Below are positions 1-39,130 of a stretch of 39,130 nt of DNA, piece after piece. Source of the stretch: Methanoculleus sp. (GTDB lineage Archaea; Halobacteriota; Methanomicrobia; Methanomicrobiales; Methanoculleaceae); contig NZ_JAJGBK010000018.1 of assembly GCF_020696975.1 (NCBI RefSeq), positions 1 through 39,130 of the forward strand. Reading direction: 5' to 3'. The number at the start of each line of letters is the position of its first letter. Within the stretch, counting starts at the first letter, position 1. Both the position numbers and the translations under genes were made by a program. A model generated the notes under the pieces. It saw nothing but the letters and a program-made list of their open reading frames with translations. It made no database searches and was not told the DNA's origin.

Positions 1-21
1 GGTCTGGCACAAGCGGATGTC

Positions 22-771
22 GTCGTGCCTCACGCAGGCACGTGGATTGAAATATGAACTCCCTGTACGGCGGCGAGGCTTACGATCGTCGTGCCTCACG
101 CAGGCACGTGGATTGAAATGCCCGGGAGCGCGGCGACGTCAGCCCCTACCCGTCGTGCCTCACGCAGGCACGTGGATTGAAATTGCGCGATGGCGACGCG
201 CTGGACTGCCCCGCCGGTCGTGCCTCACGCAGGCACGTGGATTGAAATCTCTCCCTGACCTTCTGGTATCTCGTCCAGGCCCGTCGTGCCTCACGCAGGC
301 ACGTGGATTGAAATGGTGTACTCCCCTGAGTACTCCACGTTGCCACGTCGTGCCTCACGCAGGCACGTGGATTGAAATCAGAACCCGACGTAGAAGTCCC
401 AAAGGAACGTGTGTCGTGCCTCACGCAGGCACGTGGATTGAAATAGCCGACATGGAAAGCACCGAAGAGGTGACCGATAGTCGTGCCTCACGCAGGCACG
501 TGGATTGAAATCACCCTGAGCGGCAGTATGTAGAGCTCCCTCGCGTCGTGCCTCACGCAGGCACGTGGATTGAAATGTCAACGACAACCCCGCGATCGCC
601 CGGACCTATCGTCGTGCCTCACGCAGGCACGTGGATTGAAATGCCGAAGCGGCGGGACCCGGGTCCTGTACCATGTCGTGCCTCACGTAGGCACGTGGAT
701 TGAAATCCACAACCCAGGCCGCGAACCCTGCCCGCCGGGGTCGTGCCTCAAGTAGGCACGTGGATCGAGAT
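22..771 (+). CRISPR. CRISPR array, trailer end (12 repeats, 11 complete spacers), I-C-like repeat
   Basis: Twelve 32-nt repeats start at 22, 88, 152, 217, 283, 347, 413, 480, 545, 611, 675 and 740. Each begins GTCGTGCCTC and the canonical ones end GGATTGAAAT. Spacers are 32-35 nt. Repeats 1-10 are identical, repeat 11 has one change (C to T at repeat position 14), and repeat 12 has four (positions 12, 14, 27, 30), so the right side is the decayed trailer end. The leader, newer spacers and cas genes should lie to the left of the window. Bases 1-21 are the tail of another spacer. Repeat length, the inner palindrome (GTGCCT...AGGCAC) and the ATTGAAA end resemble type I-C repeats. The subtype is inferred from the repeat alone, as no cas gene is present. 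Confidence 0.98.
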
Positions 772-987
772 TGACCGACTTGGGCGGGCTTACTGCATCT
801 TGACCAGACTCGGTCGAGGAATTCATAACCTTTGAGACACCTGGTGGCAGTAGGTTCAATCACCGACCAGCTCATCCGCAGGGGCGTTTGCAGTAACTGA
901 TGGAGCGCGAGCGCTGCTCATCGTGTAGATCCCATCAAAACACAGGGGCCGGTAGGAGTTGTCCTGGATGAGGCCGAACAGCCGTAT
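772..987. other. Non-coding spacer between CRISPR trailer and cdc48 terminator
   Basis: I see no open frame with a ribosome site or recognisable protein, no tRNA-like fold and no further degenerate repeat here. The short frames present are interrupted and low in coding character. Confidence 0.5.
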
Positions 988-1016
988 AAAAAAAGTCTTC
1001 CGGGGGTCTCCCCCGG
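988..1016 (-). terminator. Hairpin plus U-tract terminator of cdc48
   Basis: Read on the minus strand, a CCGGGGG/CCCCCGG stem with a 3-nt loop (1000-1016) is followed within a few bases by a run of seven T (988-994). It lies just past the cdc48 stop codon at 1025. Confidence 0.75.
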
Positions 1017-1024
1017 CGACCCGC

Positions 1025-3442
1025 TCACTGATATTCAAGCGGCTGCGTCTCTTTCGGCAGCCCGCCCTTGAAATGCTGCTGGATCTTCTGGTAATACTGC
1101 CGCAGCCGCTCGTTCATCGTCGCGTGCACCTTCTCCCGCGCCCGCTCGAAATGCGACTGGTTCACGAGGGCGGCCCCCTCCCGCATGGCAAGCATGGCCG
1201 CCTCCCGGCCGAGCGCCTCGAGATCCGAGCCGACGAAACCCTCGGTGTCGGCCGCAATCTTCCGGACAAGCCGGTCCCGTGCGGGGTCGTCGAGGGTCAC
1301 CTTCTGCTGGGCGAGGAGATCGACGAGTTTCTTCCTCCTCATGTGGCGGGAGAGTCCCTCGCCGTCGCTCGCCGCAATCTCGGTCCGCCGGGTCCTGACA
1401 TCCTCGACGCTCACCCGGTGGTTGCTCCCGACCGCCAGGATCAGGTCCTCGATCTCGTTCTCCGAGAGCCCTTCCGTCATCTCCACGAGGTCTTCCACCA
1501 CGGAGCCCTCGATCGGCATGTAGCGGGTGTGGATGGAGAGAACCTTCTCCCGGTCCTCCCGCCCGGGCTCGCCGATGTAGACGAGCCGGTCGAACCGTCC
1601 GGGCCGCAGAAGCGCCGGGTCGACCATATCCGGCCGGTTGGTCGCTCCCATCACCACGACGCCCCGGAGTTCCTCAAGACCGTCGATCTCGGTCAGGATC
1701 TGGTTTAAGACGCTCTCGATGACGTGCGACTCGGTGCCGCCCCCGCGGGCGGCGGCGAGAGCGTCCAGTTCGTCGAAGAAGATGATGGACGGCGCAACCT
1801 GCCGGGCCTTCTTGAAGACCTCGCGGACAGCACGCTCGCTCTCCCCGACCCACTTCGAGAGGAGCTGGGGTCCCTTGACCGGCACGAAGTTCGCACCGCT
1901 CTCGCTTGCGACCGCCTTCGCGATGAGGGTCTTTCCGGTCCCCGGCGGCCCGTAGAGGAGGACGCCCTTCGGCGGCTCGATACCGAGGTCCTCGAACCGC
2001 TCACGCTGGGTGAGCGGGTACTCCACCGCCTCGCGGATATCCTGCTTTGCCTCTTCAAGGCCGCCTACGTCCTCCCAGGCGGTGTGGGGCACCTCAAGGA
2101 GGATCTCCCGCATCGCGCTCGGGCCCACGTCGCGGAGGGCGTCGCGGAAGTCCCTGCCCTGCACCTCCATCTTCTCGAGGATCTCGGGCGGGATCTCCTC
2201 GGCCTCGAGGTCGATCTCGGGCAGGTAGCGCCGGAGCGCCTTGATCGCCGCCTCACGGGCAAGAGCGGCGAGGTCCGCCCCGACGAACCCATGAGTCTGC
2301 TGGGCGATCGATGTGATCGCCACATCGTCCGCAAGCGGCATACCACGGGTGTGGATATGCAGCACCTGGGTCCGGTCGTCCTCCGACGGGACCCCGATCT
2401 CGATCTCCCGGTCGAACCGTCCGGGACGGCGGAGGGCCGGGTCGATGGCGTCGAGCCGGTTCGTGGCCCCGATCACCACGACCTGCCCCCGCTCCTCCAG
2501 GCCGTCCATCATGGTGAGGAGCTGGGCCACAACACGCCGCTCGACCTCCCCGGTCACCTCTTCACGCCGGGGTGCGATCGAGTCGAGTTCGTCGATGAAG
2601 ATGATGGCGGGAGCATGCTGCCGGGCATCCTCAAAGACCTCGCGGAGCCGCTGCTCGCTCTCGCCGTAGTACTTCGAGATCACCTCCGGCCCCGCGATCG
2701 ATATGAAGTGTGCTCCGCTCTCGCTCGCGACCGCCTTTGCGATCAGGGTCTTTCCGGTCCCCGGAGGGCCGTAGAGGAGGACGCCCTTCGGCGGCTCGAT
2801 CCCGAGTTTCCGAAAGATCTCGGGATGCCGCATGGGGAGCTCGATCGTCTCGCGAACCCGCTGCAGTTCGCCTTTGAGGCCGCCGATATCCTCGTAGCTG
2901 ATTCTCTTTACGCCCTCAAACCCGGCCGCCGGTTTCTCGGAGAACTCGATCTTCGTGTTCTTGGTGATGATCACGGCGTTCTCCGGCTCGACCACCACTG
3001 CCTTGAACGCGACGAGCTGGGGCTGCATGAACGGGAGCCCCGCCTGGATCGGCACGGAATCGTTCTTGACGATCGGAAAGTCGATCAGTTTGTTGACGAC
3101 GCTGCTGTAGTTGATGGGGAGTTGCTTGGGTAAGTCCTCGGGAGGCGCAAGCACGACCCGTTTTGCCTCGACCTCCTCGTCCAGCGTTTTTATCTTTACC
3201 CGGTCTCCTATACTGGCACCGGTGTTGAGCCGGGTAAAATTATCGATCCGGACCTTACCCTGGTGCCAGTCGTTCACCATAGCGCGCCAGACCTTGGCCA
3301 CGGTCCGACGCTTCCCTTCGATAGCCACAAGGTCTCCCGGGCTGAGCCGAAGCTGCAGCATGGTGTCAGGGTCAAGCCGTGCCTTGCCCGCCCCCTGATC
3401 CTCCGGATAAGCGCTATCTACCTTCAAGTATATCTCGGGCAT
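1025..3442 (-). CDS. cdc48: CDC48/VCP-like AAA+ ATPase (VAT type)
   Basis: 805 residues, the usual length for archaeal Cdc48/VAT. An N-terminal double-psi-barrel/beta-clam region (about 1-185) is followed by two AAA modules. Module one has Walker A GPPGTGKT at 225-232 and Walker B IIFIDE near 280-285. Module two repeats GPPGTGKT near residue 500 with [11 protein letters not shown] following. Both carry the arginine-rich second region of homology ([20 protein letters not shown]). The family forms hexamers that unfold or extract ubiquitin-like-tagged or misfolded proteins in the cytosol and feed the proteasome. A GAGGT ribosome site lies directly before the ATG at 3442. The gene diverges from larC across 46 bp, and a hairpin terminator follows it. 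Confidence 0.97.
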
Positions 3443-3488
3443 TACCTCTAGTTCTTATATTTCGGGGATTTATAAGTACTGGAGGCGC
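3443..3488. promoter_or_regulatory. Overlapping divergent promoters of cdc48 and larC
   Basis: The 46-bp gap holds two TATA-like boxes in crossed order. CTTATATTT (about 3454-3462) is spaced correctly, near 25-30 bp, for a start just before larC (3489). The minus-strand ACTTATAAA (about 3471-3479) fits a start just before cdc48 (3442). Each gene's TATA box therefore lies nearer the other gene. Ribosome sites GGAGG (3481-3485) for larC and GAGGT for cdc48 are also visible. Confidence 0.55.
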
Positions 3489-4682
3489 ATGAATACACTT
3501 CTCTTCGACCCGTTCAACGGTGCCGCGGGCGACATGATCATCGGTTCTCTTCTCGATCTGGGGGCGGATGAGAGTCTCATCAGGGTGGCGATGCGTTCCG
3601 TCGTCGGGGAGCCGACAATAGAACGGGTCGACCGCTCCGGCATCCGGGCCGTCCAGGTGAAAGCGCATGCCCCGGTCGTTCATCGCACTCTTGACGAGGT
3701 GCTCGACCGGGTGGCCGGAAGCGACGCCCCCGCCCCCGCACGGGATATGGCCCGGCGGGTCTTTCTCCGGATACACCGGGCCGAGGAGAGCATTCACGGA
3801 GAGGGAGCGCACTTCCACGAGGTGGGTGCGGACGACGCCATCGCCGACGTGGTGGGGGCCTGCACCGCCCTGCACTCCCTCGGCGTCGACAACGTCGCCG
3901 TTCTCCCGGTCGCCCTCGGCCGGGGGTTCTCCGTCGGGGCTCACGGCACCTTCCCTATCCCGGCTCCGGCGACCGTGGCAATCCTCGCCGGATCGGACCT
4001 CGCGACGGTCCCCGGGAACGAGGAGCGGGAACTCTGCACCCCGACGGGGGCTGCTCTCCTTGCCGAGTTCTCGACGGTCCGGCCCGAAGACCTCGGTCCG
4101 GCGGCAATCCGGGCGGTCGGCTACGGGGCGGGGAGCAGGAACCCCCCCGGAAAACCGAACGTCCTCCGCTCGATGCTCCTTGCAACAGAGGAGCACGCCG
4201 CCGGCGACCGGGTCGATATCCTGGAGACGAACGTCGACGACGTCACCGGGGAGGCCCTCGCCTACACGATCGGCCGCCTTATGGAGGAGGGGGCGCGGGA
4301 TGCAAGCGCCATTCCGGTTGTGATGAAGAAAGGGCGGAGCGGGCACCTCGTCCGGGTGGTCTGCCGCCCCGACGCGACCGACCATCTTGTGGGTGTGATG
4401 GCCGCGGAACTCGGGACGCTCGGGATACGCTGCATACCGATGGTCCACCGCTCCGTCGCAAAGCGGACAATCGAGAGGGTCACGGTCACCCTCCGCGGCC
4501 GGGAACTCGCCGTGGACGTCAAGTGCGGCTGGTGTGAGGGCAAGATCACCTCCTTCAAGGCGGAGTATGAGCAGGCGGCGGCCTCTGCCCGGGACCTCGG
4601 TGTCCCGCTCCGGGAGGTCACCGGGGCGGTCGAAGCGGCTGCCCGCCGGCTCTTCATCGAACGGGGTGTGCTTGAGCCATGA
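3489..4682 (+). CDS. larC: LarC-like nickel-pincer cofactor biosynthesis protein (DUF111 family)
   Basis: 397 residues, full length for the family. Visible motifs are FDPFNGAAGDM at 6-16, HFHEVGADDAIADVVG around 108-123, an HGTFPIPAPA segment around 150-160, ELCTPTGAALL around 180-190 and ETNVDDVTGE near 245. In bacteria LarC is the CTP-dependent nickel insertase that finishes the nickel-pincer nucleotide cofactor of lactate racemase. No larA, larB or larE is in this window, so the target enzyme here is unknown. A GGAGG site lies 3 nt before the ATG. The stop overlaps the radB start by 4 nt (ATGA), so the two are probably translated together. Confidence 0.9.
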   Translation: MNTLLFDPFNGAAGDMIIGSLLDLGADESLIRVAMRSVVGEPTIERVDRSGIRAVQVKAHAPVVHRTLDEVLDRVAGSDAPAPARDMARRVFLRIHRAEESIHGEGAHFHEVGADDAIADVVGACTALHSLGVDNVAVLPVALGRGFSVGAHGTFPIPAPATVAILAGSDLATVPGNEERELCTPTGAALLAEFSTVRPEDLGPAAIRAVGYGAGSRNPPGKPNVLRSMLLATEEHAAGDRVDILETNVDDVTGEALAYTIGRLMEEGARDASAIPVVMKKGRSGHLVRVVCRPDATDHLVGVMAAELGTLGIRCIPMVHRSVAKRTIERVTVTLRGRELAVDVKCGWCEGKITSFKAEYEQAAASARDLGVPLREVTGAVEAAARRLFIERGVLEP

Positions 4683-5356
4683 AATCCGACCGTGTCAGCA
4701 CGGGGTGCCGGCCCCTCGACGACCTGCTGGGCGGCGGGCTTGAGCGGCGTGCCATCACCCAGATCTACGGCGAACCCGCGAGCGGGAAGAGCACCCTCTG
4801 CCTGATGGCCACGGTGGCCACTCTCCGGGCCGGGAATTCGGTCGTCTACATCGATACCGAGGGGTTCTCGGTCGAGCGGTTTGCGCAGGTCGCCGGGGGG
4901 GATGCCGGGGCGTTCGCGGACCGGCTCTACCTCTTCGAGCCGCTCGACTTCACCCAGCAGGGGGCGATGATCGCCGATGCGGAGGGGCTGCTCAGGAGAG
5001 ACGGCCACGCACCCGTCGACCTCATCGTGATGGACTCGGCGACGGCCCTCTACCGGACCGAGCTCGACCTCGGGAGGGAGGCTCTCCGGAAACTCCTGCG
5101 CCACATGATCAAACTCCTCGGGCTTGCGAAGAAGCACGATATCCCGGTCCTGATCACGAACCAGATCTACATGGACGTGGAGCGGGACCGGGTCGCCGGC
5201 CTCGGGGGGACGGCCCTTGAGCATATCTCGAAGGCCATCGTGAGGCTCGAAAAGAGGGACGGTTCCCGGCGGGCGATGCTTCGGAAGCACCGGTCCCGGC
5301 CGGAAGGGCTCTCGTTCGATTTTGTGATCACCGAAGACGGGATCAGAACGGTATAA
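4679..5356 (+). CDS. radB: RadB, archaeal RecA/RAD51-family recombination mediator
   Basis: 225 residues, starting directly with the ATPase core and lacking the N-terminal helix-hairpin-helix domain of RadA, as is typical of RadB. Walker A is GEPASGKST (31-39), Walker B is around 114-125 (DLIVMDSATAL), and an ITNQIY stretch near 158 corresponds to the RecA L2-side core. RadB binds DNA and ATP weakly and is thought to help RadA in repair and recombination. It is coupled to larC by a 4-nt overlap, and its 3' end overlaps the convergent dapF by 14 bp (5343-5356), so the two messages are antisense at their ends. Confidence 0.93.
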   Translation: MKSDRVSTGCRPLDDLLGGGLERRAITQIYGEPASGKSTLCLMATVATLRAGNSVVYIDTEGFSVERFAQVAGGDAGAFADRLYLFEPLDFTQQGAMIADAEGLLRRDGHAPVDLIVMDSATALYRTELDLGREALRKLLRHMIKLLGLAKKHDIPVLITNQIYMDVERDRVAGLGGTALEHISKAIVRLEKRDGSRRAMLRKHRSRPEGLSFDFVITEDGIRTV

Positions 5357-6161
5357 CGCCCACAAAGACCGTCTCGGCGGGGCCTTCCATCGTGACGGTC
5401 TCGCCGAACCTGATGACGAGCGGGCCGCCTCTGGTCTCCACCCGCACCGTCTCGCCGGCCTTTCCGAGGTGATGGGCGACTGCGGCGGACGCCGTGGCGC
5501 CTGTCCCGCAGCTCTCGGTCTCGCCCTCGACGCCGCGCTCGAACGTCCGGATCCGGAGCGAGCCGTCGCCGGCCTCTTCGACGAAGTTGACGTTTGCGCC
5601 CTCGACGAAGGTGGGGTGGTTCCGGATCACCGGGCCGACGGCCGTGATATCGACGGCGCCGATCTCTTTTACGAAGACGACCGCGTGGGGGACGCCGGTG
5701 TTTGCGGCGTAGACGGTGAAGTTCTGGATCTCCTCTTTGTATTCGCCGTCTCCGACGGCCGGGATGGCGCTCCGCTCGAAGGCCGGCGTCGGCATCGTGA
5801 TCGTCGCGGTGAACTCGTCCTCTACGTAGCCCATCGTCACCGGGATTATCCCGGCCCCGGTCTCGACCGAGCAGGACTCTTTGACGTAGCCGGCATCGTA
5901 GGCGTACTTCGCGAGGCACCGGATGCCGTTTCCGCACATCGCGGCCTCGCTCTCGTCGGGCTGCAAGAGCCGCATCCTGACGTCCGCTTCTTCCGATGCC
6001 TGGAGGAAGAGGACGCCGTCGGCGCCGATGCCGAACCTGCGGTCGCAGTAGATTGCCGCGAATCCTCCCTTCATCTCCTCGGGGATGACCTCGCCGCTGT
6101 GCTCGTCGATCAGGATAAAGTCGTTGCCGTTTCCCTGCAGTTTGGTGAACGCGATCTCCAT
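5343..6161 (-). CDS. dapF: Diaminopimelate epimerase
   Basis: 272 residues, normal for DapF. The enzyme interconverts LL- and meso-diaminopimelate in the lysine pathway using two cysteines. The first is Cys76 in SEAAMCGNGIRC and the second is in ESCGTGATASA near residue 216. The family start signature FTKLQGNGNDF is at 5-15. A GAGG ribosome site is 9 nt before the ATG. No other lysine gene adjoins it, and the gene stands between convergent radB and the accessory region. Confidence 0.96.
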   Translation of the reverse strand: MEIAFTKLQGNGNDFILIDEHSGEVIPEEMKGGFAAIYCDRRFGIGADGVLFLQASEEADVRMRLLQPDESEAAMCGNGIRCLAKYAYDAGYVKESCSVETGAGIIPVTMGYVEDEFTATITMPTPAFERSAIPAVGDGEYKEEIQNFTVYAANTGVPHAVVFVKEIGAVDITAVGPVIRNHPTFVEGANVNFVEEAGDGSLRIRTFERGVEGETESCGTGATASAAVAHHLGKAGETVRVETRGGPLVIRFGETVTMEGPAETVFVGVIPF

Positions 6162-6338
6162 GGTGTTGCCTCTTTAGTGTAGGTTGGGAGCGGCGGGTGA
6201 TAAATCGTGTTGCCCGGATGGGGGATCTTCGGATACGGTCCGGCATGGAGCGGTGTTTCAGGAAGCGATCGGCGTTCGTGTTGTTCCTGCCCGATAGTAT
6301 GGGCGGGACCAATGGGATGGGTCCCTGCCTTTTTGCAG

Positions 6339-7463
6339 TCACCGGGGCTCCTTTGGGTAGTTATGCCGGTTTACCAGGAGGGCGTACCCGCCGTCGGCGG
6401 TCTGGACAACCGAGACCGCGTTGCCGATCAGTTCAAACGTGGCATTCAGTTCGGTGTCCCACTCCGGGAGTCCATCAGCGTTGAGTTTCATGATGTGAGG
6501 AACGCCTACCTGATCGGGGAGGATCAGGAACCGGGATGCGGGATGGTACGTAACGGTACCGGATACGTACCCTCCATCGGCCGTTTTGATGATCGGCGCC
6601 GATACGTTGAGCGTCTTCTCTCCGATCACGTTCCCTTCCCGGTCGAACACGATCTCCTCCAGCGTTACGTTGTTGTAGATAACGGTGCACTCGCCTCCCG
6701 GCGCTTCGCTCATGAAGATTACATGGTTGTACTGCGACGGACTGCCGAGCGCTGCCTCCCAGAGCATATCGCCTGCGGCATTCAGTCGAAGCAGCCACAC
6801 GTCGGAGCCGTTTCGGTTCGGAAGATAGGTTGTACCGCCCACCAGGTACCCGCTGTCCGAAGTCTGAATGATGACCCTCGCGCTGTCCCGGTTGCCGGTC
6901 CCATAGGTCTTTTGCCACTCTTCCGTCAGGTTTCGATCCCATTTGAGCACCAGGAGGTCTTCTCCGGTGGTCCCGGCGATGGCAACCCCGCCATCGGCGG
7001 TCCCGACGACCGACTGCAGGATGCCATCGACCTCGACGTCGCTATCCAGTATGTTCCCCGCAGGATCGAAGAGCAGAACCCCAGACTCACCCACCGCTAC
7101 GACGGTGCCCCCGGCCGTCTCGGCGACGGAAGAGACCGGAGGGCCTCTGCCGGTGGTGTTCCAGGCGACGGGACCGTTGCCGTCGAGTTTGAAGACCCCG
7201 TAGGACTGATCCCCGCGCCAGGGCCGGACCTCTCCCCCGATAAGGTACCCGCCGTCTGCCATCTGGATCATGTACGCTCCGGTATCGTCGCCTCCGGTAT
7301 CGATGACCATCTGCCACTGCTCCGTCCCGTCTGCGTCGACCTTGAAGACCATGATATCACGGCCCACCCCGTACTCCGGCACAAGGCACCCTGCCGCAAG
7401 GACCATCAGGAGGCAGAGCACGGCCACCAGGATGCCGATCGTCCATTGTGTAGCGGGTTTCAC
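6339..7463 (-). CDS. Exported lipoprotein with repeated TADGGY (beta-propeller-like) motifs
   Basis: The GTG at 7463 is preferred because AAGAGG sits 6 nt upstream and the product then opens with a Lys, a hydrophobic helix and a lipobox-like LAAGC. An in-frame ATG at 7499 adds 12 polar residues and is less likely. The 374-residue product carries about six spaced motifs of the type T/S-A-D-G-G-Y-x-x-G-G/T (QMADGGYLIGG, QTSDSGYLVGG, KTADGGYVSG, QTADGGYALL). This pattern is seen in secreted methanogen proteins predicted to fold as blades of a beta-propeller. It is probably anchored outside the membrane; ligand and role are unknown. Codon use matches the neighbours. Confidence 0.75.
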   Translation of the reverse strand: MKPATQWTIGILVAVLCLLMVLAAGCLVPEYGVGRDIMVFKVDADGTEQWQMVIDTGGDDTGAYMIQMADGGYLIGGEVRPWRGDQSYGVFKLDGNGPVAWNTTGRGPPVSSVAETAGGTVVAVGESGVLLFDPAGNILDSDVEVDGILQSVVGTADGGVAIAGTTGEDLLVLKWDRNLTEEWQKTYGTGNRDSARVIIQTSDSGYLVGGTTYLPNRNGSDVWLLRLNAAGDMLWEAALGSPSQYNHVIFMSEAPGGECTVIYNNVTLEEIVFDREGNVIGEKTLNVSAPIIKTADGGYVSGTVTYHPASRFLILPDQVGVPHIMKLNADGLPEWDTELNATFELIGNAVSVVQTADGGYALLVNRHNYPKEPR

Positions 7464-7604
7464 GCTCGCCTCTTTATCGTCCCGATGTGCATGTGGCACT
7501 CACAATTGTTCATCTCCATGTTCCGAGGTAAATCGTTTATGGGACAAACACCAGCTCGAAACTCTCTTTAGGAAAAATAGGCTTGAGGTATCGGGATCAT
7601 GACC

Positions 7605-8156
7605 TCACGTTGCACCGCAGAGACGCATCCACCATGTGATATCCATCTGAGGGCCAAGGACCAGTTCCGGCGGAGAGGTGAATACCGTGAACTTCACGGG
7701 GATATCCTCGATCCCCATCTCTTTTGCCCGTTCGTTCAGCATCGCATACACCGCTTCTATCGAGGAGACATTCTCCGGCGGGGGCGGGCCGTTCCAGATG
7801 CTCACCCGGAGATACCCATCGATATCGTGGCCGAAACTGATGAGAGACCCGTTGGGGTAGAGGTAGCGTTCCCGTATCAGATCTTTCGTGGCGGCGGTGA
7901 AACTCGAAAGCGGTACGCTCTTTCCGCTCTTCGATGACGGAAGCCCTCCGAGCGTGATGGTGACGGGCTCCTGCCTGTTCAGGCCGGCTTTGAGGTGCTC
8001 GACAATCTTCAGGTTGGTGAGAGCCGGTTGGGAGGACTGAAGTTTCGCGGCGGACGCTGCCGGCCCCTGATCCCGCAGGCCTTCGGAGAGGCACAGTCCT
8101 GCGGAGAGGCTGAGCACAAGGGCGAAAAGCAGTATCGGGACTGAAAATTTACTCAT
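7605..8156 (-). CDS. Exported protein of unknown function
   Basis: 183 residues. Residues 1-25 (MSKFSVPILLFALVLSLSAGLC) form a typical signal peptide, possibly lipid-modified at Cys22. The mature part is a compact alpha/beta region with ITLGGLPSS and GYLRVSIWNG, and PPPENVSSIEAVYAML suggests a short helix. I do not recognise a family. It lies in a run of four minus-strand genes for exported or anchored products (6339-10089). The start has only a weak, distant GAGG. Confidence 0.6.
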   Translation of the reverse strand: MSKFSVPILLFALVLSLSAGLCLSEGLRDQGPAASAAKLQSSQPALTNLKIVEHLKAGLNRQEPVTITLGGLPSSKSGKSVPLSSFTAATKDLIRERYLYPNGSLISFGHDIDGYLRVSIWNGPPPPENVSSIEAVYAMLNERAKEMGIEDIPVKFTVFTSPPELVLGPQMDITWWMRLCGAT

Positions 8157-8249
8157 GACTATGCATCCTCATGTTGTTAACGGAAGAGCACCTGGTTCCC
8201 TCTGCACACCTGGTATTGGTGGAAAATACCCGTCACCGCGGTTCGGTCA

Positions 8250-8996
8250 TCAGGCATGCAACAAGGACTCCGCATCCCGGTATTCCACCGTCTCAGCCTT
8301 GCCAAGGTCACGAAGCGTGAACAGCGTGCAGCAGTGGCTACTCTCTCCGGGGGCAGGCCCTCCTGATATACCGGTAGAACCGTCACTCGTTCTATTAAAG
8401 ACGGCAATGTCATACCAGGGGTCATTTGTAGAGAACGCCACCCTCTCCAGGGGAACGACCTCACCCCGGTGCAGGGCAAAGAGGCTTCTGTACCATGCTT
8501 CATATGCCAGATCTCCATACTGTGCATCGACCTCGATGATCAGCCCCGTGTTCTCGCCGGTCAGTTTCCGGTAAGGGATCCGTTCGATCTCAGAGAGGAG
8601 GACGAGCGGGTGCTCCCCTACTGGTACTCTATCGACAGTCCAGGAATCCCAGGTCATGATGCTCATAGGGCTGACTCTAATCCGGTAGAATTGATGGAGA
8701 TCTTCATTGTCTCCGTAGAAGCTCATATGCAACGATTTGATCGATCCGTCATCTGTGGCTACGAGCGTCAGGTCTCCAAGGACCGCTGTTGTGTTCTCGA
8801 TGCCGGTCCACTCCTCTATGATCGCCCACATCCCCGAGAGCGGGGTGCCATAGATATTCTGCGGAAGAGAGACTGCGGGGGGTCCGGGGTCATAAATGAG
8901 CACGGATATGGATAGAATCCCGGCGGCAGCGAACACAATGCAGATCGCCAGAGCGATGATTTTTTTCTGCTTATTTTGTGATGGGCCTTCGATCAT
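8250..8996 (-). CDS. Single-pass membrane-anchored extracytoplasmic protein, unknown function
   Basis: About 248 residues from the ATG at 8996; in-frame GTG codons at 9002 and 9008 are alternatives. A Lys-rich cytoplasmic stub (NKQKK) precedes one membrane helix (IIALAICIVFAAAGILSISVLI), followed by an outside domain of about 215 residues. The middle has SEIERIPYRKLTG and EAWYRSLFALHRGEVVPLERVAF. The C-terminal tail has a Cys-Cys pair (SHCCTLF). A minus-strand TTTTTTAATATG at about 9012-9023 is a plausible TATA box. No family is recognised. Base composition is less GC-rich than in the housekeeping genes, like the next gene upstream. Confidence 0.55.
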   Translation of the reverse strand: MIEGPSQNKQKKIIALAICIVFAAAGILSISVLIYDPGPPAVSLPQNIYGTPLSGMWAIIEEWTGIENTTAVLGDLTLVATDDGSIKSLHMSFYGDNEDLHQFYRIRVSPMSIMTWDSWTVDRVPVGEHPLVLLSEIERIPYRKLTGENTGLIIEVDAQYGDLAYEAWYRSLFALHRGEVVPLERVAFSTNDPWYDIAVFNRTSDGSTGISGGPAPGESSHCCTLFTLRDLGKAETVEYRDAESLLHA

Positions 8997-9045
8997 CTTC
9001 ACACTCACAGCATATTAAAAAAGATATGTTTCACCTACTCAACCA

Positions 9046-10089
9046 TCAATACTGGAAATTAATGTTCCAAGTATGGCTTAATGTATGGTAAGTGGTCACT
9101 CCATTGTAGAATTGCCCGTCGGCCTGAAGATTCAAGATCCTGTACGTGCCACTGCTGTGCTGACTCACTGAACCGACGCTCCCTGGTTTCATACCCCCAG
9201 TCGTTTCTTTCGCATCATCGCTGTTGAAGAACATCTCCCACTTTGCTTTCTCGGTGCCGGTGCTGCTCCGGTCGTACGTCGTCACTTCGGGTTGATCGTA
9301 ACTCCAGCTCCATGTTGCTGAAGCGCCTCCGGTGCCCCCCGTTATGGATACCCCGATTGTTTGTGCTCCCGTTTTGGTTCCAAGAGGATCCCACTCATAC
9401 TGTTCGGGGCTACCGAATGTTCCTGCAGACCAATCGTGTAGCATAGTCCCCATTCTATTCTTCCATGAGATCATCTCAAAAGCCTGACAACCTGGCTCCA
9501 TGGCAAAAATCTGTTTGATCGCAAACCAATCTTTCGTACTGTCTCCATCGTTTGACAACTGTTGAAGTTCATAATTGTCCGTCACACCACCATACGGGCT
9601 CAGATAGTAGTCACCGGTCATGAGACCAATTGTTACCCACTCAGCACTAGCCAGTGCTCCTGCTTGCTCAGCAACCGCAAGTTGTGGATTGACAATATTT
9701 GAGTCATACCATTCCTGTGCTTTCTTCTGGATGATGGAAACAGATTCCTCATCACCTGCAAGCCCGACGTACTGAACAGGGACTCCACGAGCGTCAAGAG
9801 TGAAACCATAGGCCACGATTTCGGCGCCTTCGGGCACAACTGGATCGGCCAATACGAGTGGCGCATGACTTTCGGTCCTCTGTTGGGAGTTGTCGATCAC
9901 GCTCTCCCTCATCTCTTTCAAGTCACTCAGAGTTATCGGATTTGTGAAATCTGTAACTCTGTAAACTGACGAAACATCACTGTTTCCGGTGTTTATCGAC
10001 GTTGCGCTCACCGCAGGCGCCACAACCATACTCACCAGAAACACGGCGAGGAGCCCAGAAAGTGCCCGCATTCCAATCTTTCCATTCAT
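9046..10089 (-). CDS. Secreted protein of unknown function
   Basis: The ATG at 10089 is chosen because GGAGG lies 8 nt upstream and the product then starts with a clean signal peptide (GLLAVFLVSMVVAPAVSA). The longer frame from 10188 reads through the leader. The mature protein is about 320 residues, acidic and rich in Thr, Ser, Gly, Trp and Tyr, with a segment TWSWSYDQPEV and a C-terminus resembling beta-strands (TYRILNLQADGQF...HTWNINFQY). It has one lone Cys and no recognised domain. The gene is visibly AT-richer than its surroundings, which suggests transfer or fast change. It is expressed from a promoter of the same type as 12264 and 17392, with a leader of about 160 nt. Confidence 0.65.
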   Translation of the reverse strand: MNGKIGMRALSGLLAVFLVSMVVAPAVSATSINTGNSDVSSVYRVTDFTNPITLSDLKEMRESVIDNSQQRTESHAPLVLADPVVPEGAEIVAYGFTLDARGVPVQYVGLAGDEESVSIIQKKAQEWYDSNIVNPQLAVAEQAGALASAEWVTIGLMTGDYYLSPYGGVTDNYELQQLSNDGDSTKDWFAIKQIFAMEPGCQAFEMISWKNRMGTMLHDWSAGTFGSPEQYEWDPLGTKTGAQTIGVSITGGTGGASATWSWSYDQPEVTTYDRSSTGTEKAKWEMFFNSDDAKETTGGMKPGSVGSVSQHSSGTYRILNLQADGQFYNGVTTYHTLSHTWNINFQY

Positions 10090-10232
10090 TTCATTTTCCT
10101 CCGATAACTCCCGGAGGCAGGAGAGGCATACCTTCAAGTACGGGAAGCGCACACATTCCCTTTGCCTCCGGGCGCGCGGGACGTTCACCCATCCGATTCG
10201 CTACTGGCCGGGTGAACCTCCGCACTGGTGCA

Positions 10233-10250
10233 GGCGCTGCCTGCGGCACC
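10233..10250 (-). promoter_or_regulatory. 5'-terminal leader hairpin of the 9046-10089 transcript
   Basis: On the minus strand GGTGC pairs with GCGCC around the loop CGCAGGCA. It begins about 27 nt after the TATA box, so probably at the very 5' end of the mRNA. A second perfect 8-bp stem (GTTCACCC/GGGTGAAC, 10183-10190 with 10210-10217) lies in the same leader. Position and loop resemble the hairpins at 12100 and 17300. Confidence 0.4.
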
Positions 10251-10269
10251 TACGATTGAGAACTCAACG

Positions 10270-10310
10270 TCCCTCTATATCCCTTTTCCGGCCCAATCAG
10301 CTACACGTCG
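10270..10310 (-). promoter_or_regulatory. BRE/TATA promoter of the 9046-10089 gene
   Basis: On the minus strand GGGCCGGAAAAGGGATATAG matches, in sequence and spacing, the promoter facing 11972 (TGGCCGTAAAAGGTATATAG). An AGCT and a CGAC-type element lie a further 10-20 bp upstream in both. Confidence 0.6.
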
Positions 10311-10666
10311 AGGCGTTTCAATCCATTTTGCCCCAAAGCATGCCGCAGCCGGCCGGGGCCTGCGTTGCACCGGCCGATAAGGGAACCTGCATGGCAGGGG
10401 AGACTCGGTGCTTTGGGGTCGTGCCTGCCCGGTAGGGAAGGGTTCCGGACGACATCCTGCTTGGCAGCAGCGCACGATCCCGACCGAGCCGTGCGCTGAG
10501 CGCTGTGGCTCCCGATCGAGACTCGGGTTTCGGCTGCAAGTGATCCCGGCGACACGCATCTACGCGTCGGGTCCGCGAGAGCGACTCCATATCCGAACGT
10601 AACCCCTACAGTCTGGGAGCCGGGGAGGCGCCAAACGACGGAGGGCAAACACCTTGTCGCCGGGAC
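10311..10666. other. Non-coding region rich in inverted repeats (possible structured RNA)
   Basis: No credible protein is encoded. Inverted repeats include CCCCAAAGCA (10331-10340) with TGCTTTGGGG (10409-10418), enclosing GCCGG/CCGGC and CCTGC-atg-GCAGG stems. CAGCGCACG (10468-10476) pairs with CGTGCGCTG (10490-10498), and CCCGA (10511-10515) with TCGGG (10523-10527). Some such pairs are expected by chance in GC-rich DNA. I could not match the region to SRP RNA, RNase P RNA or a known riboswitch. Confidence 0.3.
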
Positions 10667-11482
10667 CTAACCTGATAGGACCTCGTGGCCCTTTGCGGCA
10701 GGATAACTCCCCGTGCCGGGATGCCTGGAAACGGGGAGGTCTCCCGTATACCGGTTGAGAAATTCCCGTGCGCCCCCGAAGAGCCTGTAGCGGACAAACC
10801 GCCCGTCCCTCTCTGCGGTGACGATCCCTTCTGCCTCGAACTCCTGCATGTGCCGGGAGATCGTAGGGCCGGAGAGCCCGAGCCGTTCTGCGACATCACT
10901 CCGGGTTGTGTCCGGGGCTTCGAGGAGATGCGTGAGTATCATCCGGGAGGGTTCTTCCTGCAGGCTGATGAGAATGCGCTGTTCTAAGTCAGTATACCCC
11001 TGGTTCCGGGCGAAGTGCCCGGTGCGGTTCCGGTGGTCCACGGCGGCCACCTTGCCTTCCCGGATGAGCAGATCGAGGTGGTATCGGAGCCGCCCTCGCG
11101 ATGCACCCGTCAACTCACTGAGTTCCCCGGCACCGGCACCCGGGTTGGCGACGATCTGCCGGTAAAGGTCGCTCCGGAAGTCGTCGTCGAGGACGGTGCG
11201 CTTTGTTATCCGCCGGAACCCGAGCGACACGAGGAGGCTGAGCACGTAGAAGAGTTCGCCCATATAAGGGAGCCCGGGCAGGGCCATGAGCAGGAAGTAG
11301 AGGATCATCACCCGGGGAGGCAGGTCCCAGAACGTGATCTCCTCCGGGTCGCGCCACTCGCCGGTGTACTCCTCCGTCATCGGCTCGACCACGTAACCGG
11401 CGGTTGCCGTGCCCGGGAGTACAAGGGCCGCGAGGGTCACGGCAACGAGGAGAATGGAAGAGATCCGGCTCCACTGCACCAT
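10667..11482 (-). CDS. Membrane-anchored transcription regulator with two winged-helix domains
   Basis: 271 residues. A signal-like first helix (about 8-28) is followed by a short outside loop rich in Glu and Pro, and two close membrane helices (about 57-92: MILYFLLMALPGLPY and FYVLSLLVSLGF). The cytoplasmic half then carries two helix-turn-helix units. The first (about 105-155) contains AGELSELTGASRGRLRYHLDLL, and the second (about 170-235) contains SDVAERLGLSGPTISRHMQEF followed by the wing RDGRFVRYRLF. This layout suggests a one-component sensor that binds DNA from the membrane. It lies 47 bp after the exported protein at 11529 on the same strand and next to a symmetric divergent promoter that it may control (inference). 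Confidence 0.8.
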   Translation of the reverse strand: MVQWSRISSILLVAVTLAALVLPGTATAGYVVEPMTEEYTGEWRDPEEITFWDLPPRVMILYFLLMALPGLPYMGELFYVLSLLVSLGFRRITKRTVLDDDFRSDLYRQIVANPGAGAGELSELTGASRGRLRYHLDLLIREGKVAAVDHRNRTGHFARNQGYTDLEQRILISLQEEPSRMILTHLLEAPDTTRSDVAERLGLSGPTISRHMQEFEAEGIVTAERDGRFVRYRLFGGAREFLNRYTGDLPVSRHPGTGSYPAAKGHEVLSG

Positions 11483-11528
11483 GCTGGATGATCGCCGGAA
11501 GAGACGTTCAATGTTTCGATCTTCGCCG

Positions 11529-11972
11529 CTAGGATGTTACTATTGTGTAATCCTCGATCCCGGTCACCTTATCTCCGTAGATCTCGAACCACCACGTTCC
11601 GGGACTCAGGCCGGCGGAATCCTTTATGCGCAGGTAGATCCTCCCGTTCACGCCGTCGTACGCGTCGTAATACGGCCCGAGAACGGAGTCCGGCGCGTGA
11701 ACTGTCAGCCGAAGTGAGTCGGACGAGTCGCCCCAGTTCAGGTCGACGATGAGCTCGGTTTTGCCTGCGGGAACGTAGGTCGAGTACCAGTTCGTCTCGC
11801 CCTGTGCGATGCTGCCAGCGGTCATCGGTGCAAACAGCGGGTTTTCTTTGGATATCGTGTCCCCGGCCGGGGTTACGACGTAGCCGTGATTCTCCGTCTC
11901 CTGCGCCGCCACGGCCGGGACCAGCAGCGCGGCGACGATCATGATAACCATTGCGGTTTTGCAGAAGTTCAT
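11529..11972 (-). CDS. Small secreted protein resembling a PPC (pre-peptidase C-terminal) domain
   Basis: 147 residues. Residues 1-23 form a signal peptide ending AVAAQ. The rest is one beta-sandwich-like domain: GETNWYSTYVPAGKTELIVDLNW, then SLRLTVHAPDSVLGPYYDAYDG, then LRIKDSAGLSPGTWWFEIYG. This order (polar strand, LxVxLxW, LxLTVxxPD, GxWxFxIxG) is typical of PPC-like domains found on secreted proteins. No peptidase is attached, so the domain stands alone. Its TATA box at about 12001-12010 leaves almost no 5' leader. The gene precedes the membrane regulator and diverges from 12264. Confidence 0.65.
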   Translation of the reverse strand: MNFCKTAMVIMIVAALLVPAVAAQETENHGYVVTPAGDTISKENPLFAPMTAGSIAQGETNWYSTYVPAGKTELIVDLNWGDSSDSLRLTVHAPDSVLGPYYDAYDGVNGRIYLRIKDSAGLSPGTWWFEIYGDKVTGIEDYTIVTS

Positions 11973-12000
11973 AGACGATCGAAGAGGAATTTCTAAGGCA

Positions 12001-12072
12001 TCTATATACCTTTTACGGCCATTGCAGCTCCGTGTCGCGCGATACGAAGCTTTTGTGGCCGTAAACTATATC
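12001..12072. promoter_or_regulatory. Symmetric divergent promoter with central palindrome
   Basis: Two TATA boxes face outward, minus-strand GGTATATAGA (12001-12010) and plus-strand AACTATATCC (12064-12073). The 64 bp from 12007 to 12070 form an imperfect inverted repeat centred at 12038/12039, with 23 of 32 positions matching between half-sites. Matches include TTTACGGCCA, AGCT and a core CGTGTCGC/GCGATACG with one mismatch. This serves 11972 on the left and 12264 on the right. Confidence 0.65.
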
Positions 12073-12099
12073 CCACCTTACTTCCTGACAAAACAGCGT

Positions 12100-12175
12100 G
12101 GATACCGCATGCGGTGTCCCGCCGGGGGCCGGGAACCCCGATCGCCATCGTATCCCGGCTCCCAAAAGCGTGCCC
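12100..12175 (+). promoter_or_regulatory. Conserved structured 5' leader element of the 12264 gene
   Basis: It starts about 30 nt after the TATA box, so close to the transcript start. Hairpin 1 is GGATAC/GTGTCC around CGCATGCG. Helix 2 pairs GGGGGCC (12124-12130) with GGCTCCC (12157-12163) and encloses GCCATCG (12144-12150). The order and most bases recur at 17300-17373. The function is unknown. Confidence 0.5.
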
Positions 12176-12263
12176 AGAGGGCAATAGGGCTGTTAGCGCT
12201 CGAAAGAGATAGCCGTTACGGTTCCGTGGTCCTCCCGGGTATGCACAAAGGAGGAATGGAACC

Positions 12264-12722
12264 ATGAAAACGAAATCTCTTTCCGGAATCAGCGCCCTCA
12301 TCGTGGCGCTGCTGGTCGTCGGCGCGATCTTCGTGCCGGCGGTGAGTGCAACGACTTCGGAGAACGCACGGGATGGCACTGCTGATACAACTACCCTGAA
12401 TCAGGTTGACAGGAGAGGCGATGATTTCCTGGACTGTTATGGATGGCTCACCAAGGAGACAAACTGGATCCGATATGGTGGATGGGCGTGGTGCAGTTAT
12501 CCGGCAGAGCGCCTAAACATCAAGGTCTCTCTCCGTGACCGGGCCACTGATCAGGATCTGGGCTACACCGCTTACTCGGGCGCTAACCTTGATTACATCG
12601 AAGCGCAGGATAATCTTGAAGTGCAACCACCTGCCGGAAGTTATTATACCCACACCCGGGCATGGAGTGCAGGGCCGTCTCACGACGTATTACATAACTC
12701 TCCCACAATCACCTGGCCATGA
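12264..12722 (+). CDS. Small secreted protein of unknown function
   Basis: 152 residues. The signal peptide is about residues 1-29 (LIVALLVVGAIFVPAVSA). The mature region is about 120 residues, rich in Trp, Tyr, Asp and Arg, with two cysteines placed to form a disulfide (FLDCYGWL and WAWCSYP). A segment LNIKVSLRDRATDQDLGYTAYSG looks like beta-structure. No family is recognised. A very strong AAAGGAGG lies 9 nt before the ATG, and a long structured leader (12100-12263) precedes it. A T6 run at 12759 separates it from the PepSY-like gene, so it may be the most abundant product of the unit. Confidence 0.65.
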   Translation: MKTKSLSGISALIVALLVVGAIFVPAVSATTSENARDGTADTTTLNQVDRRGDDFLDCYGWLTKETNWIRYGGWAWCSYPAERLNIKVSLRDRATDQDLGYTAYSGANLDYIEAQDNLEVQPPAGSYYTHTRAWSAGPSHDVLHNSPTITWP

Positions 12723-12758
12723 GGGAGCATGCTTATGAAAGAGACGGCCAATCTCCCC

Positions 12759-12764
12759 TTTTTT
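12759..12764 (+). terminator. Possible U-tract terminator/attenuator after the 12264 gene
   Basis: CCCC followed by six T lies 37 bp after the stop codon of 12264-12722 and 33 bp before the next start. Archaeal polymerase can stop at U-tracts alone. Partial read-through into the downstream pair is plausible. Confidence 0.35.
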
Positions 12765-12796
12765 CTCAGGCCATTCCGCAGCTCAGGAGTTCTACC

Positions 12797-13726
12797 ATGA
12801 CAAACAAACTCACAGGCATTCTTCTCATTCTCTGCATAACGGGGGTTCTCATCGTCGCTGGTGTCTGGTTTTCCGTGACCGCCGCCGACCCTCTGCCGCC
12901 GGAACCGCCGCTCTCCCCCACCCCCGGGACGACGCCGACCGGTGACGGCATCACCGAGGCGGAAGCAAAGACGATCGCCGCTGCCGCCCTCCCTGATATC
13001 GTCCGGGCGGAGACCGCGAGGGTCCGGCTCGAACGCGGCCTCTTCGACGTCTCCGACTCCAACGCCACCCGGCAGGCCCAGGTCCGGGTCGATGCCCGGA
13101 CCGGAGAGATAACCGGCTTTGTCGTCCACGTTCCGGCCCTGGCAGGCCGACCGGCCGAGCCAGTCCTCACGATGGAGGAAACGTACGGGATCGCGGAGGA
13201 GTTCCTCGCCGACCGGGGCGAGACTGCCGACCTCGCGGCCGCGGTCGGAAAGTACTACACCCCCCACAAAAACGAGCGAACCGGCGAAACGGTGGCCGGG
13301 TACTACGGTGTCGCCCTCCATCGCTCCATCAGGGGTATCCCCTGTGCCTGGAATGGCTGTTGGATTGACGTTGACGCGGTCACCGGCGAGATCCGCCGTT
13401 ACGATCGGTTCTGGGACCTCGACGCGGCGCGGTGTACGGCCGATACCGAACCCGCGATCACCGCAGAGGAGGCGGAGGAGAGTGCCAGGGGCTACATCCA
13501 GGACACGTACGGGGAGCTTTCCGGACTTACCTTCCGCTCCGCGACGCTCGTCTGGGCCGACAACTCCGCCCCGGCGACGGGTGAGGTCCCGCTCGCGTGG
13601 AAGGTCTCGTTCGACGACGACTACTACCGGTCGCTGGGAACGCTGCTCACCGCCGCTGTCTTCGTCGACGCCCGGACCGGGGAAGTCCTTTCCTGCGACT
13701 ACTACCGCCGCCCCGGGGCTGCCTGA
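12797..13726 (+). CDS. PepSY-like exported/anchored protein, copy 1
   Basis: The ATG at 12797 is preferred (CAGGAG about 9 nt upstream, and the product then begins with the membrane helix LTGILLILCITGVLIVAGVWF). The frame extends back to 12719 but those residues have no signal character. The 309-residue product has repeated PepSY-type units: EAEAKTIAAAALPD...ARVRLERG, then VRVDARTGEITGF near 100, WIDVDAVTGEIRRYDRFW near 200, and FVDARTGEVLSCDYY at the end. PepSY domains occur outside the membrane and are linked to protease inhibition or metal and redox binding. It is a clear paralog of 15051-16049 and is followed 9 bp later by a permease. Confidence 0.75.
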   Translation: MTNKLTGILLILCITGVLIVAGVWFSVTAADPLPPEPPLSPTPGTTPTGDGITEAEAKTIAAAALPDIVRAETARVRLERGLFDVSDSNATRQAQVRVDARTGEITGFVVHVPALAGRPAEPVLTMEETYGIAEEFLADRGETADLAAAVGKYYTPHKNERTGETVAGYYGVALHRSIRGIPCAWNGCWIDVDAVTGEIRRYDRFWDLDAARCTADTEPAITAEEAEESARGYIQDTYGELSGLTFRSATLVWADNSAPATGEVPLAWKVSFDDDYYRSLGTLLTAAVFVDARTGEVLSCDYYRRPGAA

Positions 13727-13735
13727 GGAGGGAGC

Positions 13736-14752
13736 ATGGAAGTCGGGCGCATCTTCACCATCGCCGGGAAGGAGTTTGCCGATGCCCTGCGGGGCAGAAA
13801 GTTCCTCCTCATCTTGGGCATCTTCCTCGCCATCGCGTTTGTCGGGGCGATGCTGGGACTTCAGAATTACGCCTCGAATCTTGAGATCTACACGAAGGCT
13901 TTGAGGCTGGGAGCCGATTTCTCGCCTCACTGGAGTATCCGGCCGACGATCCTCTACGTCTTCATGCGGATGGGAGAGACTGTCTCGATCCTTGGTGCAG
14001 TGCTCGGGATCGCCATGGGGTTCGACCTCATCTCCGGTGAGCGGGAGGAAGGATCCTTAAAGGTGCTCCTCGCCCGGCCGGTCTTCCGGGACGAGATCAT
14101 CACCGGCAAGGTCCTCGGCGGCGCGATGATCCTTGCGCTTGCGACCGGCCTTGCCCTCACGATCACCCTCGCCCTCCTCCTCATGGCCGGCCACCTGCCG
14201 CTCCTCTGGGAGTTCTGGCTGATCCTCGTCTTTGGGGCGGTCACGTTCCTTTACCTGTTCGGCTGCTTCGGGATCGGGCTTGCGATGTCGGCCGTCTCCC
14301 GCCGGAGCGGGGAAGCACTCCTCTTCTCCCTCTCGGCCTTCTTCATCCTCTCGCTCGTCGTTCCGGCCGCCGGAGCGGCCGTCGCCGATCTGGTCGTCGG
14401 GAAGACTCCGGAAGCGCCGCAGATCGTCGACGAGAAAGACCTGGATCTCTGGTATGCCTACCAGGAAGAATTCGATCAGCACTTCACCCTGCGAGCGAGT
14501 ATCGTCCAGGTGGCAAACCTCTTCTCACCGGAGTGGAATTACAAGGAGATCACGCAAGCGGTCACCAAACCCAACTTCTACCTGATCACGCACGGCCCTG
14601 CCGACGACTCCTTCTACTACCCGGCCGACGCGGAGCCGGAGTTCGGTGTGATCCTCGGCTACCTCTGGACCAGTATCGTCGCCCTCCTGCTCATCCCTGT
14701 TCTTTTCCTCGGTTTTGCCTATGCCAGGTTCCTCCGAATCGACCTCCGATGA
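13736..14752 (+). CDS. ABC-2 type permease, copy 1
   Basis: 338 residues with about six membrane helices. The first follows the family opening AGKEFADALRGRKFLLILGIF. A large outside loop lies before helix 2, then the conserved MGFDLISGEREEGSLKVLLARPVFRDEIITGK segment that marks ABC-2/NosY-like permeases, four more helices, and an outside loop (about 220-300) before a final helix ending YARFLRIDLR. Such permeases normally pair with an ABC ATPase, but none is adjacent. GGAGG lies 5 nt before the ATG. It is a paralog of 16070-17098. Confidence 0.85.
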   Translation: MEVGRIFTIAGKEFADALRGRKFLLILGIFLAIAFVGAMLGLQNYASNLEIYTKALRLGADFSPHWSIRPTILYVFMRMGETVSILGAVLGIAMGFDLISGEREEGSLKVLLARPVFRDEIITGKVLGGAMILALATGLALTITLALLLMAGHLPLLWEFWLILVFGAVTFLYLFGCFGIGLAMSAVSRRSGEALLFSLSAFFILSLVVPAAGAAVADLVVGKTPEAPQIVDEKDLDLWYAYQEEFDQHFTLRASIVQVANLFSPEWNYKEITQAVTKPNFYLITHGPADDSFYYPADAEPEFGVILGYLWTSIVALLLIPVLFLGFAYARFLRIDLR

Positions 14753-14774
14753 TCTCGATCCGCGGGCTTCCCAG

Positions 14775-14797
14775 GAACCCGGCAAACCGCCGGGTTC
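14775..14797 (+). terminator. Perfect 9-bp hairpin after the first permease gene
   Basis: GAACCCGGC and GCCGGGTTC flank a 5-nt loop, 22 bp beyond the permease stop codon. No U-run follows, so it could stabilise the 3' end instead of causing termination. Confidence 0.4.
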
Positions 14798-14856
14798 TGT
14801 GACCTCCGGGGCTTGTTGGACTTTCTGCACGCGCTGGCAAACTTTCATCTACTACT

Positions 14857-14907
14857 CCGGCTGCAGGCGACCGGGTACGCGCACTCTGCCTGCAGCCGGT
14901 TACCCGG
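14857..14907 (+). other. Perfect 12-bp inverted repeat interlocked with a 7-bp repeat
   Basis: CCGGCTGCAGGC (14857-14868) matches GCCTGCAGCCGG (14888-14899). CCGGGTA inside its loop (14871-14877) matches TACCCGG just outside (14901-14907). The region is non-coding and lies upstream of the second PepSY-like gene. Confidence 0.5.
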
Positions 14908-14967
14908 CTTGGATGTCGAAGCAGCGCGCTCCGATGACAGATGAGCTCGTTCTTTCCCTGGGCCGAG

Positions 14968-15018
14968 AGCCTTCGAATGCCCGGATAAATCGGTGTTTGT
15001 CACAGAAAAGGTATATGA
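14968..15018 (+). promoter_or_regulatory. Promoter of the second PepSY/permease pair
   Basis: CAGAAAAGGTATATG holds a BRE/TATA at about 15007-15016, 35-40 bp before the ATG at 15051. The 52 bp align without gaps to 17226-17277, and the TATA box is 43 bp from the shared AGCCTTCGA in both. Confidence 0.65.
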
Positions 15019-15050
15019 GAGAACGTCGACGCCTCGATTAGGAAAAGTGC

Positions 15051-16049
15051 ATGAGTAACATGACTCTCAACAAAACCAGTTGCACCCTCGTGACGGTGCT
15101 TCTCCTCCTGGCCTGTGCGGCAGCATCGGCGGGGTGTACCGGGACGAATGCGGATGAAAACGGATCGGCTGCACCGACGTCGCCGGAAGCGACAGCGTCA
15201 CCCGGGGCGACACCGGCCCAACCGTCGTCAGGCGGCTTGCTCGGTGAGGAAGAAGCGCGTTCGCTTGCCGTGGCCGCACTGGAGCGGGAGATGCCCGGAA
15301 TTCGGATCAAACGGGTGGTTGCCGAGCCGTACGATGTGCAGACCTATGGCGACGTCTGGCGGTTCCGGGTGAAAGCGGAAGACGACCCCGACCTGGAAGG
15401 CGATATCAGTGTATGGATCGATGCCGCCGACGGGGAGATGGTGTACTTCCTGGATGGCCGCGACTATTATCGGTCCGCCGATCCCGCGATCACGATCGAC
15501 GAGGCGGAAGGGATTGCCGAAACATATCTCCGGGACCGAAACGAGGGTTTGGATGTCGTGAAAATCGCCGCTGTACTCTCGACGCTGGATACGCCGCTCG
15601 GGAACCGGACCGGACCGTATCATTTCGCGTATCGGCGCTCGATCGACGGCGTTCTCTGCCTGTATGACGGAATCGTCCTTGATATCGATTCGATCGACGG
15701 CCGCGTTGTTTCCTATCATAAAGCCTGGAGAGTATCGGACAACGACACCATGACCGATCCGGCCCCTTCGATCACCAAGGACGCGGCGCAAGACCGGGTT
15801 CTGGCGTATCTCAATGCCACGTGCGGCACTGACCCCGGCGACATCGCCGTCCGATCGACCGGGTTGTTGTGGTACGATCTGGCTGCACAGCACCGCCGGT
15901 CACAAGACCCGGTTACGGTGCCTCTTGCCTGGCGCGTCGAATTCGATGACGAGTGGTACCGGTCGCAGGATCCGCCGCGAACGGCCACGTTATGGATCGA
16001 CGCACATTCGGGGGAGGTTCTTAGTGCTGCATATTATAGCTGCATATAA
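15051..16049 (+). CDS. PepSY-like lipoprotein, copy 2
   Basis: 332 residues. The signal sequence ends in a lipobox-like ASAGC (Cys about residue 29), followed by a Thr/Ser/Pro-rich linker typical of surface lipoproteins. Then come the same units as copy 1: EEEARSLAVAALEREMPGI, VWIDAADGEMVYFLDGRDYY, IVLDIDSIDGRVVSYHKAW, and the closing PLAWRVEFDDEWYRSQ...WIDAHSGEVLSAAYY. Copy 1 has a plain membrane helix where this one has a lipobox. GGA lies 7 nt before the ATG. It lies 20 bp before the second permease. Confidence 0.8.
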   Translation: MSNMTLNKTSCTLVTVLLLLACAAASAGCTGTNADENGSAAPTSPEATASPGATPAQPSSGGLLGEEEARSLAVAALEREMPGIRIKRVVAEPYDVQTYGDVWRFRVKAEDDPDLEGDISVWIDAADGEMVYFLDGRDYYRSADPAITIDEAEGIAETYLRDRNEGLDVVKIAAVLSTLDTPLGNRTGPYHFAYRRSIDGVLCLYDGIVLDIDSIDGRVVSYHKAWRVSDNDTMTDPAPSITKDAAQDRVLAYLNATCGTDPGDIAVRSTGLLWYDLAAQHRRSQDPVTVPLAWRVEFDDEWYRSQDPPRTATLWIDAHSGEVLSAAYYSCI

Positions 16050-16069
16050 CAACCTGAGGAGGTAGTCCG

Positions 16070-17098
16070 GTGGAACACGACGGGACGACAGACCGGGTAT
16101 CCGGCCCGCACCGCCTGCTCTTCGTGGCAGGGAAAGAGTTTGCCGACCACCTATCGAGCCGGCGGTTCATCCTTGTCCTTATCATCTTCCTGATCTTCTG
16201 CTCCGTCTCCCTCTTTGAGGGCGTCGAGACATACAGCGCGAAGCTTGCGGCATACTCGGGCGCTACGGCCGGCTGGGTGCCGCCGGTGAAGCCCTCCATC
16301 CTTGACGTCTTCAGCACCCTCTCCTCGCAGGTCAGGGACTACGGCCCGCTGCTCGCAATCGCGATCGGGTTCGACCTGGTCACACGGGAACGCTGGTCGG
16401 GCTCGCTCAAAACCCTCCTCTCCCGCCCGGTCTTTCGGGACGAGATCATCACCGGGAAAGCGATCGGGGGATTCGCCGCCCTGGCGCTGGCGATGAGCAT
16501 CGCGGTTCTCATCGCGCTCGCCCTGCTCCTGCTCTCTGCAATCGTCCCTTCGCCTGCCGAACTCGGTGCGATCCTGGTCTTCTGGTTCGTTTCGCTGGTG
16601 TACCTCTTCACGTTCTTCTCGGTCGCTCTCTTCGCCTCGTCGGTCGTTGCCGAGAGTGGGAGCGCTCTTGTCTGGTCTCTGGTCGCTATCTTCGTTTTCT
16701 CCTCCATCGTACCGATGGCCGGTGGCATCCTTACCAGTGCGACTGCCGGAACGCCTCCGGTTGCGGTGAATACGAGCGACCCGCACTTCACCGAAGAGGT
16801 GTGGCTGCAATACCGGGAAGAGCTGCGATCCTTCGAAGAGCACCGGAGCCGTATCGCAATGACCGTCAATCTGCTCTCGCCGCAAAGGAATTACCTGGAA
16901 CTCTCGGTGGCGATCACCTCCCCATGGGTCTCGATGTGGGTCATCCCCGATCCCTTCGCCTTGCGGACAGAGGTCCCGCTCCCCGATCTTCCCGGCCTGA
17001 TTGCTCTCGTCTGGCAGCCGATCGTCGCCATGCTTGCGTTTCCGGCGGTCTTCTTCGGAGCGGCATACGCTCGATTCATGCGGATGGATCTCCGATGA
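16070..17098 (+). CDS. ABC-2 type permease, copy 2
   Basis: 342 residues from a GTG with GAGGAGG 7 nt upstream. The organisation equals copy 1: AGKEFADHLSSRRFILVLIIF at the first helix, IGFDLVTRERWSGSLKTLL then SRPVFRDEIITGK, four helices, an outside loop (about 215-300) and a final helix ending YARFMRMDLR. Shared stretches such as RPVFRDEIITGK show duplication of the gene pair. As with copy 1 there is no neighbouring ATPase. Confidence 0.85.
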   Translation: MEHDGTTDRVSGPHRLLFVAGKEFADHLSSRRFILVLIIFLIFCSVSLFEGVETYSAKLAAYSGATAGWVPPVKPSILDVFSTLSSQVRDYGPLLAIAIGFDLVTRERWSGSLKTLLSRPVFRDEIITGKAIGGFAALALAMSIAVLIALALLLLSAIVPSPAELGAILVFWFVSLVYLFTFFSVALFASSVVAESGSALVWSLVAIFVFSSIVPMAGGILTSATAGTPPVAVNTSDPHFTEEVWLQYREELRSFEEHRSRIAMTVNLLSPQRNYLELSVAITSPWVSMWVIPDPFALRTEVPLPDLPGLIALVWQPIVAMLAFPAVFFGAAYARFMRMDLR

Positions 17099-17225
17099 CG
17101 ATAGAAGCGGTCCCAGGGTACACACGTGCAGCGGGCGGATGCGCGCACTCTGTCTATAGTTGGCATCCGGAGAGGATGCAGGAGAACCGGGCTCCGCTGC
17201 CGGCAGGCCCCCCTTTCCGATCTGA

Positions 17226-17277
17226 AGCCTTCGACTGCCCCGATGTTTCGATGATCGACACAGAAACGGTATAAAGA
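17226..17277 (+). promoter_or_regulatory. Promoter of the 17392 gene
   Basis: CAGAAACGGTATAAAG has its TATA at about 17269-17276. The preceding 43 bp align base for base with the promoter at 14968-15018. Confidence 0.65.
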
Positions 17278-17299
17278 TGGACAACGGACTCTCCATCGG

Positions 17300-17373
17300 G
17301 GATACCCCATGCAGTATCCCGCGGGGGCCGGGGCGCTCGATGCCATCGTGTTTTGGCTCCCGCGGCATGCTAA
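17300..17373 (+). promoter_or_regulatory. Conserved structured 5' leader element of the 17392 gene
   Basis: It begins about 25 nt after the TATA box. Hairpin 1 is GGATAC/GTATCC around CCCATGCA. Helix 2 pairs GCGGGGGCC (17321-17329) with GGCTCCCGC (17355-17363) and encloses GCCATCG (17342-17348). It matches the element at 12100-12175 along its whole length, with a G-U to A-U change that keeps a pair. Confidence 0.5.
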
Positions 17374-17391
17374 TCAAAGGTGTATCAGGTT

Positions 17392-17793
17392 ATGAATCGT
17401 GTAAAATCGTTGACCGTCGGTCTCGTAATCCTGGCTTTCATCGTTGGAGTCGGGGTTGGCTATCTCCTTGCAGCACAGGGCGAGCCCGCCACGGCAGGGG
17501 CTGCATGCCCGGAGAGGATCACGTCGCGCGACGCATTGACCGTGGCGCTCCATGACCCGGAGGTCGTCGGGCTGCTGGGCAACAAGAGCATCGATACGAT
17601 CGCATTTTCAAAGGGCTCCTATCCTGAGAGGAATGTGAACTACACCCAGGTTCTCTTTCGCCTCGGGGACCCGGACCCCAACGACCGCATGACCGCCCCG
17701 ATGATCGTCGTCCAGGTCAACGAGTCATGCATGGTCTACTCCGTCTACAAGACGTACCCGTCGTATATCCCTGAGACTCGCACGGAGGCATAA
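17392..17793 (+). CDS. Small membrane-anchored/exported protein of unknown function
   Basis: 133 residues from the ATG at 17392, with AAAGGTG 9 nt upstream; a GTG at 17380 would add four residues. One N-terminal membrane helix (LTVGLVILAFIVGVGVGYLLAA) is followed by an outside domain of about 105 residues with Cys in AACPER and NESCMVY. The middle has HDPEVVGLLGNKSIDTIAFSKGSY and APMIVVQVNES, suggesting alternating helix and strand. No family is recognised. It is expressed alone behind a leader related to that of 12264. Confidence 0.6.
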   Translation: MNRVKSLTVGLVILAFIVGVGVGYLLAAQGEPATAGAACPERITSRDALTVALHDPEVVGLLGNKSIDTIAFSKGSYPERNVNYTQVLFRLGDPDPNDRMTAPMIVVQVNESCMVYSVYKTYPSYIPETRTEA

Positions 17794-17891
17794 AATTCCT
17801 CCTTCGGTCGAACGAAGACCTCATCTTCGGGCGCATCCGCTTGACCGATCTGGTGCGGGTGCTGGTTATCATCCGGCCACCCTGGCTTACC

Positions 17892-17937
17892 CTGCCCCGG
17901 CGGGCCCCTGATAGGTGTGACCGGGGCAGCCCGCCGG
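17892..17937. repeat. Two overlapping perfect inverted repeats (mutually exclusive stems)
   Basis: CTGCCCCGG (17892-17900) pairs with CCGGGGCAG (17921-17929). CCGGCGGG (17897-17904) pairs with CCCGCCGG (17930-17937). The left arms overlap, so only one stem can form. It lies between 17392-17793 and the toxin gene and could end transcription from either side. Confidence 0.45.
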
Positions 17938-17958
17938 CCTCCCGCAGATACCCCTCGC

Positions 17959-18231
17959 TCAGAACCTCCGGTGAACCTTGCTCCGATGCCCGACTGCGAT
18001 GACATGGATCACCAGGAGATCACCTATGATCGAGAGAATCGCCCGATAGTCCCCGATCCGGAGCGAGTGGAACGGGGGGTTGCTCGTTCCCTTCAATCGT
18101 TTGAGATACTTTTTCGGGTTGGTCTCGCCGGCGAGCGATGCGATTTCTTCGCCTATCTTGACTGCCACGGGGCGTGGAATGCTCCTGAGATCATGACGGG
18201 CCGCTGCTGTGATGACCACACGGCAGGTCAT
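17959..18231 (-). CDS. RelE/ParE-family toxin
   Basis: 90 residues, typical size. The fold signature is visible: VVITAAARHDLRSIPRPVAVKIGEEI (N-terminal strand and helix pair), then LKRLKGTSNPPFHSLRIGDYRAI and the closing VIHVIAVGHRSKVHRRF. RelE members cut mRNA in the ribosome A site. Lys, Arg and His residues of the C-terminal strands are retained here. Its ATG overlaps the antitoxin stop by 4 nt, so translation is coupled and antitoxin is made first, as is usual for such pairs. Confidence 0.9.
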   Translation of the reverse strand: MTCRVVITAAARHDLRSIPRPVAVKIGEEIASLAGETNPKKYLKRLKGTSNPPFHSLRIGDYRAILSIIGDLLVIHVIAVGHRSKVHRRF

Positions 18232-18461
18232 TCCTCCTTCAGCTCCGCCATGACCTCCTCTAAGGTGTAGACTCTTCCAGCCCTGAGATCCTCAAGCGAT
18301 TCCTCGATTCTCTGGATCGTCTCTTCGCTGAGCGGCTCTTCGTCGATTGCCATCTCGACCAGGCGCTCGATCACCTCGTTGTACGACTCCCGGGGATGGA
18401 TTTTCAGGGCGTTGAGCCGGTCCCTGAGTTCTACGTCGATCTTGATGGTGGTGCTCGTCAT
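18228..18461 (-). CDS. Antitoxin of the RelE-type pair (ribbon-helix-helix-like)
   Basis: 77 residues. The N-terminus TSTTIKIDVELRDRLNALK has the beta-strand and helix of ribbon-helix-helix DNA-binding antitoxins (VapB/DUF7557-like). The acidic C-terminal part (IQRIEESLEDLRAGRVYTLEEVMAEL) should wrap the toxin. The first gene of the operon, it probably represses its own promoter at the 10-bp repeats abutting the start codon. Confidence 0.85.
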   Translation of the reverse strand: MTSTTIKIDVELRDRLNALKIHPRESYNEVIERLVEMAIDEEPLSEETIQRIEESLEDLRAGRVYTLEEVMAELKEE

Positions 18462-18479
18462 ACTGAGGTATACTCAGGT
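18460..18479 (-). promoter_or_regulatory. Probable antitoxin operator: two 10-bp direct repeats
   Basis: ATACTGAGGT (18460-18469) is followed at once by ATACTCAGGT (18470-18479), one mismatch. CTGAG/CTCAG also forms a small palindrome. The repeats abut the antitoxin start codon, as expected for ribbon-helix-helix autoregulation. Confidence 0.5.
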
Positions 18480-18568
18480 TTACTGGATGAAGGTTTGCAT
18501 GGATGTGTTGTGTGGTTTCCTGCGGAGGTGTTCAGGGTATCGGAGATCGTTGCCAGGGGATGGCCCCT

Positions 18569-19498
18569 TCACCGCAACTCCTCGATCTTCCACCCAAGAT
18601 AGTCCCGTATCACCGTGAACGCGAGCCCCGGCGGGATCGCCCCCTGCTCGGTGACGATCAGGTCGACGTACTCCGCGGGCGTCACGTCGAAGGCCGGGTT
18701 CCTGACCCGGACGAAGGGGAGTTTCTCCGCTGCCTCGCGGGGCAGAACCTCGGCGGGGTCGCGCTCCTCGATCTCGATCAGTTCGCCGAGGATGGTCCGG
18801 GGAGCGAACTTGTAGGTCTCGGCCGCCACGATGACGTTCGTCCGGGCCTCATGTGCGGCGTGCGCAATCTGGGCGGTCCCGATCTTGTTCACCACCGCGC
18901 CGTTCACCGCGATCGCGTCGGCACCGACGAAGACCAGGTCGACGTCGTTGATGAAGTAGCGGACGGCGGAATCGATGATGTAGTTCGTCCTGATCCCGGC
19001 GTCGTTCAAGGTCCTGATCGTGATGAGCCCCTGGCCCCGCGGCCGGACTTCCGTTGCGTAGACCTCGATCTCTTTTCCCTGCCGGTGTGCCTCAAGGATG
19101 CACGAGAGCGCCGCCTCCGAGTTGCAGTGGGTCATGAGGACGTCGCCGTCGGAGATGTGGCGTGCCCCGATCTCGGCTATCCGCTCGATGGCGTGCTCCG
19201 AGTGGTCGACGAACTCCGCAGCCCGGGCAAGAACCGCGTCCCGCCCGGCATCCACGGACTCAAACGAGTCCAGAGCCCGCATCACGTAGCGGACCGCGTT
19301 CGGGAGCGAAACGGCCGTCGGCCGGGTCGCTGTGAGGGTATCGGCCGCCCTCTGCATCTTGCCCTTAAACGTCCCCGGGTCAGCTACATCGAGGTTCCGG
19401 GCGTAATCGGCCAGCGCCTCCACCGCTGCCCGGGCGATCCTGCCGGCGCCTCGAATTTCCATATTCTTTATGCTTGCTGCCGTCTCACTCAGTAACAT
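18569..19498 (-). CDS. Ribose-1,5-bisphosphate isomerase
   Basis: 309 residues, eIF2B-alpha-like fold. The enzyme converts ribose-1,5-bisphosphate to ribulose-1,5-bisphosphate, feeding type III RuBisCO in the archaeal AMP degradation pathway. Cys125 in MTHCNSEAAL and Asp194 in VFVGADAIAVNG align, with the same 8-residue offset, to Cys133 and Asp202 of the Thermococcus enzyme (recalled). N-terminal RGAGRIARAAVEAL is also typical and separates it from methylthioribose-1-phosphate isomerase. TGAGG lies 4 nt before the ATG. No RuBisCO or AMP phosphorylase gene adjoins it. Confidence 0.9.
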   Translation of the reverse strand: MLLSETAASIKNMEIRGAGRIARAAVEALADYARNLDVADPGTFKGKMQRAADTLTATRPTAVSLPNAVRYVMRALDSFESVDAGRDAVLARAAEFVDHSEHAIERIAEIGARHISDGDVLMTHCNSEAALSCILEAHRQGKEIEVYATEVRPRGQGLITIRTLNDAGIRTNYIIDSAVRYFINDVDLVFVGADAIAVNGAVVNKIGTAQIAHAAHEARTNVIVAAETYKFAPRTILGELIEIEERDPAEVLPREAAEKLPFVRVRNPAFDVTPAEYVDLIVTEQGAIPPGLAFTVIRDYLGWKIEELR

Positions 19499-19554
19499 AG
19501 GTCCTCATTGAAGAGACGACCAGAGACTACATAGACTTATTGACGTGAGAATAC

Positions 19555-20427
19555 ATGCCGGTAGCCGTTGTTTTTGATAGTGCGGGCACACTTCTCCGGA
19601 CCTACCGTGTGGCACGCGATCTCCTCAACGACGAGATGCTGACCGAGGTCGAGACCACGACCATCACCTTCGGGGCCGAGGGAAGGGTGCTTGTCGTCCT
19701 CCACCTCCACTCCCGGGACGTCATCGAGGCGCCGCCCGACCAGCTCCTCTCGGAGTTCTTCCTCGAGCGGTCGGTCGGGTTCGGTGTGGCCTGCTCCTGG
19801 CGGGTCATCCCCGCCGAGGAGGTCGCGGATATCCTCTATACCGACAACCATGCCCGGATCAGCGACCTGCAGGCCTGCATCAGAAAGGTCTGGAGTTGCT
19901 GCAAGCGAGAGTCGATCGTCACCATGAACAGCGGCGTGATCCTGAACATGGACCTCCCCGGCATCGAGTTCACGGTGACCACGGGGGGAAGGCCGTTTAG
20001 CGGTGCGAGAGAGGCCATCAGCGAGCTGCACCGGATGGGTGTCCCCGCATACATAGCGTCCGGGGACCGTGTGGCGAAACTCGAGCGGATGGGGGACTAC
20101 CTCGGCATACCCCGGGAACGGGTCTACGGCGTCGCCACGCCCTCGATGAAGGCCCGGATCGTGGAAGACCTTAAAGAGCAGTACGATAAGGTTGTCATGG
20201 TCGGCGATGCCATCAACGATCTGAACGCCTTCCAGAAGGCGGACCTCGCACTGCTGACCGAACAGCAGTCCGACCGGAAACCCGAGATCCTGTACGCGAG
20301 CGTTGATAGGGTGATTCGCAACGTCAGTGAGGTGCCCGGTATCGTGGCCGAACTCCTTAAAGATACCACGGCGACCGGCAAAAAGTGCAACAATATAAAC
20401 CCTAATATGATCCCACGAGAAGATTAG
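19555..20427 (+). CDS. HAD-superfamily phosphatase, first gene of the MCR-activation operon
   Basis: 290 residues. HAD motif I is VVFDSAGTLL with Asp8, but the second acidic position of DxD is Ala (DSAGT), as in P-type-ATPase-like and some soluble HADs. Motif II is YIASGD near 165, motif III Lys is in KARIVEDLKE, and motif IV is VGDAINDLNA near 218. A methanogen-type domain with a CC pair (VWSCCKRES) lies between motif I and the core. The substrate is unknown. It lies 18 bp before atwA on the same strand, suggesting a role connected with MCR maturation (inference). Only a weak GTGAG ribosome site is seen. Confidence 0.8.
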   Translation: MPVAVVFDSAGTLLRTYRVARDLLNDEMLTEVETTTITFGAEGRVLVVLHLHSRDVIEAPPDQLLSEFFLERSVGFGVACSWRVIPAEEVADILYTDNHARISDLQACIRKVWSCCKRESIVTMNSGVILNMDLPGIEFTVTTGGRPFSGAREAISELHRMGVPAYIASGDRVAKLERMGDYLGIPRERVYGVATPSMKARIVEDLKEQYDKVVMVGDAINDLNAFQKADLALLTEQQSDRKPEILYASVDRVIRNVSEVPGIVAELLKDTTATGKKCNNINPNMIPRED

Positions 20428-20445
20428 TTTAGCGAGGAGCTCAAG

Positions 20446-22056
20446 ATGACCCCACTTATTACGGTGAAAGACCTCTGCATGGAGTTCGACGGGAACGTTG
20501 TACTCAAGGATATCAATTTTGAGGTGGCAGAGGGAGAGACTGTCGGCATTATCGGAAGAAGCGGGGCCGGCAAGACTGTTCTCATGCACCTTATGCGGGG
20601 TGTGGACCAACCCCCGTCACGAGGTGCGATCATCTACCATATCGCAACCTGCGAGAAGTGCGACTACATCGGCGTCCCGAGCGAGGTGGGCAAGCCGTGT
20701 CCCGGCTGCGGCGGCGAACTCAAGCCCACGGACGTCGACTTCTGGGCGGACGAGAACGCGATGCTGAAACGGCGGATCATGCGGAGGACCGCCATCATGT
20801 TCCAGCGGACGTTCGCCCTCTACGGTGACGACCGGGTGATCGAGAACGTCCTGCGGGCGCTCGACGATATCGGCTACCCGTCGGAGAAGGCGGTCAGCAG
20901 GGCTGCCGACCTCATCGACCAGGTCAGGCTCTCCCACCGGATGATGCATATCGCCCGCGACCTCTCCGGCGGCGAGAAGCAGCGGGTGGTGCTCGCCCGG
21001 CAGCTCGCGAAGAACCCGTTCATGCTCTTTGCGGATGAGCCGACCGGGACGCTCGACCCCGAGACGGCCACCCTCGTTCACCGGATGCTCATCGAGAGTG
21101 CCGAGAAGAACGATATGGCGATGGTGGTCACGTCGCACTTCTCAAACGTCATCAAGGATGTTGCAGACCGGGCCATTCTTCTTGAAAACGGGGAGATTAA
21201 GGGGATCGGTGCCCCGGAAACCATCATCAACATGTTTATGGAGGACTACAGCGACGTCGAGCAGCACGAGGTCACTGAAGTCGGTGAGAAGATCCTCGTC
21301 GGGCGGGACGTGATCAAGCGCTACCTCTCGGTCGACCGGGGCGTGGTCCGGGCCGTCAACGGTGTCTCTTTCGACGTCGGCGAGCAGGAGATCTTCGGGA
21401 TCATCGGCAAGAGCGGTGCGGGCAAGACAACCCTCTCCCGGATCATATCCGGGATCCTTGAGCCCACGAGCGGTGAGATGAACATCCGGATCGGGGAAGA
21501 CTGGATCGATATGACCAAACCCGGTATCGAGAACCGGGGCCGGGCGAAGGGCTACATCGGCCTCCTTCACCAGGAGTACGACCTCTACCCGCACCGGACG
21601 GTGCTCGACAACCTCACCGACGCCATTGGTCTTGAGTTCCCCAAGGAACTCGCGATGAGGAAGGCGATCATCACCCTCGGAATGGCCGGTTTTGCGCCCG
21701 AGAAGAGCAAAGAGATTCTGGGCCGCTACCCTGCCCAGCTCTCCGAGGGCGAGAAGCACCGGGTGGCCCTCGCCCAGGTCCTCATCCGCGAGCCCCTGCT
21801 GATCGTCCTCGACGAGCCGACCGGCACGATGGACCCCATCACGAAGATCGACGTGAAACACTCGATCCTCCACGCCCGTGAGGAGATGGACGAGACATTT
21901 ATTGTGGTCTCGCACGACATGGAGTTTGTGCGGGATATATGTGACCGGGTGGCGCTCATGCGGGGAGGCAAGATCATCAAGATGGGCCCGACGGAAGAGG
22001 TGCTTGCCCACCTCACCGAGGATGAGAAGAAAGTGATGGGGGCAGGCGCCCCCTGA
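20446..22056 (+). CDS. atwA: Methyl-coenzyme M reductase activation component A2 (double ABC ATPase)
   Basis: 536 residues. Two ABC ATPase modules have Walker A GRSGAGKT at 37-44 and GKSGAGKT near 321, signatures LSGGEKQR near 173 and LSEGEKHR near 433, and Walker [12 protein letters not shown] and [12 protein letters not shown]. Module one contains a four-Cys insertion (CEKC at 69-72, CPGC at 85-88) that should bind zinc. Component A2 supplies the ATP-driven step that activates MCR by reducing the nickel of cofactor F430. GAGGAG lies before the ATG. It leads the run of mmp genes, and mmp3 follows almost without a gap. Confidence 0.95.
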
Positions 22057-22066
22057 GGTGCGCGTG

Positions 22067-23593
22067 ATGGAGATCCACCTGGACGGGAAACCTGTAGAGG
22101 CCCCGGCGGGTTCCCGGCTCGGCGATCTCCTCCCCGACCGGGACGCCCGGGAGAGCGTCGCCATCATCCGCCCGGCACTCGAAGAGGATGCGGCGGAGTC
22201 GCAGGAGGTCCGGTTCGTCACCACGGCCGGCGATCTGGTCGTCGAGATGGCGGATCCGGCGATCACCGCCCGGCTCTTCCGCCCCGGGCTTGCCGAAACC
22301 CTCAACCTGCACTGGCAGGACCGTTATGCCGCCGCTTTCGGGCCGTTTGAGTCAAGCCTCCGGCCGGCGCGGCAGCCGGGCCGGTATGAGCGGGGCGATC
22401 TGATCCTCGGGTGCGGCGGCTACGACCCGTCGAAATCCTATCTTATTTTTGCGCGCATGCGGCATTCCGCCGACTACGGCGCCCCGGCGGACGGCGGCGT
22501 CATCGGCAGGGTCGTCACCGGGCGAGGGCTGCTCGACCGCATCGCCGACGGCGACCGGGTCATCAGGGTCGAGCGTGTGCTCAGGCGTGCCGACCGGTCG
22601 CACGCGCTCATCACCCGCGATGCGGAGTTCCCGCTCGAGGACGGGATGCAGATCATCTCCTACGTTGAGGCGGAGGTGCAGGGCTTCGAGGGCGATGCGA
22701 TCGATACCAGAACCGCCCGGAGCGTCGAGCACTTCCTTCTCTCGGTTCATAACGGCCAATTCAGGGTGGGCCGTTCGAGCAGCACCCATATCGTTGATCC
22801 GCGCCTGGTCCCGACGAAGGTCCCGGCAGACCTCCCCGGCCCGCGGCTTGAAGGGACCATCACGGTGAGGACCGCCGGGAAATCCTCGGGCGCCGTCTAT
22901 ATCTACACGCAGGGCGTATCGGCAAGCCCGATGCATACCGTCGTAGGGCGGGTCGTCCACGGGATTGAACTCGTCCGGTTTGCCGGCGAGGGTGACCTCC
23001 TTGCCATCCGGGCGAAGCCGGAGCAGTTCGATCTCGTCGGCCTTCCGCTTGCCGAGGCGGAGGCGGTCGCTGCCCGGCGTGGGATCACCCTCACCGCCGA
23101 CGCGACCGACGGCGACCGCGTGGTGGTCGGCCAGACCCCGGCAACGACACTCGAAGTGCTTGCCGCCGGCGAGGTCAGGGTCGCAACGGAGCCCTCCGCC
23201 CACGTCATCAGCATCACGCTTGATGAGGTGGCCGCGCCCAGGTCGGTCACGATCTTCCGGGAGGTGACCGGGCTCAAGCACCACGCCGTCGGGAAGATGC
23301 CGCTCGTCTTCACGTTTGAGGATGTCTTCCTCTTCAAGCCGAAGATCGCAAAAGGCGTCGGGATCATCCCGGAGAACACCCCGACAGGCGAGGTGCCGGC
23401 CTACACCCTTGCGATGACGAACGACTCCCGGCGTGGTGCCGGCATGGTCGGGATCCGCACGACGCCGAACGCCGAGTTCGGCCCGACATCCGAACCCCTC
23501 ACGGGGACGAACGTCATCGGGAGGGTGCTTGATGCCGGGAGCCTTGGTACGATGCGCGAGGGAGCAACGGTATACGTGAAAGAGGTGAAGTGA
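22067..23593 (+). CDS. mmp3: Methanogenesis marker protein 3
   Basis: 508 residues from the ATG at 22067 (GAGGTG 6 nt upstream); GTG codons at 22058 and 22064 are in frame. The family is specific to methanogens and methane-oxidising relatives. Motifs seen include GDLILGCGGYDPSKSYLIF, GGVIGRVVTGRGLLDRI, and PRLVPTKVPADLPGPRLEGTITVRT; the last third has GVGIIPENTPTGEVPAYTLAMTNDSRRGAGMVGIR. Mmp3 has been found with A2, Mmp7 and Mmp17 in the MCR activation complex of Methanococcus (recalled). It is translationally close to atwA and mmp6. Confidence 0.92.
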   Translation: MEIHLDGKPVEAPAGSRLGDLLPDRDARESVAIIRPALEEDAAESQEVRFVTTAGDLVVEMADPAITARLFRPGLAETLNLHWQDRYAAAFGPFESSLRPARQPGRYERGDLILGCGGYDPSKSYLIFARMRHSADYGAPADGGVIGRVVTGRGLLDRIADGDRVIRVERVLRRADRSHALITRDAEFPLEDGMQIISYVEAEVQGFEGDAIDTRTARSVEHFLLSVHNGQFRVGRSSSTHIVDPRLVPTKVPADLPGPRLEGTITVRTAGKSSGAVYIYTQGVSASPMHTVVGRVVHGIELVRFAGEGDLLAIRAKPEQFDLVGLPLAEAEAVAARRGITLTADATDGDRVVVGQTPATTLEVLAAGEVRVATEPSAHVISITLDEVAAPRSVTIFREVTGLKHHAVGKMPLVFTFEDVFLFKPKIAKGVGIIPENTPTGEVPAYTLAMTNDSRRGAGMVGIRTTPNAEFGPTSEPLTGTNVIGRVLDAGSLGTMREGATVYVKEVK

Positions 23594-24060
23594 TGGGCGA
23601 ATACAGACCGGACTATGTCGACACGGTGACCAAATACGTCTTTATCGAGTCCCCGTCCATGACCCCCGGCGAGCTCGCGCTCAGGGCATACGAGGCGTCC
23701 GAGGGCGTCCTGATCAAGGAAACCTGCTTTGGGCTGCAGGTCTCGGGCGAACCGGAGTCTGTTGACCGCCTGATCGAGGAGATACGAACCTTCGACCCCG
23801 TCCATATCTTCGTCAAGGACCGGGGGTTCCCTCCCGGGGACCCGAGACGGTGCCGGGCGAATCTCGGCGGAGCGAGGCCGGGCTATCTCGGCCACGAGCG
23901 GGAGTTCCGTGTCCTCCGCTACATCACCCGCGGCCTTGAGGAACTCGACCGCCGGGAGGAAGGAGCGGAGGTGCCGGAGCCGGCGCCGCCTGCACGCGAA
24001 GCAAGACAAAAACTCGATATTAAGCGACTGCAAGAACTGATTGATACAGAGGAGTCCTGA
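23593..24060 (+). CDS. mmp6: Methanogenesis marker protein 6
   Basis: 155 residues from the ATG at 23593, overlapping the mmp3 stop by one base, with GAGGTG 5 nt upstream. The core (1-125) has TKYVFIESPSMTPGELALRAYE, VLIKETCFGLQVSGE and a GDPRRCRANLGGARPGYLGHE stretch with one Cys. The last 30 residues are a charged tail (VPEPAPPAREARQKLDIKRLQEL), perhaps a docking helix. The family is restricted to methanogens and relatives; its exact role is not established. Context places it in MCR biogenesis. Confidence 0.9.
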   Translation: MGEYRPDYVDTVTKYVFIESPSMTPGELALRAYEASEGVLIKETCFGLQVSGEPESVDRLIEEIRTFDPVHIFVKDRGFPPGDPRRCRANLGGARPGYLGHEREFRVLRYITRGLEELDRREEGAEVPEPAPPAREARQKLDIKRLQELIDTEES

Positions 24061-24065
24061 ATACA

Positions 24066-24521
24066 ATGGCAAAGGTGTTTATCTACCCTGCAACGAGCCT
24101 CATCCTCTCCGACCTGGTGGCCCGGTTCGGGCATAAGCCGCTCGGTGCAGCCCTCGGTATCCGGGAACGGATACAGACCGCCGGGGTCGACTCCCCGCCC
24201 CTCCAGATCACGCCCGAGGAGCCCAAGCGCGGCCTGAAGTACGCGGCCGTCGAGGTGCCGTCCGGCGTCCGGGGGCGGATGGCGATCTACGGCCCGCTCA
24301 TCGAGGAGTCCGAGGCCGCGATCATCGTCACCGACGCCGACCTTGCGTTCGGGTGTATGGGCTGCGCCCGCACCGACGAACTGATCCTCTTCTCCCTGCG
24401 TCAGAAGGGCATGCCGATCCTGGAGTTGAAGTACCCGACAAACGAGGAGGAGGGGATACAGTTCGTCGCCGCCGTCAGGAAGTTCCTCGACAGTCTCCCG
24501 AAGGAGGAGGGTGAGGCATGA
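24066..24521 (+). CDS. mmp5: Methanogenesis marker protein 5
   Basis: 151 residues. The N-terminus [20 protein letters not shown] is family-typical. [21 protein letters not shown] and a [19 protein letters not shown] segment with a C-x2-C pair follow, and the pair could bind metal. The gap to mmp6 is 5 bp, and the stop overlaps the mmp15 start by 4 nt (ATGA). The function is not known beyond its genomic link with MCR activation. Confidence 0.9.
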
Positions 24522-25756
24522 ACCGGAAGGTGCGGATTGCCCAGCTCTCCTGCGGGCCGGAGTACAGCGGCGTCCAGAAGGAGATCTACGATGCCGCCGA
24601 GTCGGTCGGCGCGGAGGTCTTCTTCCCCGATATCGCTCTCGCCGACGTCGAGCGGGCGGTCGATGCGTTCGGCCTCGACGTCCGGAGCGCCGACTTAAAA
24701 CTGATGATCGCCCGGGCCATGGCCCTGGTGGAGGGGAGGGTGGATGCGGACGGGGTCTTCATCAGCACCTGTTTCCGGTGCGCCGAGGCGGCGATTGTGA
24801 GGAACGAACTTCGCCGGTACATCCCCGAGCACTCCAGACTCCCGGTGGTGAGTTACTCCTTCACCGAGCGGACAACCGCAGGCACGCTTCTCACCCGGAT
24901 GGAGGCCCTGACGACCATCGCCCGCCGGAGAGCGCTCCTCGCCCGCGAGGAGCAGACCGGGATCACGATGGGTGTCGACTCGGGGTCGAGCACCACGAAG
25001 GCCGTCGTGATGAAGGAGAACGAGATCGTCGGCACCGGCTGGCTCCCGACGACCGAGGTGCTCAAGAGCGCCGACGGTGCCGTCGCACAGGCACTCGAGA
25101 TGGCGGGCCTCACCATGGACGACATCCAGGCGATCGGCACAACGGGATACGGCCGGTTCCTGATCGGGAAGCATCTCGGGGCCGATCTCATCCAGGAAGA
25201 ACTGACGGTGAACTCGAAGGGCGCCGTCTACCTCGCCGGCCACCAGCGGGGCGCCTCGACCGTCATCGACATCGGCGGTATGGACAACAAGGCGATCAGC
25301 GTCATCGACGGGATCCCCGGGACCTTCACGATGGGCGGGATCTGCGCCGGTGCAAGCGGCCGGTTCCTGGAGATGACCGCAAAGCGGCTCGGCGTGGATA
25401 TCACCGAACTCGGCCCCCTCGCCATGAAGGGCATGGGAAAGAACGTCCCGATGAACAGTTACTGCATCGTCTTTGGGACGCAGAGCCTGGTGAACGCGCT
25501 CGCCGCCGGCTCCTCGCCTGAGGATGTGGCGGCTGCGGCCTGCCACAGTGTTGCCGAGCAGGTCTTTGAGCAGCAGTTGCAGGAGATCGATATCAAGGAG
25601 CCGGTGATCATGGTCGGCGGCACATCGCTGATCGAGGGGCTGGTCTACGCGATGGGCCAGCTCCTGCAGACCGAGATCGTCGTCCCGCGCCACTCGCAGT
25701 ACATCGGCGCTGTCGGGTCTGCCCTGCTCGCGTCCGGCTTCATCAAAGGAGAGTAG
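24518..25756 (+). CDS. mmp15: Methanogenesis marker protein 15, BadF/BcrD-like ATPase
   Basis: 412 residues. An N-terminal domain (1-145) with [13 protein letters not shown] precedes an ASKHA ATPase domain. The phosphate loop [14 protein letters not shown] is at about 149-162, and the second loop is [14 protein letters not shown]. The Fe-S cysteines of the activator family are in [11 protein letters not shown] (near 274) and NSYCIVFG (near 311). Relatives use ATP to send low-potential electrons to 2-hydroxyacyl-CoA dehydratase or benzoyl-CoA reductase. Electron delivery to MCR or its cofactor is the natural reading here (inference). mmp17 begins directly after its stop codon. Confidence 0.92.
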
Positions 25757-26341
25757 ATGCCTCCGTTGAACTACTTCGTGGTCGAGTCTCCCGATGCGGT
25801 CGGGAGAGAGGCGTATGAGCGGATAGCGGGCGATGTCCTCCAGGACCTCGATCTCATCAAGGTGATCGATCGGCTGCATATCTGCGTCGACCCGAAGGTG
25901 CCGATCTTTGTGGCCGCCGGGCTCCTCCGCCATATGCCGCGTGCGATCCGCGTCAGCGATTTTGCGAACGTCAACCCCGGCGAGAAGGAGACCGTCCTCG
26001 ATATCGCCGACGAGACCTATCTTGCACCGCTACTCCAGAAACTCTGGGCCCGCTTCGGAAAGGAGAACGTCGACCAGCCCGACCGGTTCACCGTCGTCCT
26101 CCCGAAAGGGGTGGTCGGGGATGAGGAACTCGAAGGCCTGGTGGTGGCCGACCCGAGCGAGACGCTCTATAAGGACGTCATCTACGCGCTCCAGTACATC
26201 GCTCCCGAGGGGTTCAAGGTCCGCCGCCAGTATATCAAGGACGGGAAGTTTTACTACGTGGCAAGTGAGGATACCCTCCCGGCCGACATCGTGGAGCGGG
26301 TTGTTGCGCCGATATTCGAGAGGATGGGGGTGAGCCTGTGA
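25757..26341 (+). CDS. mmp17: Methanogenesis marker protein 17
   Basis: 194 residues, full length. Family pieces include YFVVESPDAVGREAYERI, IDRLHICVDPKVPIFVAAGLLR and KVRRQYIKDGKFYYVASE. The start follows the mmp15 stop with no gap, and its end overlaps mmp7 by 4 nt, so the subunits are probably made in fixed ratio. Mmp17 has been reported with Mmp3, Mmp7 and A2 in the MCR activation assembly (recalled). Confidence 0.9.
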   Translation: MPPLNYFVVESPDAVGREAYERIAGDVLQDLDLIKVIDRLHICVDPKVPIFVAAGLLRHMPRAIRVSDFANVNPGEKETVLDIADETYLAPLLQKLWARFGKENVDQPDRFTVVLPKGVVGDEELEGLVVADPSETLYKDVIYALQYIAPEGFKVRRQYIKDGKFYYVASEDTLPADIVERVVAPIFERMGVSL

Positions 26342-27279
26342 CGACGCTGGTCCCGGTGACCTACAAAGGAGGCGTCTACCGGCACGACGAGATCATGGAC
26401 CTGATCGACGACCTCGGGGGCTACATTGTGCAGAAGCACGTCATGGCCCAGGATGTCGTGCTCCAGTCGTTCGTGCCGCGCGACGACATCGACCTGATAC
26501 GGGAGATCGCAAAGCCGCTTGCCGGCCAGGTGACCGAGGCGCCCCTCGTTGGGACCGAGATCGCCGTGGTCAGCCCGAGCCTGGAGATCCATCACCTTCC
26601 CCACACCGCCTGCGATATCGCCGAGTATCTCAGGCGGTCCGGGGCGAAGACCAACATGGTCGGGCTCTCCCGGGGATTCGGCAAGCGGATTGCAAACTTA
26701 AACGACGAGGAGCGGGATATCATCAACGAGCACGATCTCGCCGTCTACGCCCTCGGCACGTTCGAGGAGTGCATCCAGCAGAAGTTCCCGGTGCTCCGGC
26801 GGGGGATCCAGGTGCCGATCATCGTGACCGCCTCCCCGGACCGCGAGGCCCTGATGCGGATCATCGACCCTCCCGTCGAGGGCTACGTCGGCGGGATCGG
26901 GAGGATCATGCACCGGTTCAAGCGCCCCGAGGAACTCGCGAAACTTGATGAACTGGTGGACGAGGTCTCCCGGACCCTGGACGCCCGGCGCGACGCCCTT
27001 GCACGCGACCCGCTCTCGGTCTTCCCGCCCCGGCTGATGGCGATCATCGAGGAGCGGATCCACGAGGTCAGCATGCTGACGCACCCGACGCCGGTGACCG
27101 CCCAGATGGAGGGCCTCCGGGTGAAACTTCCCTACGATCCGTATGCCCCCGCGATCCGGTCGCTTGAGGTCGCCGACGGAGTGACTGTCGGGGATATCGC
27201 CGACGTTACGCCGTCACGAATGCGCAATTACATATTGATCCGGATTAAACCCTTCTCGGAAACCAGGATCTTGGTGTAG
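26338..27279 (+). CDS. mmp7: Methanogenesis marker protein 7
   Basis: 313 residues from a GTG that overlaps the mmp17 stop. Family stretches include TYKGGVYRHDEIMDLIDDLGG, HHLPHTACDIAEYLRR, GTFEECIQQKFPVLRRG and YVGGIGRIMHRFKRPEEL. Cysteines in HTACDIAEY and EECIQQ could bind a cluster. Mmp7 belongs to the MCR activation complex of Methanococcus with A2, Mmp3 and Mmp17 (recalled), and the gene order here supports the same unit. Confidence 0.92.
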   Translation: MTTLVPVTYKGGVYRHDEIMDLIDDLGGYIVQKHVMAQDVVLQSFVPRDDIDLIREIAKPLAGQVTEAPLVGTEIAVVSPSLEIHHLPHTACDIAEYLRRSGAKTNMVGLSRGFGKRIANLNDEERDIINEHDLAVYALGTFEECIQQKFPVLRRGIQVPIIVTASPDREALMRIIDPPVEGYVGGIGRIMHRFKRPEELAKLDELVDEVSRTLDARRDALARDPLSVFPPRLMAIIEERIHEVSMLTHPTPVTAQMEGLRVKLPYDPYAPAIRSLEVADGVTVGDIADVTPSRMRNYILIRIKPFSETRILV

Positions 27280-27281
27280 CG

Positions 27282-27731
27282 ATGGACTTTGAGAAGATAC
27301 TTGCACGGGTTGCTGAGCGGGGATCGGACGCGATCGCGGAGGAACTCCTCCGTGAGATCGAGGCGGAATACGGCAGGGTTCCCCTGATTTTTGAGCGGAT
27401 GGCGGAACGGCCGGAGATCCTCATATCACACCTTCTTTACAAGGGTTCTGTTGTCGAGACCAGCCAGCTTGATCCGAAGACGATCGAGCTCATCAGCCTC
27501 GCGGTGGGCGCCGCGCTCAAGTGCAGCCACTGCGTGGAGTATCATATGCAGTCGGCGATGGCGAAGGGTGCAACCCGGGCCGAGATCCTCGAGGTGATCC
27601 TGATCGCGGGGATGCTCGCGAACTCCGCGGTCCTCGCGGACGCTTACCGGGTGGTGAACGGCTCGGGCGGCCCCTGCCCCTCCTGCGATATCAACGGGAC
27701 GGGCCTCAATAAGACCTGTTCCGATAGGTGA
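27282..27731 (+). CDS. Carboxymuconolactone decarboxylase/AhpD-like protein
   Basis: 149 residues. The AhpD-like active site is CSHCVEYH (Cys81, Cys84, His88), with the helices around it (LISLAVGAALK, RAEILEVILIAGMLAN). Members are thiol oxidoreductases or peroxidases. The C-terminus adds GPCPSCDINGTGLNKTC, a second Cys-rich motif outside the core. It lies 2 bp after mmp7 and closes the operon, so protection or thiol chemistry for MCR activation is possible (inference). Confidence 0.85.
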   Translation: MDFEKILARVAERGSDAIAEELLREIEAEYGRVPLIFERMAERPEILISHLLYKGSVVETSQLDPKTIELISLAVGAALKCSHCVEYHMQSAMAKGATRAEILEVILIAGMLANSAVLADAYRVVNGSGGPCPSCDINGTGLNKTCSDR

Positions 27732-27758
27732 CCGGGCCGCATTTGAGCGTCTTCTCCG

Positions 27759-27794
27759 AGCCCCCGCCCGGTGGGGGCTTCCTTTTCCTCTTTT
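27759..27794 (+). terminator. Terminator of the MCR-activation operon
   Basis: AGCCCCC (27759-27765) and GGGGGCT (27773-27779) form a 7-bp stem with a 7-nt loop, followed by the T-rich run TTCCTTTTCCTCTTTT. It separates the operon from the convergent gene at 27800. Confidence 0.8.
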
Positions 27795-27799
27795 GATAG

Positions 27800-28507
27800 T
27801 CATTCCGCTTTCTCCTGCGGGCAGACTCCTCCCTTCTCCCGCAGGCTTCTTCCCGCGTATGCGGCAAGCAGGACCGCGAGGACGCCGGTGATGAAGATGC
27901 CATCGAATATCCCCGCTCCCCCGATGGAGAGGACGGTATCGCGGTCCCCGGCAAGCGCCGCGAGCACCTCCGGGTTCGCGAGGTTGAGGAGATCGGCGCC
28001 GAGCAGCGTTCCTATGGTTCCCCCTGCGTAGGCAAGCCCGGGGGCTGCACGGCAGCCGCGGGCGAGGAGCAGTCCTGCGACCGCCCCGGTGAGAGGCGCG
28101 ATGTAAAACGGCATGGTGATCCCGAGCCCCGGGACGGGCGTTGCGAACGTGTAGGCGACGAGCGACACGATGACGACGGCGATGAGGGCTTTTGGACGAG
28201 AGATCCGGCTGCTCAGGAGCATCCCTGCCGTCACGAAGAGAGGGATGACGGCGCCGCCCACGTTGACCGCGATGGTGGCGCCGCCAAGAGATACCAGCGG
28301 GATATCGATCAGGCTGCCGGGGAGGACACCTGCCGTCACCAGCACCGCCTGGTAGAACCGGAGTCCGATCGATTCAAAGACCGCTTCGCTCACGAGGAGG
28401 AGGTTGAAGATGACCAGGGTCGGTATGATGACGGCGAGAGCGATCAGGATCTGCTCCGGGCTGAGGAGAACCGGCAGAATCGCGATCGTCAGTGACTCGA
28501 TATCCAT
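27800..28507 (-). CDS. DUF1614-like polytopic membrane protein
   Basis: 235 residues with about seven hydrophobic helices. Glycine-rich conserved turns include GVLPGSLIDIPL, VAVNVGGAVIPL-type sequence (ATIAVNVGGAVIPLF), GTLLGADLLNL and SIGGAGIFDGIFITGV. This pattern is typical of the DUF1614 membrane family of unknown role. The start at 28507 is close to a minus-strand TATA (ATATTTAAG, about 28534-28542), leaving almost no leader. It converges on the MCR operon. Confidence 0.8.
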   Translation of the reverse strand: MDIESLTIAILPVLLSPEQILIALAVIIPTLVIFNLLLVSEAVFESIGLRFYQAVLVTAGVLPGSLIDIPLVSLGGATIAVNVGGAVIPLFVTAGMLLSSRISRPKALIAVVIVSLVAYTFATPVPGLGITMPFYIAPLTGAVAGLLLARGCRAAPGLAYAGGTIGTLLGADLLNLANPEVLAALAGDRDTVLSIGGAGIFDGIFITGVLAVLLAAYAGRSLREKGGVCPQEKAE

Positions 28508-28530
28508 GGGCAGTACACCGGATGAGTCTA

Positions 28531-28545
28531 TGTCTTAAATATCTT
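28531..28545 (-). promoter_or_regulatory. TATA promoter of the 28507 gene
   Basis: Minus-strand GATATTTAAGACA lies 25-35 bp before the ATG at 28507, the expected distance for a leaderless or near-leaderless archaeal mRNA. Confidence 0.5.
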
Positions 28546-28908
28546 GAGCCGCTCCCACCGGGACGGCAATGGTAACCTCTGCCGATCATGCCGGTCGCGG
28601 GCCGCTGAGAGGGCCATTAATTGAAAATAAACAAATATAAATATATTAATCTCTTAAATTCAGCCTTTTATTGGCTGTAGAGAATAGAAATATTTATAAA
28701 TGGATAGTTGGGATAAACTAATTCAGCGAATCTTCCCCCGGATGAGATAACGGGGGAGGCCGAGAACCGCGTTGTCCCTCAGGGCGTATATCGATCACTG
28801 TATGACAAATATCGGCTTTATTCGCCGGAACCTGTTGTATGTACCATAGTAGTGGGTGATTGAGAACGATTTCATTCTATCCGACTGGTTGCAGTTGCGC
28901 GGGGGCGC
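28546..28908. other. AT-rich intergenic island with promoter and hairpin
   Basis: Within this GC-rich genome, 28615-28730 is strikingly AT-rich. Plus-strand TATA-like boxes are AAATATAAATAT (about 28634) and AATATTTATAAATGG (about 28689-28703). CTTCCCCCG (28732-28740) pairs with CGGGGGAGG (28751-28759) around a 10-nt loop just after the likely start. Either a leader of about 190 nt for the 28909 gene or a separate small RNA would fit. Two 15-16 codon frames inside it are not supported. Confidence 0.45.
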
Positions 28909-29628
28909 ATGGTGGCCTTTACTGTTGAGGATCTGCTCCGGCGCCTGGACCGGCTTCAGGCGCGAGGCCCGATCCCGTTCGACGTGAGGAGCGGGGAGAT
29001 CGTCGGTCTCCTCTGCACCGGCGGTCAGGGACGGCAGACACTGGTTGCCATCCTCACGACGATGCTCTTCCCTCTCTCGGGGTTTGCCGAGCGCTCATCG
29101 CTCGCGATCCTCGGGAACCTCGGGGACATGCGGCGGAGCATGGGCATCGTCCTCGGGGAATCGGTCCTCGACCCGGCCCTGACCGGCAGGGAGAACCTGG
29201 ACTTCCACGCCCGTTTGCACGGTCTGGGTGACGACCTCCGGAGAAGGAGGGTCCTCGAAGTCATGGAGTTTGTCGGGCTCTCGGGGAGCCTGGACGCCGC
29301 GGTTGAGACATACTCCCCCGTCATGGTACGGCGTCTTGAGATCGCACGGGCTTTTCTTGCACATCCGGGGGTCCTCTTCCTTGCCGAACCGACGAAGGGG
29401 CTGGACGAGTCCGACCGCGAGGAGATATGGGGTCTCCTCCGGCGGCTGAACCGCGAACGGAGGGTAACGATCGTCTTTACGACTCACGATGTGGCTGAAG
29501 CGGAGGCAGTCTGCACCCGGGTTGCCGTGGTTGATGGCGGGGAGGTTGTGGCCCTGGATACGCCGGATACCTTCCGTGCGGTGATGGCCGCCAATGAGGT
29601 TCCGCTGAAGTTTGACGATGCTGCATGA
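28909..29628 (+). CDS. ABC-type ATPase homolog with degraded nucleotide-binding motifs (pseudo-ATPase)
   Basis: 239 residues with the order and spacing of a NosF/CcmA-like ABC ATPase. The P-loop at 33-44 reads GLLCTGGQGRQT where GLLGPNGAGKTT is expected: the Lys is Arg42 and the next Ser/Thr is Gln43. The signature LSGGQ is replaced by YSPVM (near 138). Walker B ends LFLAEPTKGLD, with Ala for the magnesium Asp but the Glu kept. The Q-loop Gln is absent (VLGESVLDPALTGRENL). The H-loop FTTHD remains. ATP hydrolysis is unlikely, and a structural or regulatory role is more probable. It is intact as a reading frame. No permease adjoins. Confidence 0.85.
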   Translation: MVAFTVEDLLRRLDRLQARGPIPFDVRSGEIVGLLCTGGQGRQTLVAILTTMLFPLSGFAERSSLAILGNLGDMRRSMGIVLGESVLDPALTGRENLDFHARLHGLGDDLRRRRVLEVMEFVGLSGSLDAAVETYSPVMVRRLEIARAFLAHPGVLFLAEPTKGLDESDREEIWGLLRRLNRERRVTIVFTTHDVAEAEAVCTRVAVVDGGEVVALDTPDTFRAVMAANEVPLKFDDAA

Positions 29629-29694
29629 GCCGGCGAGGATGCCGGAGATGGAGTGACGCAAAAGACCAAAACCCCTTTATCCTCGTGTCATGAC

Positions 29695-30135
29695 ATGAGG
29701 TTCATGGTTGACCCTCACTTTTCGTTTGTCCTCCTGCTCGCCGTCGGGAGCATCATCGCGGTTGTGCTGATCGGCGGATGTCTCGGCGGCCCGGCTTCCG
29801 ATGACCGGATCATCCGGACCATAACCCCTGCCGAGGCGTCCGGCCTGGTCGAGGAGGCGGGGCAGGACCCGAAGTTTGTCGTCATCGACGTGAGAAGGCC
29901 GGACGAGTTCGCCCGCGGGCATATTCCCGGCGCAATCAATATCAATTCGGCACAGTTTTCAGAGCACATGGGAAGCCTTGACCCGGACGGGAGATATGTC
30001 ATATGCTGCCAGCGGGGCGGGCGGAGCGCCGGCGTCCGGGAGATGATGCGGGAGGCGGGATTCCGCGAGGTCTATGAGATCGGGGGCGGGATGAGCGCCT
30101 GGGAGGCGGCCGGGCTCCCGGTGGTACGGGACTGA
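29695..30135 (+). CDS. Rhodanese-domain lipoprotein
   Basis: 146 residues from the ATG at 29695; ATG 29704 and GTG 29653 are alternatives. A CCTTTATCC box at about 29672 argues against the 29653 start. A signal sequence with lipobox LIGGC (Cys29) places the domain outside the membrane. The single rhodanese domain has FVVIDVRRPDEFARGHIPGAINI and the active-site loop CQRGGRS, followed by MMREAGFREVYEIGGGMSAWEAAGLPV. It would transfer sulfur atoms outside the cell; the substrate is unknown. Confidence 0.88.
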   Translation: MRFMVDPHFSFVLLLAVGSIIAVVLIGGCLGGPASDDRIIRTITPAEASGLVEEAGQDPKFVVIDVRRPDEFARGHIPGAININSAQFSEHMGSLDPDGRYVICCQRGGRSAGVREMMREAGFREVYEIGGGMSAWEAAGLPVVRD

Positions 30136-30140
30136 AGCCT

Positions 30141-30593
30141 TCACTCCCGGTGCTTCACGTAGGTGACGCCTTCCGGCTCTTCGCTCTCGTGGGTCTCTAT
30201 CACGACGGTGCCCGAGATCCGGTTAAAGAGCCTCTGTTTTGAGCCCGGCATGGCGAGCCAGCCTATCAGGCAGTCGGGGACGAGGATGAACGCCTTCCCG
30301 AAACTCTCGACTGCCGCGGCACCAAACCCTATGTCCTCACCGGCCCGGCCGGTAACCCGGATCTTGAGCGCCATCTTGCCGATGGACTGGCCCCGGTAAC
30401 CCTCGAGCAGCGTCCAGTAGAGGAAGAGGACGACCGAGGAGAGGCTGATGGAGAGGAGCCCGGGGTCTATCGTGATCCGCCATGCCGGCGGCAGCCAATC
30501 AGAGAGCGTCCAGAATGGTAGCCCGATCAGGATGATGTCGATCAGCCAGGCCCAGAACCGGGTCTCCCACCTGGCGAGATAGAGGGTAGCCAT
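30141..30593 (-). CDS. RDD-family membrane protein
   Basis: 150 residues from the ATG at 30593; the frame stays open to 30671 but the added residues are not family-like. RDD signature residues are in ARWETRFWAWLIDIILIG (Arg and Asp of helix 1), and EGYRGQSIGKMALKIRV is the conserved second motif. There are three membrane helices, the last near FILVPDCLIGWLAM. The RLFNRISGTVVIE ending is typical. The function is unknown, and transport has been suggested for the family. It converges with the rhodanese gene at a 5-bp gap. Confidence 0.85.
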   Translation of the reverse strand: MATLYLARWETRFWAWLIDIILIGLPFWTLSDWLPPAWRITIDPGLLSISLSSVVLFLYWTLLEGYRGQSIGKMALKIRVTGRAGEDIGFGAAAVESFGKAFILVPDCLIGWLAMPGSKQRLFNRISGTVVIETHESEEPEGVTYVKHRE

Positions 30594-30673
30594 ATCGATA
30601 ATCTGTCGTCCCTGGTGGGGCTTAAGGTTACGTGTCGGCCGATGGGGGGTGGCCGGATGCCCCGGCCACAACA

Positions 30674-30712
30674 GTGATATAGTACACTCTCAAGTATAAT
30701 ACTTATGAGTGT
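30674..30712 (+). promoter_or_regulatory. Promoter and 29-bp palindromic operator over the start codon of the 30705 gene
   Basis: A TATA-like GTGATATAGTA (30674-30684) is followed by an inverted repeat. ACACTCTCAAGTAT (30684-30697) mirrors ATACTTATGAGTGT (30699-30712) with two mismatches about base 30698. The ATG (30705) lies in the right arm. This would let a bound protein block initiation. Confidence 0.6.
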
Positions 30713-32117
30713 GTTCCTCGACCGGCATCGGGAGTTATCGGCGCTTGCCGATCGCTACCGGAGCGGTAAAGCCGAGTTCGTTGTGCTTTACGGGAGACGC
30801 CGCGTCGGAAAGAGTGATCTCATCGACCAGTTTCTCCAGTTCGGGAACGGGATCCACCTGCTTGCCCGTGAGGAGTCGAAAACCCTTCAACTCCGGAAAT
30901 TCTCAAGGGACCTCGGGGATTATTTCGAGGATCCCTTCCTCAAAAGAACCGGTTTTTCAGACTGGGACAGTTTCTTCGAGTACATTGTGCAGCGATCCGG
31001 CTCCCGGTTTGTCCTTGCCATCGACGAGTTTCCGTACCTCGTCAAAGAAGATCCCTCGCTTCCGTCTATCATCCAGGATTACTGGGACACACACCTCAAG
31101 GAGACTCAGGTCTTCCTCCTCCTCTCCGGCTCGAGCATCTCCATGATGGAGTCGACGACGATGGACTACAGAAGCCCACTTTTTGGCAGGAGAACGGGCC
31201 AGATCCTCCTGCACCCTCTCCGGTTCATCCATGTCCTCGACTACCTGGGGGATATGCGCAAGGCTGTGGAGTTCTATGCCGTCTTCGGGGGGACGCCTGC
31301 ATACATCATGACCGCCGATCCGGATAAGGACATCATGGCCAACGTGGAAGAGAAGTTGCTGCGGGAGGACTCTTTCCTCTTCCGGGACGTCGAGTTCGTT
31401 CTCAGGACGGAACTTGCCGAACCCCGTTACTACTTCTCCATCCTCTATTCCATTGCGGAGGGGAACAACCGTATCGGCCTCATCTGCAATGATACCGGCC
31501 TTTCAAAGAGCATCGTGAATAAGTACCTCTCCGTTCTGATCGACCTGCAACTGGCACACCGGCGTATACCTGTAACCGAGGGGCAGAAGAGCAGGAAAGG
31601 TCTCTACTTCCTCTCTGACAATCTCTTCAATTTCTGGTTCTCATTCGCCAACCCCTGCCTGGAATCGCTTGAGCGCGGCAACGCCGGGCTGATCGTGGAT
31701 CAGTATGTCAAACCGCGGTTCGCGGCGTATGTGGGCAGGCTCTTTGAGGCAATCGTCGCAGATCTCTTTGAACTCTTTAACCAGCACGGTGCCCTGCCCT
31801 TTGTCTATACCCGGCTGGGGAGTTGGTGGCACCGGGGTGAGGAGATCGATATCGTCTGCCTCCGTGAAGATCAACCAGAGATTCTCTTCTGCGAGTGCAA
31901 ATGGCAGGACGGTGTGGACGGCCATCGGGTTCTCGAGGAGCTCCGGGCGAAAGCGCCCCATGTCTCATGGCAGAACGGCAGGCGCAAGGAGCATTTCTGT
32001 ATCGTGGCACGAACATTCTCTCGCCGCCCGATGGAGGACGATCGAGTCTCCTGCTATGACCTTGACGATCTAACGAGGGTTGTTGCAGATTGCCGAAAAG
32101 GAGGTTTCTCGGCATAG
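30705..32117 (+). CDS. Archaeal ATPase with C-terminal DUF234 nuclease-like domain
   Basis: 470 residues. The STAND/AAA-type ATPase domain has Walker A GRRRVGKS (30-37), Walker B FVLAIDEFPYL (about 102-112) and a sensor region LLLSGSSISMME. A winged-helix part (about 250-300: RIGLICNDTGLSKSIVNKYLSVLIDL) precedes the DUF234 domain with GEEIDIVCL...FCECKW, the pattern of a PD-(D/E)xK fold. Such proteins are common and often duplicated in archaea, with unclear roles (defence or mobile origin suggested). It is probably leaderless: the TATA is about 25-30 bp before the ATG, and the ATG lies in a palindrome. Confidence 0.88.
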   Translation: MSVFLDRHRELSALADRYRSGKAEFVVLYGRRRVGKSDLIDQFLQFGNGIHLLAREESKTLQLRKFSRDLGDYFEDPFLKRTGFSDWDSFFEYIVQRSGSRFVLAIDEFPYLVKEDPSLPSIIQDYWDTHLKETQVFLLLSGSSISMMESTTMDYRSPLFGRRTGQILLHPLRFIHVLDYLGDMRKAVEFYAVFGGTPAYIMTADPDKDIMANVEEKLLREDSFLFRDVEFVLRTELAEPRYYFSILYSIAEGNNRIGLICNDTGLSKSIVNKYLSVLIDLQLAHRRIPVTEGQKSRKGLYFLSDNLFNFWFSFANPCLESLERGNAGLIVDQYVKPRFAAYVGRLFEAIVADLFELFNQHGALPFVYTRLGSWWHRGEEIDIVCLREDQPEILFCECKWQDGVDGHRVLEELRAKAPHVSWQNGRRKEHFCIVARTFSRRPMEDDRVSCYDLDDLTRVVADCRKGGFSA

Positions 32118-32224
32118 GCGTGCTGTATCCGGAACCCGGATCCTCCGGGTGGAGAAGGCGCACCGGAGCATTGCTTTGTTCGCATCGACCGGGCGTGTAC
32201 CGGATTCCCGGGACTATCTATCGC

Positions 32225-32235
32225 AAAAAAAGGCG
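32225..32235 (-). terminator. U-tract terminator of the primase-ribosomal operon
   Basis: On the minus strand the PAC2-like gene stop (32236) is followed within 11 bp by a run of seven T (32225-32231). There is no strong stem, as is common in archaea. Confidence 0.55.
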
Positions 32236-32982
32236 TTATCCGATGTAACTTAATTCTTCGCGACCCCGGGCCTCTTCGGTCTCCTGGATCTTTGCTATGA
32301 TCTGCTCCATAGCCTCGGCACGCTGCTGCAGGCTGGTCGGATCGACATCGATCCCGATCAGGCGTGAGAGAACCGCGAGGAGGCCGTCGGCGCTTTTTGG
32401 GTCGACGATGTAACCGCTCGTCTCGCCCATCAGGCAGATCCCCTCGATGCCCCGCATCTCGCCGAGGCCGAGCAGGAGTCCCGATGCTCCCACAATCGCC
32501 CCGCCGGTCTCGGCGTTCTCAAACGACCCTCCGGCCGCCTCCACCTCCGGCCGGAGATGCTCCATGTTGACTGAGCAGATCACTCTCGGGCTCTCGACCA
32601 GGTGGCCGACGCCGTAGCCGCCGAGCGCGTAGATCCGCTGGACCCCGAGGTCTTCAGCGATATCCAGGTAACGTTCGGTCAGGATATAGTGACCTTCGGC
32701 CGAGTTGCTCTGGAAGTCGCCCACAAGAAAAAGGATCGCCTTCCCGTCCTTCTCGCAACGGTAGATCTCGTTATTGACCAGGTGGGTGATCCCCTGCTCA
32801 TCGACGATCACCTGCGGCGGGAAATGGAGCGAGTAGATCTCCGCTATCTTCTCGGCCCCGAGCTCGTCGATCAGGTGGTCGGCAACGAGTTTCCCGACAT
32901 GCCCGATGCCGGGCAGACCCTCGACAAGGACCGGAGCGTCGATCTTTTCTTCCCGGAGAAAGTTTACTCTGACGTGTTCCAT
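32236..32982 (-). CDS. PAC2-family (proteasome assembly chaperone-like) protein
   Basis: 248 residues. The family start is VLVEGLPGIGHVGKLVADHLI. A phosphorylase-like core (YALGGYGVGHLVESPRVICSV), GASGLLLGLGEMRGIEGICLMGETSGY and a C-terminal helix rich in Glu/Arg (QRAEAMEQIIAKIQETEEA) follow. Archaeal PAC2 relatives (PbaB-like) bind or help assemble proteasome-type rings, sometimes with Cdc48. It follows nop10 with a 19-bp overlap and ends the operon, the order found in many archaea. Confidence 0.88.
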   Translation of the reverse strand: MEHVRVNFLREEKIDAPVLVEGLPGIGHVGKLVADHLIDELGAEKIAEIYSLHFPPQVIVDEQGITHLVNNEIYRCEKDGKAILFLVGDFQSNSAEGHYILTERYLDIAEDLGVQRIYALGGYGVGHLVESPRVICSVNMEHLRPEVEAAGGSFENAETGGAIVGASGLLLGLGEMRGIEGICLMGETSGYIVDPKSADGLLAVLSRLIGIDVDPTSLQQRAEAMEQIIAKIQETEEARGREELSYIG

Positions 32983-33128
32983 CTGCGTGCCGCTCTCCTG
33001 TAGTTACAGTACCTATCCTCCGGTGAAAAGCGTGCCGGATGGGCCGGGCGCGATGGCCGGCCGCAGGCCGGGCATACCGGAGAGAGCGTGTATCTCCCGT
33101 CCGGACAACGGCGAATACGATTGCTCAT
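32964..33128 (-). CDS. nop10: Nop10, H/ACA ribonucleoprotein subunit
   Basis: 54 residues, found by translating the minus strand between eif2a and the PAC2 gene. It starts MSNRIRRCPDGRYTLSPVC, continues PACGRPSRPAHPARFSPED and ends RYCNYRRAARRWNTSE. RCP-x-YTL, the CPACG knuckle, HPARFSPED and the basic Arg-rich tail are hallmarks of Nop10, which binds Cbf5 in the pseudouridylation complex. The usual first C-x2-C knuckle has only its first Cys here (CPDG), so zinc binding may be altered. The ATG lies 6 bp after the eif2a stop, and the 3' end overlaps the PAC2-family gene by 19 bp. Confidence 0.92.
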   Translation of the reverse strand: MSNRIRRCPDGRYTLSPVCPACGRPSRPAHPARFSPEDRYCNYRRAARRWNTSE

Positions 33129-33134
33129 GCCGTC

Positions 33135-33914
33135 TTATCCGGCCTTCTGCTTCCGGACAAACTTGCCGGACCCGCCTGCCCGCTCAACCACGCCGACGGC
33201 GGCGCTGGCTGCCTTCTCGATTGCTCTTTCCGCCGCCTTATAGTCGGGTGCGGTCACTTTTATCCGGTATTTCGGGGCTCCGACGTAGATCAGGTCGATA
33301 TCCACGTCTTCGACCTTCGGTTGTGCGCTCCGGAGCGCCCGGCGGATCACGTTGACGCCATCGGGCCGGGGCGATGTCAGGATGAGGTGCCCCGTGATGG
33401 TCACCCGCGAGACCTTCACGTTCTCGTGCGCGATGCTGATGAGCGATTTCGTGACCGGTTCGTCGAGTTTCAACTTTTCAGCTGCCTCGCCGCCGGTGGT
33501 GACGATATCCTCGAAGGCCGGGTACAGCTGGCCGTATTCACGGTATATGGCCTCCTCGATGACCTTCCGGTCCACTCCCGTCGCCTCGGAAGCGAACCCG
33601 ATCCACTTCGCGGCCTTCTGCTCGCTCTTCCACTCGTGAACCTTCTCGCGCCGCTGGTGTTCGTTGACGTCTTTTAACGAGAGATCAATGTGGCCGCGGT
33701 CGGGGTCAACACCCAGGACTTTGCAGACGACCTTCTGTCCTTCTCGTATATAGTCCCGGATGTACTTAATCCAGCCTCGCGCTATCTCGGATATCGGTAT
33801 AAGCCCTCTTCGCCCGTTGTACTCATCCAGGGTCACGAACGCCGCAAAGTCCTTGACGTCCACGACCGTGCAGACAACGAGTTCTCCTTCTTCGGGCCAC
33901 TCTCTCTCGTGCAT
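33135..33914 (-). CDS. eif2a: Translation initiation factor 2, alpha subunit
   Basis: The ATG at 33914 is preferred (259 residues). It has GAGTGA about 7 nt upstream and the family start REWPEEGELVVCTV. The longer frame would need a TTG overlapping the rps27e stop. An S1 RNA-binding domain (about 5-85: DFAAFVTLDEYNGRRGLIPISEIARGW) is followed by the helical middle and the C-terminal alpha/beta domain ending VVERAGGSGKFVRKQK. It forms the aIF2 trimer that delivers initiator tRNA. It lies in the conserved order rpl44e-rps27e-eif2a-nop10. Confidence 0.96.
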   Translation of the reverse strand: MHEREWPEEGELVVCTVVDVKDFAAFVTLDEYNGRRGLIPISEIARGWIKYIRDYIREGQKVVCKVLGVDPDRGHIDLSLKDVNEHQRREKVHEWKSEQKAAKWIGFASEATGVDRKVIEEAIYREYGQLYPAFEDIVTTGGEAAEKLKLDEPVTKSLISIAHENVKVSRVTITGHLILTSPRPDGVNVIRRALRSAQPKVEDVDIDLIYVGAPKYRIKVTAPDYKAAERAIEKAASAAVGVVERAGGSGKFVRKQKAG

Positions 33915-33921
33915 ACAATAA

Positions 33922-34110
33922 TCACTCAAGTACTGCCAGTATCTCAGCCTTTATATCAGCCTTTCCACCGTGGGGTTCTGCAAGGATACGTCCGCAGACG
34001 CTGCACTCCACGACGGTGCTTGCTCTCTCAAAGACTATCTGTTCGTTCTCACAGTCGGGGCACTTTACCCGGAGGAATGTGCTCCTGTTCTCTCTGTTCA
34101 GCCGGACCAT
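33922..34110 (-). CDS. rps27e: Ribosomal protein S27e (eS27)
   Basis: 62 residues, normal for archaeal eS27. A four-Cys zinc ribbon is CPDC at about 17-20 and CSVC at about 36-39. The family tail [14 protein letters not shown] is present. It lies 7 bp after the rpl44e stop and 7 bp before the chosen eif2a start. Confidence 0.96.
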
Positions 34111-34117
34111 TCTAATC

Positions 34118-34396
34118 TCACTCCGTTAGTTCGAATTTGCCGATCCGGAATCCCGGCCGGAGGTGCGCCTTTCCGCAGACCGTGCACCGGTACTTGACGT
34201 TGATCTTCTTCGTCGGCTTGTCGCCGCCGGGCACCTTGCTGAATTTGCCCATGTTGCCCACCGTGCTCCTGCGTCCCTTCTGGCGGTCGATCCAGTTGAA
34301 GTGGCGCACCCTGCCCTTCTTCACCTTCACGACTTCATGAGTCTGGTGATTCCTGCAAAACGGGCAGTACGTCTTGAACTTTGATGGCATTTTCAT
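34118..34396 (-). CDS. rpl44e: Ribosomal protein L44e (eL42)
   Basis: 92 residues. A zinc motif CPFC (11-14) pairs with CTVC near 73, with basic residues between ([31 protein letters not shown]). A large-subunit protein near the E site. The start MKMP is family-typical, and an ATG two codons later is an alternative. Confidence 0.96.
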
Positions 34397-34433
34397 GATA
34401 GTAGCCTCTATTCAATAGATTCGAGTACCTATA

Positions 34434-35099
34434 TTACTTGTTAAGCCTAATATTTAAGGCTATGTCGTGCTCACAGAGCACGTCTGCATTGTTTTCCGGC
34501 AGGGTGACGATATCCCCCTGCCTCAACACGTAGACCCTGCCGTCCAGACCCATGAACGACTCCATGTCGGAGCGGATATGCACGAGGGCGTAGGGTGAAG
34601 AGACCGGGCGGGGAGGAGCGGCCGCAGGCTCCCCGGGACCGTCGATCGCCGTGATATCCTCGACCTCATCCGCCCTCTCGATCGCGGCAGCACCCCTGCC
34701 GGTGAGTGGGATTTCCCCGCCGTGGATGAGCGCTTCCCGGCAGGCCTCGATGGCGTCGATGACCTGCCCGTACATCACCCGCTCCGCCGGGAGCATCTTG
34801 CGGGCCTCGTCCTTATCGAAGTACTGTCCCTCGATCTGCTGGAACGCAAGGTCGAGGATCTGCCGGGTCCGGATGGAGAAGATCTCCTGGACGGTCTCGG
34901 TGACGCTCCCTATCTCCTCGATGAGCAGGCTTCCTGCCCGGCTCTCGAGAGGGTTCTGCAGGCTGTAGTAGTCGGCCTTGAGTTTCTCGACGTGCGCCCG
35001 GGCGTCCTCGTAGAGGCCGGGCTCGATATCGGAGAGCCTTCCCGAGTGGTGCATGTCAAGCAGCATCTGCCGCAGTCTCTCAAGAGGATCGGCAGCCAT
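34434..35099 (-). CDS. gins51: GINS complex subunit (Gins51 type)
   Basis: 221 residues. The all-helical A domain (1-145) contains LKADYYSLQNPLESRAGSLL, FSIRTRQILDLAF and MLPAERVMYGQVIDAI. A Pro/Ala linker (about 150-168) leads to the small C-terminal B domain (YALVHIRSDMESFMGLDGRVYVLRQGDIVTLPENNADVL), the order of Gins51 (Sld5/Psf1 side). GINS links MCM helicase with other fork proteins. It starts 3 bp after the priS stop, and pairing with primase is widespread in archaea. Confidence 0.93.
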   Translation of the reverse strand: MAADPLERLRQMLLDMHHSGRLSDIEPGLYEDARAHVEKLKADYYSLQNPLESRAGSLLIEEIGSVTETVQEIFSIRTRQILDLAFQQIEGQYFDKDEARKMLPAERVMYGQVIDAIEACREALIHGGEIPLTGRGAAAIERADEVEDITAIDGPGEPAAAPPRPVSSPYALVHIRSDMESFMGLDGRVYVLRQGDIVTLPENNADVLCEHDIALNIRLNK

Positions 35100-35102
35100 T
35101 GC

Positions 35103-36224
35103 TTACGTCACACCCCCGGCGATCTCCGCCATATTCCGGCAGCAGAGGAAGACCGCGAGCGCTTCGGGGACGTTTGCAGGCCCCGCCTTCAACGTGTAGG
35201 TGTTTCCGAGCAGGGATGTGGTGAAGTTTGCCTTCACGTCGACCCGGACCTCCCGCTCACCGAAGACCACTGCGTCCACAAGCGGGTCGAAGTTCGCGAG
35301 ATCCCGGATCTCGAGCGGCACCACCCGCATACCGCTCCCGCCGTGGAGCGAACCCGGCGCCCGGATCAGCCGCTTGATATCCGTCGTGACCGGCTCGTCC
35401 GCCCGCGCTCCCGCATCCCGGATCCTGCCCTCGAAGTCGGGTGCGGCGGAGATTGCCCGGACGACCCGGTTCCGGAGGAGGTCGCTTGGGGTCTTCTCGA
35501 TATGGGTGGCAAGACCTGCGGTGAAGTCCGAGGCCGTCCGTTTGCTGATACCTTCAAGCCCGGCAATATACGCCGTCGCATCCGCCGGTTCAAGCCCCGC
35601 GAGCCAGAGGAGGTGGGTCCGGAGGGCCTCAACGTACCGCTGACGCCACCCGGTCCGGGCGCCCCTGCCCGGGGCGAGCATCACGCCCGGGTCAAGCCCG
35701 ATGCCGCAGACGTAGTCGACAACCTCGCGCCGCTCCGGGCTCCCCCATCCCCGGACGGCGATGTCGGTGACGTGGATGTGGTAGCCGCGCCCTCCGGAGA
35801 AGGCAAGCCTGATGTGGTTTCGGGAAAACCCGAGTTCATCGGTCAGCATCCCGAGCAGTTTCTCGGTCTCCTCCTTGACCCGGGCAAGCATCATCGCGTA
35901 GGGGCCGCGGACGATCTGGTCGGCATCGAGGTCGAAGATCAGGTCGGCACCGGCCCAGTGCTTATCGCTCATCGTCGCCGCCGACGGCGTCTGGTAGTAG
36001 GCCGTCGAGTAGTAGACGTGGGCGGGCACCAGGCTCCTGACATACGCGTTGAGTTCCTCGCGGTCCACAAACGCCATATGCCGCCGCATCCGGACCTCTG
36101 CCGTGGCATCGAAGTAGGCGAACCCCCATTCGCGCTGCTCAAGGGAGGACGGAGGGGCGAGGTTCTGCCTCTGGTAGTAGCCGGCAAACCTCTGCTTGAC
36201 AAACTCGAGCGTGGCGGGCCTCAT
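35103..36224 (-). CDS. priS: DNA primase small (catalytic) subunit
   Basis: 373 residues. The catalytic acidic motif is LIFDLDAD (Asp98 and Asp100), with the SGGRGYHIHV motif near 158-167 and RAPGSLHGGSG in the C-terminal third (nucleotide-binding side). It forms the PriS-PriL primase that makes primers for replication; priL is not in the window. Its start overlaps the end of elp3 by 4 nt. Confidence 0.95.
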   Translation of the reverse strand: MRPATLEFVKQRFAGYYQRQNLAPPSSLEQREWGFAYFDATAEVRMRRHMAFVDREELNAYVRSLVPAHVYYSTAYYQTPSAATMSDKHWAGADLIFDLDADQIVRGPYAMMLARVKEETEKLLGMLTDELGFSRNHIRLAFSGGRGYHIHVTDIAVRGWGSPERREVVDYVCGIGLDPGVMLAPGRGARTGWRQRYVEALRTHLLWLAGLEPADATAYIAGLEGISKRTASDFTAGLATHIEKTPSDLLRNRVVRAISAAPDFEGRIRDAGARADEPVTTDIKRLIRAPGSLHGGSGMRVVPLEIRDLANFDPLVDAVVFGEREVRVDVKANFTTSLLGNTYTLKAGPANVPEALAVFLCCRNMAEIAGGVT

Positions 36225-37795
36225 GAGAACGTCTTGATCATATATGGGCCCACTCGTTCATATCCCTGTTTCCTGTAGTAGGGCCGGACCCCCACACCGC
36301 TCATCACGGCAAGGTGCCCGTACCCGTGGCCGCGAGCCTCCTCCTCGGCCGCGGAGAGGAGAACGCTACCGAAACTGCGGTGCTGCCACTCTTCGGCCGT
36401 CGCGGGGGTGTGCAGGGGGACCACGCTCCCGTAGACATGGAGCTCGCGCAGGAGCGCCGCGTCGGCAAGCTCGTCGCGGAAAGGCCGGTGCGGGAACCGG
36501 AGCCGGGCGAACCCGACGAGTGCGTCTTCTGAACCGGCCTGGATGAACCGTTCTTCCCCGTCGCAGGCCCGGTAGGGCAGGATCGATATCGCGACCTCAT
36601 CCGGCGCGGGCGATCGGCCCACCTCGCGGCACCGGATGCACCGGCAGCGACGCCCCTGCTCGCGGAGCCGCGCCTCTGCAAGTTGCCGGAAGTTGCTGTG
36701 CCGTGAGCCCGCGACGATCAGTTTTGCCGGGATGTCCCGCTGGATCCGCTGGAGGCGGACGTACTCCGGGAGGAGGGATTTTGCGTAGGCAACGAGGTCG
36801 ACCAGTTCCTCCTCGGTGTAGGGCCGGTAGTCCCCCTCCTCCCAGAGGGCCTCGATCTCGGTTCCCGGGGTCACCAGGGTCGGGTAGATCTTCAAGAAGT
36901 CCGGCCGGAACCGCGGGTCGGCGAAGAGTTCCTCAAACATCCGTCGGTCGTCGGCCATGCTCGCGCCGGGGAGGTTCGGCATCATGTGGAACCCCACCTT
37001 CAGCCCGGCGTCCCGCAGAAGGCAGTTCGCCTCGACCGAGTCCGCGACCGCGTGGCCGCGGCGGTTGTAATCGAGGATCCGGTCGTCCAGGTGCTGGACC
37101 CCGAGTTCCACCTTGGTCACGCCCATCGAGAGCATCCGGTCGATATGCTCCTTTCGGCACCAGTCTGGCCTCGTCTCGAAGGTTGTCGCGACGCACCTGA
37201 CCCTTGAGGACTCGTTCGCGGCAAAGACCGCATCAAGGTCGGGCTTTGCAGGGGGAATCCCGGGCCGCGGGTAATCGTTCATCGCCTGCACGGCGGCCCC
37301 GACGAACCATTTCTGGTACTCGACCGGCCGGGCGGTCATCGTCCCGCCCATCACGATCAGTTCCGCCTTGTCGACGTGGTGCCCGAGCGCCTCGAACTGC
37401 CCGAGCCGGGCCTGCACCTGCTCGTAGGGGTCAAATGCGTGTTCCCGGGCCCGGAGTGCCGCCGGTTCCTCTCCCGTGTAACTCTGGGGGGACGCGAAGG
37501 GGTGCTCCGGCCCGCCGGGGCAGGGGAGACACTTCCCGTGAGGGCAGGGGTGCGGGGAGGTCATCACCGCGACGGGCGCCACCCCCGAGAGGGTCCGGGT
37601 GGGTTTGACGAGGAGGAGCGGCCGGAGCCGTTCACGCTCCTCCGGCGTGGCGGCGGCTAGAATCGCGGAGTTCCTGGGCATATTGATGCTGTACTCCCGG
37701 CAGACGTCGAGTTTAACCTTCTGGACGTCGACAGGCCCGGGTCCGGCAGAAAGGATGCGGGAGATGGTCTCCCGGAGGATATCGGTATCGTTCAT
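36221..37795 (-). CDS. elp3: Elp3, tRNA wobble-uridine modifying radical SAM/GNAT enzyme
   Basis: 524 residues, full length. Radical-SAM cluster cysteines are in CPHGKCLPCPGG (Cys84, Cys89, Cys92). MGGTMTARPVEYQKWF, ATTFETRPDWC and VELGVQHLDDRILDYNRRGH follow. The GNAT acetyltransferase domain is C-terminal (HRSFGSVLLSAAEEEARGHGY...YYRKQGYERVGPYM). A Cys pair near CRCIRCREVG adds the expected zinc site. It makes cm5U-type modification at tRNA U34 from acetyl-CoA. Coupled to priS by a 4-nt overlap, and 3 bp after the UPF0058 gene. Confidence 0.96.
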   Translation of the reverse strand: MNDTDILRETISRILSAGPGPVDVQKVKLDVCREYSINMPRNSAILAAATPEERERLRPLLLVKPTRTLSGVAPVAVMTSPHPCPHGKCLPCPGGPEHPFASPQSYTGEEPAALRAREHAFDPYEQVQARLGQFEALGHHVDKAELIVMGGTMTARPVEYQKWFVGAAVQAMNDYPRPGIPPAKPDLDAVFAANESSRVRCVATTFETRPDWCRKEHIDRMLSMGVTKVELGVQHLDDRILDYNRRGHAVADSVEANCLLRDAGLKVGFHMMPNLPGASMADDRRMFEELFADPRFRPDFLKIYPTLVTPGTEIEALWEEGDYRPYTEEELVDLVAYAKSLLPEYVRLQRIQRDIPAKLIVAGSRHSNFRQLAEARLREQGRRCRCIRCREVGRSPAPDEVAISILPYRACDGEERFIQAGSEDALVGFARLRFPHRPFRDELADAALLRELHVYGSVVPLHTPATAEEWQHRSFGSVLLSAAEEEARGHGYGHLAVMSGVGVRPYYRKQGYERVGPYMIKTFS

Positions 37796-37798
37796 CGT

Positions 37799-38065
37799 TT
37801 AGTGTTCGGTTGCAATCCGTTCAGACTGAAAATCGGCGTGGTATTCGATGTAGGGATTATGGTTGGCCCTGATGTGCTGGACGATCTCGGACCCGAGCGT
37901 CAGGATGGCCTTTTTATGCGTTACCTTATTCTTATGGATATGGACGGGTGAGATGTGGAGAGCGTTGTACTGGTCGGTCGGGACCTCCTCCCCGGTGGTG
38001 CTTTCATAATACTTCTTAATGTGGACTAACAGCATGTGTAAGTGGAGCAGCTCTTCTTTTTGCAC
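37799..38065 (-). CDS. UPF0058 family protein
   Basis: About 88 residues from the GTG at 38065, which has AAAGGTG 6 nt upstream and gives the family-like start MQKEELLHLHMLLVHIKKYYE. A GTG at 38074 would overlap that ribosome site. The small helical protein is conserved in euryarchaea, rich in His (HISPVHIHKNKVTHKKAIL). The function is unknown. It is the first gene of the elp3-priS operon. Confidence 0.88.
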   Translation of the reverse strand: MQKEELLHLHMLLVHIKKYYESTTGEEVPTDQYNALHISPVHIHKNKVTHKKAILTLGSEIVQHIRANHNPYIEYHADFQSERIATEH

Positions 38066-38102
38066 AATATTCACCTTTCCTCGAAGAATACTACTGTCCG
38101 CG

Positions 38103-38114
38103 GGTAAATATAAT
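38103..38114. promoter_or_regulatory. Shared TATA region of the divergent UPF0058 operon and ADP-ribosylglycohydrolase gene
   Basis: AAATATAATTT is nearly its own reverse complement (AAATTATATTT). It lies about 25 bp before the plus-strand ATG at 38134 and about 40 bp before the minus-strand GTG at 38065, so one box could serve both directions. Confidence 0.45.
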
Positions 38115-38133
38115 TTGTTGGTGATCTTTTTAT

Positions 38134-39006
38134 ATGCACAAGTTGCGGGCAGTCGGGGCGTTCATCGGGCTTGCAATCGGCGATGCTCTGGGCGCGCCCC
38201 TGGAAGGCCTTCCGCCGCGTCCGATCGCCGTAACGGAGATGGAGGGGGGCGGAATCCACAACACCCTTCCGGGGCAGTACACCGACGATACCCTGCAGGC
38301 CTCAGCCCTGGCGCAGACCCTCATCCGGTGCAGGGGGTTCGATCCGGATGACTTCGCCCGGCGCCTGATTCCGGTATACCGGGCCCATCCGGAGTTCTTC
38401 GGGCCGACGTCCCGGGCGGTCTTCGACCTGATCGAGGGGGGCACCGAACCCGGTGTTGCCGCAAGGATGGTGCATGAGACACGGGGAGGGAGCAGGAGCA
38501 ACGGGAGCGTGATGCGCGGGGTCCCGATCGGGATCTTCTACCCGCCCGGGGAGGTCCGGGAGGCGAGCCTCGCCGCATCCCGCGTCACGCACTTTGACCC
38601 CGCCGCCGGCGAGGCCTCGGCGTTGGTCAACCGGATGGTCAGCGGGATCTGCCGGGGAGAAGAAGTGGATGCGGCCTTCGGGCAGGCCCTCGCGGCCTGC
38701 CGCGACCCGGAACTTCGCGGCCTGCTTGGGGACTACCGGGCCTATCCCCTCGAGCCCTCGCTTGACGCCGTCATCGCTACCCACTGCGCCGTCAGCATCT
38801 TTCTGGATGCCCCGTCGTTCCGTGAAGCCGTCATCACGGCGGTCAACCTCGGGGGCGACGCCGATACCGTCGGCGCGATCGTCGGCGGGCTCGCCGGGGC
38901 GCGCTTCTCGTGCGAGGCAATCCCCGGATCATGGCTCTCGGCGCTTGACGGCCGGGAAGAACTCCTCGACCTTGCCCGGCGGCTTCTTGCGGTGAGCAGG
39001 CCGTAG
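38134..39006 (+). CDS. ADP-ribosylglycohydrolase (DraG/ARH family)
   Basis: 290 residues. Metal-binding motifs are all present: GLAIGDALGAPLEG (11-24), QYTDDT (48-53), SNGSVMRGVPIGIF near 122 and GGDADTVGAIVGGLAGA near 238-254. The family removes ADP-ribose from proteins or cleaves ADP-ribosyl compounds using two magnesium ions. No partner ADP-ribosyltransferase is nearby. The TATA is about 25 bp before the ATG, so the mRNA is probably leaderless. Confidence 0.92.
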   Translation: MHKLRAVGAFIGLAIGDALGAPLEGLPPRPIAVTEMEGGGIHNTLPGQYTDDTLQASALAQTLIRCRGFDPDDFARRLIPVYRAHPEFFGPTSRAVFDLIEGGTEPGVAARMVHETRGGSRSNGSVMRGVPIGIFYPPGEVREASLAASRVTHFDPAAGEASALVNRMVSGICRGEEVDAAFGQALAACRDPELRGLLGDYRAYPLEPSLDAVIATHCAVSIFLDAPSFREAVITAVNLGGDADTVGAIVGGLAGARFSCEAIPGSWLSALDGREELLDLARRLLAVSRP

Positions 39007-39038
39007 GGTTTTGGGAACCTGATGGTTCTCTGAACGTC

Positions 39039-39130
39039 GCACCTCGCACCTAACGGTGCTCAAGCTCGTTACGCTCGCACCTCGCACCTAACGGTGCTCA
39101 AGCTCGTTACGCTCGCACCTCGCACCTAAC
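39039..39130. repeat. 38-bp tandem repeat, at least 2.4 copies, running off the window
   Basis: Units begin at 39039, 39077 and 39115, each starting GCACCTCGCACCTAACGGTG and continuing CTCAAGCTCGTTACGCTC. The copies seen are identical. Each contains a small GCACC-TAAC-GGTGC hairpin. It lies 33 bp after the ADP-ribosylglycohydrolase stop. Confidence 0.9.

Follow-up and report, generated by a model that had tools for sequence, protein, structure and literature searches.

We describe a conserved, structured leader RNA family that precedes genes for mostly secreted proteins in Methanoculleus and Methanofollis; that the family is real is hardly in doubt. It is previously uncatalogued and is absent from Rfam release 15. 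The full leader, about 150 nt, consists of two hairpins, P1 and P2, followed by a long hairpin, P3. Its most likely role is the control of translation through P3, with a static leader as the main rival. Three copies, A, B, and C, lie in the window, i.e., the whole 39,130-nt stretch of Methanoculleus DNA that was analyzed.

Leader copies in the window

Copies A and B begin at 12100 and 17300 on the plus strand. They are identical at 51 of 62 positions (82%) through P2 and at 56 of 69 over the ranges 12100–12175 and 17300–17373. Their alignment score is 47; none of 2000 dinucleotide shuffles exceeds 21. A first-pass annotation of this DNA had aligned the first 75 nt or so at about 70% identity; the alignment stands, and the identity is higher than estimated. 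Similarity is only at chance level in the 150-nt upstream flanks and in the 300 nt downstream, and the proteins encoded downstream are not similar to each other. Therefore, the two copies do not stem from a DNA segment duplicated recently; such duplication, which the annotation had named as refuting its proposal, is also excluded by the divergent copies that a second archaeal family carries.

P1 of copy A is GGATACCG-CATG-CGGTGTCC (12100–12119), and P1 of copy B is GGATAC/GTATCC (17300–17319). The wobble-preserving change reported for the first hairpin, GGATACCG/CGGTGTCC versus GGATAC/GTATCC, is thus found where it had been placed. P2 of copy A (12124–12163) is of the alpha type, GGGGGCCGGG...CCCGGCTCCC with inner CGAT/ATCG, and P2 of copy B occupies 17321–17363. 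This second helix had been recognized in both copies, as had an internal GCCATCG that both contain, but the helix is longer than described (10 bp) and carries wobble exchanges in addition to those of P1 (GGG/CCC versus GGG/TTT).

Two covariance models of the alpha leader were used in searches: R1, made from 14 copies, and R2, which adds copies from the other family. Both were built with an older structure, P3/P4, for the 3′ part. From the reading of related copies found across the genus, the conserved stretch of about 150 nt reaches the Shine-Dalgarno sequence. Copy A is the full-length form, running from 12098 to 12263, up to the start codon at 12264 (R2 match 12098–12240, E 8e-41). The interval first assigned to the element, 12100–12175, was right for P1 and P2; P3 was missed. 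P3 of copy A (12168–12244) is made of the 5′ strand GCGTGCCCAGAGG (12168–12180), a conserved core (12182–12229), and the 3′ strand CCTCCCGGGTATGC (12231–12244). An anti-Shine-Dalgarno, TCCTCC (12230–12235), pairs in the predicted lowest-energy fold with the Shine-Dalgarno AAAGGAGGAA (12247–12256). Behind copy A, the plus-strand gene at 12264–12722 encodes a 152-aa secreted protein of unknown function with the signal peptide MKTKSLSGISALIVALLVVGAIFVPAVSA. Copy B is a shortened alpha-type leader with P1 and P2 only and no P3 (R1 match 17298–17391; R2 E 6e-11); another Methanoculleus leader, L003, is shortened likewise. The plus-strand gene behind copy B (17392–17793) encodes a 133-aa protein with an N-terminal hydrophobic anchor and no known family. 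Both copies therefore precede small exported or anchored proteins of unknown function, as annotated.

Copy C, on the minus strand (10253–10094), has a beta-type P3 (see below) and was found by a search for the P3 pattern; its fold z score is −2.9. It includes P1 (10253–10228), a P2 of its own type (10225–10176), and a P3 with the 5′ strand GCCCGGAGGCA (10173–10163) and the 3′ strand TGCCTCCGGGAG (10119–10108). The Shine-Dalgarno CGGAGG follows within 10103–10094, ahead of a gene (9046–10089, minus strand) for a 347-aa secreted protein, MNGKIGMRALSGLL..., for which only a sub-threshold DUF2749 match was obtained. Against R3, the model of the beta P1–P2 part, copy C scores 16.5 bits (E 0.12), weak alone because its P2 is yet another type; its P3 is typical. 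The first-pass annotation had noticed neither this third copy nor P3, its relation to the Shine-Dalgarno sequence, or the beta type.

Copies A and B begin about 30 nt after TATA-like boxes, ACTATATCC (12065–12073) and GGTATAAAG (17268–17276), a spacing that makes a location at the transcript 5′ end plausible. That the leader is transcribed within the mRNA is plausible on this spacing only, as there are no RNA data. The copy A promoter (12013–12073, plus strand) has an inverted repeat, TTACGGCCA (12013–12021) and TGGCCGTAA (12056–12064), with the TATA-like box directly after it. The same arrangement, TTACGGCCA/TGGCCGTAA plus ACTATAT, precedes some other leaders, including L109 and L111, and the repeat recurs before several leader genes in other Methanoculleus. 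It looks like the binding site of an unknown regulator. The copy B promoter (17259–17276, plus strand) instead has CACAGAA (17259–17265) ahead of its TATA-like box, a motif combination that precedes most Methanoculleus leaders. Two unrelated promoter types before the same leader indicate that conservation and function lie at the RNA level.

A CACAGAA-TATA promoter without a leader (14968–15050, plus strand) lies before the PepSY-like gene at 15051, a relative of which, in a different Methanoculleus (L064), follows a full leader. The segments 12719–14752 and 15051–17098 are two tandem paralogous units, each a PepSY-like gene plus an ABC-2-type permease gene; these names come from reading the sequences, without a family search. 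Relatives of the PepSY-like gene in other genomes (L064, L124) bear the leader. Elsewhere in the window there are a CRISPR array (17–782) with 12 repeat copies containing GTCGTGCCTCACGCAGGCACGTGGATTGAAAT, and, by the contig end (39037–39112), a 38-nt stretch duplicated perfectly in tandem, possibly an assembly or array edge. The window's own genome has more alpha or beta leaders at G000:C22:47611-47750, G000:C11:5482-5625, G000:C7:133218-133312, G000:C7:140078-140156, G000:C7:147463-147557, and G000:C7:159513-159608.

Covariation, distribution, and target genes

Compensatory changes beyond shuffled and slid controls were the criterion for a structured cis-acting leader, and they are present. 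When 34 alpha copies were aligned by fitting to the model, 17 of 36 pairs displayed two-sided changes, and the two-sided cells numbered 64, versus 22 after shuffling and 3–25 with slid partners. A sequence-only alignment of Methanofollis copies alone gave 46 such cells versus 19.5 in the control, the structure itself being derived from that alignment. RNAalifold, run per genus on Methanoculleus and Methanofollis, returned the same P1, P2, and inner part of a single long P3. Its outer stem was recovered in the Methanoculleus run and, on a second alignment, in Methanofollis, where CTGGAAGGC/GCCTTCCAG in L073 versus CCCGGAGGC/GCCTTCGGG in L074 are clear paired changes. P3 outer strands fit their own partners better than swapped ones, as 0 of 5000 permutations reached the real value.

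These per-genus folds replaced an earlier division of the 3′ part into two hairpins, P3 and P4, by one long P3. The pairs of the former P4 (GGCTGTT/GATAGCC) are largely preserved, show no two-sided change, and remain a possible alternative fold. A long-range pairing of P1 from the first RNAalifold run was set aside, as L008 and L022 carry compensatory changes inside P1. In L107 (G022:C6:292862-293023), the leader of a near-identical copy A homologue, the P3 5′ strand is duplicated internally in tandem (AAAAGCGTGCCCAGAGGGC twice).

The alpha leader was found by R1 in 29 of 35 Methanoculleus genomes, with up to 10 copies each; a phylum-wide sample of 393 genomes added one other family. With R2, the count was 31 of 35 Methanoculleus genomes, with up to 11 copies each, plus nine genomes of Methanofollis, a different family, in a set of 232 genomes from 40 genera of the order. 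On the phylum sample, R2 gave just two further marginal matches; these weak ones outside both genera (G228, G352) were left as chance. An R1 match in G344 (L077) looks like coding sequence. A viral origin was rejected, viral contigs giving no match. Leaders lie on the coding strand at a constant position before genes, most start codons being about 155–190 nt from P1. No Rfam release 15 family was matched at curated or relaxed thresholds, the gathering score not being reached, and no description of such a leader was found in the open-access papers searched, which leave most subscription journals uncovered.

A second type, beta, was met via homologues of one target protein that have no alpha leader. 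In the beta leader, P1 is followed by a P2 unrelated to that of alpha (GCGGGGNCGCCCATCCACGGTTGACGCCCGGATGACGCACCCCGC) and by a P3 that keeps the alpha outer stem (GCCCGGAGGCA/TGCCTCCGGG) around another interior. A fitted alignment of this type has 68 two-sided cells versus 26 after shuffling. R3 located it in 34 of 231 genomes, spread over at least six genera and at least three families, with up to 11 copies per genome. L200, L201, and L219 are chimeras of beta P2 and alpha P3. The pattern of P3 plus Shine-Dalgarno gave more than 100 matches in 48 of 204 genomes, versus about 17 in a reversed control, by which some of the matches are chance ones inside genes.

The genes downstream encode mostly secreted proteins from many unrelated families. 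By a crude test, 70 of the 94 called products have a signal peptide; the rest include miscalled or decayed frames. Almost no target protein belongs to a Pfam or NCBIfam family; the targets include one C39-like peptidase. Four protein groups stand behind the leader in both Methanoculleus and Methanofollis: the family of the 12264 protein (44–47% identity across genera), L044/L075 (51%), L053/L090 (40%), and L096/L085 (38%). The 12264 protein has 7 full-length homologues in 231 genomes of the order, all 7 with the leader (contig ends cut into two of them). To summarize, the first-pass suggestion of a new cis-acting RNA, to be pursued through methanogen homologues, covarying pairs, and a common set of downstream genes, is supported on each of these points.

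Among the targets, 49 similar signal peptides head 17 mature families that are unrelated to one another; promoter, leader, and signal peptide thus act as a cassette would. Several leader–signal-peptide combinations have clearly been shuffled among unrelated genes. This is what favors conservation at the DNA level only, i.e., a promoter and signal-peptide cassette copied by recombination with the hairpins as a by-product. We regard that explanation as scarcely tenable. It is largely refuted by the compensatory changes in P1, P2, and P3, and it is at odds with two unrelated promoter types ahead of the same leader and with the same structure in two archaeal families that share few identical P2 bases.

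P3, the Shine-Dalgarno sequence, and the role of the leader

The Shine-Dalgarno sequence is copied in the P3 5′ strand as CCGGAGG; CCTCC is in the 3′ strand, and the true Shine-Dalgarno lies shortly downstream. CCTCC can therefore pair with either the 5′ look-alike or the true site. In copy A, the 5′ strand reads CCAGAGG, and the predicted folds are −79.0 kcal/mol with the Shine-Dalgarno paired versus −75.7 kcal/mol with P3 formed, a gap of 3.3. For many or most other copies, the predictions favor P3 by a wide margin and leave the Shine-Dalgarno unpaired with the anti-Shine-Dalgarno. In a permutation test of own against swapped anti-Shine-Dalgarno:Shine-Dalgarno pairs, 90 of 2000 permutations overall and 29 of 2000 for Methanoculleus reached the real value, which is suggestive only; in the same test, own pairs in Methanofollis were no better than swapped ones. 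As a general, proven feature, the pairing is unsupported beyond Methanoculleus. Thus, the switch is a proposal, not a result.

We lean mildly towards this proposal, that the leader RNA controls translation of secreted-protein genes in Methanomicrobiales through P3. The leader would be transcribed together with the mRNA. When P3 forms, the true Shine-Dalgarno would be free and the gene translated; when P3 is open or prevented, CCTCC would pair with the true Shine-Dalgarno and translation would be off. A small molecule, ion, or protein acting at the conserved P3 core plus P1/P2 may tip the balance. Both states are inferred, and the trigger is unidentified. Against a switch, copy B lacks P3, and no ligand, expression data, or transcript ends stand behind it.

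The main rival dispenses with switching: the hairpins would stabilize the mRNA, bind a protein, or bring the mRNA to the membrane or Sec machinery, and secretion, common to the targets, would be the reason for the leader. What the targets share is mainly the signal peptide, which fits a signal for "where" better than a metabolic one for "when", and most predicted folds have a very stable P3. A static leader leaves unexplained, however, a GGAGG/CCTCC P3 stem beside a GGAGG Shine-Dalgarno, kept in alpha and beta although P2 and the inner P3 are replaced. We judge it unlikely, while taking it seriously. We give very little credence to an upstream mini-ORF in P3 (GTG CCC GGA GGG CAA TAG, V/M-P-G-G-Q-stop), the translation of which would open or close P3 as in peptide-based attenuation. 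Among the 56 Methanoculleus alpha copies, 53 do have a start codon immediately ahead of CCCGGAGG, and in 36 of these 53 a stop follows within 8 codons. However, the start codon is present in only 2 of 12 Methanofollis copies, none of the 12 with an early stop; the early stop occurs in 1 of 22 beta-pattern copies, and no Shine-Dalgarno is seen ahead of the start. The frame was rejected as not conserved in Methanofollis.

Control of translation through P3 admits a wider version, which we offer as a tentative conjecture, more apt to fail than to hold. It places alpha, beta, and other types in a modular superfamily of archaeal translational switches, in which the constant, Shine-Dalgarno-mimicking outer stem of P3 is the expression platform and the P2 and inner-P3 parts are interchangeable sensor modules. 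Such switches would have spread, together with promoter and signal peptide, to new secreted-protein genes, bringing those genes under one control.

Relation to known leader RNAs

Archaea have few well-supported leader RNA families, most of which were discovered first in bacteria. Within the genomes tested, the present leader occurs only in methanogens of one order; it is modular and, in most Methanoculleus, multicopy. It flags a large set of secreted proteins whose function is unknown and offers a direct handle on what these methanogens secrete and when, as well as an archaeal system for testing translational control by leader RNA.

Like ribosomal-protein and other protein-binding leaders, it is short and structured and may act on translation; unlike ribosomal-protein leaders, it precedes many unrelated genes rather than ribosomal proteins or a single autoregulated gene. 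The likeness to translational riboswitches with Shine-Dalgarno sequestration extends to the 5′ position, the structured upstream domain, the several copies per genome, and a predicted choice of partners for the anti-Shine-Dalgarno, an upstream strand or the Shine-Dalgarno itself. It differs from them in having no known ligand or Rfam match, in targeting secreted proteins rather than a metabolic pathway, and in its replaceable P2 and inner-P3 modules. GEMM riboswitches, which respond to cyclic dinucleotides, are found many times in one genome, in front of unrelated genes, frequently ones for extracellular proteins. The leader has no sequence or Rfam match to them and is restricted to methanogens of one order, but it resembles them in standing, in many copies per genome, before unrelated genes that often encode extracellular proteins.
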